Assembly: GCF_023705585.1 (NCBI RefSeq)
Contig: NZ_BOQE01000001.1
Location: 3,628,710-3,692,709 of the forward strand
From: Collibacillus ludicampi
GTDB lineage: Bacteria > Bacillota > Bacilli > Tumebacillales > BOQE01
Direction of reading: 5' to 3'
Length of the DNA: 64,000 bases
The notes under the pieces are model-generated. The model worked only from the letters and a program-made list of their open reading frames with translations. It searched no databases and had not been told where the DNA came from. Numbering within the stretch: the first letter of the stretch is position 1; the number at the start of each line of letters is the position of its first letter. Below are positions 1 through 64,000 of this stretch, piece by piece. A program made the position numbers and the translations under genes.

Positions 1-312
1 AAAATCATCAACGATCACCAGACTACCAGGGGGCAGTTCCCGCTTCAGTGAACCTACAGCAGCCGTCGCCAGAACCTGCTGCACCCCCAACTCTTGCAAC
101 GCACGGATGTTCGCGCGAAAGTTGATTTTGTGTGGCGGTACAGAATGTTTATAACCGTGACGTGGCAGGAAAACAATCCGTTTCCCTTTGTATTCGCCTA
201 TGGTAACTTCTACAGCACCGAAAGATGTATGTATCATTTGACGAGTGGAATGATCCAGCAACGCCGGATCGTAAACGCCAGTCCCCCCGATTATCGCGAA
301 TTCTGCTTGCAT
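1..312 (-). CDS. mtnP: S-methyl-5'-thioadenosine phosphorylase (MtnP-like), 3' part outside window
   Basis: Only the first 104 codons are present; the frame stays open to the window edge. The N-terminus reads MQAEFAIIGGTGVYDP, the phosphate-binding GGTG(V/I)YD start of the MTAP / purine nucleoside phosphorylase family, followed by PRHG and a conserved R-A-N-I-R-A-L helix typical of MtnP. The family splits 5'-methylthioadenosine with phosphate into adenine and methylthioribose-1-phosphate in methionine salvage, in the cytoplasm. The ATG is preceded by AAAGGAGGA at good distance. It lies 69 nt downstream of the LigD-polymerase gene on the same strand and may be co-transcribed. A related PNP of the same superfamily cannot be excluded without the C-terminus. 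Confidence 0.82.
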   Translation of the reverse strand, partial: MQAEFAIIGGTGVYDPALLDHSTRQMIHTSFGAVEVTIGEYKGKRIVFLPRHGYKHSVPPHKINFRANIRALQELGVQQVLATAAVGSLKRELPPGSLVIVDDF

Positions 313-381
313 GGGCTCCTCCTTTAATCACCGTACCAGGTATTGGGTCATAACCATTTAATCAGAGGATGTTCTCCTTCG

Positions 382-1302
382 TCAAGATGAGGAATGTTGG
401 CGTATCAATTGTAGCAACTCTCCAATGTCTACTCCGGGACGAGTCAGAGGTGCGAACAAATCGCCCAATGTATTCACGCGTGATACCATGTTTACAATCG
501 TAAAATCTTCGGGTACAACCCCTTTTTGCAGTTCCTCCCAAGTGAGAGGGGCGGATACACAAGCCTTTGCAACCGCTCTGGCCGAATACGGAGCGATCAA
601 CGTTTTGTTCGGCGCATGTTGCAGGTAGTCGATATACACTTTGTCCCCGCGATCCTTCACCATCCGCTCAACTGTAATGATTTTCGGGTATTTTTCTGCC
701 ATAAACCGACCGATGAAGGAAGTGATCATCCGGGTGTCTTCATATGAAAAACCTAGAGCGAGCGGAATGAATATTTGGATACCGGATGCGCCTGAGGTTT
801 TCGGATAAGAAGGGAGCCCCAGATCGTCCAAAACCTCCTTCAAACGTAACGCGACTTCTCTTACCTTTTCAAATCCGGGAACAGACGGATCCAAATCAAA
901 CGCGATGTTCGTCGGACTATTCGGCGCTTGGATTTGGGAAAACCACGGATGAAGCTCAATACAAGCATGATTGGCCAACCAGATGAGAGTGCTCGTATCA
1001 TTCGCTAACATGTAATGAATGGTTCGTTTGCTCTCCTCCGACCAAACAGGATACGTATTGACCCATTTCGGCGTTTCTTTCGGCGCGTTCTTCTGATAAA
1101 ACGAGTGCGCGTGAATCCCGTCCGGAAAACGGATCACTGTCAACGGCCGATTTTTCAAATGAGGAATTAAGTAAGAAGCCATTTGAATGATGTACTGGAT
1201 ATATTCCGCTTTGGTAATCCCCGCTTCCGGCCAAAGCACCTTATCAAGGTTCGTAACGCGTACAGGATGTTCACAGATAAGCGTATTCCCATCAGCCGTC
1301 AT
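382..1302 (-). CDS. ligD: Stand-alone LigD polymerase domain (eukaryotic-type primase/polymerase)
   Basis: 306 aa from the chosen ATG, matching the size of a lone LigD polymerase module. The catalytic metal motif FDLDPS is near residue 145, followed by KTSGASGIQIFIPL, with RGDKVYIDYLQ and APYSARA further on. Proteins of this archaeo-eukaryotic primase family fill gaps during non-homologous end joining. Ligase and phosphoesterase domains are absent and no Ku gene is visible. An ATG 24 nt upstream is in frame, but GAGGAGG stands 6 nt before the internal ATG, so I start there. The gene is divergent from lexA and shares its upstream region, which contains a LexA box. Confidence 0.85.
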   Translation of the reverse strand: MTADGNTLICEHPVRVTNLDKVLWPEAGITKAEYIQYIIQMASYLIPHLKNRPLTVIRFPDGIHAHSFYQKNAPKETPKWVNTYPVWSEESKRTIHYMLANDTSTLIWLANHACIELHPWFSQIQAPNSPTNIAFDLDPSVPGFEKVREVALRLKEVLDDLGLPSYPKTSGASGIQIFIPLALGFSYEDTRMITSFIGRFMAEKYPKIITVERMVKDRGDKVYIDYLQHAPNKTLIAPYSARAVAKACVSAPLTWEELQKGVVPEDFTIVNMVSRVNTLGDLFAPLTRPGVDIGELLQLIRQHSSS

Positions 1303-1361
1303 AAGAACCCTCCTCAAACTATTCATTCAGTAGAGTTCCCAGACTGGAGAATTTCCACATG

Positions 1362-1375
1362 CGAACTCATGTTTG
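1362..1375. promoter_or_regulatory. LexA (SOS) box overlapping the lexA -35
   Basis: CGAACTCATGTTTG fits the Gram-positive SOS consensus CGAAC-N4-GTTCG, with the last positions altered. It overlaps the -35 hexamer of the lexA promoter, as expected for autorepression. It also lies in the only intergenic space between lexA and the divergent ligD-type gene, so it could act on both. Seen directly; regulation is inferred. Confidence 0.78.
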
Positions 1376-1401
1376 TATAATTTGCCATCCTATGATATAA
1401 T
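1373..1401 (+). promoter_or_regulatory. sigma-A promoter of lexA
   Basis: TTGTAT (1373-1378) and TATAAT (1396-1401) are separated by exactly 17 bp, about 50 nt before the lexA start. Just downstream, 1406-1424 is an inverted repeat with arms GTAAAC and GTTTAC around a 7-bp centre, which could be a second, weaker operator. Confidence 0.75.
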
Positions 1402-1453
1402 TCAAGTAAACGACGTGTGTTTACGAGATCTGCGTAATAGGAGAGTTATTTTC

Positions 1454-2074
1454 ATGGTCAAATTATCGAAAAGGCAACAGCAGATTATCGATTTTATAAA
1501 GAAAGAAGTTCGGGAAAAAGGATATCCGCCTTCTGTTCGGGAAATTGGGGAAGCGGTCGGTCTGGCTTCCAGTTCAACCGTGCACGGACATTTAGCAAGG
1601 CTTGAACAAAAAGGGCTAATCCGTAGGGATCCGACGAAACCAAGGGCAATTGAAGTGTTGGATACGGATGAGTACATGGCAGATTATGAATATTCGACCG
1701 TGATGGCCCCCATCATCGGCAAAGTTACGGCGGGCAGCCCGATCACAGCGATCGAAAACATCGAAGACTATTTCCCCCTTCCCTCCCGTTTTGTCGGAGA
1801 CGCGGAAGTGTTTCTTCTTCAGGTACAAGGGGATTCGATGATTGAAGCGGGTATCCTCGACGGAGATCTTGTCATCGTACGCAAACAGTCGACCGCCCAG
1901 AACGGTGAGATTGTTGTCGCGATGACGGAAGAGGGAGAAGCGACTGTGAAACGCTTCTTCAAGGAATCGGATCACATTCGTTTACAGCCTGAGAATGCTT
2001 CTATGGAACCATTGCGCTATCATAACGTAGTGATCTTAGGAAAGGTGATCGGCGTCTTCCGTCATATCTTTTAA
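1454..2074 (+). CDS. lexA: LexA repressor, SOS regulator and self-cleaving protease
   Basis: 206 aa, the usual LexA length. The N-terminal winged helix starts [15 protein letters not shown] and contains YPPSVREIG and the recognition-helix region SSSTVHGHL. The C-terminal S24 peptidase domain follows the cleavage site AG (VTAGSPI, about residue 90). The catalytic serine lies in [10 protein letters not shown] and the lysine in GEATVKRF. LexA represses DNA-damage genes and cuts itself when RecA is activated. A longer in-frame ORF begins upstream, but the ATG at 1454 has GGAGAG before it and the family N-terminus. An SOS box overlaps its promoter. Confidence 0.96.
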
Positions 2075-2130
2075 GATCGAATGGTGTTAATCGTATCCTT
2101 TAACAAACAGGTAAGCATGCAATCGAAACA

Positions 2131-2162
2131 AAAAACTCCGGCGGTAAACCGGAGTTTTTTGT
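2131..2162. terminator. Bidirectional terminator between lexA and glnA
   Basis: CTCCGG and CCGGAG form a stem with an A-run before and a T-run after, so it can serve both convergent genes. Confidence 0.9.
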
Positions 2163-2171
2163 TATTCATCC

Positions 2172-3509
2172 TTAATAAAGAGATAAGTATTGATCGCGTT
2201 CCCATGGTGTGACGTGCGTACGGAACATGTCCCACTCGATCGTTTTCGCTTCTACGAAATGTGTGAGTGCATGTTCACCGAGAGCACTGCAGATCACTTC
2301 ATCGGCAAGAAGCTCGTCAATCGCTTCTTTCAAGCTGCCAGGCAAGGACAGAATGCCTTCTCTTTCACGTTCCGCATCACTCATGACATAGATATTGCGA
2401 TTGACTGCTTCCGGCAACGGAAGTTCACGTTTAATTCCGTCGAGACCCGCTTTCAACATGACTGCAAGAGCCAAGTACGGGTTACAGGAAGGATCCGGGT
2501 TACGGACTTCAATCCGTGTAGACAAACCGCGGGAAGCAGGGATGCGAACGAGCGGCGAACGATTTTTCGCAGACCAAGCGATGTAAACAGGTGCTTCGTA
2601 TCCCGGAACGAGCCGCTTGTACGAGTTGACCGTCGGGTTCGTGATCGCTGCAAAGCCGCGAGCGTGCGCCAGAATACCCGCCAGATAATGTTTCGCAACT
2701 TTTGAAAGGCCCAGCTCGTCATGTTCGTCGTAGAATGCATTGCCCTTCTCGGTGAAGAGGGATTGGTGTGTATGCATTCCGGAACCGTTGACGCCGAATA
2801 ACGGTTTCGGCATAAATGTTGCATGTAAACCGTATTGACGTGCGATTGTCTTGACAACTAATTTAAATGTCATGATATTGTCTGCAGCTTGGACGGCATC
2901 CGCATATTTGAAATCGATCTCATGTTGCCCGATCGCCACCTCGTGGTGAGAAGCCTCGATTTCAAATCCCATTTTTTCGAGAGCAAGAACGATTTCACGA
3001 CGGCAGTTTTCCCCGAGATCGACAGGTGCAAGATCGAAATAACCGCCTTTATCGTTGACTTCCATGGTAGGATTGCCTTGTTCGTCCATTTTGAAGAGGA
3101 AGAATTCCGGCTCCGGACCCACATTCATACTCGTGAAGCCCATTTCTTTCGCTTCTGCGAGCACACGCTTCAAGATGCCACGGGGATCCCCTTCAAACGG
3201 AGTTCCGTCAGGCATATAGATGTCACAGATCAGACGGGCAACTTTTCCATGCTCGCTGCCCCATGGGAAGATCAGCCATGTGGAGAGATCAGGGTAGAGA
3301 TACATATCCGATTCCTCGATACGTACGAACCCTTCGATGGAGGAACCGTCAAACATCATCTTATTGTCAAGGACTTTTTCAAGTTGTGAAATAGGTACTT
3401 CCACATTTTTGATCACACCGAGAAGGTCTGTGAACTGCAGGCGCAGATAACGGACATTCTCTTCCTTGGCCATGCGAATAATGTCTTCGCGGGTATAATT
3501 GCGGTTCAT
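2172..3509 (-). CDS. glnA: Type I glutamine synthetase
   Basis: 445 aa, matching GSI-alpha of Bacillus. It makes glutamine from glutamate, ammonia and ATP in the cytoplasm. Visible landmarks are the N-terminal beta-grasp region (RLQFTDLLG), [10 protein letters not shown], the ATP/metal region [18 protein letters not shown], and [14 protein letters not shown]. The C-terminus does not show the adenylylation tyrosine motif of GSI-beta, in line with feedback-inhibited firmicute enzymes. The start has AAAGGAGG. It follows glnR on the same strand, separated by 86 nt that include a strong stem-loop. Confidence 0.97.
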
Positions 3510-3537
3510 GTTCTGGTAGCCTCCTTTTGTATATACA

Positions 3538-3563
3538 GATGCGAATGAATAAAAATTCGCATC
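3538..3563. promoter_or_regulatory. Stem-loop in the glnR-glnA intergenic region
   Basis: GATGCGAAT and ATTCGCATC form a perfect 9-bp stem with an 8-nt loop, ending about 29 nt before the glnA start. No U-tract follows on the transcript, so an RNA-processing or stability element is more likely than a terminator. Confidence 0.5.
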
Positions 3564-3595
3564 GGGATTAACCTGTCACAACACCACTTCCATGA

Positions 3596-4015
3596 TTAGT
3601 GGAAAAAACGTGAAAGCTCTCCTTGGATCAAACTGTTCGGTAAACCCGGACGGCTTGCTCTCGTTATGATTTCCTTTTTCAGCAGATCATGCAACTCTTG
3701 TTCCGTGAGCTCTTTTCTCTCTTTACGCTCGGGCCCTATCTTCACATCCGCTTCCGGTAACTGAGAAGCTTCAGGTGCAACGCCTACCATTTTTTTGATC
3801 CCAGCAATGTTCAACCCTTGATCGATATATCGTTTAATTTCTAACAAACGTTCCACATCGTTAAAAGAAAACAATCGTTGTTTACCTTCCGTTCTTGCAG
3901 GGCGAATTAACCCGTGTTGTTCATAGTAACGAATCTGGCGGGCAGAAAGATCCGTAAGCTTCTGCACGATTCCAATGGGAAAAAGCGCCAAATTCCGCCT
4001 GATTTCATCGTTCAT
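3596..4015 (-). CDS. glnR: MerR-family nitrogen regulator GlnR
   Basis: 139 aa with an N-terminal MerR helix-turn-helix (LSARQIRYYEQHGLIRPART) and wing residues KQRLFSFNDVERL. The C-terminal tail ends LIQGELSRFF, resembling the GlnR tail that senses feedback-inhibited glutamine synthetase. GlnR represses glnRA in nitrogen excess. The ORF extends 12 codons further upstream, but AGAGGGGGA lies before the ATG at 4015 and the protein then starts MNDEIRRN as expected. A perfect GlnR operator lies upstream at 4090-4106. Confidence 0.94.
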   Translation of the reverse strand: MNDEIRRNLALFPIGIVQKLTDLSARQIRYYEQHGLIRPARTEGKQRLFSFNDVERLLEIKRYIDQGLNIAGIKKMVGVAPEASQLPEADVKIGPERKERKELTEQELHDLLKKEIITRASRPGLPNSLIQGELSRFFH

Positions 4016-4047
4016 GTGGAATCCCCCTCTGTTAGAAATTCCAACCG

Positions 4048-4106
4048 ACACTTGTATTATAAAATTGGTACAATAAAAGTGTCAAGCAGTGTTAATTAAT
4101 TTGACA
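4048..4106 (-). promoter_or_regulatory. glnR promoter with GlnR/TnrA operator
   Basis: On the minus strand, TTGACA (4080-4085) and TATAAT (4056-4061) are 18 bp apart. TGTCAAATTAATTAACA at 4090-4106 matches the GlnR/TnrA consensus TGTNAN7TNACA at every fixed position and lies just upstream of the -35. The core promoter itself sits in an imperfect 35-bp dyad (4048-4082, outer arms ACACTT/AAGTGT), a possible second operator. Confidence 0.85.
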
Positions 4107-4122
4107 TAAAAAACCCGAATGA

Positions 4123-5385
4123 CTACAGCAATTGTTTTTCCATCATGGTTTGAACCGCTAAAAGAATGGCCAATTTGGCATGTTCATATGTAAGCCCGCC
4201 TTGTAAAAAACCGATATAAGGTTCGCGCAAGGGACCATCCGCCGATAGTTCCAAAGAAGCACCTTGTACAAATGTGCCGGCCGCCATGATCACGGGATCC
4301 GCGTATCCTGGCATTGCCCAGGGTTCGGGGCGCACGTGAGAATCGACAGGTGATGCCGCTTGAATCGATTGACAAAATGAAATCAGCCGCTCTTTTGTCC
4401 CCAAACGGAACGCCTGGATAATATCCGTTCTTTTCGCATTCCATTTCGGCAGTGTTTCAAGCCCCAACTTTTCGAAAAGCAAAGCGGCAAACACCGCACC
4501 TTTTAATGCCTCTCCTACTACATGCGGCGCCAAGAAGAAACCTTGTAGAATATGACGGTTCATCCCTAGCATCGCGCCCTGTTCCGCGCCGATACCTGGC
4601 GCGGTCAAGCGGCAGGCCGCTTGTGCCACAAGATCTGCCTTTCCCACAATATATCCCCCGGAATGAGCCAAACCGCCGCCCGGATTTTTGATCAGGGAGC
4701 CAACGATGAGATCGGCACCAACTGCCGTTGGTTCTCTCTCTTCCGTAAATTCACCGTAACAATTATCCACAAATACGATGAGCTCCGGCTTTATTTTCTT
4801 GATAAAAGCGATCATTTCTTCGATTTCCTTGATGGAGTATGAAGGGCGCCACGCGTAGCCGGATGAACGTTGAATCCCGATCAATTTTGTGGAAGGTTTG
4901 ATTTTCTTGGCCACCGTTTCGAAGTCTACCCGATCGTCTTTCAGAGGAACGTAATCATACGTGACCCCCCATTCGGCAAGAGAACCGTACCTCCCTTCCT
5001 CACGAATACCAATGACTTCCTCAAGCGTGTCATAAGGCGCACCCGTGATATAAAGCAATTCGTCCCCCGGTCGCAATACCCCGAATAAAACCAACGCGAT
5101 CGCATGCGTTCCCGAAACTATATGCGGGCGTACGAGCGCCGCCTCCCCTTCAAACACTCGGGCATAAATGTGTTCGATCACATCCCGTCCACGATCATTG
5201 TGTCCGTAACCTGTCGAGGAAGCAAAATGATAATCGCTCACCTGCGCTTCCCGGAAAGCAGCTAACACTTTCGCCTGATTGTTTTCGACCACTTTGGCGA
5301 TATCAGAAAATACAGCTTTTGCTTTTTCCTCCACTTGGGAAGCAAGTGAGCGTAAGTCATTCCGATAAATCAACTTCTGATACAA
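4123..5385 (-). CDS. Methionine gamma-lyase-family PLP protein (YnbB / aluminium-resistance family)
   Basis: 420 aa, a Cys/Met-metabolism fold I PLP protein of the family often annotated aluminium resistance protein. The PLP-lysine motif is in GSLIKNPGGGLAHSGGY. Substrate residues are not known to me, so the reaction is left open. It starts at TTG with GGGGAGAG upstream. The synteny hflX-this gene-glnR-glnA is the same as ynbA-ynbB-glnR-glnA in B. subtilis, which supports the family call. Confidence 0.85.
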   Translation of the reverse strand: MYQKLIYRNDLRSLASQVEEKAKAVFSDIAKVVENNQAKVLAAFREAQVSDYHFASSTGYGHNDRGRDVIEHIYARVFEGEAALVRPHIVSGTHAIALVLFGVLRPGDELLYITGAPYDTLEEVIGIREEGRYGSLAEWGVTYDYVPLKDDRVDFETVAKKIKPSTKLIGIQRSSGYAWRPSYSIKEIEEMIAFIKKIKPELIVFVDNCYGEFTEEREPTAVGADLIVGSLIKNPGGGLAHSGGYIVGKADLVAQAACRLTAPGIGAEQGAMLGMNRHILQGFFLAPHVVGEALKGAVFAALLFEKLGLETLPKWNAKRTDIIQAFRLGTKERLISFCQSIQAASPVDSHVRPEPWAMPGYADPVIMAAGTFVQGASLELSADGPLREPYIGFLQGGLTYEHAKLAILLAVQTMMEKQLL

Positions 5386-5409
5386 CGATCTTCTCTCCCC
5401 TGTGTCATT

Positions 5410-6690
5410 TCATTCTCCTAAATCTTTTCGAAAAAGATCTAATACGGAAGCCAGTGCCGGGTTTACATTCGCCTCGATGGAAATCCCATCTTCTCGGAAG
5501 GTTTCCCGCAGAACGCTGCCCTCCGTATGAATGCGGTTCAAAAGCGAACCGCACTCATACGGAAGAAGTATGCGGACGCGGACAGCGGAACGTTGTAACC
5601 GCTTTTCGATCACACTCATGAGACGGTCGATTCCTTGACCGCGTGTTGCAGATACGCGCACTGTTTCCACTGCCATCGCATCATTCTCCATCCAAAACTC
5701 ACGTACCTGATCGATCTTGTTGTAAACGGTCACGATCGGCTTGTCCAAAACGTTCAGCTCTTGTAATACTTGATATACGGTATTCATCTGCAAATCATGA
5801 TGAGATTGACTTGCATCTACAACGTGCACCAACAAATCGGCATCAACCGTCTCTTCAAGGGTTGCGTGAAACGCATCGATCAACGTATGGGGCAAAAACT
5901 GAATAAATCCCACCGTATCCGTGAATATGACGTTTACGGAAGACGGCAAACGGATGCGTCGAGCGGTCGGATCCAATGTATCAAACAAACGGTTCTTTCC
6001 TTCCGCGACATGGCCTGCTTCCAAGCCATAGCGTTCCACGATCGCCCTCAACAAGGTACTTTTCCCTGCATTGGTATACCCTACGAGTGCAACGACGGGA
6101 ACATCCGCTTTTTTTCGTCGAATTCTATGAAGTTGGCGATGCCGGCGCACTTCCGCGATTTCTCTCCGCAAATCGGCAATCCGCCTCCGGATTCGCCGAC
6201 GATCCGTTTCTAATTTCGTCTCCCCTGGCCCTCGTGTTCCAATTCCTCCGCCAAGTCGGGACAATGCTTTCCCTTTCCCGGTTAATCGCGGCAACAAGTA
6301 CGTAAGTTGCGCCAATTCCACTTGCAATTTTCCTTCCCGCGACCGGGCTCGTCCCGCGAATATATCGAGGATGATTTGCGTACGGTCGAGTACCTTACAC
6401 GGAAGAACGCGTTCCAGATTTCTCACTTGTGCAGGAGACAGCTCCTGATCAAAAACCGCCAGCTCGATTTCAAGTTCAGCGCAGATGCGTGCAAGTTCTT
6501 CTACTTTTCCTTTCCCGATATATGTAGCCGGATCAGGTACATCGCGTATCTGTATGATTTCGCTTACAACCTTCGCACCTGCCGTCTCTACAAGCCCATG
6601 CAACTCCGCAAATGACATTTCCCATGCATGATTTTGATATGTGGGTAGTTTCACACCAACCAAGATCGCTTTTTCTTCCCGAATTTGCAC
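5410..6690 (-). CDS. hflX: Ribosome-associated GTPase HflX
   Basis: 426 aa from a GTG start (GGGGTG 8 nt upstream); an in-frame TTG at 6720 is a weaker alternative. The N-terminal HflX domain carries YIGKGKVEEL and the glycine-rich GGIGTRGPGETKLE. The G domain has P-loop GYTNAGKST, DTVGF and NKID. HflX binds 50S subunits and can split stalled ribosomes. It sits 24 nt upstream of the PLP-enzyme gene. Confidence 0.93.
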   Translation of the reverse strand: MQIREEKAILVGVKLPTYQNHAWEMSFAELHGLVETAGAKVVSEIIQIRDVPDPATYIGKGKVEELARICAELEIELAVFDQELSPAQVRNLERVLPCKVLDRTQIILDIFAGRARSREGKLQVELAQLTYLLPRLTGKGKALSRLGGGIGTRGPGETKLETDRRRIRRRIADLRREIAEVRRHRQLHRIRRKKADVPVVALVGYTNAGKSTLLRAIVERYGLEAGHVAEGKNRLFDTLDPTARRIRLPSSVNVIFTDTVGFIQFLPHTLIDAFHATLEETVDADLLVHVVDASQSHHDLQMNTVYQVLQELNVLDKPIVTVYNKIDQVREFWMENDAMAVETVRVSATRGQGIDRLMSVIEKRLQRSAVRVRILLPYECGSLLNRIHTEGSVLRETFREDGISIEANVNPALASVLDLFRKDLGE

Positions 6691-6817
6691 GTAATGAACA
6701 CCCCGTTTGCAAGAAAACAAGTTTATTGTACCACACGCACCGCCTCCAGTGTGAAAAGAGGCAGGATGTCATTCTCTTTTTTGGAAGGATTCCTCTTTGC
6801 AGGGAAGAAACGAGCTT

Positions 6818-6885
6818 GAAAGTCGTCTCGCAACATCAGTCATGATTCACAGCGAGACGACTTTCACAGAGCATGAACGCAAAGC
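6818..6885. repeat. Palindromic repeat element, copy A (reduced)
   Basis: Arms GAAAGTCGTCTCGC (6818-6831) and GCGAGACGACTTTC (6852-6865) form a perfect 14-bp stem around a 20-nt loop. The right flank continues into GAGCATGAACGCAAAGC, which matches the repeat unit of copies B (32.4 kb) and C (55.6 kb). The left outer shell is missing. The only ORFs over it are repeat-derived frames. Confidence 0.8.
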
Positions 6886-6928
6886 CACGCCTACCGTACC
6901 ATTGATTTCCAAATTCGTTCTTAAGGCA

Positions 6929-7126
6929 TTATCGCTTGCAGTGATCATCCCGACCACGATCACAAATGGGACAAAAACCTGAGCGATAACTCTCCTCCCG
7001 CAATCGGAGTTTTGACTCTGAAAATCCCTTTTCTCGTCCCAAACGAATTCCGATCCTTCTGCCTGCAGCATAACCGATAAAAAGAAGGAACAAGATACTA
7101 ATCAAAACCCATATGAACATGATCAC
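6929..7126 (-). CDS. Small single-pass membrane protein with a cysteine pair
   Basis: 65 aa: an N-terminal hydrophobic helix (MIMFIWVLISILFLLFIGYA), a glycine-spaced segment, a charged middle, and CPICDRG near the C-terminus, a possible metal-binding CxxC. It starts at GTG overlapping the stop of the upstream UbiA-like gene by 4 nt, with GGGAGG before it, so it is translationally coupled. Family not recognised. Position at the end of the spoVK block suggests a role with those genes. Confidence 0.6.
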   Translation of the reverse strand: MIMFIWVLISILFLLFIGYAAGRRIGIRLGREKGFSESKLRLREESYRSGFCPICDRGRDDHCKR

Positions 7127-7710
7127 GGTTTATGGCCTCCCGTGAACTCCAAAATCATATGAACAAATGGCATCGCGAGTAGTACCAGAACCGTCCCCAT
7201 CGCGTTTAATAAAACGGAGACGAGAAAGAAAATCAAAAGCAACAATGTCGTTTCCACCATTCCCAAGAGCAGAACCATATTTCTTTGACCGGTTTGCGAA
7301 TCTTTGTGAATATCGAAGATATCATCGAGCAACTGCACGGTCGCCATCATGGTGACCCCCCAGATGGCGGGCATGAAACCCACAATGATCATACTCACGA
7401 GAAACGCTCCTGCCATCTCTGCATACCCGGGAAGGCGTGTAGGCATCTTTTCCGCCCAATCATGAGTCATTCCTACCGCATAACTGCCGAGAAAAAGCGA
7501 GAGGGAATAACTGAGAGTTAACGCACAGCCGAGAGCGAGAAGCAACAATGTATAGGGCAAGGAGGCTCGCCCCAATCGAATCGCCAAGGTTCTCTTTCCT
7601 AAACATTGATCATATTCGATATCGAGAAAATCGTCCATGATCTTGATCGCGAGACCCGTCAAGAGAATCCCCGCAAAGTCCGTGAGCAGACTAGACCATA
7701 CGCCAAACAT
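7123..7710 (-). CDS. Short UbiA-like multi-pass membrane protein
   Basis: 195 aa with about five or six hydrophobic helices and two aspartate-rich motifs: DDFLDIEYD (residues 26-34), followed by GKRTLAIRLG, and DDIFDIHKD (129-137). Paired DDxxD-type motifs are the Mg-prenyl-diphosphate sites of UbiA prenyltransferases, and the first one followed by GKRTLA is very UbiA-like. It is about 100 aa shorter than a normal UbiA, so either the fold is reduced or the activity differs. The start has GAGGTGAAAG and lies inside the 3' end of the GTPase gene (20-nt overlap). Confidence 0.6.
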   Translation of the reverse strand: MFGVWSSLLTDFAGILLTGLAIKIMDDFLDIEYDQCLGKRTLAIRLGRASLPYTLLLLALGCALTLSYSLSLFLGSYAVGMTHDWAEKMPTRLPGYAEMAGAFLVSMIIVGFMPAIWGVTMMATVQLLDDIFDIHKDSQTGQRNMVLLLGMVETTLLLLIFFLVSVLLNAMGTVLVLLAMPFVHMILEFTGGHKP

Positions 7711-8299
7711 ATTCTTTCACCTCACGGAAGCCTTGGCGATACAAAGCGGATACCGGGAATATCACTTGTTGCGGCAGATCGTTCTGCATATAAGCCAACC
7801 CTTTTTTTACATCTGCCACATCGATTTTGTTGGCGAGAAGAGCATATCCTCTCTTGTGTTTACCGAATTCGGTGATTTGCAAATCCAATTCACCGAGTGC
7901 TTTCAATCCACCCGCCCGTTCGATTTCAACCAGATCGACGATATGCAAAATGCAATCGGCCGACTTCATCTCATATAAAGTTTGCGCCATCGCTTCTCTC
8001 AGATCCCGATCCGGATGAATCCCGTCAGCCAATCCCGTGGTATCCGTAAGCCTAAATTGCCGATAACCTTTGCCCATCGGTAATTGCAACTGAATGGATT
8101 GCAGACTGCGGGTCTTATGCGGACCTAAACCGGATAATTCATGACGCGCGGTAGGAGGATCGAATTTGCGCTGACGACATGTTCCATCGGGAAGTTGATA
8201 GTAGACCTCCAGTCTCTCCAAGCCTAAGTATTCGGCAAAGTTGAGACAAAACAACGTCTTGCCAACATTCGTTCTGCCTACGACGATACAATTTCTCAC
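7691..8299 (-). CDS. Small P-loop GTPase in the spoVK operon
   Basis: 202 aa with G1 GRTNVGKT at residues 8-15, G3 DTTGL near 89 and G4 NKID near 158, the layout of an Era/TrmE-like G domain with no extra domain. No membrane segment is seen. It starts at GTG overlapping the spoVK stop by 4 nt with GGAGGG upstream. The cellular role is unknown to me; tight coupling to spoVK and the UbiA-like gene argues for a shared sporulation or envelope job. Confidence 0.72.
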   Translation of the reverse strand: MRNCIVVGRTNVGKTLFCLNFAEYLGLERLEVYYQLPDGTCRQRKFDPPTARHELSGLGPHKTRSLQSIQLQLPMGKGYRQFRLTDTTGLADGIHPDRDLREAMAQTLYEMKSADCILHIVDLVEIERAGGLKALGELDLQITEFGKHKRGYALLANKIDVADVKKGLAYMQNDLPQQVIFPVSALYRQGFREVKEYVWRMV

Positions 8300-9291
8300 T
8301 GCTCTCCCTCCTCCAGGACAAGATCGTCAGCAGTGATCATCATCAGTTCCTCGCGCGTCGGAGATTTGACATGTAAGAGACGCACCGCCTGTTGTCGAAT
8401 GGCCCGTTCTATGATATTGCGTACCATGCGGGCGTTGGAAAAATTTACTTTCCGATGTTGAATGCAAGCCCGCAAATATTGGCGCAATTTCACATCCGCT
8501 TCTGTCGACAAGCGATATTCACGAGAGCGTAACATGAATTTCGCGATCTGCATCAGTTCATTCTCTTCATAATCTTCAAATGTGACGGTAATGGGAAAGC
8601 GCGAAGGAAGTCCGGGATTGGTACGTAAAAAAAGGTCCATCTCATAACCATAGCCCGCTAATATTAAGATGAAATCGTTTTTATGGTCTTCCATCGCCTT
8701 GACTAACGTATCGATCGCTTCTTTACCAAAATCTTTTTCGCCGCCGCGCGCCAGGCTGTATGCCTCGTCGATGAACAGAATGCCTCCCAACGCTTTCTTC
8801 ACATGCTCCCTTGTTTTTTGTGCCGTATGTCCGATATATTCACCCACCAGATCGGCGCGTTCCACTTCGACCAAGTGTCCCTTCGAGAGAACCCCCATCT
8901 CGCGCAACAACCTCGCGAGGATTCGAGCCACTGTCGTCTTTCCCGTTCCCGGATTTCCGCGAAAGATCATATGCAATACGACCGGTTCGGCAACAAGTCG
9001 GGCTGCCTTACGCCGCTCTTGTATCTGTATGAATGCGTAAATTTCTTTCACCAATGATTTTACTTGTCGGAGGCCTATTAAATGATCCAATTCGCTCATA
9101 ATGGCTTCAAAGCGATCGGAATCTGCTTGCAAGGAGCGGCCGATCTCGCGCTTTATCCCGAACTCCTCGTGTGTATGAAGTCGTCTCAATGCATCATTCA
9201 GCGCCATCTGCCCCGATCGAAACGGTTCCAAAATCTCGTCTAGATCTCGATGGATGGGAGGGCGCTGACCGCTCTTCATCAATGTCTTCAC
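8296..9291 (-). CDS. spoVK: Stage V sporulation protein K, AAA+ ATPase
   Basis: 331 aa with Walker A GNPGTGKTT, Walker B LFIDEAYSL, sensor-type residues and arginine-rich C-terminal lid, all typical of SpoVK/CbxX AAA+ proteins. SpoVK is needed for spore maturation in B. subtilis and lies just before hflX there too. The GTG start at 9291 follows GGGAGTGAGG; an ATG four codons later is an alternative. It heads the block spoVK, GTPase, UbiA-like, small membrane protein. Confidence 0.92.
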   Translation of the reverse strand: MKTLMKSGQRPPIHRDLDEILEPFRSGQMALNDALRRLHTHEEFGIKREIGRSLQADSDRFEAIMSELDHLIGLRQVKSLVKEIYAFIQIQERRKAARLVAEPVVLHMIFRGNPGTGKTTVARILARLLREMGVLSKGHLVEVERADLVGEYIGHTAQKTREHVKKALGGILFIDEAYSLARGGEKDFGKEAIDTLVKAMEDHKNDFILILAGYGYEMDLFLRTNPGLPSRFPITVTFEDYEENELMQIAKFMLRSREYRLSTEADVKLRQYLRACIQHRKVNFSNARMVRNIIERAIRQQAVRLLHVKSPTREELMMITADDLVLEEGEQ

Positions 9292-9319
9292 ACCTCACTC
9301 CCAAAAGAGATTGGTATAG

Positions 9320-9334
9320 TATACGCGCGCGTAT
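9320..9334. other. Alternating purine-pyrimidine palindrome upstream of spoVK
   Basis: ATACGCGCGCGTAT is a perfect 14-bp palindrome of alternating purine and pyrimidine, about 30 nt before spoVK. It could be an operator; no protein is assigned. The stretch from here to 9516 otherwise shows nothing I can support. Confidence 0.35.
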
Positions 9335-9516
9335 GGGATTAGGTGATCGCCTAGAAATCTTCACCACGAAGATCCGATTAAAGGATGGGGGGCTGTCCCA
9401 ACATGACCCGATCAAACAAAAAGACCGCCTCACTCATCTGTGAAACGGTCCAAAAACATAGTGGCACTGCTTAGCGGAATCACCATGCTACAGTATCGTA
9501 GCAACTTGTCGTTCTA

Positions 9517-9766
9517 CCGGATATAGTTGAACCACTCGTATCTCTCGTTGAGCTTCTCAAAGATTGTAGGTTTAGATACCTCGGGTTGATTCGAAAGCTC
9601 GCTGACTTTTTTCTGTATCTTCTTAACCTCTACAGTATCGAGAACCTGTTCTGCTACTTTTTATAAACACCCTTTTCTTCAGACCGTACTCCATAGCCCA
9701 CCAATGTGGTTGAACGATTCATTCTTATAGTCCTCTTTGTGACCTGTCCTTTAGAAGGTATCAATT
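9517..9766 (-). pseudogene. Decayed copy of the 31.8-kb anchored-protein gene
   Basis: About 250 nt align closely with 32019-32284, the 5' half and upstream region of the intact 148-aa gene. Shared blocks include GTTGAACCACTCG, GTTGAGCTTCTCA, CTACAGTATCGAGAACC and TCCATAGCCCACC. The copy lacks the 3' half, has one T fewer in the CTTTTTATAAACACC block and a deletion over the signal-anchor start, so no frame is intact. A duplicate that has decayed. Confidence 0.8.
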
Positions 9767-9941
9767 TAATTCACTGTTGTTTTTGTAAATAATCAAGACA
9801 TCGCTTCCCTAACAGCGAAAATTATATTTTCTTAACGAAAATTACACAAAAATTACTCGAAATTCTTTCATATTCTATGAAATAATTTCATTAAATGTTT
9901 TATTATACTTATGAAATAAAAATTAAAAGAGGTGATGTGTT

Positions 9942-10948
9942 GTGAAAAAAACAATGGCTACTTTAACCATGATTTCAGCACTTTCATTAGTGCGGTTCCT
10001 GTTTTTGCAAAAGGAGGTAACGGTAACATTCAAATTATAGGGAACGGTCATGCTCATCAAAACATTCACATTACAAATACAACCAATGTTGTCAATAACA
10101 CATTCGTTTTCGACGATGTAAAAGGACATTGGGCAAATAAATACATATTGGATCTTGTGAAAAAAGGGATACTCTCCGGTAAAAGTAAACAGAAATTCGA
10201 TCCAGATACTCAGGTAACACGCGCAGAATTCGCTACAATGGTTACGCGGTATTTTCAATTAAAAAATGAATCGACTCAACAAGACTTTGAAGATGTGCCT
10301 CCTACTTCTTGGGAGTATAAGTATGTAGAAGCCGCTAAAAATTACTTTGATGCCTACCGTACTTTAGATGGCGGTCTTCTGTTCAAACCCTTTGAGGGTG
10401 ATAAGCGCGAAGACGTAGCAGTCACTTTGGTAAAAATCTTACTCAAGCAAAATCCGGATATGCAATTGTTAGATGCCGATACTGCAACACAATTATTACA
10501 AGAAAACTTCCCGAAAGATTATGCAAAGATTCCACAAGCACTCCAACCTTATGTAGCTACGGCAGTTAAATATGATTTGATGCACGGATATGGAGATGGT
10601 TCTTTTAGACCTGCTCGTGTTGTTTCACGCGCGGAAGCTGCCACATTACTTGATCGCTTACAAGATAGTACAGTCGTTGTAATGGGAGATCAATCAAATA
10701 CGGGTGCTACAACTACAACGACTACATCTTCCGGCACGGAAACCACTGGCTCTCAACAATCTGTAGAAACTTCTGCCTCGAGTGGGTCTACAACTTCCGA
10801 TACACAAGCTTCCAATCAAGATTCCGAAGATAGTTCAACTTCTGGAAACCAATCAACTCAAACCACTACATCAGGTAATACCAACGGTTCTACTTCTACG
10901 GAAACAGTAGCATCAAACGTGTATGGCACCACAACAAATAATCAATAA
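9942..10948 (+). pseudogene. S-layer-homology protein, frameshifted in the signal peptide
   Basis: The expected start is GTG at 9942 behind AGAGGTGAT and begins MKKTMATLTMISALSLV, a classic signal peptide. The frame then runs off, while the signal-peptide end AVPVFAKGG continues one frame back. A single missing base near 9990-10000 therefore separates the two halves. Downstream, three SLH domains are visible (FDDVKGHWANKYI; FEDVPPTSWEYKYV; GYGDGSFRPARVVSRAEA), then a Ser/Thr/Gly/Gln-rich tail of about 80 residues. SLH domains hold proteins on cell-wall polymer. Either a real inactivation, slippage at the T5 run, or a sequencing error. Confidence 0.75.
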
Positions 10949-10957
10949 GATAGATAA

Positions 10958-10992
10958 TAGAGAGGTGCGGGCACTCGCCTTCGACCTCTCTA
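10958..10992. terminator. Hairpin after the SLH gene
   Basis: TAGAGAGGT and ACCTCTCTA pair perfectly over 9 bp with a 17-nt loop, 10 nt after the stop. There is no clear T-run, so termination is likely but not certain. Confidence 0.5.
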
Positions 10993-11113
10993 CAAGTAAA
11001 CGTATCATGACGAAGCATTCGACAATGGTTTCCAGCCTTCGCTCTTGCCAATAGGTAAGGTCGAGGGCTTTTTTAAGTGTTTGGTGGATTTCTTTGTCTT
11101 CAAGCGAAAGCAC
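10993..11113 (-). other. Possible gene fragment
   Basis: A frame starting at GTG 11113 reads LEDKEIHQTLKKAL then a Tyr-Trp-Gln-Glu-Arg-Arg segment, with coding-like composition, but runs into the SLH-gene hairpin. Upstream sequence seems to continue it in another frame. I do not recognise it and think it is a relic. Confidence 0.2.
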
Positions 11114-11191
11114 CTGCTTACTTCTTCATTTAGGACTTCTACTTAGTGATAACGTTTATTCCGGGAGTACTCACAGAAAACACCGCAGAGA

Positions 11192-11222
11192 GCCCATTCC
11201 TTTAGGCGTGGGAGGGATGGGC
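11192..11222. mobile_element. Possible solo right end of an IS200/IS605-type element
   Basis: GCCCATTCC then TTTAGGCGTGGGA then GGGATGGGC forms an imperfect hairpin. The CCTTTAGGCGTGGGAGG signature resembles right-end / omega-RNA hairpins of TnpB-bearing elements as I remember them. No TnpB or TnpA gene is present, so at best a remnant. Confidence 0.3.
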
Positions 11223-11271
11223 CATTTTCGCTCCCTCTGCATTGAGTGAATCCTTCAAATTCGTCTATACG

Positions 11272-11309
11272 AAAGCCTCATTCGAAAAGTTCGAAGGAGG
11301 CTTTTTAGG
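11272..11309. terminator. Terminator hairpin
   Basis: AAGCCTC and GAGGCTT enclose a second inner stem TTCGAA/TTCGAA and are followed by a T5 run on the plus strand. It lies between the SLH gene and the convergent phosphodiesterase gene. Confidence 0.75.
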
Positions 11310-11381
11310 AATGAGATTCGCAAAACTTCACCCATCGTTTGTCCTCGGCTGTTATTTTTTCTTCCTTATATCTTCAACATC

Positions 11382-12914
11382 TCATTTTTTCTTCTCGAGT
11401 ACTTCTTGAATCCCAGGTAATATTTGTGTATGTTCTATCTGCACAGCTTGAAGCGCATGAGGGTCGAGTCCAAGCATTTTCAAAATCGTAGGTGCGACTT
11501 GCATGGTTTGAACTGGAGCGGTATTTTGTTGGGCTTTTCCTATCCCTGCGAAGGATACCAATAATGCCACATTCGTATCATCGTGGCTAAAACCACCATG
11601 TTCAGCAATCTTTTTTCCAGGTTTTGTGTATATTACCCCTTCATTGGGTTGGACAACAATATCAGGTACTCTTGAATCAGTGAGGGGATTATTGAATATC
11701 CACTGGGACTTCGAATTTGAGAAAGAATATACATCTTTAATGTTCGCTTTTTCCTTATTCTTTTTGATAGCAGCTACCACGGAATCAATCTTGGACTGAT
11801 CAGTAAGCCAGATCAATGCAACGTCATCTGCAGTCACTTGAGCAATGAGGTCAGAGGGTACACCTTCAGTGATCAGGCTTTTATCCGTTATTTTCAGTTT
11901 AGCAGGGTCGATCGGGGATTGCCCGTGTTTAGCAGTTATAATGATAAGTGTAGAATCAAAAAGATGTTGTTTTTTTAATTCATTCGTGATTTTGCCAATG
12001 GATTCATCTGTATGTGTTAAGGCCTCTGCAAGACCATTACTGAACGTTCCGTTGCCATCGGTATAACCGTTTCCAGGGAGTTTTTGGGCAACACTAACAG
12101 CTTGAAAATTCATGCCAAATATCGTTGGTACGGGAGCGGATTTTGTCCCTTTGTGATCCTTGCCGTCGATTTCATTCAGAAGAGCCGCTACCTTTAAATC
12201 ATCGTTTGCCTCAGTACTAGCTATACTGGTGGTGGCATCACCATTGGCTGCTATTTCAGGAGTATACAAGTCGTCAACACCTTTGCCAGACGGCCCATTC
12301 ACTAAATCATACGCAAGATGTTTGTCCGCCCATGCCGTACGTTTTCCGGCAGCCTTGATAACTTCAAAAATAGTATTTACTCGTAAATAATTGTGAGGAT
12401 AGACGGGCTTTTTTGTCACAGGGTCACGGGGTAACGCATCAGGATTCATGCCACCACCGCCATCAAGTTTACTGAAGTCGTTATCGATGGACTCGTCATA
12501 AAGAACCTCGGTTCCTGGTTTATCACCTGCTTTACTTGCGATAGGTGGTAAGAGTTTTCTATCATAGCTGTCATCATAAAAAACGCCGGTTGAATTCGGA
12601 GAACCGCCTGTCACTAAAGACAGAAGACCTGGGAACGAGTCAGATGGCTTTGAGGTGGAGGCATTCGTATAGGTAATTCCATGGTTGCTTAAAGCCGCCA
12701 GATTAGAATGTGGATGGTTTTTCACGTAGTTAGCGAGGTCACTTGCATGCAATCCATCTACACTAATTAATAAAACTCGTTGTACTGCATGATGCTGACT
12801 GTCACTATTAACGTTGATGGATGTTTCCTTTAACGCATAACTGGGTGTCGCGAAAATAGGACTTAACGCAAGGATACTGCTAGCAAGCCCAATGGCTGTT
12901 ATCTTAGACTTCAT
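11382..12914 (-). CDS. Secreted type I phosphodiesterase / nucleotide pyrophosphatase (alkaline-phosphatase fold)
   Basis: 510 aa. A signal peptide (MKSKITAIGLASSILA, cleavage near TPSYA) is followed by LLISVDGLHASDL, the first metal site, and KPSDSFPGLLSLVTGG, where the Ser/Thr nucleophile of this superfamily sits. HGQSPID and HGGFSHDD give the later metal ligands. The family (PF01663-like) hydrolyses phosphodiesters or pyrophosphates outside the cell. The ORF is 12 codons longer, but GGGAG precedes the ATG at 12914 and the signal peptide starts there. The gene stands alone, AT-rich, in a degraded accessory stretch. Confidence 0.82.
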   Translation of the reverse strand: MKSKITAIGLASSILALSPIFATPSYALKETSINVNSDSQHHAVQRVLLISVDGLHASDLANYVKNHPHSNLAALSNHGITYTNASTSKPSDSFPGLLSLVTGGSPNSTGVFYDDSYDRKLLPPIASKAGDKPGTEVLYDESIDNDFSKLDGGGGMNPDALPRDPVTKKPVYPHNYLRVNTIFEVIKAAGKRTAWADKHLAYDLVNGPSGKGVDDLYTPEIAANGDATTSIASTEANDDLKVAALLNEIDGKDHKGTKSAPVPTIFGMNFQAVSVAQKLPGNGYTDGNGTFSNGLAEALTHTDESIGKITNELKKQHLFDSTLIIITAKHGQSPIDPAKLKITDKSLITEGVPSDLIAQVTADDVALIWLTDQSKIDSVVAAIKKNKEKANIKDVYSFSNSKSQWIFNNPLTDSRVPDIVVQPNEGVIYTKPGKKIAEHGGFSHDDTNVALLVSFAGIGKAQQNTAPVQTMQVAPTILKMLGLDPHALQAVQIEHTQILPGIQEVLEKKK

Positions 12915-13187
12915 TTTCTTCAACTCCCTATGGTATTTAACTAGTAGCAAAATAATAATAAAAAACTAATATTAATCGGAAGTTAAATTAGTGCAAATAT
13001 TCATCATACGGAACATTTACATTCTTTACATTTCAGAATCAATATTATCGTCTTGAGCATAGATGCGGTCTCGTAGTACGTGCTATCAACAGTACCCTTC
13101 TGTATGTAAGGTAAAAAAAGATGTAATACCAAAGAGAATGTTAAATAATAGATTATGAATAAAGATGAGTATAACCCACAAAGGAAC

Positions 13188-13478
13188 CTAAAAAAGATTT
13201 TTAGAATAAAGAGTCAACATGCACCATGTAAGAACAGGGTTTTGAATTTTTAAAAAGTCGCCCTTTGTTTTTGTTAATTCAACAAATATAGGGAATTTTT
13301 TAATAACATAAGATAAGATCAGTATGGCGATAAGAAGTAAACCAAAGAAAACCTGACCCGTAAATTGATTGGCTTTCCCTCCCCCTTTTATAAGCAGAAA
13401 TACATAAAGCATTAAAGTTAACATAGATGATATACCAACTACAAAATTCGCTGTAGAATACTTCTGTGTAGTTTTCAA
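13188..13478 (-). CDS. Small two-helix membrane protein, unknown
   Basis: 96 aa from a TTG start with AGAAGGTGAT before it; the open frame runs 17 codons further without a ribosome site. Two hydrophobic helices (around VVGISSMLTLMLYVFLLI and FFGLLLIAILILSYVI) are joined by a short Gly/Lys loop, with a basic C-terminal part. Family not recognised. It lies 76 nt downstream of a possible 43-aa hydrophobic peptide on the same strand. Confidence 0.5.
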   Translation of the reverse strand: MKTTQKYSTANFVVGISSMLTLMLYVFLLIKGGGKANQFTGQVFFGLLLIAILILSYVIKKFPIFVELTKTKGDFLKIQNPVLTWCMLTLYSKNLF

Positions 13479-13554
13479 TTGAATATCACCTTCTACTTTA
13501 TTTGAAAAGACAGAGTGGAATGAAACCACCTTGTCTTTTCTCTATTCTCTATTT

Positions 13555-13686
13555 TTAAGCTACAGCCGCAATACCGATTACACCTAGATCCGGGAGAACG
13601 GAAATGAGCAATCCGGCAATTTCCCAAATGCCATAACCTTCCGCCAGGAGGTCGAGAAGTGGTTCTGTGTGACGTAATCGACCCAT
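13555..13686 (-). CDS. Possible 43-aa hydrophobic peptide
   Basis: A short frame starting MGRLRHTEPLLDLLAEGYG ends in a hydrophobic, Gly/Ala/Val-rich stretch (IAGLLISVLPDLGVIGIAAV). The ribosome site is weak (AAAGG very close to the ATG). It could be a peptide with the downstream two-helix protein as partner, or the tail of a lost gene. Nothing is recognised by family. Confidence 0.3.
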   Translation of the reverse strand: MGRLRHTEPLLDLLAEGYGIWEIAGLLISVLPDLGVIGIAAVA

Positions 13687-13689
13687 TGC

Positions 13690-13956
13690 CTTTGAATAAA
13701 AGTAATAGCCCCTACGTATACACACGTAAGGGCCTAGTGGAGGTTATGAGAGGTTGGATCCGACATTGAAAAGATTGGACACTCCTCATGCATCAATTCC
13801 CACGATCCCTTGTGTGGCTCGGAGTTGCGACATTATAAAACGTATAGAATGTCCAATTTTGTACGGTATTCACGCATCGCTATGATAAAGTATTTGCGCA
13901 TAATTATTTCGTGTAGGGAATAATGATGGATCATATCTCTCGAATTCTTAACCATC
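13690..13956. other. Non-coding accessory stretch
   Basis: No gene is supported. The sequence seems to be decayed coding DNA downstream of the XRE remnant, with stops in every frame. Confidence 0.4.
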
Positions 13957-14094
13957 TCACTGAGTGTTTGTGAGCAGTCCTATTAATTCCGCAAGTTTCT
14001 TTTGCTTGATACCACGCTCCTTTAGTATTTCCTTTACGAGGGGTTTTTGATGTGAGAATATGGGAGATCGATGTAGTTCAAACGCCAGTATCAT
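13957..14094 (-). pseudogene. Remnant of an XRE-type helix-turn-helix regulator
   Basis: A 45-codon frame contains KEILKERGIKQKKLAELIGL, a good first half of an XRE/Cro HTH, then stops. A different frame continues SEMVKN, as in the second half of such domains, so a frameshift is likely. The IS4-type element has inserted just upstream (from 14111) and would have cut off any promoter. Confidence 0.5.
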
Positions 14095-14101
14095 TTTAAT
14101 T

Positions 14102-14110
14102 GGTGAATGT
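14102..14110. repeat. Target-site duplication, left
   Basis: GGTGAATGT directly abuts the left inverted repeat of the IS element and is repeated exactly at 15543-15551. Confidence 0.9.
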
Positions 14111-15542
14111 CACTAGTGTTGCATAAATTATAACTGAATTTTCTGCGTTTTAATCTAATGCTATTTTAACAAAATAAGGACAGAGCACGTTAAAGGTAGC
14201 CCCGCCCATTTGGTATAATATGTATATTCTAAAAAGAAAGGGTTCCGTTACTGTCCTGTATTCTGGCATGCCGATTCATTGCTGAGATCTCTTACCTTCG
14301 CCTTTTTTTCGATGATCTATTGTACTTGAACCATTCTATGTAATCGCACCATAAGAAGGCCTTTAGACTTCGAAGCAACTCCAATAAGCTTTTGGTAGTT
14401 TGAATTTGCATCTTCATTAGAATCATCAGACAATAGGTGATCAAAGCAAGATACACTTGGTTCCAAACCGCCGTTTCGGAGAGACCATAAAACGTTTTGA
14501 TTCTCAAATGTTGTTTCATCCATTTAAAAAACAATTCGATTGCCCATCGTGTACGATATATGTCACTGATCTCTTCTGCTGACAAATCAAAACAGTTGGT
14601 AATAATTCTTATGTCATTGCCCTGTGAATCCTTTGCCTCGACCAGTCGAAGTACGTGATCCATGGGCTTTTGAGGGGATCCTAGCAACACTTTTGTGTCC
14701 GCAAGGACAGGACTCTCATGAAGCACTTGAGATTCCAGAAGGTAGAACGTTGCATTGTCCTTCAAACGGGTAACAAAGCCTATTCCCCTACGGCAATAAT
14801 CATCAAATTTCTTGTAATCGACATAACCACGATCAAACACATAGATGGCTTCCGAATCATCAATCAAGGAATCCATTTGTGTGATGTCATTAGGCTTCGC
14901 CGTCGTTAGACGAATCTGTTCAGGATAGACTTCATCATGATCGACAAATGCCAAGCTCACGTGGATTTTTATTCCCGCTTTGGTTTTCCGAAAGCTCGCC
15001 CAGCGGTATTTTGATAAACATAAACTGATCGTAGTTGAGTCTATGATTTTGTATGGCTTCCGCCCGGCAGGGTTAGCAGCCATGCATTGGATTTTTCCAA
15101 CTAAAGAAAAAAACAGATGAGCGAGTAGATCGGTATCCACCTGACGGTGTTTCCGTGAAAGTTGCGAATAGCTGATGGAATCTAATTGCAAGAATTCTTG
15201 CATATGAGGATTCAAGATATCTGCCGCAACGGCACGTAAACTTTCACGTTTTTGCAAGATGGCGTGCAGAAATAACAGGACGTAAGATTTCGTAGTAAGC
15301 TTCTTAGCGTATTTATCTTGTTGGTTTTGATCTACTTTTTCTTGAAAATTACACTGAAAAAGTGGTTCAACCCATTTACCAAATGCCGAAAGTAGGGTAT
15401 CCTTATCCTTGTCCATAAGTGTATTTCCTTTCAATGGATTTGGACAGGACTACCTGACCTCTCCATTGTAAAGGATTTTTTTATTTAAGAGATGAAAAAA
15501 ATAATAGAAGAATATTCTGAATTAATTAATGCAACACTAGTG
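14111..15542. mobile_element. Complete IS4-family insertion sequence, 1432 bp
   Basis: Terminal inverted repeats start CACTAGTGTTGCAT (14111-14124) and end ATGCAACACTAGTG (15529-15542), with imperfect similarity extending to about 35 bp. A perfect 9-bp direct repeat flanks it, and the transposase frame is intact. Insertion looks recent and the element may still be mobile. Confidence 0.93.
14292..15416 (-). CDS. IS4-family DDE transposase
   Basis: 374 aa from the ATG at 15416 preceded by AAAGGAAA; an in-frame TTG six codons upstream lacks a site. It has an N-terminal DUF4372-like region and an RNase-H-like core with first Asp in KIIDSTTI, second in VFDRGYVDY, and Glu in RTRWAIELFFKWMKQHL, the YREK-type signature of IS4. 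It cuts and pastes the element in which it lies. No frameshift or missing catalytic residue is seen. Confidence 0.92.
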   Translation of the reverse strand: MDKDKDTLLSAFGKWVEPLFQCNFQEKVDQNQQDKYAKKLTTKSYVLLFLHAILQKRESLRAVAADILNPHMQEFLQLDSISYSQLSRKHRQVDTDLLAHLFFSLVGKIQCMAANPAGRKPYKIIDSTTISLCLSKYRWASFRKTKAGIKIHVSLAFVDHDEVYPEQIRLTTAKPNDITQMDSLIDDSEAIYVFDRGYVDYKKFDDYCRRGIGFVTRLKDNATFYLLESQVLHESPVLADTKVLLGSPQKPMDHVLRLVEAKDSQGNDIRIITNCFDLSAEEISDIYRTRWAIELFFKWMKQHLRIKTFYGLSETAVWNQVYLALITYCLMILMKMQIQTTKSLLELLRSLKAFLWCDYIEWFKYNRSSKKRRR

Positions 15543-15551
15543 GGTGAATGT
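15543..15551. repeat. Target-site duplication, right
   Basis: GGTGAATGT, identical to 14102-14110. Confidence 0.9.
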
Positions 15552-15685
15552 GTAGTCTATATTGATCATTAATTAATATTTATTAAATATTTTATATCTC
15601 GCACAATCAATCCACAATGCGGGTCGTCCGGAAAGGGAATAAGGAACGGATCATTCCCTTGAACGCTGAAGTTCGCCTGTTCATT

Positions 15686-17047
15686 TTAGCGAAAAATCTT
15701 TCCTGGATTCAATATCCCGTTCGGGTCTAAAGTCTGCTTAAGACTGAGCATAACATCCAGCGCTTCCCCATGCTCTTTTCGCTGATATTTTGCTTTTCCG
15801 ACACCTACCCCATGTTCCCCCGAACAGGTGCCACCACGGCTTAGCGCATACTCGACAAGGCTGGCATTGATTTGCTCCGCTATCTGCATCTCTTCCGGAT
15901 CGTTGGGGTCAATCATCAGCAATGTATGAAAATTACCGTCTCCAATGTGTCCGAGAACACCCCCGTGAATTCCCGATTGATCGATAGTCTCGCGCGCACG
16001 TTCAACAGCTCCCGACAGTTCTGTCAAAGGTACGCAAATATCGGTTGTCATCATCTTCTTGCCCGGATACCCGTGTAAAAAAGCGTACGCCAAATGATGG
16101 CGAGCTTCCCACAGTTGCGCCCTTCTCTTTGAATCCGTCTCAAATTCGAACCCACGGCACCCATTCTCCATTGCAAGTTCCCTAGCGGATTCCATATCTT
16201 TTTTTAACCCATCTTCATTCCCATGGAATTCCAAAAACAAAGTAGGTGTTTCCGGAAAATCGGTCTTGCTGTGCAGATTTACTTGTCTGATGGATCGGGC
16301 GTCAACCAGTTCGATCCTGGCCACCGGTATACCGACCGAGATGATCGCCACGGCGGCGTCCACCGCATTTTTGACAGATGGAAAATTTGCTCTCGCCGCC
16401 ATGATCGCCTCCGGAATTCCATAGACCCGCAGGGTCAATTCCGTAAATACCCCCAAAGTCCCTTCCGATCCCACAAATAGCCCAGTCAAATGATAGCCGG
16501 AAGAAGATTTTGCTGCAAGTCCGCCCGTGTGGATGATCCTTCCGTCTGCCAGGACAACTTCCAGATCCCTGACCTGATCTCGCATTACGCCATAGCGAAC
16601 CGCCGTCGTACCGCTCGCGTTCGTTGCCGCCATTCCTCCCAGCGTCGCATCAGCTCCAGGATCTACTGAAAAAAAGAGCCCATATTTTTTTAACTCCTTG
16701 TTCAGCTGGCTTCTTGTAACACCTGGCTGTACGCGAACCAACAAATCATTTGGACGAACCTCTAGGATTTTGTTCATCAGTTGAAAATCGATGGAGATGC
16801 CACCTTGATACGGAATGACGTGTCCCTCCAAACTGCTGCCCAATCCGAACGGGGTAACCGGAATTTTGTAGTTATTTGCAAACTTGAGAATATTGATTAC
16901 ATCATATCTGTCTTTTGGAAAAACGACTACATCAGGCAGACTGGGCGTATGGTAAGACTCATCTTTTCCGTGTTGTTCCAATACAGTTGGGTTATTTGTT
17001 ACTTGTTCCTCCGATAATATACCGCGCAATTCACGGACTAAATCCAT
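15686..17047 (-). CDS. FAD-linked D-2-hydroxyacid oxidase (GlcD / D-lactate dehydrogenase-like)
   Basis: 453 aa. The PCMH-type FAD-binding domain shows TPFGLGSSLEGH and DPGADATLGGMAATNASGT; the C-terminal oxidase domain shows VLGHIGDGNFH and GTCSGEHGVG. Such enzymes oxidise glycolate, D-lactate or similar hydroxyacids to ketoacids, passing electrons to quinone or flavoprotein partners. ATG 17047 has GGAGG 10 nt before it; a GTG three codons upstream is too close. It ends the first catabolic operon, 115 nt after the MFS gene. The substrate cannot be read from sequence. Confidence 0.85.
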   Translation of the reverse strand: MDLVRELRGILSEEQVTNNPTVLEQHGKDESYHTPSLPDVVVFPKDRYDVINILKFANNYKIPVTPFGLGSSLEGHVIPYQGGISIDFQLMNKILEVRPNDLLVRVQPGVTRSQLNKELKKYGLFFSVDPGADATLGGMAATNASGTTAVRYGVMRDQVRDLEVVLADGRIIHTGGLAAKSSSGYHLTGLFVGSEGTLGVFTELTLRVYGIPEAIMAARANFPSVKNAVDAAVAIISVGIPVARIELVDARSIRQVNLHSKTDFPETPTLFLEFHGNEDGLKKDMESARELAMENGCRGFEFETDSKRRAQLWEARHHLAYAFLHGYPGKKMMTTDICVPLTELSGAVERARETIDQSGIHGGVLGHIGDGNFHTLLMIDPNDPEEMQIAEQINASLVEYALSRGGTCSGEHGVGVGKAKYQRKEHGEALDVMLSLKQTLDPNGILNPGKIFR

Positions 17048-17162
17048 TGAGTTCACTCCTCCGCCTCTGTAGGATAAACCCTGACGTTATTCCCGCCAGC
17101 TCTAACATAAAAACAGGTCATTCGATAGAGCCTTCCGATTCGAACGCCACCACAGAAATCGG

Positions 17163-18485
17163 CTATTGAGCCTCCACGTCGGACGAAGGGAAAAACGATG
17201 ATCCCACATGCTCTTTCCGAATGGCAAAGATTAAAAGGCTGGTTACAATAAGTGAAACGCTTAAAAATATCAACCCTACTGTTACACTTCCTGTGGCGTC
17301 CTTCAATACGCCCAGCATATACGGTCCCACAAATCCACCTAGGTTTCCGATAGAGTTAATGACCGCAATCCCTACTGCCGCCGCCGATTCGCTGAGGAAC
17401 ATCGCCGGCAAAGCCCAGAACGGTCCAAAGAAACTGTAAATCCCTGCCGTGGCGATCGCCATCATCATGATTGAGACGTAGGGGTTCGAAGTCATGCCTG
17501 CACCAATTAACCCTAGAGCCCCGACTATCGGCGGAATTGCAGCATGCATGCGTCTCTCTCCCGTCCGATCGGAACGTCGGGCCCACCATATCATTCCGGC
17601 GGCGCCTACAATGTAAGGAATCATTGTGATCAGACCAACCTGAGTGTTTGTCAGTATTTTGGAAAATGCTTTAATAATTGTTGGCATCCAGAATCCGATT
17701 CCGTACAGGCCCAATACCTGGGTAAAGTAAATGAGTGAAAGATGCCAAACCCTGGAATTCGTTAAAACCTCTGCGGTCGTATACTGTTTGACTCGTTGCT
17801 TGGCCTCGTGTTCCCTCTGTAATTCGGTTTTCAACCATTCCTTCTCTTCCTGTGTCAGCCAGTGCGCGTCTTCTGGACGATCCGTCAAATAAAAATAGGT
17901 CATAATCCCCATGATGATAGCCGGCAATCCCTCCAGAACAAATACCCAACGCCAGCCTGGCATACCCAACCAATGAATGTGATCCATAATCCATGTGGAT
18001 ACGGGAGCCCCGACAATATTGGAGGCCGCCAGAGCCGTCATGAAAAGTGCAAAAGCGCGTGCCTGCTCTTTAGCCCGGAACCAGTATGTGATATACAAAA
18101 TAATTCCCGGAAAAAATCCTGCTTCCGCCAATCCGAGCAGAAACCGCAAAATGTACAAGTGAGTGGCGTTTTGCGCCCACGCAGTAATCACGACGACAAT
18201 TCCCCAACTGATCAGAATCCGGGCGATCCAGATGCGTGCGCCAACACGGTGCATCAAAATGTTGCTAGGAACTTCAAAAATGAAATAACCAAAAAAGAAA
18301 ATTCCGGAGATGAGACCGAATACCTGACTGGACAATCCAAGAGACTTGTTCATGTCCAAGGCGACATATCCTAGATTCACCCTGTCCAGAAACGCAACGA
18401 TATACAGAAGAAAAATGTAAGGAATAATTCGCCTTGAAACTTTACGGAGCGTTTGCTCTCCTAAGGTTGTTGCATCACTAGCCAT
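17163..18485 (-). CDS. MFS transporter, anion:cation symporter type
   Basis: 440 aa and about 12 membrane helices. The start region FLDRVNLGYVALDM, the motif SNILMHRVGARIWIARI and the loop WLTQEEKEWL are typical of the ACS family, which takes up organic acids such as hexuronates, tartrate or hydroxyacids. The ORF is 45 codons longer but GGGGGAG before ATG 18485 and homology to family N-termini set the start. Placed between an SDR and a hydroxyacid oxidase, it is probably the uptake system for that pathway. Confidence 0.85.
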   Translation of the reverse strand: MASDATTLGEQTLRKVSRRIIPYIFLLYIVAFLDRVNLGYVALDMNKSLGLSSQVFGLISGIFFFGYFIFEVPSNILMHRVGARIWIARILISWGIVVVITAWAQNATHLYILRFLLGLAEAGFFPGIILYITYWFRAKEQARAFALFMTALAASNIVGAPVSTWIMDHIHWLGMPGWRWVFVLEGLPAIIMGIMTYFYLTDRPEDAHWLTQEEKEWLKTELQREHEAKQRVKQYTTAEVLTNSRVWHLSLIYFTQVLGLYGIGFWMPTIIKAFSKILTNTQVGLITMIPYIVGAAGMIWWARRSDRTGERRMHAAIPPIVGALGLIGAGMTSNPYVSIMMMAIATAGIYSFFGPFWALPAMFLSESAAAVGIAVINSIGNLGGFVGPYMLGVLKDATGSVTVGLIFLSVSLIVTSLLIFAIRKEHVGSSFFPSSDVEAQ

Positions 18486-18710
18486 TTGGCGCTCCCCCTT
18501 TTGTATATTTTTGGGCCATAAAGGATTGTCATATTTACTGAGAATTGAAATATATAAATATAATTTTTGAAATAATATGTATTTTGTAATAAGTCTATCA
18601 TTCCCCCCTTCCGCCGTCAACAGCCGGATTCAGAGTATGGTTGTGAATAGAGGATTGTACCTTCCTCTGGAATTTAGAAGGACAAAGGGATTCTCACCTT
18701 GTTGTTTCCT

Positions 18711-19481
18711 TTATATTCCACGCCCCCCATCCACATTAAGGATTTCTCCGGTCACCATTTTTGCCAGATCGGAAGCCAAGTAAAGAGCAGCCTGTGCAAT
18801 ATCCTCTGGTTGAATCAGAGACCCTAACGGAACACTGTTTAAAAAGATTTTTTTCTTGTCCTCTTCCACCTCCGTTTCATTCCCTTTCAGGAACTGACCG
18901 ATCATCGGAGTTTCCGCCGGTCCTGGATTAATCGCATTGACCCGGATTTTGTACGGGGCTAATTCGAGTGCCAGTGCCTTCGTCAATATAATAGCCGCTC
19001 CCTTTGAAGCACAATACGCGTTCAATCCCGGACGAGCCCGAATTCCAGCGATGGAAGCTATATTGACAATGGAGCCGTTTTTCTGTGCTTTCATGAACGG
19101 AACGACATGTCGAGCTGTCAGAAAGATCGATTTGGTGTTAACCGCTAGAATCCTATCCCACTGTACCTCACTCAATTCTTCAATCGGAGTAAATACTTGT
19201 GGAACACCCGCACAGTTTATCAGGACATCAATCCGGTTGAACGTTTCAAGCGTTCCCTTTACCATGGAAGCAACACTTGCATCACTCGTCACATCGGTTC
19301 CAAAGGCTCGGGCACGGTTGGTGCTCAGTTCTGCCGCAACCCTCTCCGCAGCTTCCCGATTCAAATCGGCGATCGCCACATTCGCCCCCTGCTCTACAAA
19401 TAATTTGGCAATCGCTTTCCCCATTCCAGACCCCGCACCTGTTACAATGGCTGTTTTTCCTTGCAGGTACCCGTTACTCAT
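18711..19481 (-). CDS. Short-chain dehydrogenase (FabG-like)
   Basis: 256 aa with the NAD(P) motif TGAGSGMG at residues 16-23, NCAG near 89, catalytic Ser in NIASIAG, Tyr-x3-Lys in AYCASKG, and a C-terminal VDGG. It reduces or oxidises an alcohol/ketone in the pathway; the exact substrate is unknown. The ATG overlaps the stop of the aldehyde dehydrogenase gene (ATGA), so the two are translationally coupled. Confidence 0.88.
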   Translation of the reverse strand: MSNGYLQGKTAIVTGAGSGMGKAIAKLFVEQGANVAIADLNREAAERVAAELSTNRARAFGTDVTSDASVASMVKGTLETFNRIDVLINCAGVPQVFTPIEELSEVQWDRILAVNTKSIFLTARHVVPFMKAQKNGSIVNIASIAGIRARPGLNAYCASKGAAIILTKALALELAPYKIRVNAINPGPAETPMIGQFLKGNETEVEEDKKKIFLNSVPLGSLIQPEDIAQAALYLASDLAKMVTGEILNVDGGRGI

Positions 19482-20899
19482 AGGTTAATCACCACCATCC
19501 TCTCTTCCGTCATCTCTCGTATAGCATAATAGGGACCTTCCTTACCGATTCCGCTGTTTTTGACTCCTCCGTAAGGCATCGCATCGTTTCGATACGTGGA
19601 GACATCATTGATGATTACACCGCCATACTCCAAGGTTTTTGCCGCCTTCAAAGCCAAGTTCAAGTCGCGGGTAAAGAGACCAGCCTGAAGTCCGTATTTG
19701 GAATCGTTGGCTTGAGCAAAGGCCTCGTCGATATCTCGGTAAGGGATAAGACATACGATCGGGGCAAACACTTCTTCGCAAACCACTTTCATCTCAGGAC
19801 GAGTGTCGACGAGGACGACTGGATAAAGGATCGATCCCTCTCTTCTGACCGGCAGCAGAGATTTGGCCCCTCCAGCGATGGCTTCCTGAACCCACGTTTC
19901 CGCGCGAATCGCTTCTTGCTCGCTAATCATAGGACCCACATCTGTATCTGGATCCTCAGGATTGCCCACCTTTAGTTGCTTCACGTAGGACAAGTACTTA
20001 TCCGTAAATTCATTAAAAACGGATTCATGGACAAAGATCCTCTGCACAGCGATACAGGCTTGCCCCGCATTATGAAAGCTTCGGCTTGCCGTCTGCTTCG
20101 CTGCCCAATCCAGATCGGCATCAGCGTGAACGATGTTGGGAGAGTTGTTCCCTAATTCCAGAGCTACCGATCGCATCCCGCTTCGCTCTTTTATATATCT
20201 TCCGACTTTTGCAGATCCCGTGAATGAATACATGGCAACTCGTTCATCATCCAAGAGCCATTCTCCGACCTCAGCGCCACCATTGATCACATTTACATAC
20301 CCCTTAGGAAGACCTGCTTCTTCCATAATTTCTATTAATTGCATAGTAGTCAGTGGCGTTGTTGGCGCTGGTTTCACCACCACGGTATTACCTGCTGCGA
20401 AAGCGGGAGCAATCTTATGTGTTCCTAGCAAAAGCGGATAATTAAATGGAGTAATGCCCACGATAACTCCCTTCGGTACGCGGATGGTGAATCCTAACCG
20501 ATTTTCGCCCCCCTGGATCGCATGGAGCGGTACCATTTCCCCAGAAATCCGCTTGGCCTCCTCAGCACATAAACGGAACGTTTCAATGGTCCGATCTAAT
20601 TCCCCTTTTGCATCTTTTCGAGTTTTACCTACTTCACGTATAAGAGTGTATTCCAAAGAAGTCCGACGCTTTTCTATTATTTCCGTCGTTTTTAATAAAA
20701 TTTTGTATCGTTCAAATGGGGTGAGAACATCATTTTTAAAAGTATTTAAAGCCGTAGAAACCGCATCTCCAACATGATGTTTTTCTGCTTTTGCGACTGA
20801 AGCTATCATTTCACCTGTATACTTGTGGTAAACAGGAATAGATTCTTTCGTTTCTACCCATTCCCCTCCAATATACAGACCATAGGATTTGATTGACAT
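19478..20899 (-). CDS. NAD(P)-dependent aldehyde dehydrogenase
   Basis: 473 aa, class I/II ALDH. Landmarks: TPFNYPLLLGTHKIAPA, FTGSAKVGRYI, general base in LELGNNSP, nucleophilic Cys in NAGQACIAVQR, and EVFAPI. The ORF runs 41 codons further upstream into the previous gene, but MSIKSYGLYIGGEW is the family start and GGGAGG lies before it. It begins 5 nt after the TtuC-like gene and would convert an aldehyde intermediate to the acid. Confidence 0.9.
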   Translation of the reverse strand: MSIKSYGLYIGGEWVETKESIPVYHKYTGEMIASVAKAEKHHVGDAVSTALNTFKNDVLTPFERYKILLKTTEIIEKRRTSLEYTLIREVGKTRKDAKGELDRTIETFRLCAEEAKRISGEMVPLHAIQGGENRLGFTIRVPKGVIVGITPFNYPLLLGTHKIAPAFAAGNTVVVKPAPTTPLTTMQLIEIMEEAGLPKGYVNVINGGAEVGEWLLDDERVAMYSFTGSAKVGRYIKERSGMRSVALELGNNSPNIVHADADLDWAAKQTASRSFHNAGQACIAVQRIFVHESVFNEFTDKYLSYVKQLKVGNPEDPDTDVGPMISEQEAIRAETWVQEAIAGGAKSLLPVRREGSILYPVVLVDTRPEMKVVCEEVFAPIVCLIPYRDIDEAFAQANDSKYGLQAGLFTRDLNLALKAAKTLEYGGVIINDVSTYRNDAMPYGGVKNSGIGKEGPYYAIREMTEERMVVINL

Positions 20900-20904
20900 T
20901 GTCT

Positions 20905-21999
20905 TCAAAACCTCCCACATGACATTCCATGTTCCCTTAGAATTCGTTTGGTGATTTCTTCCCCCATTTCGATTGTTGAAGCGTTTCCGCCAAGATCTGC
21001 CGTCCTCACTTTTCCCTCGCACAAAACCTCCTCGATTCCTTGAAGGATCAACTGACTCATTTCCATTTGCTGAAGATGTTCCAGCATCAAACTAATGCTC
21101 CAAATTTGCGCGATCGGATTGGCAATCCCTTTTCCGGCGATATCCGGGGCTGAGCCATGAATCGGTTCAAACATGGACGGATAAATTCGTTCCGGATTAA
21201 TGTTGCCCGAAGGAGCTAAACCCAATCCCCCCCCGATTGCCGCCCCTAAATCCGTTAGAATATCCCCGAATAGATTGCTTGCTACCACGACGTCAAACTC
21301 TTCCGGTTTGGTAATAAAATAAGCAGATAGGGCGTCAATATGGTATACATTCGTTTCAATTTCTGGATGCTCTGTCGCGATTTCTTTTACTATCTCATCC
21401 CAAAAAGGCATGGAATGATTGATCCCGTTTGATTTAGTGGCAGCCGTTACCCTTTTTTTTCTTCTTCTTTTCGCAAGGGAATAAGCATATTTCACGACCC
21501 GTTCAATCCCGTGCCGGGTAAAGACATTGTTTTGCACGGCCAGTTCGTAAGGGGTTCCTTCATGCAGCCGCCCCCCCATGTTCGAATATTCCCCTTCGGT
21601 GTTCTCCCGAACCACAACAAAGTCAAGATCCTCATATCCCTTATTACGTAGCGGACTTTCCAAACCGCGAAGAAGTTTGATTGGCCGCAAGTTCACATAC
21701 TGTTGAAAAGCTCGGCGGATCGGAAGGATTAGCTCCCATACTGAAATGTGATCAGGAACTTCTTTTGCCCCAATCGACCCCAGAAGGATTACATCATAGT
21801 CTTTCAGTATATTGAGACCGTTTTCAGGCATCATTCGACCATGCCGCAAATAGTAATTACAATTCCAGTCAAATTGGTCACAAGCAAATCGCAAGCCCCC
21901 ATGGATGTTTTCAATGGCCTCAAGAACCTTTAACCCTTCTTGCATCACCTCTGGGCCAATTCCATCGCCGGGAATCACAGCCACTGAGTAGTGTTGCAC
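20905..21999 (-). CDS. Tartrate / D-malate dehydrogenase-like beta-decarboxylating dehydrogenase
   Basis: 364 aa of the isocitrate/isopropylmalate dehydrogenase family. VIPGDGIGPEV starts it, RENTEGEYSNMGG is the substrate loop, and SNLFGDILTDLGAAIGGGLG carries the metal aspartates, closest to TtuC/YeaU/DmlA types that act on tartrate or D-malate. A GTG start at 21999 (GAGG 8 nt upstream) gives MQHYSVAVIPGDG, the normal length; ATG 22005 and GTG 22008 are alternatives. First gene of the operon under the 22.06-kb sigma-54 promoter. Confidence 0.85.
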   Translation of the reverse strand: MQHYSVAVIPGDGIGPEVMQEGLKVLEAIENIHGGLRFACDQFDWNCNYYLRHGRMMPENGLNILKDYDVILLGSIGAKEVPDHISVWELILPIRRAFQQYVNLRPIKLLRGLESPLRNKGYEDLDFVVVRENTEGEYSNMGGRLHEGTPYELAVQNNVFTRHGIERVVKYAYSLAKRRRKKRVTAATKSNGINHSMPFWDEIVKEIATEHPEIETNVYHIDALSAYFITKPEEFDVVVASNLFGDILTDLGAAIGGGLGLAPSGNINPERIYPSMFEPIHGSAPDIAGKGIANPIAQIWSISLMLEHLQQMEMSQLILQGIEEVLCEGKVRTADLGGNASTIEMGEEITKRILREHGMSCGRF

Positions 22000-22057
22000 C
22001 TCCATCACCTCATTTCTCTACTATTAAAGTTCGATTTAACCACTTACTATCCGGATA

Positions 22058-22075
22058 AAGCAATTATCATGCCAA
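22058..22075 (-). promoter_or_regulatory. sigma-54 (-24/-12) promoter, operon 1
   Basis: On the minus strand TTGGCATGATAATTGCTT matches TTGGCAY-N5-TTGCW with GG and GC exactly 10 bp apart. It lies about 60 nt before the TtuC-like gene. Confidence 0.88.
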
Positions 22076-22137
22076 TATTGTATAAATTTCAGAATCATTC
22101 ATTCGCAAGGATTTCATATGTTGTCCTCTATACCAAA

Positions 22138-22167
22138 CTGTTGTATTTTTCAACAACATGTTGCATT
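22138..22167. promoter_or_regulatory. Upstream activator site, operon 1
   Basis: A compound dyad: TGTTG-N7-CAACA followed by CATGTTG. It lies 62 bp upstream of the -24/-12 promoter. The 30-bp block differs from 27284-27313 at only three positions. Confidence 0.75.
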
Positions 22168-22247
22168 TTGCTTTGTCTGGAGATTTTCTTCTTGGAGCTT
22201 CCTCCGGAGAGTACCCATAGAACTGCGTAGTCTATCTGTCTATATAT

Positions 22248-23864
22248 TTAATTTTCAATCAAATCTTTTCGATATAAAATTTCGCCGTCTACCATGGTAA
22301 GCTCCACTTTTACCTCTTTAATCTTGGTTTGATCAATATTTAAAATACTATCATTTAAGACAACGAGATCTGCCAGTTTTCCGACTTCGATACTCCCTTT
22401 TATATTTTCTTCAAAACTGGCATACGCACCGTTCCAAGTGTACAGCTTAATGGCCTCCAAGACACTTACACTCTGATTCTTTCCAATACTTAATCCTGAT
22501 TGACTTTTTCGATTCACTGCAACATGAATTCCTAATAGGGGATTATAATCCGTCACTGGAGCATCTGAACCTCCCGCCGCGATAATGCCTTCATCAATAA
22601 AATCACGGACAGGGTACATATAATTTACACGCTCGCCGTAATTATGCACATAAATTTCTCCGTATTCATATGGAAATGGTGGATTGGGAATGGGAATGAC
22701 ACCTAGTTGTTTCATCCTTTTTTGCAAATCAGGCATAGAAATTCCAGCATGCTCGATACGATGGCGATGATTCTCCCGCGGTGCTTCCTCTAACGCCTTT
22801 TCCACACAATTTAAATACATTTCAATCGCACGATCGCCTTGTGCATGCACCGTAATTTGATATCCTTTTTTGTGGGCATCCCCCAAAATCTGATAGATTT
22901 CTTCTTCACTGTAATAAAGAATGCCTGAATCATTCGGGTTGCTTGTATAAGGCTTACGAGTGGCAATCGTTGGTCCTGAACTGCTTCCATCTATAAATAA
23001 TTTAGCCGGTCCGATTTTAAATCGATCATCGCCTGTACCCGTCAAAACACCGGCCTTCACCATTTTGTCTACAAAGTCATGGGAGTTGTTTAGTGAACAA
23101 ATCATCGCATACACCCTTACACGGATGTCCCTGGCTTGCACTGCTTGCTGCATGAATCTAAAGGTGTCAGGACCGAACGTACCCGCCTCATGAACACTTG
23201 TAATTCCAGCAGCAAGGAAATGATCTGAGGCGATCTTCATCGCTTTTTTAAGCTCTTCTTCCGAATACTTTGCAACATCGACCATATTCATATTGGCAGC
23301 TTCAATGAGGCGGCCGGTTAACTTCCCTTTTGGGTCTCGCTCAATCACACCGCCGACAGGATCGGGAGTATCTTCCTTGATTCCTGCCAATTCCAGCGCT
23401 TTGCTATTTACCATGCAAATATGACCGCAAGCACGCGAAATGAAGATCGGATGATCCGTTGTCATGGCGTCTAATTCCTCAATCGTTGGATAGCGTTTTT
23501 CCCTCACCTTGGTTTCATTAAACCCCCAGCATCTTACCCACTCACCTTTCGGGGTTTCCGCTGCCTTTTTGCGAATTTCTGCTAAAATGTCATCAATTGA
23601 ATGGAGATGATCCTGTTTGCAGCTTATCGCTAACTGACGAAGGCCATACAATACAAGATGGAGATGTGCATCAATGAATCCGGGAACAAGGGTTTTGCCT
23701 TGAAGATCGATCACCTCCGTTCCTTCTACGATGAAGCTCTGCACATCCTGATTTGACCCGACAGCCACAATGCGATTACCACGAACAGCAACCGCCTGCA
23801 CAACCTTGTTTTCCTGGTCTACCGTAATCACTTCTCCATTTACAAATACAACATCAGCCTTCAT
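22248..23864 (-). CDS. Amidohydrolase of the YtcJ type
   Basis: 538 aa, amidohydrolase_3 family. Metal ligands are visible in FIDAHLHLV, VHAQGDRAIE, HRIEHAG and GGSDAPVTDYNP, with KLADLVVLN near the C-terminus. Members hydrolyse amide or related bonds in small molecules; no signal peptide is present, so it acts in the cytoplasm. The ATG has AAAGGATG upstream. It is 103 nt after the symporter gene and closes the second catabolic operon. Confidence 0.86.
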   Translation of the reverse strand: MKADVVFVNGEVITVDQENKVVQAVAVRGNRIVAVGSNQDVQSFIVEGTEVIDLQGKTLVPGFIDAHLHLVLYGLRQLAISCKQDHLHSIDDILAEIRKKAAETPKGEWVRCWGFNETKVREKRYPTIEELDAMTTDHPIFISRACGHICMVNSKALELAGIKEDTPDPVGGVIERDPKGKLTGRLIEAANMNMVDVAKYSEEELKKAMKIASDHFLAAGITSVHEAGTFGPDTFRFMQQAVQARDIRVRVYAMICSLNNSHDFVDKMVKAGVLTGTGDDRFKIGPAKLFIDGSSSGPTIATRKPYTSNPNDSGILYYSEEEIYQILGDAHKKGYQITVHAQGDRAIEMYLNCVEKALEEAPRENHRHRIEHAGISMPDLQKRMKQLGVIPIPNPPFPYEYGEIYVHNYGERVNYMYPVRDFIDEGIIAAGGSDAPVTDYNPLLGIHVAVNRKSQSGLSIGKNQSVSVLEAIKLYTWNGAYASFEENIKGSIEVGKLADLVVLNDSILNIDQTKIKEVKVELTMVDGEILYRKDLIEN

Positions 23865-23967
23865 CTAATCATCCTTTCCAAACTATTATGAAACCTTTTT
23901 CATCTAATTCATAATATAATTAATATTTTTATTTTTTACTCAAAAAAGTACGATATCATTCCTGCAG

Positions 23968-25455
23968 CTAATAACTACTATTTTTCACCTCATGCAACTC
24001 TTCCATTTCAACAGTCATTTTTTTAGTAATCAAGCTGACTACGGACATGATGATTACGTTGAGCATTAACGCGATGAACCCACCGTTTATGTCTTTGAAC
24101 CATTGGGGGGCATTCGGCAATAACGTACCCATCGTTACATTGGCTATTGAAAGATATAAAGCGACCAACTCCCCCGTGATGATTCCCGCAAGCGCCCCAT
24201 ATTTATTGACAAAATTATTTTTCTTCAAACTGAAAAACAAAGCGGGGGCTAGTTGGATAATTAATCCGTAAGAAATGATGTTCAGCATCGCAAGGGCTTC
24301 TCCCCCCGTTATGGTTAAATAAAGGGCAATGGCAGAGAGGACGATAATTAAAAATTTTGAGACAATTGACAGTTGCTTTTCTGTGGCAGATGGAACAACT
24401 AATCTATATAAATTTTGTGTTAATCCTGCCGATCCGGACATTAGCATAACAGAAGTGGGTACCAAAGCAGTCAATACCCCTGCTCCTCCGATCAGTCCGA
24501 TCACCCACGGACTAAACGTTTGCATAGAGAGTTTTAGCAGCGCAAGATCTCCACTTGCCCCTTTCAGGCCAGGTATCTTGACGAAAGCGGAAAAGCCAAT
24601 AAAAAATATAAAGAGCAAGAGCAACGTATATAACGGTAGAGTGATCGCATTTTTTCGAATGGTCTTTTCGGATTTGGCAGTTAAAATGACCATAAAAGAA
24701 TGCGGAAAGAGGTAAAATCCGATGGTGTTTAAAAGTACAGTTGAGATAAACCATGAATAACTAAGGCCTTTATCCGGTAGTGTTAAAAGATCTGGTTTAA
24801 CGGTTTGCACGGCCTTAAATACCGAATGAACCCCGCCAAAGTAATGGACAGGTATATAAATACCGATAAAAACAACAACCGCTAAAATCATAAAGTCTTT
24901 AATCACTGCTGTCCAAGCCGATCCGTGAATACCCGATACCATGACATAAATGGCAACAACGATGGCACCCAGACAGCTGGCTGCAACCGGAGAAATTGCT
25001 CCATACGATGCTTCCGAAACAATAATCCCTAAGCCTTTTAATTGAATAACGATATAGGGAACTAACGCAATGCTTCCCACAACGGCAACCAATAAGCCGA
25101 GGGGGCGGCTATTGTACTTCTTGGCAAAAAAGTCCGGGTGGGAAATAATATCATTTTCTTTAGAATATTTCCAAATTTTCGGCGCGTACAAATAGGATAA
25201 GACATAAGCTAAAAAGATATAGGTTGGAACATAATAAGCAGCCGCCCCTTTTGAATAGGCCCATCCGCTTCCCCCGAGAAACGTAAACGTTGTGTAAACC
25301 TCTCCGGCTATGAGTAGAAAGGCAAATAAGGTTCCAAAACCTCGTCCGCCTACGGTCCATTGCTCCAAATTCATTTGTTTTCCTTTTCTTGCACGTATCC
25401 CTAAATATAAAGCCAGAGCTAAGAAGATAAATATAATTGTTAAGGATACTCTCAT
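23968..25455 (-). CDS. Sodium:solute symporter (SSS family)
   Basis: 495 aa, about 13 membrane helices. The N-terminal TVGGRGFGTLFAFLL and GEVYTTFTFLGGSGWAYSKG segments are characteristic of SSS proteins, which import amino acids, ureides or carboxylates with Na+. Its ATG overlaps the stop of the DUF3311 gene by 4 nt, the usual pairing for this subgroup. Substrate is presumably what the M20 enzyme and amidohydrolase cleave. Confidence 0.9.
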   Translation of the reverse strand: MRVSLTIIFIFLALALYLGIRARKGKQMNLEQWTVGGRGFGTLFAFLLIAGEVYTTFTFLGGSGWAYSKGAAAYYVPTYIFLAYVLSYLYAPKIWKYSKENDIISHPDFFAKKYNSRPLGLLVAVVGSIALVPYIVIQLKGLGIIVSEASYGAISPVAASCLGAIVVAIYVMVSGIHGSAWTAVIKDFMILAVVVFIGIYIPVHYFGGVHSVFKAVQTVKPDLLTLPDKGLSYSWFISTVLLNTIGFYLFPHSFMVILTAKSEKTIRKNAITLPLYTLLLLFIFFIGFSAFVKIPGLKGASGDLALLKLSMQTFSPWVIGLIGGAGVLTALVPTSVMLMSGSAGLTQNLYRLVVPSATEKQLSIVSKFLIIVLSAIALYLTITGGEALAMLNIISYGLIIQLAPALFFSLKKNNFVNKYGALAGIITGELVALYLSIANVTMGTLLPNAPQWFKDINGGFIALMLNVIIMSVVSLITKKMTVEMEELHEVKNSSY

Positions 25456-25652
25456 TCCACATCACTCCCCTTATTATCAGGATCCAATCTGTAAACAATC
25501 ATTAAAATAACAGAAGATAACACCATCCAGAATACAATCCAAAAAAGAAGAAAAGGCAGTCCCAATACATAAGGTTCAACCCTATTTACAGCCGGCAAGA
25601 AAAGTAATACCCCTATAAAAGGCAACAAAAGTAAAAGTTTAATATTTTTCAT
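25452..25652 (-). CDS. DUF3311-type small membrane protein, symporter partner
   Basis: 66 aa, two helices, with LLLLLPFIGVLLFLPAVNRVEP and a tail VYRLDPDNKG that I recognise as DUF3311. These proteins are nearly always encoded just before an SSS symporter and are thought to be its small subunit. Here the stop and the symporter start share ATGA. Confidence 0.85.
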   Translation of the reverse strand: MKNIKLLLLLPFIGVLLFLPAVNRVEPYVLGLPFLLFWIVFWMVLSSVILMIVYRLDPDNKGSDVE

Positions 25653-25696
25653 TCCATACTCTCCCCGTGATTCAAATTAGGATAAATTTAAAAAAC

Positions 25697-25748
25697 TTTG
25701 CCCAACATCAAATCTATGGCGGAACACAATATTCTTGTGTTGGGCAAA
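25697..25748 (-). terminator. Intra-operon terminator or attenuator
   Basis: On the minus transcript GUUUGCCCAACA pairs with UGUUGGGCAAA (11 bp) and is followed by G and six U. Inside it AACACAA/TTGTGTT can pair instead, which breaks part of the first stem. It separates the M20 gene from DUF3311-symporter-amidohydrolase and may lower their expression. Confidence 0.65.
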
Positions 25749-25767
25749 CTTACGAGGTATGATCGGA

Positions 25768-26988
25768 CTACGGCCTCAGAAAATTCAGGGCTGCCAACGC
25801 ATAGATCTCTGCCGTTTCCACTAACTCGGCGATATCGACATATTCATCGACATGGTGTGGAACGTTGCGATTACCAGCTCCGGTTGTAATGATAGGGACA
25901 CCTGCCATGTGAAGAAACGTTCCATCCGTAGCCCCGGGAACCCCATTGTACACGGGATCTTTTCCTGTCACTTCCTGATAAGCTTCCGCAACAGCCAGTA
26001 CCAACGGATTTTCCTTGTCTGTTTCCGTACAGGGTCGGTCTTCAATGATTTCCAATGTCGCTTTAAACTCAGGGTCTTCCTCCCCCATTCGATGGAGAAT
26101 GGCCTCCATTTCCTCCCGAAGTTTCTGGTGATCCTGTTGGGGAACCGTGCGAATATCTAACGTCATCATGCATGTGTCTGGAACCACATTAATCTGTGGT
26201 TCCCCTTTGATTGGCGCTTGCAAGATGGTCGGGGTAATACTCGGCCATCCGAGCATCGGGTGTTTCCCCACCCTTTCTTTTTCCTTTTTTTCCAATTTCT
26301 CTAACTCAACAATAATTTTAGCCATTCTGGTGTTAGGATTGATCCCGGTAAGAGGCATGGCCCCATGTGCCATTTTTCCATAAGTTTTAACGACAACACG
26401 CATGGCCCCTTTTTGAACGATACATAATTGATTTTCTTCGGGCTCACAGATGATCGCACCATCCACTCCTTTGGCCCAGCCACGTCGGATAAAATCTTTA
26501 ATCCCAATCATTAAACCTTCTTCATCGCAAGGGATGCAAAGAATGATTTTCCCACAAAAAGGGATTTGGGATTTTTGAATAGCGTTCACTGCTATGATCG
26601 CTGCCGCAAGATTTTGTTTTGTATCACAAGCACCTCGGCCGTAAATCCTTCCATCCTTGATTTCCGCACCGTACGGATCGAAGCTCCATGCATTGCGGTC
26701 ACCCTCAGTTACAACATCGGTGTGCCCTTCGAAAAGCAAAGTTTTACCTGGACGACCCGAGTCATAGATAGCAATGACATTCGGACGCCCCGGAACGACT
26801 TCTTCATAATAAACGGTCAACCCCATCTTTTTGAGATAATCTTCCACAAATCTGGCTACCTTTTCTTCATTTCCACCCTCAACTCCAGGACGGTAAACAC
26901 TTGGAATTTGAATCAATTTCCGTGTCAAATTGACTAACTCTTTTTCATCCACATAGTTCCGTATCGTATCTACTGTTACTCCTTTCAT
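25768..26988 (-). CDS. M20-family metallohydrolase (ArgE/DapE/acylase-like)
   Basis: 406 aa with two-zinc sites: LLFEGHTDVV, GRGACDTKQN, PCDEEG (catalytic Glu pair) and a C-terminal NVPHHVDEYV. A dimerisation domain lies in the middle. M20 enzymes remove acyl, carbamoyl or amino-acid groups from small molecules in the cytoplasm. The ATG shares ATGA with an upstream small ORF that has an amber codon. It heads the second operon under the 27.2-kb sigma-54 promoter. Confidence 0.88.
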   Translation of the reverse strand: MKGVTVDTIRNYVDEKELVNLTRKLIQIPSVYRPGVEGGNEEKVARFVEDYLKKMGLTVYYEEVVPGRPNVIAIYDSGRPGKTLLFEGHTDVVTEGDRNAWSFDPYGAEIKDGRIYGRGACDTKQNLAAAIIAVNAIQKSQIPFCGKIILCIPCDEEGLMIGIKDFIRRGWAKGVDGAIICEPEENQLCIVQKGAMRVVVKTYGKMAHGAMPLTGINPNTRMAKIIVELEKLEKKEKERVGKHPMLGWPSITPTILQAPIKGEPQINVVPDTCMMTLDIRTVPQQDHQKLREEMEAILHRMGEEDPEFKATLEIIEDRPCTETDKENPLVLAVAEAYQEVTGKDPVYNGVPGATDGTFLHMAGVPIITTGAGNRNVPHHVDEYVDIAELVETAEIYALAALNFLRP

Positions 26989-27149
26989 ATTCTATCCTTG
27001 TCCCCTTTCGGTATCATGGATTTGATCAATTTGATAAGAAAAGTCCGGTCAAGATCCCTCATGATTTCAATAGCTTTTTCGGCATCTAACGGCCAAGTTG
27101 CATCCAAATTCCCTTCTCCAGGGCTGACGGCTGCCGAAAATCTCTACAA
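26985..27149 (-). pseudogene. 54-codon leader ORF with an amber second codon, coupled to the M20 gene
   Basis: GAGGTGATTCAG precedes TTG at 27149, but the next codon is TAG. After it the frame reads RFSAAVSPGEGNL and continues without a stop to KGDKDRI, with its stop overlapping the M20 start codon (ATGA). Reading CAG for TAG gives a 54-aa protein. A second start, TTG at 27107 with GGAG 8 nt before, could still make 40 residues. No family recognised. Confidence 0.5.
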
Positions 27150-27204
27150 CTGAATCACCTCGTCCTCTTTCGTAATCACAAATCCATTTTCAACGTATAA
27201 GCAT

Positions 27205-27220
27205 TGCAAATTACATGCCG
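27205..27220 (-). promoter_or_regulatory. sigma-54 (-24/-12) promoter, operon 2
   Basis: On the minus strand CGGCATGTAATTTGCA has GG and GC 10 bp apart and fits the -24/-12 consensus except its first base. It precedes the small ORF and the M20 gene. Confidence 0.82.
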
Positions 27221-27283
27221 ATAATTTTATAAATTCAGAAATCATTATTTAGAGGGGTTTCACTAAGAGGATTTCCTCTTGGA

Positions 27284-27313
27284 CTGTTGGATTTTTCAAC
27301 AGCATGTTGTATT
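27284..27313. promoter_or_regulatory. Upstream activator site, operon 2
   Basis: Same compound dyad as at 22138-22167 (TGTTG-N7-CAACA then CATGTTG), 63 bp upstream of the -24/-12 promoter and 8 bp from the activator gene's stop codon. Confidence 0.75.
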
Positions 27314-27321
27314 CTACCGTA

Positions 27322-29190
27322 TTACAGGTTATATTCCTTGATCTTCCTCCATAGAGTAGAGCGATCCATCCCCAATGATTGGGCTGCCTTCGTCTTATTA
27401 TTTTGGTATTTTTCAAGAGCGCGGCGTATCAGCTCCATTTCCACCGTCTTCAAGCTCAACTCGTTTTCCCGTATGCTGTGCAATCGGTTCTTTTGGATTT
27501 TCTGAACAAAAAATGCCGCACTTCTCATCGTTAATTCAGATCCTTTTTCTAATAAAACCATCCGCTCTATGACATTCCTTAATTCACGAATGTTTCCCGG
27601 CCAATGATAATCCATGAGAAGAGAAAAGATATCGGTCGAAATCTTATCAATTTTCTTTTCTCGTTGCTCATTTAATTGGCTCACTATACTTCTGACAAGA
27701 TCGGGAATATCCCCAATCCGTTCTCGGAGAGGAGGGAGATCCAAAGTAAGCACATTGATTCGGTAATACAAATCTGAACGGAAACGTTGTTGCTCAATCT
27801 CCTCCTTTAGATCCCGGTTGGTCGCCGCGATGATACGCACATCCACCGGAATGACCCGTTCCCCGCCCACACGGCGAACCTTTTTTTCCTGAAGGACGCG
27901 CAGCAGAATCGCTTGAATCCGAAGCGGCATCTCGCCTATTTCATCGAGAAAGAGCGTGCCACCATGGGCCAATTCGAATAGGCCGGCCTTTCCTCCTTTT
28001 CTGGCTCCGGTAAATGAACCCTCTTCGTACCCAAATAATTCACTTTCCAAGAGACTTTCCGGTAATGCGGCACAGTTCACGGCCACAAACGGGCCGAGCG
28101 ATCTGGCACTGGCCAGATGAATGCCCTGGGCAAACATCTCCTTTCCCGTTCCAGATTCTCCTGTTATCAGCACAGTTGCCTCGGTTTCAGCAAATAAAAC
28201 GGCCTGCTCTTTTGCGAACTGGATTTCCTGCGAGGAACCAACAATATCGCTGATTCGGTAGCGGGCTTCCAGTCCACTTTCGTGAAGCATCTTGCGGAGT
28301 TTCATCTCCATCTTCTGAATATCGGTGATTTGCTTAAAATTGGATACTGCACCCACAACGGTACCATTTATAATAACTGGAAATCGGTTAATTACGATAT
28401 GCTTATCCTGTAATACCGCCAGATCCCCTAGTTCCTTTTTCCCGGTCCTAAGGACTCGAACCATGTCTGAATGAGGTATAAAATCCGTGATTTTCTGCCC
28501 CAACACTTCCTCAGGTAGCCCCAACATCTTCTTCGCATGGTGATTGACAAGCGTTATATTTCCCTGCTTGTCCACTGCTATGACTCCATCATGGGATGAA
28601 TGCACGATCGCTTCTAATTGATATCTTTCGCGAATGGCTTTCTCCGTAAAAGTTAACAGGGAACAGGCTTGCTGGACGACGGAAAACAAATAAGATAAGG
28701 AAGGGGAAACCAAGTGAAATTTCTTTTCCCACTTCTGGTCCCATGAAAGCATCTTTCCCCAAGCCGGCATAAAATACATCTCATGTGAATCGCTGTCCAA
28801 TTTGACTAGTTGATCCTGTGTTAAAAAATCCAAAGAATAAGGAATAATACCTTCTCCAACTTTCCCGGATATCCGGAATTCCTCTTTCAGTCTTTTTATT
28901 TCCTCAGCAGAGGCCACAATCACAGCTTTACGGATCGCGTCCCTACACCCGCTACACAACACAATTTCTCTTTCCAAATCCGCCAGATGGATCGAAACCG
29001 ACAGAACTGGAATGGGTAAGGATTCCAATTCTTTCGCCCATACAATAGGAGTAATCACCACCATAGGTTTCATCATCTGGTCTAACAGAGACTTAACGGA
29101 GTAAAAAAGAGCTGGTTCGTGCCCATATTCTCTCAACAAAAAAGAAAGCTGAACCTCTAAAGGCTTGTTGAACTTATATAAGGCAATCAT
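27322..29190 (-). CDS. sigma-54-dependent transcription activator (PrpR_N-like, PAS, AAA+, Fis HTH)
   Basis: 622 aa. Residues 1-190 resemble a PrpR-type ligand-sensing region. A PAS domain follows ([19 protein letters not shown], about 200-300). The AAA+ domain has Walker A GESGTGKE near 345, the sigma-54 contact loop as GSFTGA near 390 (usually GAFTGA), and [11 protein letters not shown]. The C-terminal Fis-type helix ends [17 protein letters not shown]. It should hydrolyse ATP to open sigma-54 promoters in response to a small molecule. GGGG lies 9 nt before the ATG. It is almost certainly the regulator of the two neighbouring operons. Confidence 0.93.
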
Positions 29191-29349
29191 TCCCTCATTC
29201 CCCTTTTGGTTTTAGCCTTAACACAACTATTTACAAACTATTTCGATATAATTGGTGCATTCCCTTCCATAATTTAGACAATGAAAAGGAAGTACATTTC
29301 TTTTTCAAAGTGAAGTTTATTTCGTTATAGACATGCTCCTAAAGTAATA

Positions 29350-29381
29350 AATGGGTTGGGATTATAGTTTCCCAACCCATT
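29350..29381. terminator. Terminator hairpin between activator and desaturase genes
   Basis: AATGGGTTGGGA and TCCCAACCCATT pair over 12 bp. It lies about 100 nt downstream of the desaturase-like gene and upstream of the activator promoter. Nothing else is seen in 29191-29485. Confidence 0.7.
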
Positions 29382-29485
29382 TTGTCATCTCCAGAAGATG
29401 TGTTTCATCTGAAAATTTTTTATAATTTAATCAAGAATTAAAGCAAGCCATTCTTTCATGATGAGGGCTCACTGCCGCTCAGCAC

Positions 29486-30397
29486 TTAGCTGTCTCTTGG
29501 CATTGAAGTGTTGACCTTTCCATAACGGTCACGGACTCTTTTAAGCCTTGCATGGTATTCTAAAATTTGTAATCTTGCCTGTTCGGCTTCAGGTGCAATC
29601 GGACGTAAATCACGTAATCCCCAATAATCAACAACAACATCAAGAACCTGGTCAAAATATTGAAGCGGCCCGTAATTGGCTTCCCTTGCAATAATGCCCA
29701 TCCGGTTTTCAAAATCGGGCATTACGGCACCTGGCATTTTAAAATGAATGATGACATTTGCAATGTGGTAACAATAATTCGGTTCCAGTTCGAGATGTGC
29801 ACGAATGACATCCCTGTAAAAAGCGTAATGAAGTGTCTCATCTTTGGCAAGGCGATGCAATAAAGTGGCAAGTTCTCTATCATGATTACCCGCTATCTTT
29901 GCAACGTTATTGTAAAACACCATTGTTGCAAGTTCCTGCAAAGTCGTATACGCCATGGCTTCTATCGGTGTATGGAAATCGGGTTCAAATCCGTCTTCAA
30001 GTACCTGTTTTCGCAGTTCGTGCAATCGATTAGGGTTTACATTACGAGTCAGTAAAAGATAGGTTTCCAATAAATTAGAATGTTGATCCTCTTCTGATGT
30101 CCATGTATGAATAAAATCTGTGATCACAGAGAGAGATCCCTTAAACGTTTCAGAAAGGTAAGTTGTAAACCAAGGTAAATTGACTTCGGTCAACAATGCA
30201 GTTTCGACAGCAGTGATAATTCCGGAAGGCAATGTAACTTGGCTTTGATCCCACGGAACTCGTTTGAAATCGATCCCTTTATCCCAGGGCAAAAACTCAT
30301 GGTAGCTCCAGTCTATCTTCTTGGCTCGCACTTTATGTTGTTCATACAGCTCTTTCAAACGTGGTTCTAAACGAAAATCCAAATCATTTGTTAACAT
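29486..30397 (-). CDS. Acyl-ACP desaturase-like di-iron protein
   Basis: 303 aa, ferritin-like. Di-iron ligands appear in TWTSEEDQHSNLLETYL (EExxH) and AKDETLHYAFYRDV (DExxH), the two helices of the fatty-acid-desaturase type 2 family (stearoyl-ACP desaturase; DesA in actinobacteria). It would introduce a double bond into an acyl-ACP with O2 and reductant. The ATG has AGAGG upstream. The family is not usual in Bacillus, so transfer is possible. It lies next to an MBL gene with a FadR operator, in keeping with lipid metabolism. Confidence 0.82.
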   Translation of the reverse strand: MLTNDLDFRLEPRLKELYEQHKVRAKKIDWSYHEFLPWDKGIDFKRVPWDQSQVTLPSGIITAVETALLTEVNLPWFTTYLSETFKGSLSVITDFIHTWTSEEDQHSNLLETYLLLTRNVNPNRLHELRKQVLEDGFEPDFHTPIEAMAYTTLQELATMVFYNNVAKIAGNHDRELATLLHRLAKDETLHYAFYRDVIRAHLELEPNYCYHIANVIIHFKMPGAVMPDFENRMGIIAREANYGPLQYFDQVLDVVVDYWGLRDLRPIAPEAEQARLQILEYHARLKRVRDRYGKVNTSMPRDS

Positions 30398-30544
30398 ATT
30401 TTCCTCTTTTCTTATGGAATTAAATTGCGATAAACCGTGAGGTTTTAGTCAGCGATTTCGGTAACCTATTCTAAATTTATTCGAGTCAAAGCATTCTAAT
30501 GATCCTCGGTTACCAAGCCCCATAGACTCTAAAATAATACAATG

Positions 30545-31534
30545 TTATAACGCTTTGTACCTAAACAGGCCACCCGATTGTTCTTCTGTAATTCGATCCT
30601 GTTCAATCAGTAAATCAAGATAACCGATCACTTCAGACATGGTCAAGGCTAATTCTTTTTGGTATACTCCAGGGAACATTCGTTGACAGATTTGATACGG
30701 CGTGAGAGGTTCATGAACCAGCCAACCTCTTATCTTTTGCGCTCTTACTTCCTGCTCCTGTATTCGACGATCGATCAACGCCTGCATATCATGAACCTCG
30801 TCGCCATGACCGGAAAAAACGATGGTCACATCCAGGTGTTTGCACCGGAGCAGCGATTCCCGGTATTGAAGCAATGTTTTGGGTCGCTCTTCCCCACGTC
30901 TTAAGGGAGATTCGAGAATTGCATTCGATGATATATGCTTGATAATATGATCCCCTCCCAGCAGCACTCCGTCACTTTCTCTGTGAAAAACTAAGTGAGA
31001 CTGGGCGTGGCCAGGGGTTTCATACACCTTCCATCCCTCCATCCCAGGGATTTGATCACCTTCCCGCAATGTATTGCTTAACCGTACCCTGCAAGAAAGT
31101 CTGTCCAACATTTGATAATACCTGTCAGTATCAGCCAGCAATCCCTTTTCCACTCCCATTTTCAGATAAAACTCAGTGAAATAATTTCGGTGCCAGCGTA
31201 AGAACTCGTCATTCTGCTCGACCCACGGCACCCCAAGGGGATGTCCAAAAACAGGAATATCTCTCTTTTCCAAGAGAATATCCAAAAGTCCACAGTGATC
31301 CACATGATGGTGGGTCAGAATCACCTGGTCAATATCATTCAGAGAAAAACCCACTTGTTTCAATTGACTGGTAAATGAATCCCAGGCTTCCTCTGTTTTC
31401 GGCCCAACATCAAATAATGTAACTGCTTCTCCTTCGACAATGTAAACATTTACAGGTCCTACAGCGAAAGGAGTCGGAATCACCAATTTATGAATTCCTG
31501 CAACGGTTGTACTGATTGACGTATCTATCTGCAA
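30545..31534 (-). CDS. MBL-fold metallohydrolase
   Basis: 329 aa. The zinc motif THHHVDHCG (HxHxDH) is near residue 75, with later His in ETPGHAQSHLVF, LGGDH and FSGHGDEV. A C-terminal winged-helix-like part (LTPYQICQRMF) resembles LACTB2/hydroxyacylglutathione hydrolase-type proteins. Family members cleave thioesters, phosphodiesters or lactones. GAGG lies 9 nt before TTG 31534, better than the TTG at 31549. A FadR-like operator 25 nt upstream suggests control by acyl-CoA and an acyl-thioester-type substrate. Confidence 0.82.
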   Translation of the reverse strand: MQIDTSISTTVAGIHKLVIPTPFAVGPVNVYIVEGEAVTLFDVGPKTEEAWDSFTSQLKQVGFSLNDIDQVILTHHHVDHCGLLDILLEKRDIPVFGHPLGVPWVEQNDEFLRWHRNYFTEFYLKMGVEKGLLADTDRYYQMLDRLSCRVRLSNTLREGDQIPGMEGWKVYETPGHAQSHLVFHRESDGVLLGGDHIIKHISSNAILESPLRRGEERPKTLLQYRESLLRCKHLDVTIVFSGHGDEVHDMQALIDRRIQEQEVRAQKIRGWLVHEPLTPYQICQRMFPGVYQKELALTMSEVIGYLDLLIEQDRITEEQSGGLFRYKAL

Positions 31535-31559
31535 CAGAATCACCCTCAATCATAAATTA

Positions 31560-31577
31560 TGAATGAATAATCATTCA
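31560..31577. promoter_or_regulatory. FadR (YsiA)-type operator
   Basis: TGAATGAATAATCATTCA is a perfect 7-bp dyad with a 4-bp centre and fits the Bacillus FadR box TGAATGAMTANTCATTCA. It lies directly upstream of the MBL-hydrolase gene. No fadR gene is in the window. Confidence 0.75.
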
Positions 31578-31762
31578 TTAAAGGAGATAAAAGCCCTTCA
31601 TTTGCATTTTAAAGATTTTTTTATAATTTCTCAATACTAAAAAACTAAAATATGGAAGTCACAACCAGTGAAGACAAAAGTTTAAAAGTCTAAATTCTCA
31701 TGGTACCTTTAAAATCTTCCTGATTTAAATAAGCGAAGCGTTCGAACTAAATACAAAGTACG

Positions 31763-31787
31763 AAAAGCCCCATTAGCCGGGGCTTTT
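31763..31787. terminator. Bidirectional terminator
   Basis: AAAAGCCCC and GGGGCTTTT with a 7-nt loop, placed after the 148-aa anchored-protein gene. The interval 31578-31762 holds no gene. Confidence 0.85.
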
Positions 31788-31804
31788 GTAATGATGATCG
31801 ATGG

Positions 31805-32251
31805 TTATTTATTGGCTGCCTGTTGCATAGCCCTCAATTCATCAGGTGTAAAGTGTGAAAGAACTTCTTGTTTCAGTCTATTTTTTTCTTCCGGTGTTAA
31901 ATTGTCTCGATTGGCATAGGCTACGGAAAGTTTTGCGAATTCGGTGGGTCCCAAGCGTTTCATGGCAAACTGAATGGCCTCTTCCCGATTCGAAAAAGAA
32001 GCCGTTCCTTGCTCACCGGATGTAGTTGAACCACTCGAATCACTCGTTGAGCTTCTCAGAGCTTGTAAGGGTTTCGATCCCTCGGTTTGATTCGAAATCT
32101 CGCTGATTTTTTTCTGAATCTTTGTGACCTCTACAGTATCGAGAACCTGTTCTGCTACCTTTTTATAAACACCTTCTACACCAGACCAGACTCCATAGCC
32201 CACCGATGCAAGTAAGAACAACGAGATGATCAAACGTTTCAATCTTATCAT
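31805..32251 (-). CDS. Membrane-anchored protein of unknown function
   Basis: 148 aa: one N-terminal helix (LKRLIISLFLLASVGYGVWSG), a polar linker rich in Ser/Thr/Gly (about residues 60-85), and a C-terminal helical domain with LTPEEKNRLKQEVLSHFTPDEL. A signal anchor with an outside C-terminal domain is likely. Family not recognised. A decayed duplicate lies at 9517-9766, so the gene has been copied within this genome. A strong terminator follows it. Confidence 0.6.
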   Translation of the reverse strand: MIRLKRLIISLFLLASVGYGVWSGVEGVYKKVAEQVLDTVEVTKIQKKISEISNQTEGSKPLQALRSSTSDSSGSTTSGEQGTASFSNREEAIQFAMKRLGPTEFAKLSVAYANRDNLTPEEKNRLKQEVLSHFTPDELRAMQQAANK

Positions 32252-32382
32252 CCCCTTTGCGACTTGTCCTTTACAAGGTATCGAATAACGATGAATTTTT
32301 CAAGTCTGAGAGACGATAAGCGGTGCCATCAGAGAATGAAAAGTTTCTTGTGCGGGAAGAAATATAAGGCTATCTCAAGAAA

Positions 32383-32640
32383 CGGAGTGGCTTTTGGGTG
32401 GGTTGTATCGCTTTGCGACGCAGAGGTGAGTTGAAGGTCGTTCCGCATCCATTGGCTGTATATGGGGTATATGCTTTGCGCGTAATAGCGACCTTGGAGG
32501 TCGTCTCGCAACAGATGATCATAATTCAGTGCGAGACGACCTCCACGGAGCATGAGCGCAAAGCATATACCCCAAAGACGACCTTCATCGAACCCAAGCG
32601 CAAAGCGATACACCCACCCAAGCACTAGTTTTCAAAATAG
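32383..32640. repeat. Nested palindromic repeat element, copy B (two shells)
   Basis: Four concentric stems: outer GGGTGGGTTGTATCGC-type arm 32396-32417 with 32609-32629; AAGGTCGT with ACGACCTT; TGGGGTATATGCTTTGCGC with its exact complement; core GGAGGTCGTCTCGC with GCGAGACGACCTCC around a loop of about 21 nt. In single strand it would fold into a 230-nt hairpin. It is homologous, in opposite orientation, to copy C. Frames across it on both strands are palindrome artefacts. Confidence 0.85.
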
Positions 32641-32653
32641 CCTAAGACGCCAC

Positions 32654-32896
32654 TCATGCGTTGGCGTCTTCAACGGAAACATAAACAGGACTTCCCGTGA
32701 TGTTTTTAATTCTCAGTGTATAATCATTTGGCTGCTTTTCCACCCATTTTTGTTCCACATAGCTTGCGGGATCCAAGAATCGTCCCTGATCTTGATCGAG
32801 TCGTACATGGATACGGTACGTATCGGAGGTAACCTGTTCATCCGAAAATTCGATCTCCTGATTGGGATATAACAATTTCATGTCCGTCTGTCTCAC
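32654..32896 (-). CDS. Small beta-rich protein, unknown
   Basis: 80 aa from GTG 32896 (GGGGG 8 nt upstream; the ATG two codons earlier is too close). Sequence such as EIEFSDEQVTSDTYRIHVRL and NDYTLRIKNITGSPVYVSVE alternates polar and hydrophobic residues, suggesting a small beta-sandwich. No signal or membrane segment. Not recognised. Confidence 0.5.
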   Translation of the reverse strand: MRQTDMKLLYPNQEIEFSDEQVTSDTYRIHVRLDQDQGRFLDPASYVEQKWVEKQPNDYTLRIKNITGSPVYVSVEDANA

Positions 32897-32950
32897 AAAC
32901 ATCGCCCCCTTTTATTGCCTAGTATGGACTTGAGAGCGTTTGAGTTATAC

Positions 32951-32968
32951 AAAAGGATATCCTTTTAT
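32951..32968. repeat. Perfect palindrome
   Basis: AAAAGGATATCCTTTT is a 16-bp perfect palindrome between the small beta-rich gene and the GNAT gene; a possible operator. The rest of 32903-33145 shows nothing else. Confidence 0.4.
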
Positions 32969-33169
32969 ATGAGCGGTATTTGTATAGAGAATCCTTACGT
33001 TTCCTTAACGGACAATCAATGAAAAGCAAGTAAACTGAATATGTAACTCCGATCTTAAAGATTGAAGGTGAAAAATCACGCAGACAACTTATCCTTCCGC
33101 AAGAAAGATTCCCGTTGATGTGATTCTATAAACGTTCGAATATTTGTGAAAGTGAGGATTCCAATACAA

Positions 33170-33706
33170 ATGGAAGTTGTCATCTCCCAGGCAAGCCGGG
33201 AAGACTTCCCTGCTATGATTCAATTGGCCGATCTGACGTTACCCGACCGCATGAATGTACACGAACTCAAGAAGTATTTTGAACTGTTTCCCGAACTCAT
33301 TTTTAAAGGGACACATAACGGAGAACTGATCGGGTTTTGTTGCGCAGGGATCAATATGTATCAGACCACCGGATGGCTGATGTTCAGCAGTGTAGCTGAA
33401 GGATTCAGAGGCAGAGGAATCGGCAAGCGTTTCATTGAGACCCGTTTACTCGCACTCAAGCAATTTCCTCATTTGCGCGAAGTGCTCGTTACAGTTGGTG
33501 AAACCAATTTTTCTTCGATACGGGCATTAGAATCATTTGGCTTTCGTCTCAGATATATAGATAAGGATTATTACGGTCCGGGAAAGAGCCGTAAGATTCT
33601 CGAACTGCCCGCTTCATCTCTCCCTCTTCCAAACGCTCTTTTATCCAAAAGTAATACTGCAATTGATGGCAGTGATTTCCATAAAATCCCTGTACATAAC
33701 CTCTAA
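33170..33706 (+). CDS. GNAT-family N-acetyltransferase
   Basis: 178 aa. The acetyl-CoA motif A is seen in VAEGFRGRGIGKRFIE, after a beta strand with MFSSVA, and ESFGFRLRYIDKDYYG ends the fold. It transfers an acetyl group from acetyl-CoA to an unidentified amine. GTG 33146 is possible, but ATG 33170 has GTGAGG upstream (12 nt away), so the start is uncertain by eight codons. Confidence 0.8.
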   Translation: MEVVISQASREDFPAMIQLADLTLPDRMNVHELKKYFELFPELIFKGTHNGELIGFCCAGINMYQTTGWLMFSSVAEGFRGRGIGKRFIETRLLALKQFPHLREVLVTVGETNFSSIRALESFGFRLRYIDKDYYGPGKSRKILELPASSLPLPNALLSKSNTAIDGSDFHKIPVHNL

Positions 33707-33739
33707 TCGTCTGGTCATGTTGCCATGTGTGTTTCATTC

Positions 33740-33768
33740 CGGCACATCTAATAATTGGATGTGCCGGT
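33740..33768. terminator. Terminator between convergent GNAT and P-type ATPase genes
   Basis: CCGGCACATC and GATGTGCCGG pair over 10 bp with a 9-nt loop. Confidence 0.75.
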
Positions 33769-33821
33769 TAGCAATCTATGACTTTCACCATATTCTCTAT
33801 GATCGCCTTTTTTCGATGATG

Positions 33822-36800
33822 TTATGCTGCAAGCGCTGGTTGAACAGTTTGACCAAGCGAATTACCTGAATCGGATCTTTTCAATATCCTTGCGGAAATC
33901 CTTGTTACGGAACCGGACACTGCAAGAATAGCCACCCATTGCGGTAAGCCTAAAGCCACCGTTCCGAATATCCTTTGTAAACCTGGGATGTACATCGCTG
34001 CGAGAAGCGCCAGCCAAGATCCTCCCATTGCCAAGAACAGGGATCGATCTTTTTTCCCCGTCAAAGGTTTCGTTTCAAGATATCGCCAAGATACAGTCTG
34101 GATTAACTGACCGGCGACCAATGTTGCAAACGTCATGGTTTGAGCAATCGGGAGGGATAAACCGCTGGTCAAGGCGCCGACGAATACCCCGAGAGCGCCG
34201 ATCCCAAGAATTGTACCGCGCGTGAGGATCGTGCGATACAAGGAACGGTCAATCACATCCTGATGCCGTTCTCCCTCACCTGTTGATTGGGCATCGGTGG
34301 CCAAAACGATGGCTGGCAACGCATCCGTTAACAAATTCATTAACAGAATCTGCAAAGGTATGAGCGGTATAGGCAAACCGATGACGATCGCCGTCGTTGC
34401 CACGAATACTTCAGCCAAATTTCCGGTCACCAAACATCCGATGGCTTTGCGGATGTTGCCAATGATCGTTCTCCCCTCTTTTATGCCTGTGACAATAGAA
34501 CGAAAATCGTCTTCCATCAAAACGATACCTGCCGTATCCTTGGTGATGCCAGTCCCCTGACTTCCCATGGCGATTCCTACATCCGCTTTGCGAATGGCAG
34601 GCGCGTCGTTTACGCCATCTCCGGTCATGGCGACCACTTCGCCGCATCGTTGATAGGCTTCCACGATACGTAATTTTTGTTCGGGAGATACGCGCGCAAA
34701 TATCGATGTTTTCCTCACGAGGGTGTCAAGCTCATTGGGTGAAAGTCGCTCCAATTCTTCACCGGAAAGAATCCGATCCCCCTGCTTATAGATCCCTAAT
34801 TGTTTTCCAATGGCACAGGCCGTCACAGGATGGTCACCCGTTATCATTACCGTCTTGACCCCCAAACGACGAGCTTCTTCAATACTTGCGGCCACGTCTT
34901 CTTTAACAGGATCCATCATACCCATGAGTCCTACGAATATTAAAGCTTCATCGGAGACGTCAGCGAGATTCTCCCCATCCTGAACCGGACGATATGCAAA
35001 ACCGAGCACACGGAACGCTTGTTCTGCCATGCGTTTGTTTTCTGCCAGGACATCTTCGCGCACTTCTTCTGTCAAATCCAGGATTTCTCCATTCTTACGA
35101 TAATGCGTGCATTTGCGCAAAATCACTTCCGGTGAGCCTTTCGTCAACACAAGACAGTTCTCGTTTGTTTCGATACCTTGACAAACGACACTCATACTCC
35201 CGTTTTTCGAATCAAAAGGAATTTCTCTGTGGCGTTTCCAGGTTTCCTGACGCAAACCAGCTTTTTTCGCGGCGACAAAGATCGCCGCTTCCGTCGGATC
35301 CCCGATGGGAATATATTTCTCTTCCCTTTTTTCAATCGATGCATTATTACATAGCAAACCGATCGTGAGCAATTGCCGGATGTCATCATCCAGCTGATGA
35401 ACAGGAATGAAAACGCTCTCATCAGACGAATAAAATTGACCTTCGGGAATATAACCATCACCCGTTATGCGGACACGCCTCCCCACAGTGGCCAACTCTT
35501 TCACCGTCATCTCGTTTCGCGTAAGCGTTCCTGTTTTATCGGAACAGATGACCGTTATACGTCCAAGGGATTCCAGACTTGCTAATTTGCGCACAACCGT
35601 TTTTTTCTTCGCCATGCGCATCACCCCGGCCGTAAGCGCGATCGTAATGGTTAACGGGAGGCCTTCCGGAATCGCGGATGCAGCCAATGTGACAGCAGAC
35701 AAGAGCAACTGCACAGGGGGCATCCCGCGCAAAAGTCCTGCTGCAAGAACGATTCCGCCTGCGATCATGGCACCTGTAACAAAATGTTTCCCCAGTTGTG
35801 ATACACGCATTTGCAACGGTGTTGGCGGCTCTTCCCCCTGATGTAACAGATCTTGCAGAGCGCCGATTTGGGTGCTTTGTCCCGTGGCAACAACGAGAGC
35901 TTTCGCGCGACCTCGAGTGATAAGGGTGCCCATATAGAGCAGATTGCTTCGTTCTGCCAACGGTGTTTGCGGCGCCAGAGGATTGGATTGTTTTGCAACA
36001 GGGACCGATTCGCCCGTGAGCATGGCCTCATTCACTTCCAAGTTCGAACATTCCAGAATGCGCAGATCGGCAGGCACGAAATCTCCTGCTTCAAGGTAGA
36101 CCAGATCACCGGGAACCAATTCCTCCATCGAAACCAATTGTTCGGTTCCGTTTCGCACGGTTTGCACAAGTTGATTGTCTTCGTTCTTCAGAGCTAACAA
36201 GACTTGCGCGGAACGTAATTCCTGCCACGTTCCAATCAAAGCGTTCACAACCAGTATGCTTCCCATGCAAAATGCATTAAAGCTTTCTCCCATCAAAAAA
36301 GACAGACCAGTCGCACCGAGAAGAGTCAGCGTGGAGAAATCTTTAAATTGACTCAAAAACACACGTACAGGATTCGGTGGAGGTGTTGCTTGCAACCGAT
36401 TGAACCCAAATGTTTTCTGCTTGAAAGACACTTCGGCGTCCGTCAGACCGGTGGAATGACCCCCGACCGCTTTTATTACGTCCGCTTCTTCCATGGTGTG
36501 AAAGAAGCTACCGTTATCAGAAAAATTTAACCTTTTCTTTTCTTCTTCTCTGCTTGCGGAAACATGTTCCCTTTTGCCGTTTTTGCCGAAACGTTGTTGC
36601 CATTTTTGCCTGGATAAAAGAAACAAACCGACCGTGTCGGCGAGTAAATTGACGAATGGTGCGGTAATGGGGGCCATCAACGCCAATCCAGTTCCCATTA
36701 CATTCCAAGTTTTTACCACACGCAGATCACGTTTCACTTGTTCTCTTACCTCAGTACAATATGCAAATACATCATCCAATTTGGATGCATCCGCTAGAGA

Positions 36801-38366
36801 TAGGGTTACGAGGTTGGGGTGGTCGATTGAAGAGTCAGGCTCTCCGATCAACAGTACAGGATGGCCTTCTTCCATCTCCTGCTTCAGTTCGTATACAGTG
36901 ATCATACGGAACGGACACGGTAACCTTTCCTCCCGTTGAAGACAGCGAATCAAATACCCCTTTTTTTCCCATCTCTCGATGCTATCACGCCAAGGTGAGG
37001 AGACTTTTTGTTTGCATCCAAACAGGGCGAGGATTTGACCGTCTTGAACGAGGAGATGGACTTTACATCCGCTGCGGCGCATGCGCCGTTCTTCCAAAAG
37101 TACTGGAGTCAAATCGATGTCATACGTAGAGATGAACGCTTTCGTTCCCAATAGGATCTCATTGCCTCCAACGATCCCCCGTATCCCCTCCTCAGTTTGT
37201 TCCACTTGAAAGGGGGTACGCAATGTCCGTGCTTCCTTTGCAACGGCTTCCAGAAGCGGGGAACGCAGCGGATGATCTTCTACTTTCTTTAATAGAGATG
37301 CCGCCAGGGTTATCGCTTTATCTTCTTCAAGCCCGCTCTGAACAACGCGAAGTGTCCATTCTCGACTGTCTTCGTGAAGATTCGTTCCATCTGCAAAAAC
37401 GATCGTTCGTGCAGACGCGAGCGTTGAAAGATTCCCCTGTTTGGGAACAGGAAGTTTTCTCGCAAACATTTCATGTTCTGCCTCCGACCATGCATGTCGA
37501 TGCGCAAGTTGCGCGGGACGCGGATTAGCAGCCAGAAGCACCCCCAATGATCGCAAGGGGCTTCTTGTAACAAGAAGTGATAACGATGCCGTCCAAACTC
37601 CGAATCGGCTCATCTTGTGGCTATGCCGGTCGATCTCCGGATCATAAGTGATCTTAGAGTCCATAGGAGGCAAAACGTTATAACGACGATACATCGCCAT
37701 GTTCATCAACGTAATGGCGGAGAGAGCGATCAAATTTTCGCGCAGTGCCGCTAAACTGATCGCAGCCATATTAAAAAGCAGTTCCGGATTTGTACTTCTT
37801 TTTCCGATCAATCCTTCAATCGCGCGGCGCACCATTGGGTAACCCGCCGCGATGGCGAAGCCTGCTGCTGCGTAAAAAGGTAAGGGAGCAGAAGCAAGCA
37901 GCGATCGTCCGATTAACAATCGTTTTAAGGATAGTCCACCCAGAAGACAAAGTGACGCCGCTGCGGTGGCTCGGTACGGGTTTGTCGGTCTAGCATCCGG
38001 TTGGACGTTCGTTTGTGAGATACGATGAACGCCTTTTTCTTGAACCGCGGGATATCCCGAGAATGTTGGAGGGATTGCCATCACTTCTTTTTCACTAGTT
38101 GCCGCGATTTGAGAGTGTGTATCTGACAAAGGAGAACCGGTGGATACCAAGAGTCTTACCCGGTTGATCAACTGATTCTCCGTGATGTCATTCACATGGT
38201 ATCGAATTAACGCGCGACCGGTATTCGCATTGCATTGGATTTCCTGTACGCCTTGAATCCCTTTTAACGCCATTTGTAACGTTTGGGACACATATGGATT
38301 TTTGCGCATCATGGGAATGTCCAGACGTAGACGCCCCGGCAAACGATGCAAGATCGATACTTGCAA
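33822..38366 (-). CDS. Giant P-type ATPase: degenerate ATPase fused to a Ca-type cation ATPase
   Basis: 1514 aa from TTG 38366, which has AAGGAGG 7 nt before it; the open frame runs 28 codons further. The N-terminus resembles an HMA_2 domain (HRLPGRLRLDIP). Residues about 110-600 look like a worn-out P1-type ATPase: the phosphorylation motif is degenerate (FADGTN near 322 instead of DKTGT). From about 640 a full PII-type pump follows: LTGESVPVAKQ near 783, AIPEGLP, SDKTGTLT near 942, TGDHPVTA, and GDGVNDAPAI near 1248. It likely moves Ca2+ or another divalent cation across the membrane. Layout recalls mycobacterial CtpI. Confidence 0.88.
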   Translation of the reverse strand: MQVSILHRLPGRLRLDIPMMRKNPYVSQTLQMALKGIQGVQEIQCNANTGRALIRYHVNDITENQLINRVRLLVSTGSPLSDTHSQIAATSEKEVMAIPPTFSGYPAVQEKGVHRISQTNVQPDARPTNPYRATAAASLCLLGGLSLKRLLIGRSLLASAPLPFYAAAGFAIAAGYPMVRRAIEGLIGKRSTNPELLFNMAAISLAALRENLIALSAITLMNMAMYRRYNVLPPMDSKITYDPEIDRHSHKMSRFGVWTASLSLLVTRSPLRSLGVLLAANPRPAQLAHRHAWSEAEHEMFARKLPVPKQGNLSTLASARTIVFADGTNLHEDSREWTLRVVQSGLEEDKAITLAASLLKKVEDHPLRSPLLEAVAKEARTLRTPFQVEQTEEGIRGIVGGNEILLGTKAFISTYDIDLTPVLLEERRMRRSGCKVHLLVQDGQILALFGCKQKVSSPWRDSIERWEKKGYLIRCLQREERLPCPFRMITVYELKQEMEEGHPVLLIGEPDSSIDHPNLVTLSLADASKLDDVFAYCTEVREQVKRDLRVVKTWNVMGTGLALMAPITAPFVNLLADTVGLFLLSRQKWQQRFGKNGKREHVSASREEEKKRLNFSDNGSFFHTMEEADVIKAVGGHSTGLTDAEVSFKQKTFGFNRLQATPPPNPVRVFLSQFKDFSTLTLLGATGLSFLMGESFNAFCMGSILVVNALIGTWQELRSAQVLLALKNEDNQLVQTVRNGTEQLVSMEELVPGDLVYLEAGDFVPADLRILECSNLEVNEAMLTGESVPVAKQSNPLAPQTPLAERSNLLYMGTLITRGRAKALVVATGQSTQIGALQDLLHQGEEPPTPLQMRVSQLGKHFVTGAMIAGGIVLAAGLLRGMPPVQLLLSAVTLAASAIPEGLPLTITIALTAGVMRMAKKKTVVRKLASLESLGRITVICSDKTGTLTRNEMTVKELATVGRRVRITGDGYIPEGQFYSSDESVFIPVHQLDDDIRQLLTIGLLCNNASIEKREEKYIPIGDPTEAAIFVAAKKAGLRQETWKRHREIPFDSKNGSMSVVCQGIETNENCLVLTKGSPEVILRKCTHYRKNGEILDLTEEVREDVLAENKRMAEQAFRVLGFAYRPVQDGENLADVSDEALIFVGLMGMMDPVKEDVAASIEEARRLGVKTVMITGDHPVTACAIGKQLGIYKQGDRILSGEELERLSPNELDTLVRKTSIFARVSPEQKLRIVEAYQRCGEVVAMTGDGVNDAPAIRKADVGIAMGSQGTGITKDTAGIVLMEDDFRSIVTGIKEGRTIIGNIRKAIGCLVTGNLAEVFVATTAIVIGLPIPLIPLQILLMNLLTDALPAIVLATDAQSTGEGERHQDVIDRSLYRTILTRGTILGIGALGVFVGALTSGLSLPIAQTMTFATLVAGQLIQTVSWRYLETKPLTGKKDRSLFLAMGGSWLALLAAMYIPGLQRIFGTVALGLPQWVAILAVSGSVTRISARILKRSDSGNSLGQTVQPALAA

Positions 38367-38429
38367 ATGGCTCCCTCCTTTCCGTGTTGTTTTCGGACTA
38401 TAATATGTACGAATTTCAAAGACTTTATG

Positions 38430-38462
38430 AAAAAAATCAACTTCCTTCATGGAAGGAAGTCT
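38430..38462 (-). terminator. Terminator or attenuator before the P-type ATPase gene
   Basis: On the minus transcript ACTTCC and GGAAGT head a perfect long stem (38440-38460), followed by a U-rich run. It follows the glycine-zipper gene and precedes the ATPase gene, so the two may be expressed at different levels. Confidence 0.7.
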
Positions 38463-38497
38463 TTAGGGAAGAAGGTAAGTGAAAGTATGGCTTTGCT

Positions 38498-38821
38498 TTA
38501 CTGTATCTCTCCGTTTGCTTGTCCCCTCGAAGGAACGATGAGATTGCCCGTTTTCTCTCCGACCATGCGGCCCACACGATCTCCGACGATTCCGCCGATG
38601 AGAGAACCTGCGATCGTGCCGATACCTGGCATCAGTGTTGACCCGAGCACCGCTCCGTATTCCACACCCGCCATGATTCCAAGGGCTCCCGTCACATTTT
38701 CAGTCGTATGTCTTACGTAATCGCTGCGGTTTAACTGACCTCTCGATAAAGCTACCGTGTTCATGAATTGAGAAACGCCTCCAGATAGGATACCTGCCCA
38801 CAAAGAACCTCCGCGAAACAT
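38498..38821 (-). CDS. Glycine-zipper membrane protein beside the P-type ATPase
   Basis: 107 aa. The C-terminal half has the glycine-zipper pattern GIGTIAGSLIGGIVGDRVG, able to pack as paired helices in membrane. No signal peptide is obvious. The ATG follows GGGAGGATG. Its place directly before the ATPase gene suggests an accessory or regulatory subunit, but I know no assigned function. Confidence 0.65.
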   Translation of the reverse strand: MFRGGSLWAGILSGGVSQFMNTVALSRGQLNRSDYVRHTTENVTGALGIMAGVEYGAVLGSTLMPGIGTIAGSLIGGIVGDRVGRMVGEKTGNLIVPSRGQANGEIQ

Positions 38822-38850
38822 ACGTCCATCCTCCCTTTGTTTGTTACTAC

Positions 38851-38882
38851 CTTTTTAATTATCAACCTTTTTAATTATCAAC
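38851..38882. repeat. 16-bp tandem repeat upstream of the glycine-zipper gene
   Basis: CTTTTTAATTATCAAC occurs twice without a gap, 30 nt before the gene. It could be a doubled operator or promoter element. Confidence 0.6.
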
Positions 38883-38982
38883 GATTTTTTTCATCTTCAT
38901 GCAAATCCCAGATAAAGAATGAAATCCAACGGAATGGGAACAACAAAGACAAACGTTTGCTTGATCAAGGGGGAAAAATGGA

Positions 38983-39690
38983 GTGAAGTATCCTGGAAGA
39001 TTGATCGTCGTTGAAGGAACGGATGGATCCGGCAAAAGCACTCAGATATACTTGTTGAAAAAGTGGCTGGAAGCGGAGAACTACCCGGTATTTTTTACCG
39101 AGTGGAATTCTTCCGAGCTCATCAAGCATTGGACAAAAAGAGCCAAGAAAAATAAAATGCTGACTTCCCTTACATTTAGTCTGATCCACGCCAGCGATTT
39201 CTTTGACCGTTACGAGAAATTCATTCTCCCACGCTTGCGAACCGGATATATCGTTTTGGCCGATCGTTACATTTACACCGCTTATGCGCGCGACATCGCA
39301 CGAGGCTGTGACCCTGCATGGGTTCGCAATACATACAAGACGGCCGTTCGGCCCTCGTTGGCTCTCTACTTCCGTACTCCATTAGATATCGCCGTTCATC
39401 GCATTCTGAGTGGGAGACCTGAATTAAAATATCATGAAGCGGGAATGGATCTGGGAGTCAGCAATGATCCGGTAGAGAGCTTTAAAATTTATCAAGGGTT
39501 GATCAAGGATCAATACGATGCCATGATCGAATCCGAAGGGTTAACGGTTATCGATGCAACCAAAAGCATTACGGAACAACAAACTGCTGTCCGCCAGTTG
39601 GTTTCGAAAGCACTCAGGGATTATGAACCACCGATTTACGTTGAAAAATTCAGAAAAGCTGCAGCTGGATCCTGGGGGAATCTAAGATGA
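38983..39690 (+). CDS. Thymidylate-kinase-like nucleotide kinase, first copy
   Basis: 235 aa. Intact P-loop EGTDGSGKST at residues 11-20 and DRYIYT of the DR(Y/H) motif near 103, as in dTMP kinases. A region AGMDLGVSND near 170 is shared with the next gene. GTG start with GGGGG 9 nt upstream. Being in an operon with Ppx/GppA rather than with DNA-replication genes, it is probably not the housekeeping Tmk; the phosphate acceptor may differ from dTMP. Confidence 0.8.
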   Translation: MKYPGRLIVVEGTDGSGKSTQIYLLKKWLEAENYPVFFTEWNSSELIKHWTKRAKKNKMLTSLTFSLIHASDFFDRYEKFILPRLRTGYIVLADRYIYTAYARDIARGCDPAWVRNTYKTAVRPSLALYFRTPLDIAVHRILSGRPELKYHEAGMDLGVSNDPVESFKIYQGLIKDQYDAMIESEGLTVIDATKSITEQQTAVRQLVSKALRDYEPPIYVEKFRKAAAGSWGNLR

Positions 39691-40382
39691 AGACAGAAAC
39701 TCAACCGAGCAAGAACGGAATTTCTCAGATGATGAATGAAACCTTGCCGGGAAAACTACTTGTTATTGAGGGTTCTGATTATTCCGGTCATTCGACACAA
39801 AGCGCTCTTTTGAAAGATTGGCTGGAAGTGAAAGGATATGGTGTTTTCGATGCAGGGATCAAACGCTCTTCATTGATGCGTGAAGCGATTGAAGAAGCCA
39901 AAGAAGAACAGATTTTAGGTCGAACGACATTGGGACTGCTTTATGCGACAGATTTTGCGGACGAATTTGTAAACGGCATCATCCCTGCGCTTCGAGCGGG
40001 TCAGATTGTCGTCGCCGATCGTTATATCTATACGCTCATCGCCAGACAACTCGTTCGCGGTTCTGATGAAGATTGGTTAGAAAAGCTTTTTTCTTTTGCC
40101 CGCAAGCCGGATCTTATCTTCTATCTATCCGTCCCGCCCGAAGAGCTCTTGCATAGATGTTTATTTTCTTTCGGAAGATTACCCTATTGGGAATCGGGAA
40201 TGGACTTGGCCATATCCAATGATATGACGGACAGTTTCTTGATGTATCAAGAACGGTTACTGAAAGAATACGAACGACTCTCAGAGAAATACAGATTTAT
40301 CATGGTAGACGGATGCCGATCCATTGAAGACATTCACAAATTTATCCGTAAACATGTGAAAAGGTTGTTGAAAATGGAATGA
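39687..40382 (+). CDS. Thymidylate-kinase-like paralogue with a degenerate P-loop
   Basis: 231 aa, clearly related to the previous protein (shared VVADRYIYT, SGMDLAISND). Its Walker A reads EGSDYSGHST: the invariant lysine is His and a conserved Gly is Tyr. Such a site should bind or turn over ATP poorly, so this is perhaps a regulatory subunit of a heterodimer. GGGGG upstream; start overlaps the previous stop (ATGA). Confidence 0.8.
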   Translation: MKTETQPSKNGISQMMNETLPGKLLVIEGSDYSGHSTQSALLKDWLEVKGYGVFDAGIKRSSLMREAIEEAKEEQILGRTTLGLLYATDFADEFVNGIIPALRAGQIVVADRYIYTLIARQLVRGSDEDWLEKLFSFARKPDLIFYLSVPPEELLHRCLFSFGRLPYWESGMDLAISNDMTDSFLMYQERLLKEYERLSEKYRFIMVDGCRSIEDIHKFIRKHVKRLLKME

Positions 40383-41839
40383 TGACGGAACGAATCGGAA
40401 TCATCGACCTGGGTTCAAATTCTTCCCGCTTTGTGATTTATGAGATCCGCAGCAATGGAGCGTACCAACCGATTTTCGAAATGAAACAGACGGTTCGGCT
40501 CGCACAATACATGGACGAAGAGAAACACATCACCGATGAGGGCATCCAAAGAGCCATTGCATGTGTGAAACTTTTTTATCGTACCGGCCAGCTATATGGA
40601 GTGACCCATTGGATACCGGTAACGACCGCGGCTGTCCGCCAAGCCGCAAATAAAAATCAAATTTTACAATCATTAGAATTCGAAACACGTTTGACATTCC
40701 GCGTCTTGGATGGTTTTGAGGAAGGGAGATACGGTTACCTCGGGGTCATTAATACGATCGATGTTCAAGATGCTCTCTTGTTCGATATTGGAGGCGCCAG
40801 TATCGAACTGATGTACGTGAGAGGCCGTCAATTGGAACAAGTGATCAGTCTCCCATACGGAGCCGTGAATTTAACAAGGAAATTTCAGAATGTACCCGAG
40901 AAAATGCATGGGGAAACGATATACCGCTTTATGAAAGAACAGTTTTCAAACATCGATTGGTTGAATCAGATCCACGTGTCGAACCTGATTGGAATGGGTG
41001 GATCCGCCAAAACCTTGGCAAAAATAGATCACAATAAAAAAGGACTCGATTTCAAACGAATCCATGGTTACGAAGTCTCACAAAAGTCCTTGCATGAATA
41101 CTTTCAAAGAATCAACTCGCTTTCTAACGATCAACGGAAAAAAATGAAAGGCGTATCCAAACAAAGGGCTGAAGTCTTGCCGGCAGGACTCGCGACGATG
41201 CATGCCTTATCCGAGAAATTTCCTGTGGGAAAATTGATGATCAGCCGAAGCGGTCTTCGAGAAGGGCTCTTTTTCGAGTATCTGTTCCGATTTAACCAGA
41301 GTCCTGTGGTGGAGTCTGTATTGGATCATAGTGTTTTAAATTTCCAAAAACTCTTTCACGTGAATGTGGATCTTGCTTCGAAAGTCACTCGTACCGCCTT
41401 GTTCCTTTTTGATTCCCTGAGACCGATTCATGCCCTTGGAGAGTACGAACGAAAGCTGCTGCAAGTATTTTCACAGATTGAAAGCTGCGGATACTACATT
41501 AATCCGGATTCCTGGGCCAAACATTCTTCCTATCTTGTATTGTCTTCCCATTTATATGGTCTATCGCATGAAGAGTTGGTCCATTTATCTCTCCTATTAA
41601 AAGGTGAGGTGAATCGCAACCTAAAAAAAGTGTGGATGATCCATGAACTTGCAAAAATAATGACCTTGCATCTGAGTCATGAGTCGCAACAGCAACTCTT
41701 CTGCAAGATCGACGGTGAAGATATCTATATAGGAAGAGCCCCTGGCATCAAGCATACGATTCCACTTACTGCGGAAGCACAATTCATGGAACAGTTCCAA
41801 AAAGTTTTCGGAAAGAAACTCCATTTTGTCGAAGAGTAA
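40379..41839 (+). CDS. Ppx/GppA-family exopolyphosphatase / pppGpp phosphatase
   Basis: 486 aa. The N-terminal ASKHA fold starts IGIIDLGSNSSRFVIYE; LFDIGGASIELMYV gives the second phosphate loop. A C-terminal HD-type helical half follows (ALGEYERKLL onward). The family removes terminal phosphate from polyphosphate or pppGpp. Its start overlaps the stop of the P-loop-deficient kinase-like gene, so the three genes are one unit. Either substrate is possible. Confidence 0.85.
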   Translation: MMTERIGIIDLGSNSSRFVIYEIRSNGAYQPIFEMKQTVRLAQYMDEEKHITDEGIQRAIACVKLFYRTGQLYGVTHWIPVTTAAVRQAANKNQILQSLEFETRLTFRVLDGFEEGRYGYLGVINTIDVQDALLFDIGGASIELMYVRGRQLEQVISLPYGAVNLTRKFQNVPEKMHGETIYRFMKEQFSNIDWLNQIHVSNLIGMGGSAKTLAKIDHNKKGLDFKRIHGYEVSQKSLHEYFQRINSLSNDQRKKMKGVSKQRAEVLPAGLATMHALSEKFPVGKLMISRSGLREGLFFEYLFRFNQSPVVESVLDHSVLNFQKLFHVNVDLASKVTRTALFLFDSLRPIHALGEYERKLLQVFSQIESCGYYINPDSWAKHSSYLVLSSHLYGLSHEELVHLSLLLKGEVNRNLKKVWMIHELAKIMTLHLSHESQQQLFCKIDGEDIYIGRAPGIKHTIPLTAEAQFMEQFQKVFGKKLHFVEE

Positions 41840-41867
41840 CGAAAAGCGCAAATACGTCCGGACAAAC

Positions 41868-42995
41868 TCAGGACATCATGACATACATCCGTTTTCTTTG
41901 TCCTTGTGTTGCCAAATCCATGATCGTTTCAACCACCTCAATCGATGCATAAGGCCGGCGAATCCCATTCATCGCTTTTACCATTTTTTCTATCCGTGTA
42001 TGATTTTGCAGGAGATCATGAACGATATTCGACGTATCAGCCGGAGTACCCGCAGTGATCGCTACGCCGTACTCGTTCATGACCTGTCCGTTCCTCCATT
42101 CCTGTCCAGGGATCGGTGTATACAATACCATGGGCAGTTTCATAACGAGCGCCTCTGCTATAGTGAGACCTCCAGGTTTGGTGACGAGCAAATCGCTTTC
42201 TGCCATCAACCTTTCAATTTGACGACTATAGCCCAGAATTCGTACATTCTTGTGATTACCATAGCATGCTTTCAACTGCCGACGAAGGGATTGATTCAAT
42301 CCACATACAACGGTCAACGTGCACGGAATTTTTGACATCACCATTTGCTGTACCACGGGTAAAACGCCAATCCCCAATCCTCCGCCAATGATGAGAACAT
42401 TGCCGTTAAAAACAGGGTCATCGGATTTTTTGGCTGCTGTTTCCGTGAAGGTGCGTAAGACGGGAATTCCCGACACAATCACTGCGGCCCGGTTGCCCGG
42501 ACGTTTGAGGCTCTCTTCCTTCATTTCATTTACCGGCACACAATACACATCGACTCCCCGATGTGTCCAGTAGGCATGCAAGTCAAAGTCGGTCAACACA
42601 GAACACAAAGGGATTTGCAATCCCTGTTTCTTCATCTCGGCGATGAGGAACGTTGGCAACGGATGTGTACAAACCACTACATCCGGGGCAAGTTGATGCA
42701 GCCAAGAGACTACTTCCTTTCGCAAAATTCCACGGACCAGGGAACGACTTATACCTTTCCACTCTTTTTGCCGGTGTTTTTCATACCATTTGCCCCACAA
42801 GTTGGGGTAATGGGACAGCGATTGTAAATATAATGTTCTTGTGACTTTGGCGGTACGAGGTCGAAATGTATCTAATACATTTAATCTTGTTACCTGGATG
42901 TTCTCGTTAAGGCTCAAGAGAGCCTCTTCGATCGCCATTGCTGCTCTTTCATGACCTGCGCCAATCGATTCGGATAACAAGACGATATGTGGCAT
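41868..42995 (-). CDS. Diacylglycerol glycosyltransferase-like (MGDG synthase / UgtP family)
   Basis: 375 aa, GT-B fold. The N-terminal MGDG-synthase domain reads IVLLSESIGAGHERAA; the C-terminal GT28 domain has IIGGGLGIGVLP, LLVTKPGGLTIAEAL and PIPGQEWRNG. Relatives move glucose or galactose from UDP-sugar to diacylglycerol at the inner membrane face, making glycolipids and lipoteichoic-acid anchors. GGAGG upstream. Third gene after glpP and a PAP2 phosphatase, which fits a lipid role. Confidence 0.85.
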   Translation of the reverse strand: MPHIVLLSESIGAGHERAAMAIEEALLSLNENIQVTRLNVLDTFRPRTAKVTRTLYLQSLSHYPNLWGKWYEKHRQKEWKGISRSLVRGILRKEVVSWLHQLAPDVVVCTHPLPTFLIAEMKKQGLQIPLCSVLTDFDLHAYWTHRGVDVYCVPVNEMKEESLKRPGNRAAVIVSGIPVLRTFTETAAKKSDDPVFNGNVLIIGGGLGIGVLPVVQQMVMSKIPCTLTVVCGLNQSLRRQLKACYGNHKNVRILGYSRQIERLMAESDLLVTKPGGLTIAEALVMKLPMVLYTPIPGQEWRNGQVMNEYGVAITAGTPADTSNIVHDLLQNHTRIEKMVKAMNGIRRPYASIEVVETIMDLATQGQRKRMYVMMS

Positions 42996-43031
42996 ACTAT
43001 GCCTCCTTAGCGGAACATCTCACTCCAACGG

Positions 43032-43547
43032 TTAACCCAGTAACCGGGCGGTGGTTGTTCCAAGTATCGCGCCAAAGACAATATCGGTCGGATAATGTAA
43101 CCCCAGGTACACACGGGAAAAGGAAACGAAAGCGGCTAATCCGTAAAAAAGATAATTGTACGCGGGAAAAACCTCGGACAATATAGTGGCCATGCAAAAA
43201 GAGGCTGTGGCGTGGCCTGAAGGGAAGGAAGCATCCTGTAAGAGCCACCGTCCTGTAAAAACATTATCCAATACTTTGTAAGGACGCGGACGTGGAAATA
43301 TTTTTTTACAGAACCTAACGATCAAATGACTGATCGAAAGGCATATGGACAGATGCACACCGACTTGGTGCCAAAATGCATGATCACTCAGCAATAACAC
43401 GAGTGTAAAACCGATACACCATATCGCTCCACCCATGAGTGTTACTATGGACATAAGTAAGTCAGTTAAGAAACATTTCCAGGATCGGTTCACCCAGAAA
43501 AATGTCTTCACGTCTCCTTCACGTATCCAATCAGTCACTCTCTCCAT
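43032..43547 (-). CDS. PAP2-type membrane phosphatase
   Basis: 171 aa with about five helices. Motif 1 KIFPRPRPY, motif 2 FPSGHATAS and motif 3 SRVYLGLHYPTD of the type 2 phosphatidic acid phosphatase family are all intact. It likely dephosphorylates a lipid phosphate (phosphatidate, PGP or undecaprenyl-PP). AGGAGG lies before GTG 43550 and ATG 43547; ATG preferred. Placed between glpP and the glycosyltransferase, diacylglycerol supply is an attractive role. Confidence 0.88.
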   Translation of the reverse strand: MERVTDWIREGDVKTFFWVNRSWKCFLTDLLMSIVTLMGGAIWCIGFTLVLLLSDHAFWHQVGVHLSICLSISHLIVRFCKKIFPRPRPYKVLDNVFTGRWLLQDASFPSGHATASFCMATILSEVFPAYNYLFYGLAAFVSFSRVYLGLHYPTDIVFGAILGTTTARLLG

Positions 43548-43571
43548 CACAACGCCTCCTCCCTCGTGACT

Positions 43572-44150
43572 TTAACTGAGTTCGGCTCCCCATAAATTTG
43601 GATTTCCAGCTGATACAGCGATCGCCCCGTTCGCGATGGCCGCCTGCATTTGCTCCCGTGTTTCCAACAATCCACCTGTAATAATTGGAATGCTCGTTCT
43701 ATTTTTTACTTTTGCTATCATCTGCGGTATAATGCCAGGCATGATTTCAATCGCGTCTGGTTTCGTTTCCTCTAAGGATGCAAGCCCATTGTCCAAAGCA
43801 TCCGAATCAATCAAAAACAGACGCTGGATCGTCAGGAGATTATGCTTTTTTGCATGTTTAATGATCGTTCCTTTGGTACTGATAATACCGGTCGGTTTCA
43901 CATACTTTGCTATAAATTCAAGCCCTTCACGATCCAGTTGTAAACCACCTATTTTTTCTAAGTGCAAGAATACAAGCTGTTGTTGTTTTTTATAGAAGTC
44001 TACGTAACGTTTGAGCGCACCGATGTTTCCGGTGAGGAGAAAAACACCGCCCAACTTGTGTTCTAACGCTTTTTCAATATATTTCACATGTTTCACCGAA
44101 GCGATCTTCTTGTATTCAGCCAGTCGAGCGTACAATTCCTCCTTCTGCAA
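43572..44150 (-). CDS. glpP: Glycerol-3-phosphate-responsive antiterminator GlpP
   Basis: 192 aa TIM-barrel-like RNA-binding protein. Segments such as VFLLTGNIGALK, VFLHLEKIGGL, DAIEIMPGIIPQMI and PIITGGLLET match GlpP of B. subtilis. With glycerol-3-phosphate it binds leader RNA of glp operons and prevents termination. TTG start with GGAGGGAG. Its own leader carries a hairpin that matches the one before ugpC, so it may autoregulate. Confidence 0.92.
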   Translation of the reverse strand: MQKEELYARLAEYKKIASVKHVKYIEKALEHKLGGVFLLTGNIGALKRYVDFYKKQQQLVFLHLEKIGGLQLDREGLEFIAKYVKPTGIISTKGTIIKHAKKHNLLTIQRLFLIDSDALDNGLASLEETKPDAIEIMPGIIPQMIAKVKNRTSIPIITGGLLETREQMQAAIANGAIAVSAGNPNLWGAELS

Positions 44151-44179
44151 CGTGTGCTCCCTCCTAATGAAGCAAGTAA

Positions 44180-44238
44180 ACCTATAGCAAGATCTTAAGG
44201 ATATCGAACAATTGCTTTTAGAGATTCTCGCTATAGGT
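44180..44238 (-). promoter_or_regulatory. glpP leader hairpin (possible GlpP target)
   Basis: ACCTATAGC and GCTATAGGT pair; on the minus strand they are preceded by GGGAGAG and linked by CGAGA...TCTTG as in the ugpC leader. No real U-run follows here, so it may be a binding site more than a terminator. The rest of 44151-44462 is promoter space for glpP and the divergent MFS gene. Confidence 0.6.
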
Positions 44239-44462
44239 CTCTCCCAATTTTCAAAGCAAGAAACATGTATTCTCTTGTCACTTCAAATGATACTTTTCTT
44301 TCTTGAATCCAAAATAAATACAATGTTAAGTATGAGTAAACGAAATCATTGGAGTCCGACCCAAATGTACCCTTGATTTTCGATTCTATGGTAAACTTGA
44401 AGGAAGGAAATGTGCGGAAGTGTTAATAAATCAAAAAGACAAATAGATAGGAGAGAGAGACA

Positions 44463-45770
44463 TTGTCTTTTGACGAAAACAGTAAGTATAAGTGGTTGGT
44501 GTTTTTCACACTAGCTGTCACGTATTTTTTCATTTTTAGCCAGCGTACTGCACCTGGATTGATTACGGATCAATTGATGAAGCAGTTTCAGATGACTGCT
44601 TCGACATTAGGACTGCTTACAGGATTTCAGTATATTGCGTATATGAGCTTACAAATTCCCTTAGGTATATGGGCGGATCGATTCGGCCCTTATTTGTTTT
44701 TACTGATGGGTACTCTGTTGGACGGTGTAGGGACGATTCTGTATAGTGTTTCCCCGAATGAATGGATCTTGATGTCAACACGAGTGTTAGTGGGAATTGG
44801 GGATGCAATGATTTGGATTAACATCGTGTTGGTTTTAAGTCAATGGTTTCGGGCTGATGAATTTGCAAGTCTGCTAGGTTGGACCGGGATGTCGGGAAGT
44901 CTCGGCGCTATCCTAACCTCTGTACCCCTAACCTTTTGGATCGCTCATCAAGGTTGGAGGGTTCCCTTCTTCTGTTTAGGCTTGATCCTATGCGGATGTG
45001 CCGCGATGATCTACTTGGTCATGATGACAGGAACGAAACGCCATACTGCCCCCTACCAGCTGAAGATGAACCAACCAGTACAGGAGCTCAAACCAAAAAA
45101 CAAAGGAGTATTTAGGAAGCTCCTACATAGCCGCCAAGCGTGGGCGACCTTTCTCTGTCACTTCGGTCTCGTGGGGACCTATATAGGGTTTATCGGGTCT
45201 TGGGCAGTGCCTTATGGTATGGTGGTTTATGGATTTCATCGAACGACGGCGAGCGAATTGGTGACAATAGGTTTAATCGGCGCTTTGTTAGGTGGACCGA
45301 TAACCGGTTATATTTCTGATAAGTGGGGATCTCGAAAACAACCTTATGTTCTCATCCACTTCATCACCTTTTTAAGCTGGCTGACATTATGCTTGTGGGA
45401 AGCGAAACCACCAATCGCCGTTTTACTGATTCTTTTTTTCCTGATCGGTTTCGGCAACGGGGCAAGCATGCTGACCTTTGCAGTTGTTCGACAGTCGTTC
45501 CCAAAAACAGAGGTAGGGGTCGCTTCTGGATTTGCCAATACGGGAGGATTTTTAAGTGCTGTAACCCTGCCAACACTCTTTGGGTTGGTACTTGATCACT
45601 TTGGTGGCGCTCATTCGCTGGGAGCACATGCTGCGGGTGGAGGCTATCAATTTGGATTGTTAGTGCCGACTCTGTTCTCTTTGATCGGTATGATTGGAAG
45701 TATCGTTATTTTGGAGAAAAAACAAACACCGAAGCGAAAGATGAAGACTTCTGTCCTAGCAGGTATGTAA
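44463..45770 (+). CDS. MFS transporter, unknown substrate
   Basis: 435 aa, 12 helices, with the MFS loop GIWADRFGPYLFLLMG after helix 2 and RVLVGIGDAMIWI. The TTG start has AGGAGAG before it. It is divergent from glpP and next to ugp genes, so a glycerol-phosphate or related organophosphate is possible, but no signature decides this. Confidence 0.8.
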   Translation: MSFDENSKYKWLVFFTLAVTYFFIFSQRTAPGLITDQLMKQFQMTASTLGLLTGFQYIAYMSLQIPLGIWADRFGPYLFLLMGTLLDGVGTILYSVSPNEWILMSTRVLVGIGDAMIWINIVLVLSQWFRADEFASLLGWTGMSGSLGAILTSVPLTFWIAHQGWRVPFFCLGLILCGCAAMIYLVMMTGTKRHTAPYQLKMNQPVQELKPKNKGVFRKLLHSRQAWATFLCHFGLVGTYIGFIGSWAVPYGMVVYGFHRTTASELVTIGLIGALLGGPITGYISDKWGSRKQPYVLIHFITFLSWLTLCLWEAKPPIAVLLILFFLIGFGNGASMLTFAVVRQSFPKTEVGVASGFANTGGFLSAVTLPTLFGLVLDHFGGAHSLGAHAAGGGYQFGLLVPTLFSLIGMIGSIVILEKKQTPKRKMKTSVLAGM

Positions 45771-45817
45771 AGCGAGAACGGGATCGAGGGGAGGGGATGA
45801 TTATCCCCTCTCTCCTC

Positions 45818-46558
45818 TCAAGTTTTTTCCGTGTATACTCGTAATTCCAGGTAGCGCTCCGGTTCATTGGTACAGATCACAATCCCTTCATCCAGTGCCG
45901 CCACCCGTTTCATCTCTTCCGGTTGATCGATCGTCCAGGCGATGAATTCAATCCCGCGATCCCTGTAGGAACGAACAAATGTCTCTGTCAAAAACGGATA
46001 ATACATCGATAAAACAGTCGCACCTGTGACTTCCAGTTGTTCATCCAGTAATAAAGGCATCCCATCGATCAGCAACCCTTTCTTTAGATCGGGGGCCAGG
46101 CGGGAGACTTCGCGGATATTCGCATGATGAAACGAAGTGATCACCACAGAGGATTCCATCCCGTATTGACGGATCAACTCAATCACCTTTTTTTCAATGC
46201 CGGGATACCAGTCGCCAGCACATTTAAGCTCGATGTTCAACTTCTTTTTTCCTTTTACCAGTTGTAATACTTCTTCAAACGTTGGAATGGTTTCCCCTGC
46301 AAACGCTTCAGAATACCAGGAACCTGCATCCAACTGTTTTAATTCCTTCAGCGTATAATCTCCAACATATCCCGTACCGTTCGTCGTTCGTTCCAACGTA
46401 AAGTCATGGATGACTACAGGTACTCCATCCCGGCTTAATTGCACATCCAACTCAATCATATCGATGTGCGGCTGCTCGATCGCTTTTTGAAAGGCAGCCA
46501 ATGTATTTTCTGGAGCTTTGTTCGACCAGCCGCGATGCGCAGCACACGGATTGTTCAT
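45818..46558 (-). CDS. ugpQ: Glycerophosphodiester phosphodiesterase
   Basis: 246 aa TIM barrel. Metal and catalytic residues lie in AHRGWSNKAPENT, ELDVQLSRDG and VVIHDFTLERTT, then KKKLNIELK. It splits glycerophosphodiesters to glycerol-3-phosphate and alcohol in the cytoplasm (no signal peptide). AGAGGAGG upstream. It follows ugpB after a terminator-like hairpin, so it may be reached by read-through from the ugp operon. Confidence 0.92.
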   Translation of the reverse strand: MNNPCAAHRGWSNKAPENTLAAFQKAIEQPHIDMIELDVQLSRDGVPVVIHDFTLERTTNGTGYVGDYTLKELKQLDAGSWYSEAFAGETIPTFEEVLQLVKGKKKLNIELKCAGDWYPGIEKKVIELIRQYGMESSVVITSFHHANIREVSRLAPDLKKGLLIDGMPLLLDEQLEVTGATVLSMYYPFLTETFVRSYRDRGIEFIAWTIDQPEEMKRVAALDEGIVICTNEPERYLELRVYTEKT

Positions 46559-46580
46559 CCTTGTTCCTCCTCTACTTTAT

Positions 46581-46613
46581 GAAAAGAACCGCGAGAGGAC
46601 CCGCGGCCTTTTC
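46581..46613 (-). terminator. Terminator between ugpB and ugpQ
   Basis: GAAAAG-CCGCG pairs with CGCGG-CTTTTC, with a U-rich end on the minus transcript. Confidence 0.75.
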
Positions 46614-46624
46614 ACCCTTCACTC

Positions 46625-47914
46625 TTATTTGTTTAATAATTGATTCGCTTTATTGACCGCTTCCTTCATGGCATCTTCCGGTGTAGCTTGCCCCAGAATC
46701 GCCCGTTGAATTTCGTTCATGATGACTTCCTGCAGTTCTTTGTATCCAGGAGCGATCGGACGGGGGCGAGCGTATTTCAACTGATCCACCGCCACTTTAA
46801 ATTGCGGTTTTTCACTGAAGAACTTCTGCATGTCCGGACTGTTAACAGCCGATGTACGCACAGGCATGTAACCGGTTTGTTGCGAGAATGCGATCGTTTG
46901 TTGTTGATCGGTCATCCACTTCATGAATTTCCAGGCTGCATCTTTCTTCTTCGATTTTGCCAGCATCACAAGATTCGCGCCGCCCGTAGGTACACCATAA
47001 CTTTCTTTTTGCGGCAGAAAGGCGGTACCTACATTGAATTTCGCTTTGCTCATCAGGTCATTCAGGCTTCCTGTCGAATCAAAAATCATAGCCACTTTCC
47101 CGTTAATAAAGTCGTTATCGGCAACCGCCCAGGCATCATATTTGGCTCCCGGAGGCATTTTCATAGCTCCCTCGTCGATCATTTTCTTCCAATATTGAAT
47201 CGGTTCGATCGCTTGTGGGGAGTCGACCAAAGCCTTTTTCCCGTCCTCGCTCAGGATTTTGCCGCCATTTTCAGCGACAAGCGCTTCATAGAACCAGATA
47301 TCGATCGGAGTTTCGAAGCCCCATTCCGTATCCTTTTTGGAAAGCTTTTTCGCATAGGATTCCAGCTCATCCCAGTTTTTCGGTCCGTTTTCATCCAAGC
47401 CGGCCGCTTTCAGTTTATCTTTGTTGATGTAAAGAATCGGGGTCGAACGGTTAAACGGCAATGCATAGAATTTGTTGTTCCAAGTAGAGTTACCGAGAAG
47501 ACCAGGAATAAAATCGTTTTTATCAATGCCGTCTTTTCCGTTGATGTAGGGCGTAAGATCTTCAAGCGCGCCGCTGTTTGCGAAAGAAGCGACGGAAGCG
47601 ACCTCAACCATCGTCACATCCGGCGGATTCCCTGCGGCAATGGCAGACATGACTTTAGCATGATTGGTGTAATAGTCACCTTGGAAGGTGGCATTCACTT
47701 TCACTTCATTTTGCGAATGATTAAACTCATCCACCATCTTCTTGATCACTTCACCGTTTTTGCCGCTGAGGGCATACCAGAAATCGATGGTCACCGGTTT
47801 ATCACCGTTTCCGCCGCTTGTCTCCGTGGAAGTCGTTTTGGTTCCACAACCGGAAAGTACCGTTCCCACAAGTAACATGGGAGCTACCAATAAAGAGATG
47901 AGACCTTTTTTCAT
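46625..47914 (-). CDS. ugpB: Glycerol-3-phosphate ABC transporter, substrate-binding lipoprotein
   Basis: 429 aa. A lipoprotein signal (LLVGTVLSGC) anchors it outside the membrane. The extracellular solute-binding family 1 fold shows IDFWYALSGKNGEVIKK near the start and WKFMKWMTDQQQ in the second lobe, closest to UgpB. It captures sn-glycerol-3-phosphate or glycerophosphodiesters for UgpAEC. Clustered with ugpQ and glpP. Confidence 0.9.
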   Translation of the reverse strand: MKKGLISLLVAPMLLVGTVLSGCGTKTTSTETSGGNGDKPVTIDFWYALSGKNGEVIKKMVDEFNHSQNEVKVNATFQGDYYTNHAKVMSAIAAGNPPDVTMVEVASVASFANSGALEDLTPYINGKDGIDKNDFIPGLLGNSTWNNKFYALPFNRSTPILYINKDKLKAAGLDENGPKNWDELESYAKKLSKKDTEWGFETPIDIWFYEALVAENGGKILSEDGKKALVDSPQAIEPIQYWKKMIDEGAMKMPPGAKYDAWAVADNDFINGKVAMIFDSTGSLNDLMSKAKFNVGTAFLPQKESYGVPTGGANLVMLAKSKKKDAAWKFMKWMTDQQQTIAFSQQTGYMPVRTSAVNSPDMQKFFSEKPQFKVAVDQLKYARPRPIAPGYKELQEVIMNEIQRAILGQATPEDAMKEAVNKANQLLNK

Positions 47915-47931
47915 GATGATCCTCCTCTTGA

Positions 47932-48759
47932 TTACTTCACACCTGAATAAACAAAGGCTCGAATGATCTGACGTTGGGCAAAGAAAAAGATGATCAAAAT
48001 CGGAATCACGAGAATCATATTCCCGGCCATGACGATATTCCAGGCAACACCCCCTTCAGATGCTTTCAGAGCGGCAATCCCCACCGGCAAGGTGCGAACG
48101 ACATCCTGATTGGTCATGACCAAAGGCCAAAAATAATCATTCCAGTGGTAAATAAAGCTAAACAGGCCGAATGTGACGAGAACAGGACGCGCCATGGGCA
48201 CCATGATCTTCCACATGATTTTCCATTCGCTCGCCTGATCCAAACGTGCCGCTTCCAGAATTTCTTCCGGCACTTGCATAAACGATTGGCGAAGAAGAAA
48301 AATGCCAAAGGCGCTTGCCGCATAGGGGAGAATTAATGGGATGTACGTGTTGATCAAATTCCAACCGCTCATTTGAATAAACACGGGTAAAAACGTGATT
48401 TGCGGTGGAATCATCAAGGCAATCAATGTAAATCCGAATAATATCTTGTATCCTTTAAAACGATACCGGGCAAATGCATACGCGGCAGGTACAGCCGTGA
48501 TGAACTGCAAGACGAGTATCGCCAAACTGACGAAAATACTGTTTATTAAGTAGGCGAGAAACGGACCGGAACTCCAGGCTTGCACGAAATTTTCCCAGTG
48601 AATCGATGAAGGGATCCACTTGGGAGGAAAAACGGTTGTTTCGTCGATGCTTTTCAGTGATGTAAGCATCATCCAGACAAAAGGAAAGAGAAAGATCAAA
48701 GATACAATCGCGATCCCGATCCATTCGACAGGTTTCAAGATTTTGCGCACAAGTTCCAC
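47932..48759 (-). CDS. ugpE: Glycerol-3-phosphate ABC transporter permease UgpE
   Basis: 275 aa, six helices, with the MalG-type EAA loop EAARLDQASEWKIMWKIMVP that docks the ATPase. GTG start with GGGGGTGAAG upstream. It pairs with UgpA, which ends 15 nt before it. Confidence 0.88.
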   Translation of the reverse strand: MELVRKILKPVEWIGIAIVSLIFLFPFVWMMLTSLKSIDETTVFPPKWIPSSIHWENFVQAWSSGPFLAYLINSIFVSLAILVLQFITAVPAAYAFARYRFKGYKILFGFTLIALMIPPQITFLPVFIQMSGWNLINTYIPLILPYAASAFGIFLLRQSFMQVPEEILEAARLDQASEWKIMWKIMVPMARPVLVTFGLFSFIYHWNDYFWPLVMTNQDVVRTLPVGIAALKASEGGVAWNIVMAGNMILVIPILIIFFFAQRQIIRAFVYSGVK

Positions 48760-48774
48760 TGAACTTCACCCCCT

Positions 48775-49641
48775 TTAGCGGTAGTGTACTTTTTTGGCCA
48801 AGAACAGAAAGTGAAAGATGGTAACAATCCCCACAAACAAAAGAAGAATGACACCTGCCGCCGACGCGTAGCCGATTTTAAAGAAATCAAAACCGTTTTG
48901 GTAAATGAAGAATACCAGCATGTTCGTACTGTTGGCCGGCCCTCCCTGCGTCATGATCTGTACGGTATCAAAGACCTGAAAGGAATTGACCGTGTTGATG
49001 ATAAGCAAAAAGAATATTGTCGGTGACAGCATCGGGATCGTGATGCGCGTCAATTTCCTCCACCAAGGCGTTTGATCCAGTGCGGCCGCCTCATAAACTT
49101 CCTTGGGAATACTCTGCAATCCGGCAATAAAGATGAGCGTATTGTAGCCAAGGATTTTCCATACACTTACAAGTACCAAGGAATAGATGGCGGAACTTGT
49201 ATCTGCCAGCCATTTTGATGGGGGCATTCCAAATAAGGAAAGTACCCAGTTCAGCAACCCGTACTGGGGATCCATCATCCACATCCATAACAAGGAAATG
49301 GATACAAGGGAAATAATGTGGGGACTAAAGATCGCCCCTTGTAAAAAGCGGTACCTGTTGCCCTTGCGATTCAGCCACAACGCGAGAAACAACGAGAGAA
49401 CCAGGGAAATCCCCACCGTCAATACGGTATAAAACAACGTGTTCGACAGGGTTTGCAGAAAATCTGGACTGTGAATAAGTTCTTTATAGTTTTCAAGGCC
49501 GACGAATGTTTTCTCCGGACTGACAAGGTCCCATGAAGTGAAACTTAAGTAAAACATGTAAAAAATCGGGTAGATAAAAAACATCGCTAAGATCACAAGG
49601 GCCGGAGCGGTATAGAGATAAGGAGAAAGCCGTCGGATCAC
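48775..49641 (-). CDS. ugpA: Glycerol-3-phosphate ABC transporter permease UgpA
   Basis: 288 aa, six helices, MalF-type, EAA loop EAAALDQTPWWRKLTRITIP. GTG start overlaps the ugpC stop by 4 nt (GTGA). Forms the channel with UgpE. Confidence 0.88.
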   Translation of the reverse strand: MIRRLSPYLYTAPALVILAMFFIYPIFYMFYLSFTSWDLVSPEKTFVGLENYKELIHSPDFLQTLSNTLFYTVLTVGISLVLSLFLALWLNRKGNRYRFLQGAIFSPHIISLVSISLLWMWMMDPQYGLLNWVLSLFGMPPSKWLADTSSAIYSLVLVSVWKILGYNTLIFIAGLQSIPKEVYEAAALDQTPWWRKLTRITIPMLSPTIFFLLIINTVNSFQVFDTVQIMTQGGPANSTNMLVFFIYQNGFDFFKIGYASAAGVILLLFVGIVTIFHFLFLAKKVHYR

Positions 49642-50762
49642 AGTACCGCACGCTCCTCTTTTCCCGCATTTGTTTCCTTTCGGACAGGAATGCAGCTTCC
49701 TTCCGCGTCAAAAAAGTAAAGGCTGTCATAGGGAAGTTCCACCCGGATCTGGTTGCTCAAGAATACGTTGTCTCCGTAACTTTTCACGCTCAGACGTCCC
49801 AGTTGAGTATCCACGTAATAAAGGGTTTCCGCTCCCAACATCTCATGTGCGACAATCGTTCCTTCACAAGTAAACACGCGTTCCTTGGGAACAGGCTCTC
49901 CCTTTTGCTGAAGTTGTATTTTTTCTGGACGGATGCCTATAGCATGCACGGAAGAAAGTTCAGTCTTGATGAAGTCAGCCGGAAGTTTGACCGTTTGATC
50001 ACCGATCACCAGTTTTCCGTCCAGCCACCGGACAGACACGATATTCATCGGGGGCGTACCGATGAATGTAGCGACAAAGCGATTGGCGGGTTGATGGTAG
50101 ACTTCCATGGGACTGGCCGCCTGTTGGACTTTTCCGTGATTCATGATGATAATCTGGTCTCCCATCGACATGGCTTCCACTTGATCGTGGGTGACGTATA
50201 TAAATGTGGCCCCCAATTTTTTATGAAGTTCCATGAGCTCGACCCGCATTTGTTGACGTAACTGCGCATCCAGATTGGAAAGAGGTTCGTCCATGAGGAA
50301 CACTTTCGGTTTCTTTACCATGGCGCGGGCCAGTGCCACCCTCTGTCGTTGCCCGCCGGACAATTCCCCTGGCTTGCGGTTCAAGTATTCCCGTAGCCCC
50401 ACCACTTCCGCCACTTCTGCGATCAGTCGCTCACGTTCCGGTTTAGGAACCTTTCGATTCTTGAGACCGAATTCGATGTTTTCTTTGACTGTCATCGTGG
50501 GATAAAGGGCATAATTTTGAAAAACCATGGCGATATCCCGCTTGCCCGGTTCCACCTGATTGACTTTTTCTTCGCCGATATAAATGTCACCGCTTGTCGG
50601 GTGCTCGAGTCCCGCGATCATCCGCAAGGTCGTCGATTTCCCGCAGCCGGACGGACCGACCAGTACCGTAAAAGATCCAGAAGGGATCGTGACATTCAAA
50701 TCTTCAATCACCGGGTTCCCGTTAAATGTTTTTGTAATCTGCCGAAGCAATACTTGCGACAT
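49638..50762 (-). CDS. ugpC: ABC transporter ATP-binding protein UgpC (MsmX/MalK type)
   Basis: 374 aa. Walker A GPSGCGKST, Q-loop VFQNYALYP, signature LSGGQRQRVALARA, Walker B VFLMDEPLSNLD, and an OB-type regulatory C-terminal domain. ATG 50762 has GAAGGTG upstream; the frame is open a further 69 codons without support. First gene of the ugp operon, behind a leader terminator. The family can also serve several sugar permeases. Confidence 0.92.
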   Translation of the reverse strand: MSQVLLRQITKTFNGNPVIEDLNVTIPSGSFTVLVGPSGCGKSTTLRMIAGLEHPTSGDIYIGEEKVNQVEPGKRDIAMVFQNYALYPTMTVKENIEFGLKNRKVPKPERERLIAEVAEVVGLREYLNRKPGELSGGQRQRVALARAMVKKPKVFLMDEPLSNLDAQLRQQMRVELMELHKKLGATFIYVTHDQVEAMSMGDQIIIMNHGKVQQAASPMEVYHQPANRFVATFIGTPPMNIVSVRWLDGKLVIGDQTVKLPADFIKTELSSVHAIGIRPEKIQLQQKGEPVPKERVFTCEGTIVAHEMLGAETLYYVDTQLGRLSVKSYGDNVFLSNQIRVELPYDSLYFFDAEGSCIPVRKETNAGKEERAVL

Positions 50763-50867
50763 GGTTTTACACCTTCCTAACATGGTTTCTCCTGAAGGCA
50801 AAGATGCATACTTTCCTCTTTGCACAACACACGTGACCCAATAACGATATATGATTGTTCTCTTAAC

Positions 50868-50934
50868 AAAAAAACCTATAGCAAGATATCCGGAGCCATA
50901 TCGATGTGTTACGGCTCGTCTCGCTACAGGTTTC
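50868..50934 (-). promoter_or_regulatory. ugpC leader terminator, probable GlpP antitermination target
   Basis: On the minus transcript ACCUGUAGC pairs with GCUAUAGGU, closed by GAGA/UCUU and an inner GAGCC/GGCUC stem, then seven U. The same GAGA(A/G)ACCTRTAGCGAGA and TCTTGCTATAGGT blocks occur before glpP. 51003-51124, upstream, shows nothing else. Confidence 0.75.
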
Positions 50935-51124
50935 TCCAAGTCTCCAACCCTTGTCTTCAACATATTCACTTTTCACTTAAAAGCATACAAGTTGGTTATT
51001 AATGTTTAATAAACAAATTGCGTAGTTTATGTAAAGAAAACAAGGCATCCGTTGACGAATCCTTGTCCCAAACTGGCATCCACATCGATGGTGATACAGT
51101 CACTATTGCTGCGGCTCTTTCAGA

Positions 51125-51164
51125 AAAACGACCCATACCGGTCTCTAACGGTATGGGTCGTTTT
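51125..51164. terminator. Terminator after tdh
   Basis: AAAACGACCCATACCG and its exact complement form a 16-bp stem with an 8-nt loop, bidirectional. Confidence 0.9.
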
Positions 51165-51198
51165 CATATGATTTAAAATTCCTTTCGGCCGACGCAAT

Positions 51199-52161
51199 CT
51201 AACCTACGGTTACCAGGCTAAATTTCTCACTCAGCTTCGCGAGCATATCCTGTGTCATTTTCTTCAAATCGTATTCCGCTTTAAAGCCCCATTCCTCTTT
51301 AGCTGCTGTTACGTCAAGGGAATTGGGCCAACTCTCGGCAATCGCTTGCCTTACAGGATCTACGTTATAATCCATTTGAAACTCCGGAATATGCTTTCTG
51401 ATTTCCGAAGCGATATCCTCCGGTTCCACACTCATGGCCGTCACGTTAAATGAATTTCGATGCTTAAGTCTTGAAGCATCGGCTTCCATGAGCATAATGA
51501 TCGCATGCAATGCATCTGGCATATACATCATATCCATATAAGTCCCTTTCGCGATATACGATGTATATCTGCCTTTCTGTACAGCTTCATAATAAATCTC
51601 GACCGCGTAATCTGTCGTCCCTCCCCCTGGAGGCGTAACGTAAGAGATCAGTCCAGGAAAACGAAGTCCTCGCGTATCCACACCATATTTATAGTAATAA
51701 TAGTCACAAAGCAATTCACCTGATACTTTATTTATACCGTACATGGTTGTCGGTCTTTGTATCGTATCTTGCGGTGTATGATCTTTTGGAGTAGTCGGAC
51801 CGAACGCCCCTATGGAACTTGGCGTGAAAAATTGACACCGAAGTTCTCTTGCGACTTCAAGGGCGTTCATGAGCCCTCCCATATTCAAATTCCAGGCCAG
51901 AAGCGGCTTTGCTTCCGCGGTCGCTGACAATAACGCAGCCAAATGAATGATCGTATCCACACGATATTTTTTAGCGATTTCAAACATCGCCTTCGCATCC
52001 ATGACATCCAAGATTTCAAATGGCCCCGATTGTACAAGTTCGCTTTCGTTTTTTCTGATATCTGATGCAATCACATGTTCAGAGCCATAGATATCTCTCA
52101 TTTTCATGACAAGCTCCGAACCGATTTGACCCAATGCTCCAGTAACCAAAATTTTCTTCAT
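51199..52161 (-). CDS. tdh: L-threonine 3-dehydrogenase, epimerase-type
   Basis: 320 aa extended SDR. NAD motif [19 protein letters not shown] and active-site YGINK (Tyr-x3-Lys) match the NAD-dependent epimerase-like threonine dehydrogenases. It turns L-threonine into 2-amino-3-ketobutyrate, the substrate of Kbl, whose gene is 46 nt upstream. ATG 52161 has GGGAGG; the TTG five codons earlier lies at the site itself. Confidence 0.93.
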
Positions 52162-52207
52162 GAGAATGCCTCCCAAAACGGTACCCCATCAATCGATGTT
52201 TTACCTT

Positions 52208-53398
52208 TTAAATAACCCCCAGCTCTTTCCCCACTTTTTCATAAATGGATAATGCCCGATCCAACATCTCTTTGGTATGCGCCGCTGTCGGCATATTTCG
52301 AACCCTCCCCGTTCCCCTTGGTACGGTTGGGAATACAATCGCTTTCGCATACACGCCTTCTTCATATAGTCTTTTGCTGAATTCTTGGGTTTTAATTTCA
52401 TCCCCTATAATGCATGGAGTAATCGGTGTTTGACTTTCTCCAATATCAAACCCCAGCGCCTTGAGACCTCTCTTTAAATAATTTCCGTTATCCCACAATC
52501 TATCCTGTAACTCCGTACTGTTCAAAAGTATATCGATCGCTTCAATGCAAGCAGCAACAGCTGCAGGCGGCAAAGAAGTGGAAAACAGAAAAGGTCTGCT
52601 TCTAACCTTCAGCCAGTCGATTAGATCTTTTTTCCCGGCAACATACCCGCCAACAACGCCAATCGCTTTGGAAAGAGTCCCGATTTGAAAATCAATCTTA
52701 TCGGACAGGCCGAAATGTTTTACGGTTCCCGCCCCGTTACCTAATACACCGGAACCGTGCGCATCATCCACATACGTGATCAGGTCAAATTCTTCGGCGA
52801 TTTCCACAATCTCAGGGAGCTTGGCGATATCTCCATCCATGGAGAACACTCCATCCGTGATCACCATGATTTTCTTATACAGTCCGGATTCTTTCGCTTC
52901 TTTCGCCTTGTTTCTTAAATCCTCCATATCTGAATGTTTGTATCGGATGATTTTAGCTTTTGACAATCTGCATCCGTCGATAATGGAAGCGTGGTTCAAT
53001 TCATCGGACAGTATGGCATCATCCTTATCCATCACGGCTGATATGGCACCCATATTGCAATTGAAACCGGATTGATAAACGATAGCAGCTTCGGTATGCT
53101 TAAACTCCGCCAGCTTTTCTTCAAGTTTCACATGGATATCTAACGTCCCGTTAATCGTCCTTACCGCTCCTGAGCCTGCCCCATATTTTTTCGTAGCCTC
53201 GATCGCTGCATCAATCAACCTTTGATCGGTTGCCAAACCCAAGTAGTTATTGGACGATAAGTTAATCAACTCTTTCCCCGCAATTTTTATCATCGGTCCG
53301 TTAGCACTTTCTAACGGGTCGATTACATTATAGAGACCTTTTCCTTTTAAATCCTCCAAATGTTCTTTCAAGAAATTCTCCAATACTTTACTGGACAC
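52208..53398 (-). CDS. kbl: Glycine C-acetyltransferase (2-amino-3-ketobutyrate CoA ligase)
   Basis: About 396 aa PLP enzyme of the alpha-oxoamine synthase family. [24 protein letters not shown] and PLP-lysine motif [14 protein letters not shown] are intact. It cleaves aminoketobutyrate with CoA to glycine and acetyl-CoA. GTG 53398 is 8 nt from GGAGG; TTG 53401 is also possible. With tdh it forms the threonine-to-glycine route. A TATAAT is seen at 53530-53535 but no clear -35. Confidence 0.93.
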
Positions 53399-53606
53399 CA
53401 AGGATCCCTCCCAAGGTTACTATGTATTCTCATTTATTCTTTACTCATGTTGTAATTCTCAAACAAACAAATGTACACTGTATAAATACATTTAAACGCA
53501 GTGAAAATCTTTTTGTATCAACGATCTTCATTATAATATTAACACACTTCAAACAAAATGTACACATATAGAGGACAAATTATTCGTCTATTTTCAAATG
53601 CATAAA

Positions 53607-53631
53607 AACCCCCCGGGAATCCCGGGAGGTT
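53607..53631 (-). terminator. Terminator abutting the DUF1002 gene stop
   Basis: AACC-CCCGGGA and TCCCGGG-GGTT pair, with a U4 run on the minus transcript, directly after the stop. Confidence 0.85.
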
Positions 53632-54489
53632 CTAATGAAACATCTTCTGTACCAACTGCTGAAATGCATGGAACACTTGCTTGAAAAACTCGACGATCGC
53701 ATTCGTCTCTTGCGGATGATCTTTTGCATATTGTCCGAGGGTCTGTCCGATATCTTTGATTTGGTTGCCTAAGGCTGACCAGTCGATGTGCAAGGAGTTA
53801 AGTTTTTTCAAGAGATCGATGAGAGATTGAACTTGCTCAGGAGTCAATTGAATCCCCATCTGCTGTGCAATCTGTTCGATGATCTTCCGATAATCGGCAT
53901 CCGTTTGCGGATTGGATTTCTGAATTTCCTCTTTGAGCCTGCGGACAAAATCGGCGGCCAATTGTTGATTCCCAAGTTCTTTTCCTAGCTCAGACGTTTT
54001 TTGTACCTCGTCACCCGCCGCTTGAACACGGTTTTCATTCAGTTTGTTTCCGGTTGCCGATTCAAACGCTTTAAAAATCCCCGTAAGAGCAGCCGTTCCT
54101 GTCACAGGCTCGGGGGCCGTCACATAAATGTCCGCATCTTGCACCCCAGCTGTTAACAGAGCATTTTCGTACATTTCGCCGCTAACCTGGATGATATTGG
54201 GACTCTTCGTGACTGAAATCCCTTCCCCTTTATTTTTTATCGTAATTAAACAAGAAGAAAGCTCACGTCCCGTTAATTTAGTGTCCGGAAAATAGTGGAC
54301 TTCATCCTGATAAGAGACGACGATCATTGTATCCTTGTCCGAATGTTTAAATTCCGTTAAAATCGATGCTTTTTCTTGCGGGGTTAAATCCGCTCCCAAA
54401 GTAATGATTCGGTTACCGGGCTGCGCGTCAGCAAAAGCTGTTTGTGCTGGCAGGGTCAAAAGGAGCAAGGTTATTGCTATTTTTCTCAT
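53632..54489 (-). CDS. Secreted DUF1002 protein (YpuA-like)
   Basis: 285 aa. Signal peptide MRKIAITLLLLTLPAQTAFA. Then ITLGADLTPQEKASILTEF, a conserved ELSSCLITI, and AAxTGIFKAFE-type sequence near the middle match DUF1002. The C-terminal third is a long amphipathic helix array (IQLTPEQVQSLIDLLKKL). Members are exported by spore formers; role unknown. Confidence 0.85.
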   Translation of the reverse strand: MRKIAITLLLLTLPAQTAFADAQPGNRIITLGADLTPQEKASILTEFKHSDKDTMIVVSYQDEVHYFPDTKLTGRELSSCLITIKNKGEGISVTKSPNIIQVSGEMYENALLTAGVQDADIYVTAPEPVTGTAALTGIFKAFESATGNKLNENRVQAAGDEVQKTSELGKELGNQQLAADFVRRLKEEIQKSNPQTDADYRKIIEQIAQQMGIQLTPEQVQSLIDLLKKLNSLHIDWSALGNQIKDIGQTLGQYAKDHPQETNAIVEFFKQVFHAFQQLVQKMFH

Positions 54490-54633
54490 TGCAATCTCTC
54501 CCGTTCTCCTGTTGAGTCGGTATTGTATCCTCCACCATTATTATTAAAGATCTATTTTTTCGCAAGAGCGAGAGAGAATGCAGTGTTTTACACGCATGAT
54601 AACGCTTCCAAATTTGTCATTTCTATTTTCCCG

Positions 54634-54924
54634 TCAGAGAAGAAAAAAGAAAGCCGCCCCACCGATTGCAGTATGAATATCACCGTCAACATCTCCCACT
54701 CTGTTTCCATCGCGATCTCGAATGATTTTCCCATCGATTTGAGCTACTTTGTTTTTGCTCATGTCTCGAATCGAACGACCATCTACTTCTCCCACCGTAA
54801 TTCCCTCAAAATTTTTTATGAAACTCCCTTCTATTTTACCGATGATCTTCCCATGGATATCTTTAATGAAGTGACCTTCAACAAATGCGATAGGATCTCC
54901 CGATACATTACGTATGCACCCCAT
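54634..54924 (-). CDS. Small protein of short tandem repeats
   Basis: 96 aa with a GGAGGGG site before the ATG. About four to five copies of a unit near 16 residues follow the pattern I-[KR]-D-x-x-G-x-x-[IV]-G-x-[IV]-[DE]-G, for example FIKDIHGKIIGKIEG and IIRDRDGNRVGDVDG. Such repeats usually build a beta-hairpin stack or beta-solenoid. A hydrophobic C-terminus ends it. Family unknown to me. Confidence 0.65.
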   Translation of the reverse strand: MGCIRNVSGDPIAFVEGHFIKDIHGKIIGKIEGSFIKNFEGITVGEVDGRSIRDMSKNKVAQIDGKIIRDRDGNRVGDVDGDIHTAIGGAAFFFLL

Positions 54925-55163
54925 CGTGAATCCCCTCCGTTTTGATTCATGACAAATCAGTATTAGGATATGTATGAGTTTTCCGTTTAGAATCTAATAC
55001 TTGTCCTATGAATCTCACTTCTCTGGGAATGGACATCGGGGCCATCATTAGCCCCTTTAGGTGCATTATTTTGATCGCAATTTGGAATTGACAGTCATTT
55101 CTTTATGGTTGGTCGGTATTCTCCATCAGTTACAGAAACCGGAGATAGGTTTTCGCATCGTTT

Positions 55164-55430
55164 CTATTTGCTATGTTCACCTTCGGACGGAATGTCGGCT
55201 TCTTGAAACATCCTTTTCATGGATTCTTTTTGATGGCTATTATACTGGGCAGGTTTGTAACGCCTTTGTTTCTTCCTGTATGCATTGAGGCTTACAACTT
55301 TGCTTTTTTTCTTTTTCTTTTTCAAAAACCGCTTTCTGACCTCATGTATCTTCCTTTTCAAATGGTTATGGATCCGGTCTTTCGCGAGTAGGTAGGCCGA
55401 TAACAGGACGCCGATAGAAATCCAAAGCAT
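55164..55430 (-). CDS. Small basic membrane-anchored protein
   Basis: 88 aa: one N-terminal helix (MLWISIGVLLSAYLLA), then a very basic stretch with a Lys6 run and SLNAYRKKQRRYKPAQY. GGGGTGATC precedes the ATG. A cytoplasmic nucleic-acid- or lipid-binding tail is plausible. Not recognised. Confidence 0.55.
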   Translation of the reverse strand: MLWISIGVLLSAYLLAKDRIHNHLKRKIHEVRKRFLKKKKKKSKVVSLNAYRKKQRRYKPAQYNSHQKESMKRMFQEADIPSEGEHSK

Positions 55431-55618
55431 AAGATCACCCCAGTTTTACAGTTACGTCCCCATAACAATCAAAAAACGTTGTTGCGACATACGCGTTGAT
55501 TCGTCGCCTCTGCTCAACCACCAAACCTTTGTAAGTACATATTATAAATCAAAAATTCTAAATATACTATAAAAGAGAGAAAAAAGATTGACATATCTAA
55601 AATATTTGGAATCCAGAG

Positions 55619-55975
55619 TATGAGTGCTTGGGTGGATGTATCGCTTTGCGCTTAGGTTCGATGAAAGTCGAACGGGCATATGCTTTGCGCTCATGCTCCG
55701 TGAAGGTCGTCATTGCGGGCATATACTTGGCGTTCATGCTCCGTGGAGGTCGTCTCGCTTGGAATATGCTTAGTTGTTGCGAGACGACCTCCAAAGTCGC
55801 TGTTTCACGCCGAGTATATGCCCCTTTAACGTTCCAAAGGAACCGAGACGACCTTCAAAGTCACTATTACGCGCAAAGCATTTGCCCTATTAACGGTTTA
55901 AAGGAAGCGGAACGACCTTCAACTCACCTCTGCGCTGCAAAGCGACACAACCCACCCAAAAGACACTCCGTTGCA
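55619..55975. repeat. Nested palindromic repeat element, copy C (three shells)
   Basis: Outer arms 55630-55651 with 55937-55957. Shell one: GGGCATATGCTTTGCGC 55674-55690 with 55871-55887. Shell two: GAAGGTCGTC 55702-55711 with 55847-55856, and 55717-55733 with 55807-55823. Core GGAGGTCGTCTCGC 55745-55758 with 55779-55792. One shell more than copy B and in opposite orientation. 55431-55618 shows nothing; ORFs over the element are artefacts. Confidence 0.85.
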
Positions 55976-56030
55976 TTAGGAACCTTAAAATCTCTTTAAC
56001 GGTTTAATCCGGATTTGAATGAACAGAGAC

Positions 56031-56432
56031 CTAATCCTCAAAGTAGTAGTTAAAAGTGATCGGAAACTCTTCGGCGTTACCGGATTCAAAATGAATTTCA
56101 CCCCGGATGCCTTTCAAATCTCCGGTTCCGGAACCAGGAACGACCGTACGCTTTGATGTGAGAATTCCATTTTCGAATTTTCCAAGATGCTCCAATATGA
56201 AGCTCCCTGATTTATCGCCAACATGCCCGGTAATGCGTTCCAAGCCGTAGACAGTGGCAGATGCTTCCGAAAAATAGGATTTCAACTCTTCTAACACACC
56301 TTCGCCCTGAAGCTCCCCTTGATACAATGAAACAAAACTTCCCTTTGTGAGCTTTGGACCTCCATCGATTTCACTAAAAGGTATTTCGTTCCCATATTTT
56401 ATTTTGAGGATTGAATTCGCTTGTGATTTCAT
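56031..56432 (-). CDS. DUF3224-type protein
   Basis: 133 aa single beta-barrel-like domain. LTKGSFVSLYQGELQGEG, RITGHVGDKSGSFILEHLG and DLKGIRGEIHFES match DUF3224. No signal peptide. GGAGG lies 12 nt before the ATG. Function unknown. Confidence 0.75.
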   Translation of the reverse strand: MKSQANSILKIKYGNEIPFSEIDGGPKLTKGSFVSLYQGELQGEGVLEELKSYFSEASATVYGLERITGHVGDKSGSFILEHLGKFENGILTSKRTVVPGSGTGDLKGIRGEIHFESGNAEEFPITFNYYFED

Positions 56433-56569
56433 AATTTCATAAAACCTCCAAAAGCATTTTTACGGTGTATTATACACCACCTTAGCAATTGACAACCGAT
56501 TTTGATAAATAACAAAACGCCCGAAAAAACGGGCGTTTTCAGATTGAGCTTTCACGTGCTCTTCAAAAG

Positions 56570-57454
56570 TTAAAACATGCGCTTGACCGCGGAGATATGT
56601 CTATACCAATAGGATCCTGGTTTTAAAGGAAGATAAGAGCATTTTCCTGTTCCGCCACCCATTTGAATCATTTGACCATTCCCCATATAAATGCCGACAT
56701 GTCCTCCATTGTTGAAGCAAACCAAATCGCCTTCTTGCATTTGACTTACTGGGACCGGCACCCCAACCCGTTGATACTGCATCCGACTGGACGTTGTAAA
56801 CAGATACCCAAGAGCATGGTGATACACATATTCCACATAGTTTGAACAGTCGAACCCTACTTGTCCTCTATCCTCGTTATGTCCCCATACATATCTTTCT
56901 CCTAGCTTCGATTCTCCGACTTGACGCAATGCGGCTACTTTGTCTGCGTGACTGGCGTTTATAGGTGCTAGAGGTGTAATGTTTGGATCGATTCGAACGC
57001 CCCTTGGCGGTATCTGAATACCAGATGTTTGCATTGTGTTAGGACTAGGTACAGTGTTCTCCGTAATAGGACTCGGTGTGCCTTCATTTCGATCCGTTTG
57101 AGCTGGGACGGACAGCAAGGTGTTGTCTCCGCTCTTTACCGTAATTTTTTCGGCTCTTGTATTGGGATGAATATACTGCAGAAAATCGCGAAGTGCGTCA
57201 GTGTCTCTCATGTTGATTACATACTCGTTGCCAGCTCTTTTCACATCAGACTCTGAGATCGGCTTTGTACGCAAAATAATCTCGTTTCCATTTACCACAT
57301 ACTCTGTGCTCTCCACTTTGACGAGGTTTGTTCCCTTTTGCATTTCCTGACTCTGTGTTTTCGGTGGCGTCTGCTGTTTCGGTTCTCCCAACCGAACCCC
57401 TTGACAACCCGTGACTGTAAATAAACATAAGAAAATAATGGGCCATTTACGCAT
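56570..57454 (-). CDS. NlpC/P60-family cell-wall peptidase lipoprotein
   Basis: 294 aa. Lipoprotein signal ends VTGC. A small domain with ISESDVKRAGNEYVINM and a Pro/Thr linker lead to the C-terminal NlpC/P60 domain: catalytic Cys in FDCSNYVEYVYHH, His in GGHVGIYMGNG. It would cut peptidoglycan stem peptides at the cell surface. AGAAGGAGG lies before ATG 57454; the open frame starts 21 codons earlier without support. Confidence 0.87.
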   Translation of the reverse strand: MRKWPIIFLCLFTVTGCQGVRLGEPKQQTPPKTQSQEMQKGTNLVKVESTEYVVNGNEIILRTKPISESDVKRAGNEYVINMRDTDALRDFLQYIHPNTRAEKITVKSGDNTLLSVPAQTDRNEGTPSPITENTVPSPNTMQTSGIQIPPRGVRIDPNITPLAPINASHADKVAALRQVGESKLGERYVWGHNEDRGQVGFDCSNYVEYVYHHALGYLFTTSSRMQYQRVGVPVPVSQMQEGDLVCFNNGGHVGIYMGNGQMIQMGGGTGKCSYLPLKPGSYWYRHISAVKRMF

Positions 57455-57738
57455 ACATATCCTCCTTCTACGGCTTCTAGGTATACATTGGCCCATTACT
57501 CCAATTTTATACACCACAGTTTAAACCAACATCATATGAAGAATATGAATGAGATTGTATGATAGTCAGATTCTATAGTAGATACATTCAATTGATACAT
57601 ATGAGATGAGTATCCCTCTACGTTTGTTCTACTAATTTGTGAAATTTTTGTGTAATACAAATTATATCATTTTTCAACAAATTTCTTGAGTATAATTGTA
57701 TATAGGAGTCTCAATTTGTCATATGGAAGGTGATCGTG

Positions 57739-57852
57739 ATGATGTATAAAGTCGGACAGTGGAGACGCCTCACGATGCAAGAGCGATACCTCATTTTGTG
57801 CGGTATTGTTGCCCTTCAACAAAAGAAGAAACAAATGGCGCTGAAATATTAA
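57739..57852 (+). CDS. Small 37-aa protein
   Basis: GGAAGGTGATC is followed by ATG-ATG and a frame reading MMYKVGQWRRLTMQERYLIL, a short hydrophobic part, and a Gln/Lys-rich tail, then TAA. A strong terminator follows 60 nt later, so this is a complete transcription unit. Amphipathic; not recognised. The interval 57455-57738 holds promoter-like AT-rich DNA. Confidence 0.55.
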   Translation: MMYKVGQWRRLTMQERYLILCGIVALQQKKKQMALKY

Positions 57853-57913
57853 TCATCTTGCTTTCAGTTGATCCCTTTGATGGTGTCATATATAGATGTG
57901 TGAGTCCATAACA

Positions 57914-57946
57914 AAAGGGGTTCCTTGTTACAAGGAGCCCCTTTTT
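57914..57946 (+). terminator. Terminator after the 37-aa gene
   Basis: AAAGGGG and CCCCTTT with inner TCCTTG/CAAGGA stem, then T5. Confidence 0.85.
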
Positions 57947-58063
57947 GATTGATTTAACATAAGCAGGTATCTTTAGTAAAATAAAAGATAACGATCATTT
58001 CATTCCGAGCTCCAATGAGCTCTCCATGATCACCTCATCACTTTGAAGGAAGGATGTTTTCGC

Positions 58064-58897
58064 TTGTTTTACTTCACCACTGCTTTATACAGTGAAGCGA
58101 AACCATTGATCGACTACTTTCAACTAAAGAAACTCCATTCATCGACACGCTTTCAAATCTTTGCTAACGAGAAGATCACACTTATCATCACAGGTGTAGG
58201 GATATTTTCTGCTTCGATTGCAACCGCGCATCTACTTACTTTAAACCGTGTGAAAGATGAGGATATTTTCATCAATATAGGGATTTGCGGAACGGCACAC
58301 GACCATTTCCAAATCGGTCAACCCCTTCTTTGTCATACGATCATTCATCACGATACGAATCAAACTTTTTATCCTGACATTCTCATCAAACATAATCTGA
58401 AGGAATGCGCGCTGGAAACATTTTCACAACCTGTTCACCTCGATATGAAAACATGTATCACAGGTGATGTTGTTGATATGGAAGGAGCCGCATGCTTCGC
58501 TGCAGCCTCGACCTTCCTTGCTCCCCATCAAATCTATGTTTTAAAAATCGTTTCCGATTTTTTAGATGAAGCGCAGATAACACCACAATCGGTTTCTTCT
58601 TTAATAAAAGACAACATACCGGCACTCGAACGACTGATGCGAGCAAGTCACGGGATCGTAGCGGGAAACAAGGAAATCTTGATGGAAGAGGATTATCTCC
58701 TGTTGCAACAGATTCGCGATCAATTACACTTGTCTGTAACGTTATACCACCAACTGATGCAACTGGCTATACAGTATAAAATCCGCACGAGGCAGGATCT
58801 CTCCTGTCTACGGGCTTTTTTGTCCGTTCATGCAGAATCCAAGCACGAGGGGAAGATGGCTTTTGCAAAAATCAAAAGACAGCTTCTTTACGAATGA
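58064..58897 (+). CDS. MTA/SAH-nucleosidase-like phosphorylase fold protein
   Basis: 277 aa from TTG 58064 with AAGGA 9 nt upstream. The PNP/UDP family-1 fold shows early Glu in ALYSEAKPL, GVGIFSASIATAHLL, NIGICGTAHDHFQIG, VVDMEGAACFAA and Asp in KIVSDFLDE, which line up with the catalytic Glu, Glu and Asp of MTAN. A C-terminal helical extension of about 75 residues is unusual. It overlaps the SPL-like gene by 35 nt and is likely coupled to it. Confidence 0.75.
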   Translation: MFYFTTALYSEAKPLIDYFQLKKLHSSTRFQIFANEKITLIITGVGIFSASIATAHLLTLNRVKDEDIFINIGICGTAHDHFQIGQPLLCHTIIHHDTNQTFYPDILIKHNLKECALETFSQPVHLDMKTCITGDVVDMEGAACFAAASTFLAPHQIYVLKIVSDFLDEAQITPQSVSSLIKDNIPALERLMRASHGIVAGNKEILMEEDYLLLQQIRDQLHLSVTLYHQLMQLAIQYKIRTRQDLSCLRAFLSVHAESKHEGKMAFAKIKRQLLYE

Positions 58898-59873
58898 TTT
58901 TTCACACATCTACATCGAAAAAGAAGCCTGGAAGTATCCATTGACACAAACGATCCTCCAACGATTCCCGCATGCGAACCGGATTGAAATCGATCGATAC
59001 CAAGATGTTTTTAACCGTTCCAAGCAGAATTTCTTCTTACAAAAGCACGCTCCGAAATTGATTTTGGCAGTCAAAAAAGCTCCCTTTCTGTATCGCGGGG
59101 CGGAAGTCTGTCATGATTTTGGCAACACCTATTTCTATTACACTTCATCCGCGTTAAATTGTCTGTACAACTGCGAATACTGCTTCTTACAGGGCATGTT
59201 TCCTTCGGCAAACATCGTCCTGTTCGTGAATATCGACGATTACTTTACGGAAGTTTCCCATACGTTGCAGAAACATCCGGTTTATTTGGCGATCTCTTAC
59301 GAAACAGACCTCCTGGCCTTCGAAAGAATCGCTCCGTATGTATCCAAGTGGATCGATTATGCGAGAGAACAAGAAGATCTGCTGCTTGAAGTCCGCAGTA
59401 AAAGCGCCAATTACACAGCCATCCAACATCTCGAACCGGCTTCGCAAGTGATCTTGGCATGGACTCTTTCGCCGGATGCAGTCATCCAACAATTCGAAGC
59501 GGGAACGCCAAACCTTACAGCGAGATTGAAAAGTTTACGCCAAGCAATCGATGATGGTTGGAAGGTTCGCATCTGTTTCGATCCTGTCCTGCATATTGAA
59601 AATTGGCAAGAACATTACCGCGAATGTATCGAACGTACGTTCTCGGTCGTGCCAGCAGAAAAAATCCAGGACATCAGCATCGGGGTTTTTCGCATTCCCC
59701 GCGATTATCTCAAAAAAATACGGAAGCATCGCACTGATTCTGCTCTGCTTCACTACCCTTTCGAAAGTCATGACGGCGTTTTCAGTTATCCGCATGAGAT
59801 CGCTAAACAGCTCATCGATCACGTGTACCAACATGTGAACACGTACGTTCCAAAAGAGAAGATCTACATTTGA
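58863..59873 (+). CDS. Spore-photoproduct-lyase-like radical SAM protein
   Basis: 336 aa from TTG 58863 (AGGGGA 9 nt upstream). The iron-sulfur motif is CLYNCEYCFLQG (Cx3Cx2C) as in SplB, preceded by DFGNTYFYYTSSALNC, and followed by YETDLLAFE and LLEVRSKSAN of the SPL family. SplB reverses spore photoproducts in DNA using SAM. No splA is beside it. Whether it repairs DNA or acts on another substrate is open. Confidence 0.85.
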   Translation: MQKSKDSFFTNDFSHIYIEKEAWKYPLTQTILQRFPHANRIEIDRYQDVFNRSKQNFFLQKHAPKLILAVKKAPFLYRGAEVCHDFGNTYFYYTSSALNCLYNCEYCFLQGMFPSANIVLFVNIDDYFTEVSHTLQKHPVYLAISYETDLLAFERIAPYVSKWIDYAREQEDLLLEVRSKSANYTAIQHLEPASQVILAWTLSPDAVIQQFEAGTPNLTARLKSLRQAIDDGWKVRICFDPVLHIENWQEHYRECIERTFSVVPAEKIQDISIGVFRIPRDYLKKIRKHRTDSALLHYPFESHDGVFSYPHEIAKQLIDHVYQHVNTYVPKEKIYI

Positions 59874-59895
59874 TAAAGAATGGAGAGGTTAAAAC

Positions 59896-60630
59896 ATGCG
59901 AGCAGCTGTGGTTACTGGGGCTTCTTCAGGAATCGGACTGCAGATCGCCAAAAAACTGATCGCGTTACACTTTAAAGTATACGGGATTGCGCGGGATTTC
60001 TCGAAAACTTCTTTTACCCATGAACAGTTTGTTCGGATCACCTGTGATATCACGAACACAAAACAATTATGTAAAACGATCGAAGAGATCAAACAAAATA
60101 ACGATGAGATCTATCTTTTAATCAATAACGCTGGGGTCGGTTATTTTGGCCCACATGAACAATTGAAACCGTCACAAATCGAAGCGATGGTGGCGACCAA
60201 TTTGCAGGCACCCCTCATCGCAACCCAACTCTTATTACGGAATATCAAGCAGTCACAAGGGTATATCATCAACATCTCTTCCATTACCGCCAAAAAGTCC
60301 AGCACGCACGGTTGCGCATATGCGGCAACCAAAGCTGGTTTAACCCATTTCGCTACCAGTCTGTTTGACGAAATTCGAAAAACCGGGGCTAAAGTGATAA
60401 CGATTCATCCGGATATGACGCGTACTCCGTTTTATGATCATCTTGATTTTCGGGAAGGAGATCTTCCTGAGAGCTACATCACCGCCGAATGTATTGCGGA
60501 AGCAGTGGAAACGATTTTAAATCAGAGGGAAGGAACTGTCATCACCGAAATGACGATACGTCCGCAAAAACATATGATCACGCGAAAGGAAAAGAAAAAA
60601 TTGAAAGCACATGACGATTTACTTTTGTAA
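59896..60630 (+). CDS. Short-chain dehydrogenase
   Basis: 244 aa with TGASSGIG, NNAG, Ser in NISSITAKKSS and YAATK. TRTPFYDH gives the C-terminal substrate region of classical SDRs. GGAGAGG upstream. Third gene of the nucleosidase-SPL-SDR unit, 22 nt after SPL; its substrate may be the product of the other two, but this is inference. Confidence 0.87.
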   Translation: MRAAVVTGASSGIGLQIAKKLIALHFKVYGIARDFSKTSFTHEQFVRITCDITNTKQLCKTIEEIKQNNDEIYLLINNAGVGYFGPHEQLKPSQIEAMVATNLQAPLIATQLLLRNIKQSQGYIINISSITAKKSSTHGCAYAATKAGLTHFATSLFDEIRKTGAKVITIHPDMTRTPFYDHLDFREGDLPESYITAECIAEAVETILNQREGTVITEMTIRPQKHMITRKEKKKLKAHDDLLL

Positions 60631-60658
60631 GGGGAATTCCCCTTTACAAAAGTAAATC
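60616..60658. terminator. Bidirectional terminator overlapping two convergent stop codons
   Basis: A palindrome (GATTTACTTTTGTAA with its near-complement around GGGGAATTCCCC) covers both gene ends. Because of it both proteins end with Asp-Leu-Leu-Leu. Confidence 0.85.
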
Positions 60659-61420
60659 AGACAAATATTTTTTGACCTCACGTAATGTATCCCCAATCGG
60701 ACGATGAATCACCAGATCGAACAGCTCATCCATCTCGGTTTTTTCTTTATTAATGAGAACACTTTTTGTACGATGATTCATTTGTGCGATTCGCGGCAAA
60801 TAATTGACCGGTGAAACTTGTAAGGATGAGCCTGCGACAACAAACAAATCGGCACAGGCGACTTCTTCCGCCGCGAGTTCCATATGTCTCACCATATCGC
60901 CGAACAACACCACGGAAGGTTTTAATATCGTGTGGCAAATCGTTTCGTTATCAATTCTCTTTTGGCAACGAGGGACATCTTGCTGATTGATATCCTGTAA
61001 CTGATATTGGCTTTGACACTTCGGGCAATAAGATGTCCGCAAGGTTCCATGCAACTCATATACGCGAGTGCTCCCTGCCGATTGATGCAGACCATCCACA
61101 TTTTGTGTCAAAATGGTTACATCTTTCCCGCCTTTTTCAAGTTCCGCAAAAAACAAATGACCGAAATTGGGAGAAAAGTTTCCCATTAACTTGAGTTGAA
61201 AGATCTCTTTAAATGCCGACCAGAAACGTTCGGGATCGCGTTTAAAAAAGTCTCTGGAAATCACCTGTTCCATCGACTGGTATTTTGTCCATCTTCCATC
61301 TTGCGAACGAAAATCAGGAATCCCCGATTCCGTGCTGATGCCCGCTCCTGTCAGAACGACGATTTTTTTCGCATGTTCGATCCATTCCGCAAGTTGTTGA
61401 AAAGAAACGTCGATGCTCAT
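60644..61420 (-). CDS. Sirtuin NAD-dependent protein deacetylase
   Basis: 258 aa. NAD site GAGISTESGIPDFR, TQNVDGLH with the catalytic His in YELHGTL, zinc pair CPKC and a later RCQKR...C, GSSLQVSPV. GGGGGAG upstream. It removes acyl groups from lysines using NAD+. It is 12 nt upstream of no other gene on its strand but follows yjbQ-like by 12 nt, so both may be one transcript. Confidence 0.92.
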   Translation of the reverse strand: MSIDVSFQQLAEWIEHAKKIVVLTGAGISTESGIPDFRSQDGRWTKYQSMEQVISRDFFKRDPERFWSAFKEIFQLKLMGNFSPNFGHLFFAELEKGGKDVTILTQNVDGLHQSAGSTRVYELHGTLRTSYCPKCQSQYQLQDINQQDVPRCQKRIDNETICHTILKPSVVLFGDMVRHMELAAEEVACADLFVVAGSSLQVSPVNYLPRIAQMNHRTKSVLINKEKTEMDELFDLVIHRPIGDTLREVKKYLSDLLL

Positions 61421-61432
61421 GATCTCCCCCGC

Positions 61433-61834
61433 TTATCCCTTGATGACCTTGATGTAGACCGTCCGATGTCTCGGCCCGTCAAATTCACAGAAATAGATCC
61501 CCTGCCACCTTCCAAGAATCAAACGACCCTTTTCGATCAGAACCGTTTGCGAAGCTCCCATCGTGCTTGCTTTTAGGTGAGAAGCAGAGTTCCCTTCCGA
61601 ATGGCGGTATTTTTCGTGTTCCCAGGGATAGACTTCATCCAATCTCATCAACATGTCGCGTACTACATCAGGATCCGCATTTTCATTGATCGTAATGCCA
61701 GCGGTCGTGTGCGGGCAGTAAACGATAGCAATCCCTTCATCGATGTTCTCTTTTCTTACCACTTCCGCAACATTCGCCGTAATCTCGATGAACTCATCCC
61801 TTTTTGATGATTGGAGGGTCATTTTATGCACCAT
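61433..61834 (-). CDS. YjbQ family protein (UPF0047, secondary thiamine-phosphate synthase-like)
   Basis: 133 aa, full length for the family. CPHTTAGITINENADPDV and HLKASTMGASQTV, with GRWQGIYFCEFDGPR at the end, are diagnostic. Members show weak thiamine-phosphate synthase activity; true role unsettled. AAAGGA before the ATG. Confidence 0.88.
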   Translation of the reverse strand: MVHKMTLQSSKRDEFIEITANVAEVVRKENIDEGIAIVYCPHTTAGITINENADPDVVRDMLMRLDEVYPWEHEKYRHSEGNSASHLKASTMGASQTVLIEKGRLILGRWQGIYFCEFDGPRHRTVYIKVIKG

Positions 61835-61900
61835 ACGAACGTTCCTTTCCGATAATTATTCTGACGCTGGAGAGGTGAGATCAATCCTTAAACAGAGGGA

Positions 61901-62692
61901 TTACATCCGCATCTCCCGTAATAATTGATTGATATACGAAGGCACCTTCATCATGCGCACGCCGTACCAGCTAAAGATTTCTCCATCGACTAAAATCACT
62001 TTCATCTCAGGGAATAACTGTTGCAACTCATCCTTATGCGAATCCGTAAAAGGGAAAGGTTCGGATGGTAAAAACAGAAAATCAGGAGCTGCTTGTTTCA
62101 AATCATCCTCTGTGACAGATGGGTACCTTCCTTCATAGTCCCTAAACACATTCGTGAAACCGCATGTTTCAAGAATGGAATGGATGTATGTGTGATTGCC
62201 CGCAACCATAAACGGTTTTTTCCATATGAGATAAGCGACTTTGCAATCTCGAACTTTCGGCATGTTTTTAAACTGTTCTTCAATCTCTTCGACGTAATGG
62301 CGCGCCTTCTCTTCCCTGTTCGTCAAAAAGCCTAGATCCCGAATCAAGCGGAGCGCACCCGCGTAATTTTCTACATCTGCGACAAAAACGGGAAAATCGC
62401 GTGAAAGAGATTCGACCATTTCTTTTGTATTTTCTTCTTTTTCCGCAATGATGAGATCGGGATTCAGCGTTCTGATGAGATCTTCTTGTATTTTTTTCGT
62501 CCCGCCTACATTCGTCACCTGCTTTACTTTGTCTTCAGGATGAATACAATACCGCGTTTTCCCTACAATTTGTTCCTCAAGATCCAAAGCAAATAACGTT
62601 TCAGTAATCGACGGGCACAAGGATACAATCCTTCGAGGCGGAAATTCAAACTCAATGGTTCTTTGCAAATGATCTTTGAATATTTTTTTCAT
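61901..62692 (-). CDS. BtuF-like helical-backbone metal receptor without signal peptide
   Basis: 263 aa with PPRRIVSLCPSITETLFALDL, NPDLIIAEKEEN and GGTKK, as in cobalamin/iron-siderophore-binding BtuF/FhuD proteins (PF01497). The start MKKIFKDHLQRTIEF has no hydrophobic signal or lipobox, and GGGGTG places the ATG, so the protein should remain in the cytoplasm. No permease or ATPase gene is nearby. It may bind cobalamin or a tetrapyrrole in the cell. Confidence 0.78.
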   Translation of the reverse strand: MKKIFKDHLQRTIEFEFPPRRIVSLCPSITETLFALDLEEQIVGKTRYCIHPEDKVKQVTNVGGTKKIQEDLIRTLNPDLIIAEKEENTKEMVESLSRDFPVFVADVENYAGALRLIRDLGFLTNREEKARHYVEEIEEQFKNMPKVRDCKVAYLIWKKPFMVAGNHTYIHSILETCGFTNVFRDYEGRYPSVTEDDLKQAAPDFLFLPSEPFPFTDSHKDELQQLFPEMKVILVDGEIFSWYGVRMMKVPSYINQLLREMRM

Positions 62693-62731
62693 GGATGCAC
62701 CCCACTGATCGTATTCAATAACCTGCCTCCA

Positions 62732-64000
62732 TCAAATCGTTTTCACTAAGAGTTTACGCAACACGGGTGTCAAATGATGGGGCAACTCTTCCACCTGTGG
62801 CACCAAGAGACTATAAGGGCCGTATATGTTATGCATCGTTTGCCGTTCACTCTCACTGATCTCCCCGTTCGCCAAAAAAATACCGATCACATCCATACCG
62901 AGGCGACGTGCCTGCAAAACCGCCTGATACGTATCGAGAATTCCGTCATCGCTGTAATTTGTGGCAGCGGGTTCACCATCTGTGAAAACCAACAGGATCT
63001 TGTGCTTTTCGCTCCGTTGCTGCAACAAGCGAGTCATGACGCGGATCGCGTAACCGTCCCGATTATCTTGTTCCGGAGATAATTGCAGCAAATTCGGTCC
63101 ACTCTTCCGCGATAAAGAAGATGGAAAATCGATAACGACCTGAAACATATTCGGATAGTCTGCATCGGACGCATGATCGGAATCTTCCCAGTAACCCACA
63201 ATCGCATGAGGAATTCGTAAAGAGCGCAACACTTCATGAAAGAGTGTGATTCCCAATTTCGTTTCATACATTTTATTCGCCATGGAAGCGGAACAATCGA
63301 CTAACATCAGAAAAGCAGCATCGATTTGATGGATCGGGTTCCTTTTTTTATAAAAGAGACGCAATTGTTGATCTGTGAACATGTGTGTGAGTTTTTTGCT
63401 CAACCGCCCAAATGGCAATTTTTCTTCACTCGCCGTTTTTTTCTGCTCGAGTGTCATTTGAATGCTGCGCATCAGCTTTCGTTGAAAAGGGGTGATCTGT
63501 TCCACCATTTGAGCATATGCATACATATCTTCCGAAGAAGGAAGATCGGGATCTAGAAACACAGACCTCGCTAAACGATTGATTTCTCCGTAATCCTCTG
63601 ATTCTCCTGCCATTCGATCGGCTAACTGTTGCATGAGTGGCTCATTATCCGAATAATCATTTTGTTGCGAGAAACGTGTGGAACCTTGTACCAGTGCCAT
63701 CGCTTGATCCCCTGGATCGGATTCGCGAACCGTCTCGCTCATACGATCGCTTGGTACTCCTTGCTCCAGTTCAAATTGCAGAAATCCCTGCGTTTGTTCC
63801 TTCGTTTCCCGATGCCAAGTCGGAAGTTTTTCCTTCGCTTTAAAGCTATCTTCCTGGTGGGATACGTTTGTCTTGTCGTCGTTTTTCAGTCTCTTACGAC
63901 GTCTGATTTCTTCCATAAATTCACTTGGTTGTATCGCTTGATGGAACGGCTTTTCCGTTCCGTTATATGCATGTGTGGAAAAATAGGAAGTAACCATATC
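62732..64000 (-). CDS. VWA-domain protein, NorD/CobT-like, probably cut at the window edge
   Basis: 423 codons to the edge; an ATG at 63997 exists but the frame is open beyond it. N-terminal half is charged and disordered. The VWA domain has MIDAS DCSASMANKMYET, then HAIVGYWEDSD and LLVFTDGEPAATNYSDDG. NorD-like proteins work with MoxR AAA+ ATPases to activate metalloenzymes; the partner is not in view. Confidence 0.8.
   Translation of the reverse strand, partial: DMVTSYFSTHAYNGTEKPFHQAIQPSEFMEEIRRRKRLKNDDKTNVSHQEDSFKAKEKLPTWHRETKEQTQGFLQFELEQGVPSDRMSETVRESDPGDQAMALVQGSTRFSQQNDYSDNEPLMQQLADRMAGESEDYGEINRLARSVFLDPDLPSSEDMYAYAQMVEQITPFQRKLMRSIQMTLEQKKTASEEKLPFGRLSKKLTHMFTDQQLRLFYKKRNPIHQIDAAFLMLVDCSASMANKMYETKLGITLFHEVLRSLRIPHAIVGYWEDSDHASDADYPNMFQVVIDFPSSLSRKSGPNLLQLSPEQDNRDGYAIRVMTRLLQQRSEKHKILLVFTDGEPAATNYSDDGILDTYQAVLQARRLGMDVIGIFLANGEISESERQTMHNIYGPYSLLVPQVEELPHHLTPVLRKLLVKTI

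Follow-up and report, generated by a model that had tools for sequence, protein, structure and literature searches.

Dispersed palindromic repeats built from nested hairpin shells in the genome of Collibacillus ludicampi

The BOX element of Streptococcus pneumoniae follows the layout boxA-boxBn-boxC, in which the middle module varies, and its copies are inter-inserted and partly transcribed (PMC3049150). REPs of the GTAG and CGTC kinds are 20-40 bp in length, carry a tetranucleotide tag and are mostly located between tandem or convergent genes; some of their families have no known transposase (PMC3733652). Bacterial MITEs, including Nezha, Correia/NEMIS and ERIC, are short, non-coding, strongly folding and dispersed sequences that are presumably moved in trans. 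Template switching at quasi-palindromes yields mirrored arms and can produce double compensatory changes in a single step, thereby acting as both the maker and the keeper of perfect stems (PMC8794818).

The repeats described in this study resemble each of these repeat systems in part. Like BOX, they are modular interspersed hairpins with a variable number of modules, are restricted to one lineage, occur in clusters and are inserted into each other, a likeness in modular layout. BOX is linear with a varying middle module, whereas these repeats consist of concentric layers that are matched on both arms, and neighbouring layers are of different subtype. Like REPs and REPINs, they are high-copy extragenic palindromes found mostly between tandem and convergent genes; however, their hairpins are nested and measure approximately 115 bp to 221 bp and more, and on length alone they fall outside the 20-40 bp palindromes with a GTAG or CGTC tag. 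They share with bacterial MITEs a short, non-coding, high-copy, strongly folding and dispersed form and presumable movement in trans, and differ from them in having no terminal inverted repeat at the very ends, in that no significant general target-site duplication was detected, and in that no parent IS was found. No description of repeats with concentric shells was found in the open-access literature, and one may exist elsewhere.

The window, namely, the whole stretch of 64,000 nucleotides that was analysed, covers positions 3628710-3692709 of contig 1 in a 4.09 Mb genome. Two copies, B (32383-32640) and C (approximately 55609-55990), are both present in the window and are mutually inverted. 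An earlier note on this DNA had described the two copies as oppositely oriented, with equal cores and outer arms and with two shells in B and three in C, and all of these features were seen. The core GGAGGTCGTCTCGC, the outer arms and the unequal left and right spacers are common to both copies, and the conserved spacers give the element a defined left and right, as had been claimed. The layered structure that the note described was also recovered; however, the layers are not repeats of a single unit, given that the outermost shell (GGGTGG.TGTATCGCTTTGCG) is a module distinct from the inner shells (GGGCATATGCTTTGCGC). Folding of copy B as RNA, a check that had been proposed, gave -143.6 kcal/mol compared with -73.3 +/- 4.7 kcal/mol for dinucleotide shuffles (z = -15).

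Copy B is located on the minus strand and extends past the marked span, with its tail reaching left to approximately 32318 and its leader ending at 32640. The 3' tail (modules SP and LK, partial) was placed at 32318-32395 by module BLAST and copy comparison, and module BLAST located the outer right arm (AR, 32396-32441), the core loop (K1, with the stem CTCGC/GCGAG, 32505-32535) and the outer left arm (AL, 32578-32619). The core loop is flanked by the inner right arm (BR, 32465-32504) with its conserved unpaired internal loop and by the inner left arm (BL, 32536-32572) with the conserved unpaired TCATGCTCCGT internal loop. Copy comparison identified the leader (CTAT.TTGAAAACTAGTGCTT, 32620-32640) as the left end of the element. 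Copy C is located on the plus strand and consists of a hairpin (55630-55957) with a leader and a short tail. Its degenerate leader (55609-55629) forms the left end according to copy comparison, and module BLAST placed the outer left arm (AL, 55630-55671), the second-shell left arm (BL, 55674-55710), the second-shell right arm (BR, 55848-55887) and the outer right arm (AR, 55912-55957). The innermost left arm (BL, TTGGCGTT subtype) covers 55717-55753, followed by the core loop (55754-55783) and the innermost right arm (BR, GCTGTTTCACGCC subtype, 55784-55823). A third, decayed copy on the plus strand (6803-6900) retains only the core hairpin CTTGAAAGTCGTCTCGC..GCGAGACGACTTTCACAGAGCATGAACGCAAAGC. 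Among the other genes of the window is a P-type cation ATPase of 1542 aa (33822-38450), which contains an HMA_2 domain and whose N-terminal part is unusually long.

BLAST of the genome with copy B returned 92 matches, all of which were on contig 1. A genome-wide search with the 14-mer core (≤1 mismatch), a check that the earlier note had named, gave 153 + 172 = 325 matches compared with 0 for the reversed pattern, thereby revealing many further copies. Approximately 870 kb were examined, comprising the window, 20 stretches of 20 kb at even spacing and the surroundings of matches, and 170 clusters with 174 hairpins were recognised therein by module BLAST and targeted fetching. Fetching was guided by pattern matches except for the evenly spaced 400 kb sample, in which 15 core hairpins provide an unbiased estimate of approximately 150 per genome; all counts are from one assembly. 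Ten modules were marked by BLAST, namely, the arms AL/AR, CL/CR and BL/BR, the loops K1 and K2 and the tails SP and LK. Module borders were drawn by the analyst from the copies, and gene calls were simple ORF calls. In another stretch (L075, 10588-11873), two coding-like tandem repeats with CCTGGTCCCACCATA and ACCACAGGGCGTCGC units were noticed, which perhaps belong to surface or spore-coat proteins.

With AL placed first, the element is composed of leader, outer arm, inner left arms, core loop, inner right arms, outer right arm and tail. The leader is of A type (CTAYCTTGAAAANTAGTGCTT) or C type (CTAYCTTGAAAATGTGTAGTTT, also given as ..TGTGTAGTTT), and the tail terminates in GGCATGGGGGRCTA. 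Each hairpin is made up of an outer shell A or C, 0-2 (rarely more) inner B shells and one core loop, and copies with one to three matched layers, rarely more, were found. Inner left arms (0-4 per copy) are approximately 43 bp each, shorter than the inner right arms of approximately 64 bp each, in the window copies as in the family. Each shell consists of two paired blocks parted by unpaired internal loops of approximately 12-16 nt that are unlike between the arms; these loops (TCATGCTCCGT / AAAGTCGCTATTAC) are the best-conserved part of the element, mostly at approximately 97-100%. The commonest forms were A1 (AL K2 AR, 34 copies with a recognised loop), A2 (AL BL .. BR AR, 28), C1 (26), C2 (16) and A3 (7). 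With a single exception, K2 is used in one-shell A copies, and K1 in C1 and multi-shell copies. Copies also occur in arrays, most frequently in the order C then A.

The mobility proposed in the earlier note gained support from the approximately 170 copies in unrelated flanks. Element ends are sharp, and hairpins of 100% identity (1.000 over 115-118 bp) are found at different loci with unrelated upstream flanks. Two loci hold copies within older copies: at 1448300-1448900 an inverted C element has its right arm split by an A2 element that is bordered on each side by ACTTTGAA, and a further C element, at 1151350-1151950, is split by an A-C pair that is bordered on each side by CCTTGA. The identical hairpins in unrelated flanks and these two insertions indicate that copies have moved, and the sequence comparison suggests movement within one genome. 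Ancient, immobile and vertically inherited repeats that are homogenised by inter-locus gene conversion, with no transposition, would fit the finding of no mobilising gene and the higher identity of hairpins (1.0) than of tails (0.74-0.95) in several pairs, as if hairpins had been converted without their tails. We consider this explanation rather improbable in view of the copies within older copies with target sequence on both sides, the sharp ends and the restriction to one genome of its order.

At 75 ends, target-site duplication reached p values of 0.05-0.14 at the in-register offset, which falls short of significance for a general duplication, and the very ends CTAYCTTGA.. (left) and GGCATGGGGGRCTA (right) are not inverted repeats; thus, a cut-and-paste MITE model is not proven. 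The segments 9516-9706 and 32015-32208 were compared as a possible empty site, and their homology fades before the element edge. These segments are paralogous (84-91% identical), and the second is the 5' part of a 148-aa ORF adjoining copy B.

The proposed spread of copies between genes would depend on a trans-acting enzyme. A RAYT-like gene, which the earlier note had suggested seeking, is absent from the assembly: Y1_Tnp (PF01797) had 0 matches in this genome, while 5 of 14 control genomes were positive. Movement of RAYT/REPIN-type elements by a Y1 tyrosine transposase is consequently very improbable; the copy number, palindromes, intergenic siting and tandem/convergent bias do resemble those of REPs (PMC3733652), but these elements are several times longer, and the enzyme has no match in the genome. 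No element modules, and no terminal inverted repeats shared with an IS, were found at the IS4-like (PF01609), rve (PF00665), TnpB (PF07282) and RT loci, and derivation of the family as a MITE from an IS was rejected as the IS4-like, rve and TnpB loci lack modules. Over a short length, the IS4-like end resembles the A leader in reverse complement; this resemblance was attributed to chance, because neither the C leader nor many of the A leaders show it. The IS4-like IS at 14111-15542 (PF01609 ORF at 14292-15434, minus strand) has 34-bp inverted ends CACTAGTGTTGCATAA and six identical copies in the genome. Within the window copies, no Rfam intron was matched, and the copies are too short to hold a transposase.

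Retrotransposition with 5' truncation was rejected as well. Lone arms at 577075, 751731, 857960 and 2309971 had hinted at polarity; left-only and right-only arms numbered 19 and 13, respectively, which does not support polarity, and the RT belongs to a group II intron whose locus carries no element modules. This locus (1738190-1740814; L150 6191-8815) has group II intron signatures with RT matches in two ORFs (230 and 229 aa) and is perhaps a broken or doubled intron. A glmS ribozyme and a c-di-AMP riboswitch are located within the same 16 kb.

A search of relatives, likewise suggested in the earlier note, found zero copies of the family in the rest of the order (13 genomes) and in 27 further genomes of the class, and none in the plasmids and viral contigs searched. 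The core hairpin pattern was compared with 84,980 species genomes, a set that may leave out the genome of the window itself, and retrieved only five single stretches in unrelated bacteria, which are read as chance or convergent hairpins. The family thus appears restricted to one bacterium so far, among searched sets that contained no genome of the same genus or family and thus no true empty site. In two other genomes of the order, no nested-hairpin repeats were detected within 200 kb each. A relative in the order (genome G004; stretches L162, L164, L168 and L170) has a palindromic repeat of its own, which is approximately 160 bp long, has the ends AGTGYGTGTTCAAAAAGTGG and TACTTTTTGAACATCCTCT and is not nested.

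The two arms of a hairpin correspond closely in number and sequence. Among the 139 complete hairpins whose outer arms are of like type, 116 had as many units on the left as on the right, compared with 55 after shuffling (maximum 72). Across all copies, 4839 of 5093 stem pairs were Watson-Crick pairs, compared with 4632 +/- 12 when right arms were shuffled. Double changes are frequent and include transversion pairs, such as T-A to A-T (61/14) and T-A to G-C (61/10), with few intermediates. Such covariation counts run too high where a subfamily has spread following a single double change, and only the comparison of nested with crossed partners controls for this effect: in the ten copies with two B shells, nesting partners pair at 96.3% of stem positions compared with 80.8% for crossed partners of the same copy. 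This comparison was made within copies, and it is therefore not explained by subfamily history. Perfectly mirrored inner shells were present in two copies: at 2711426 the right arm reproduces the left, and at 621721 the left arm reproduces the right. We infer that these mirrored shells are the signature of arm-templated correction, probably through template switching. Each arm would serve as a template for correcting the other during replication, thereby keeping the arms complementary. The earlier note had proposed that the element is copied as a hairpin; this was not demonstrated, and what was seen is arm-to-arm correction. The conversion of imperfect arms into perfect mirrors and the double changes that preserve pairing are similar to quasipalindrome template-switch mutation (PMC8794818, PMC7202029); that process has been described for mutation at individual sites, whereas the present case would preserve its record throughout a family of nested natural palindromes.

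Selection for the folded form in transcripts possibly also helps to keep the arms complementary, and the genomic context bears on this point. The elements are intergenic, with both flanks open on the same strand in 47 of 149 elements compared with 1089 of 1500 random points, and stop codons and ribosome-binding sites are often found right at their edges. Of the elements between tandem genes, 74 run antisense to the genes when read AL-first, and 22 run sense. This bias was 60:16 for genes co-directional with replication and 14:6 for head-on genes (weak, p = 0.12); replication strand bias alone was rejected, because orientation follows the genes in co-directional and, weakly, in head-on pairs. 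Copy C has the majority orientation, and copy B, located between 32654-32902 (minus strand) and 31805-32251 (minus strand), has that of the minority. Mismatches on the favoured transcript strand are more often G.U than A.C (105 vs 50). However, 33 of the 105 G.U cells come from three columns and unpaired sites lean alike (G>A 1.3% vs C>T 0.8%), and mutation bias thus weakens the excess as proof of RNA function, leaving RNA-level selection on the elements possible. A structured RNA whose hairpin acts in transcripts through stability, RNase III, attenuation or spacing, with RNA pairing as the selective force on the arms, would account for the orientation relative to flanking genes, the siting of the edges, the G.U lean and the conservation of the unpaired loops. 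This explanation appears doubtful, although it is the most serious of the alternatives, because a quarter of the tandem-gene copies, including copy B, are reversed, no Rfam match was obtained in the window, and template switching better explains transversions that are compensated with no G.U intermediate.

Arm-templated correction may maintain matched shells, and the subtypes of the shells suggest how nesting arose. The innermost-shell consensus of A3 equals that of C2 in both arms, and 7 of 9 A3, 13 of 17 C2 and 5 of 32 A2 copies carry the diagnostic pair (A2 vs C2, p = 8e-5). In A3, the second shell bears the C-like right loop GCTGTTTCACGC. A3 may accordingly be viewed as an A shell around a C2-like hairpin. 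Adjacent shells are no more alike than random shells (left, 0.87 vs 0.89; right, 0.80 vs 0.87), and this result, combined with the match of the A3 innermost shell to the C-type core, suggests that shells were combined and not duplicated. The growth mainly by shell duplication suggested in the earlier note is therefore not supported as the main route; duplication of a unit does occur occasionally, as in the copy at 708230 with four identical left units in succession. Stepwise tandem duplication in one arm followed by mirroring into the other would explain this copy, the left-rich and right-rich unbalanced copies and the mirrored arms. It is an unlikely general route and is disfavoured for balanced copies, in which adjacent shells are less alike than random ones (0.85 vs 0.89; right shells, 0.80 vs 0.87), and a mirrored left unit would equal 43 bp, whereas right units are approximately 64 bp and have their own spacer. 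The main source of nesting would be the arrival of a whole C-type hairpin or core within another hairpin, with tandem duplication of one arm's unit seen occasionally. We tentatively propose self-nesting, in which whole hairpins of one type favour another hairpin's loop as the site that they enter or replace, and become matched shells, such that palindromes grow from the inside and arm-templated correction keeps the shells paired.

Taken as a whole, the element is neither an IS nor a REP, in agreement with the earlier note, and is a dispersed element whose copies vary in shell number. Given that the search for a RAYT was negative and no parent IS was found, the family is classified as an unusually modular variant of MITE/BOX-type repeats. 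Our main reading, to which we assign a probability of approximately 0.62, is that these are lineage-restricted, non-autonomous dispersed palindromes of the MITE/REPIN/BOX kind composed of interchangeable nested shells, which are spread by an enzyme, nested by the capture of C-type hairpins and corrected between arms by template switching. The manner of assembly cannot be read from most palindromic repeats of bacteria, which are too short or too uniform; in this one genome, there are approximately 170 copies to compare. One-, two- and three-shell copies, unbalanced copies, mirrored arms and hybrid cores occur side by side and form a natural record of palindrome assembly. Template switching and RNA selection as sources of compensatory stem changes, and the movement of high-copy palindromes without RAYT, are both testable in this single organism. 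If true, self-nesting capture would add a new route to the evolution of mobile palindromes.
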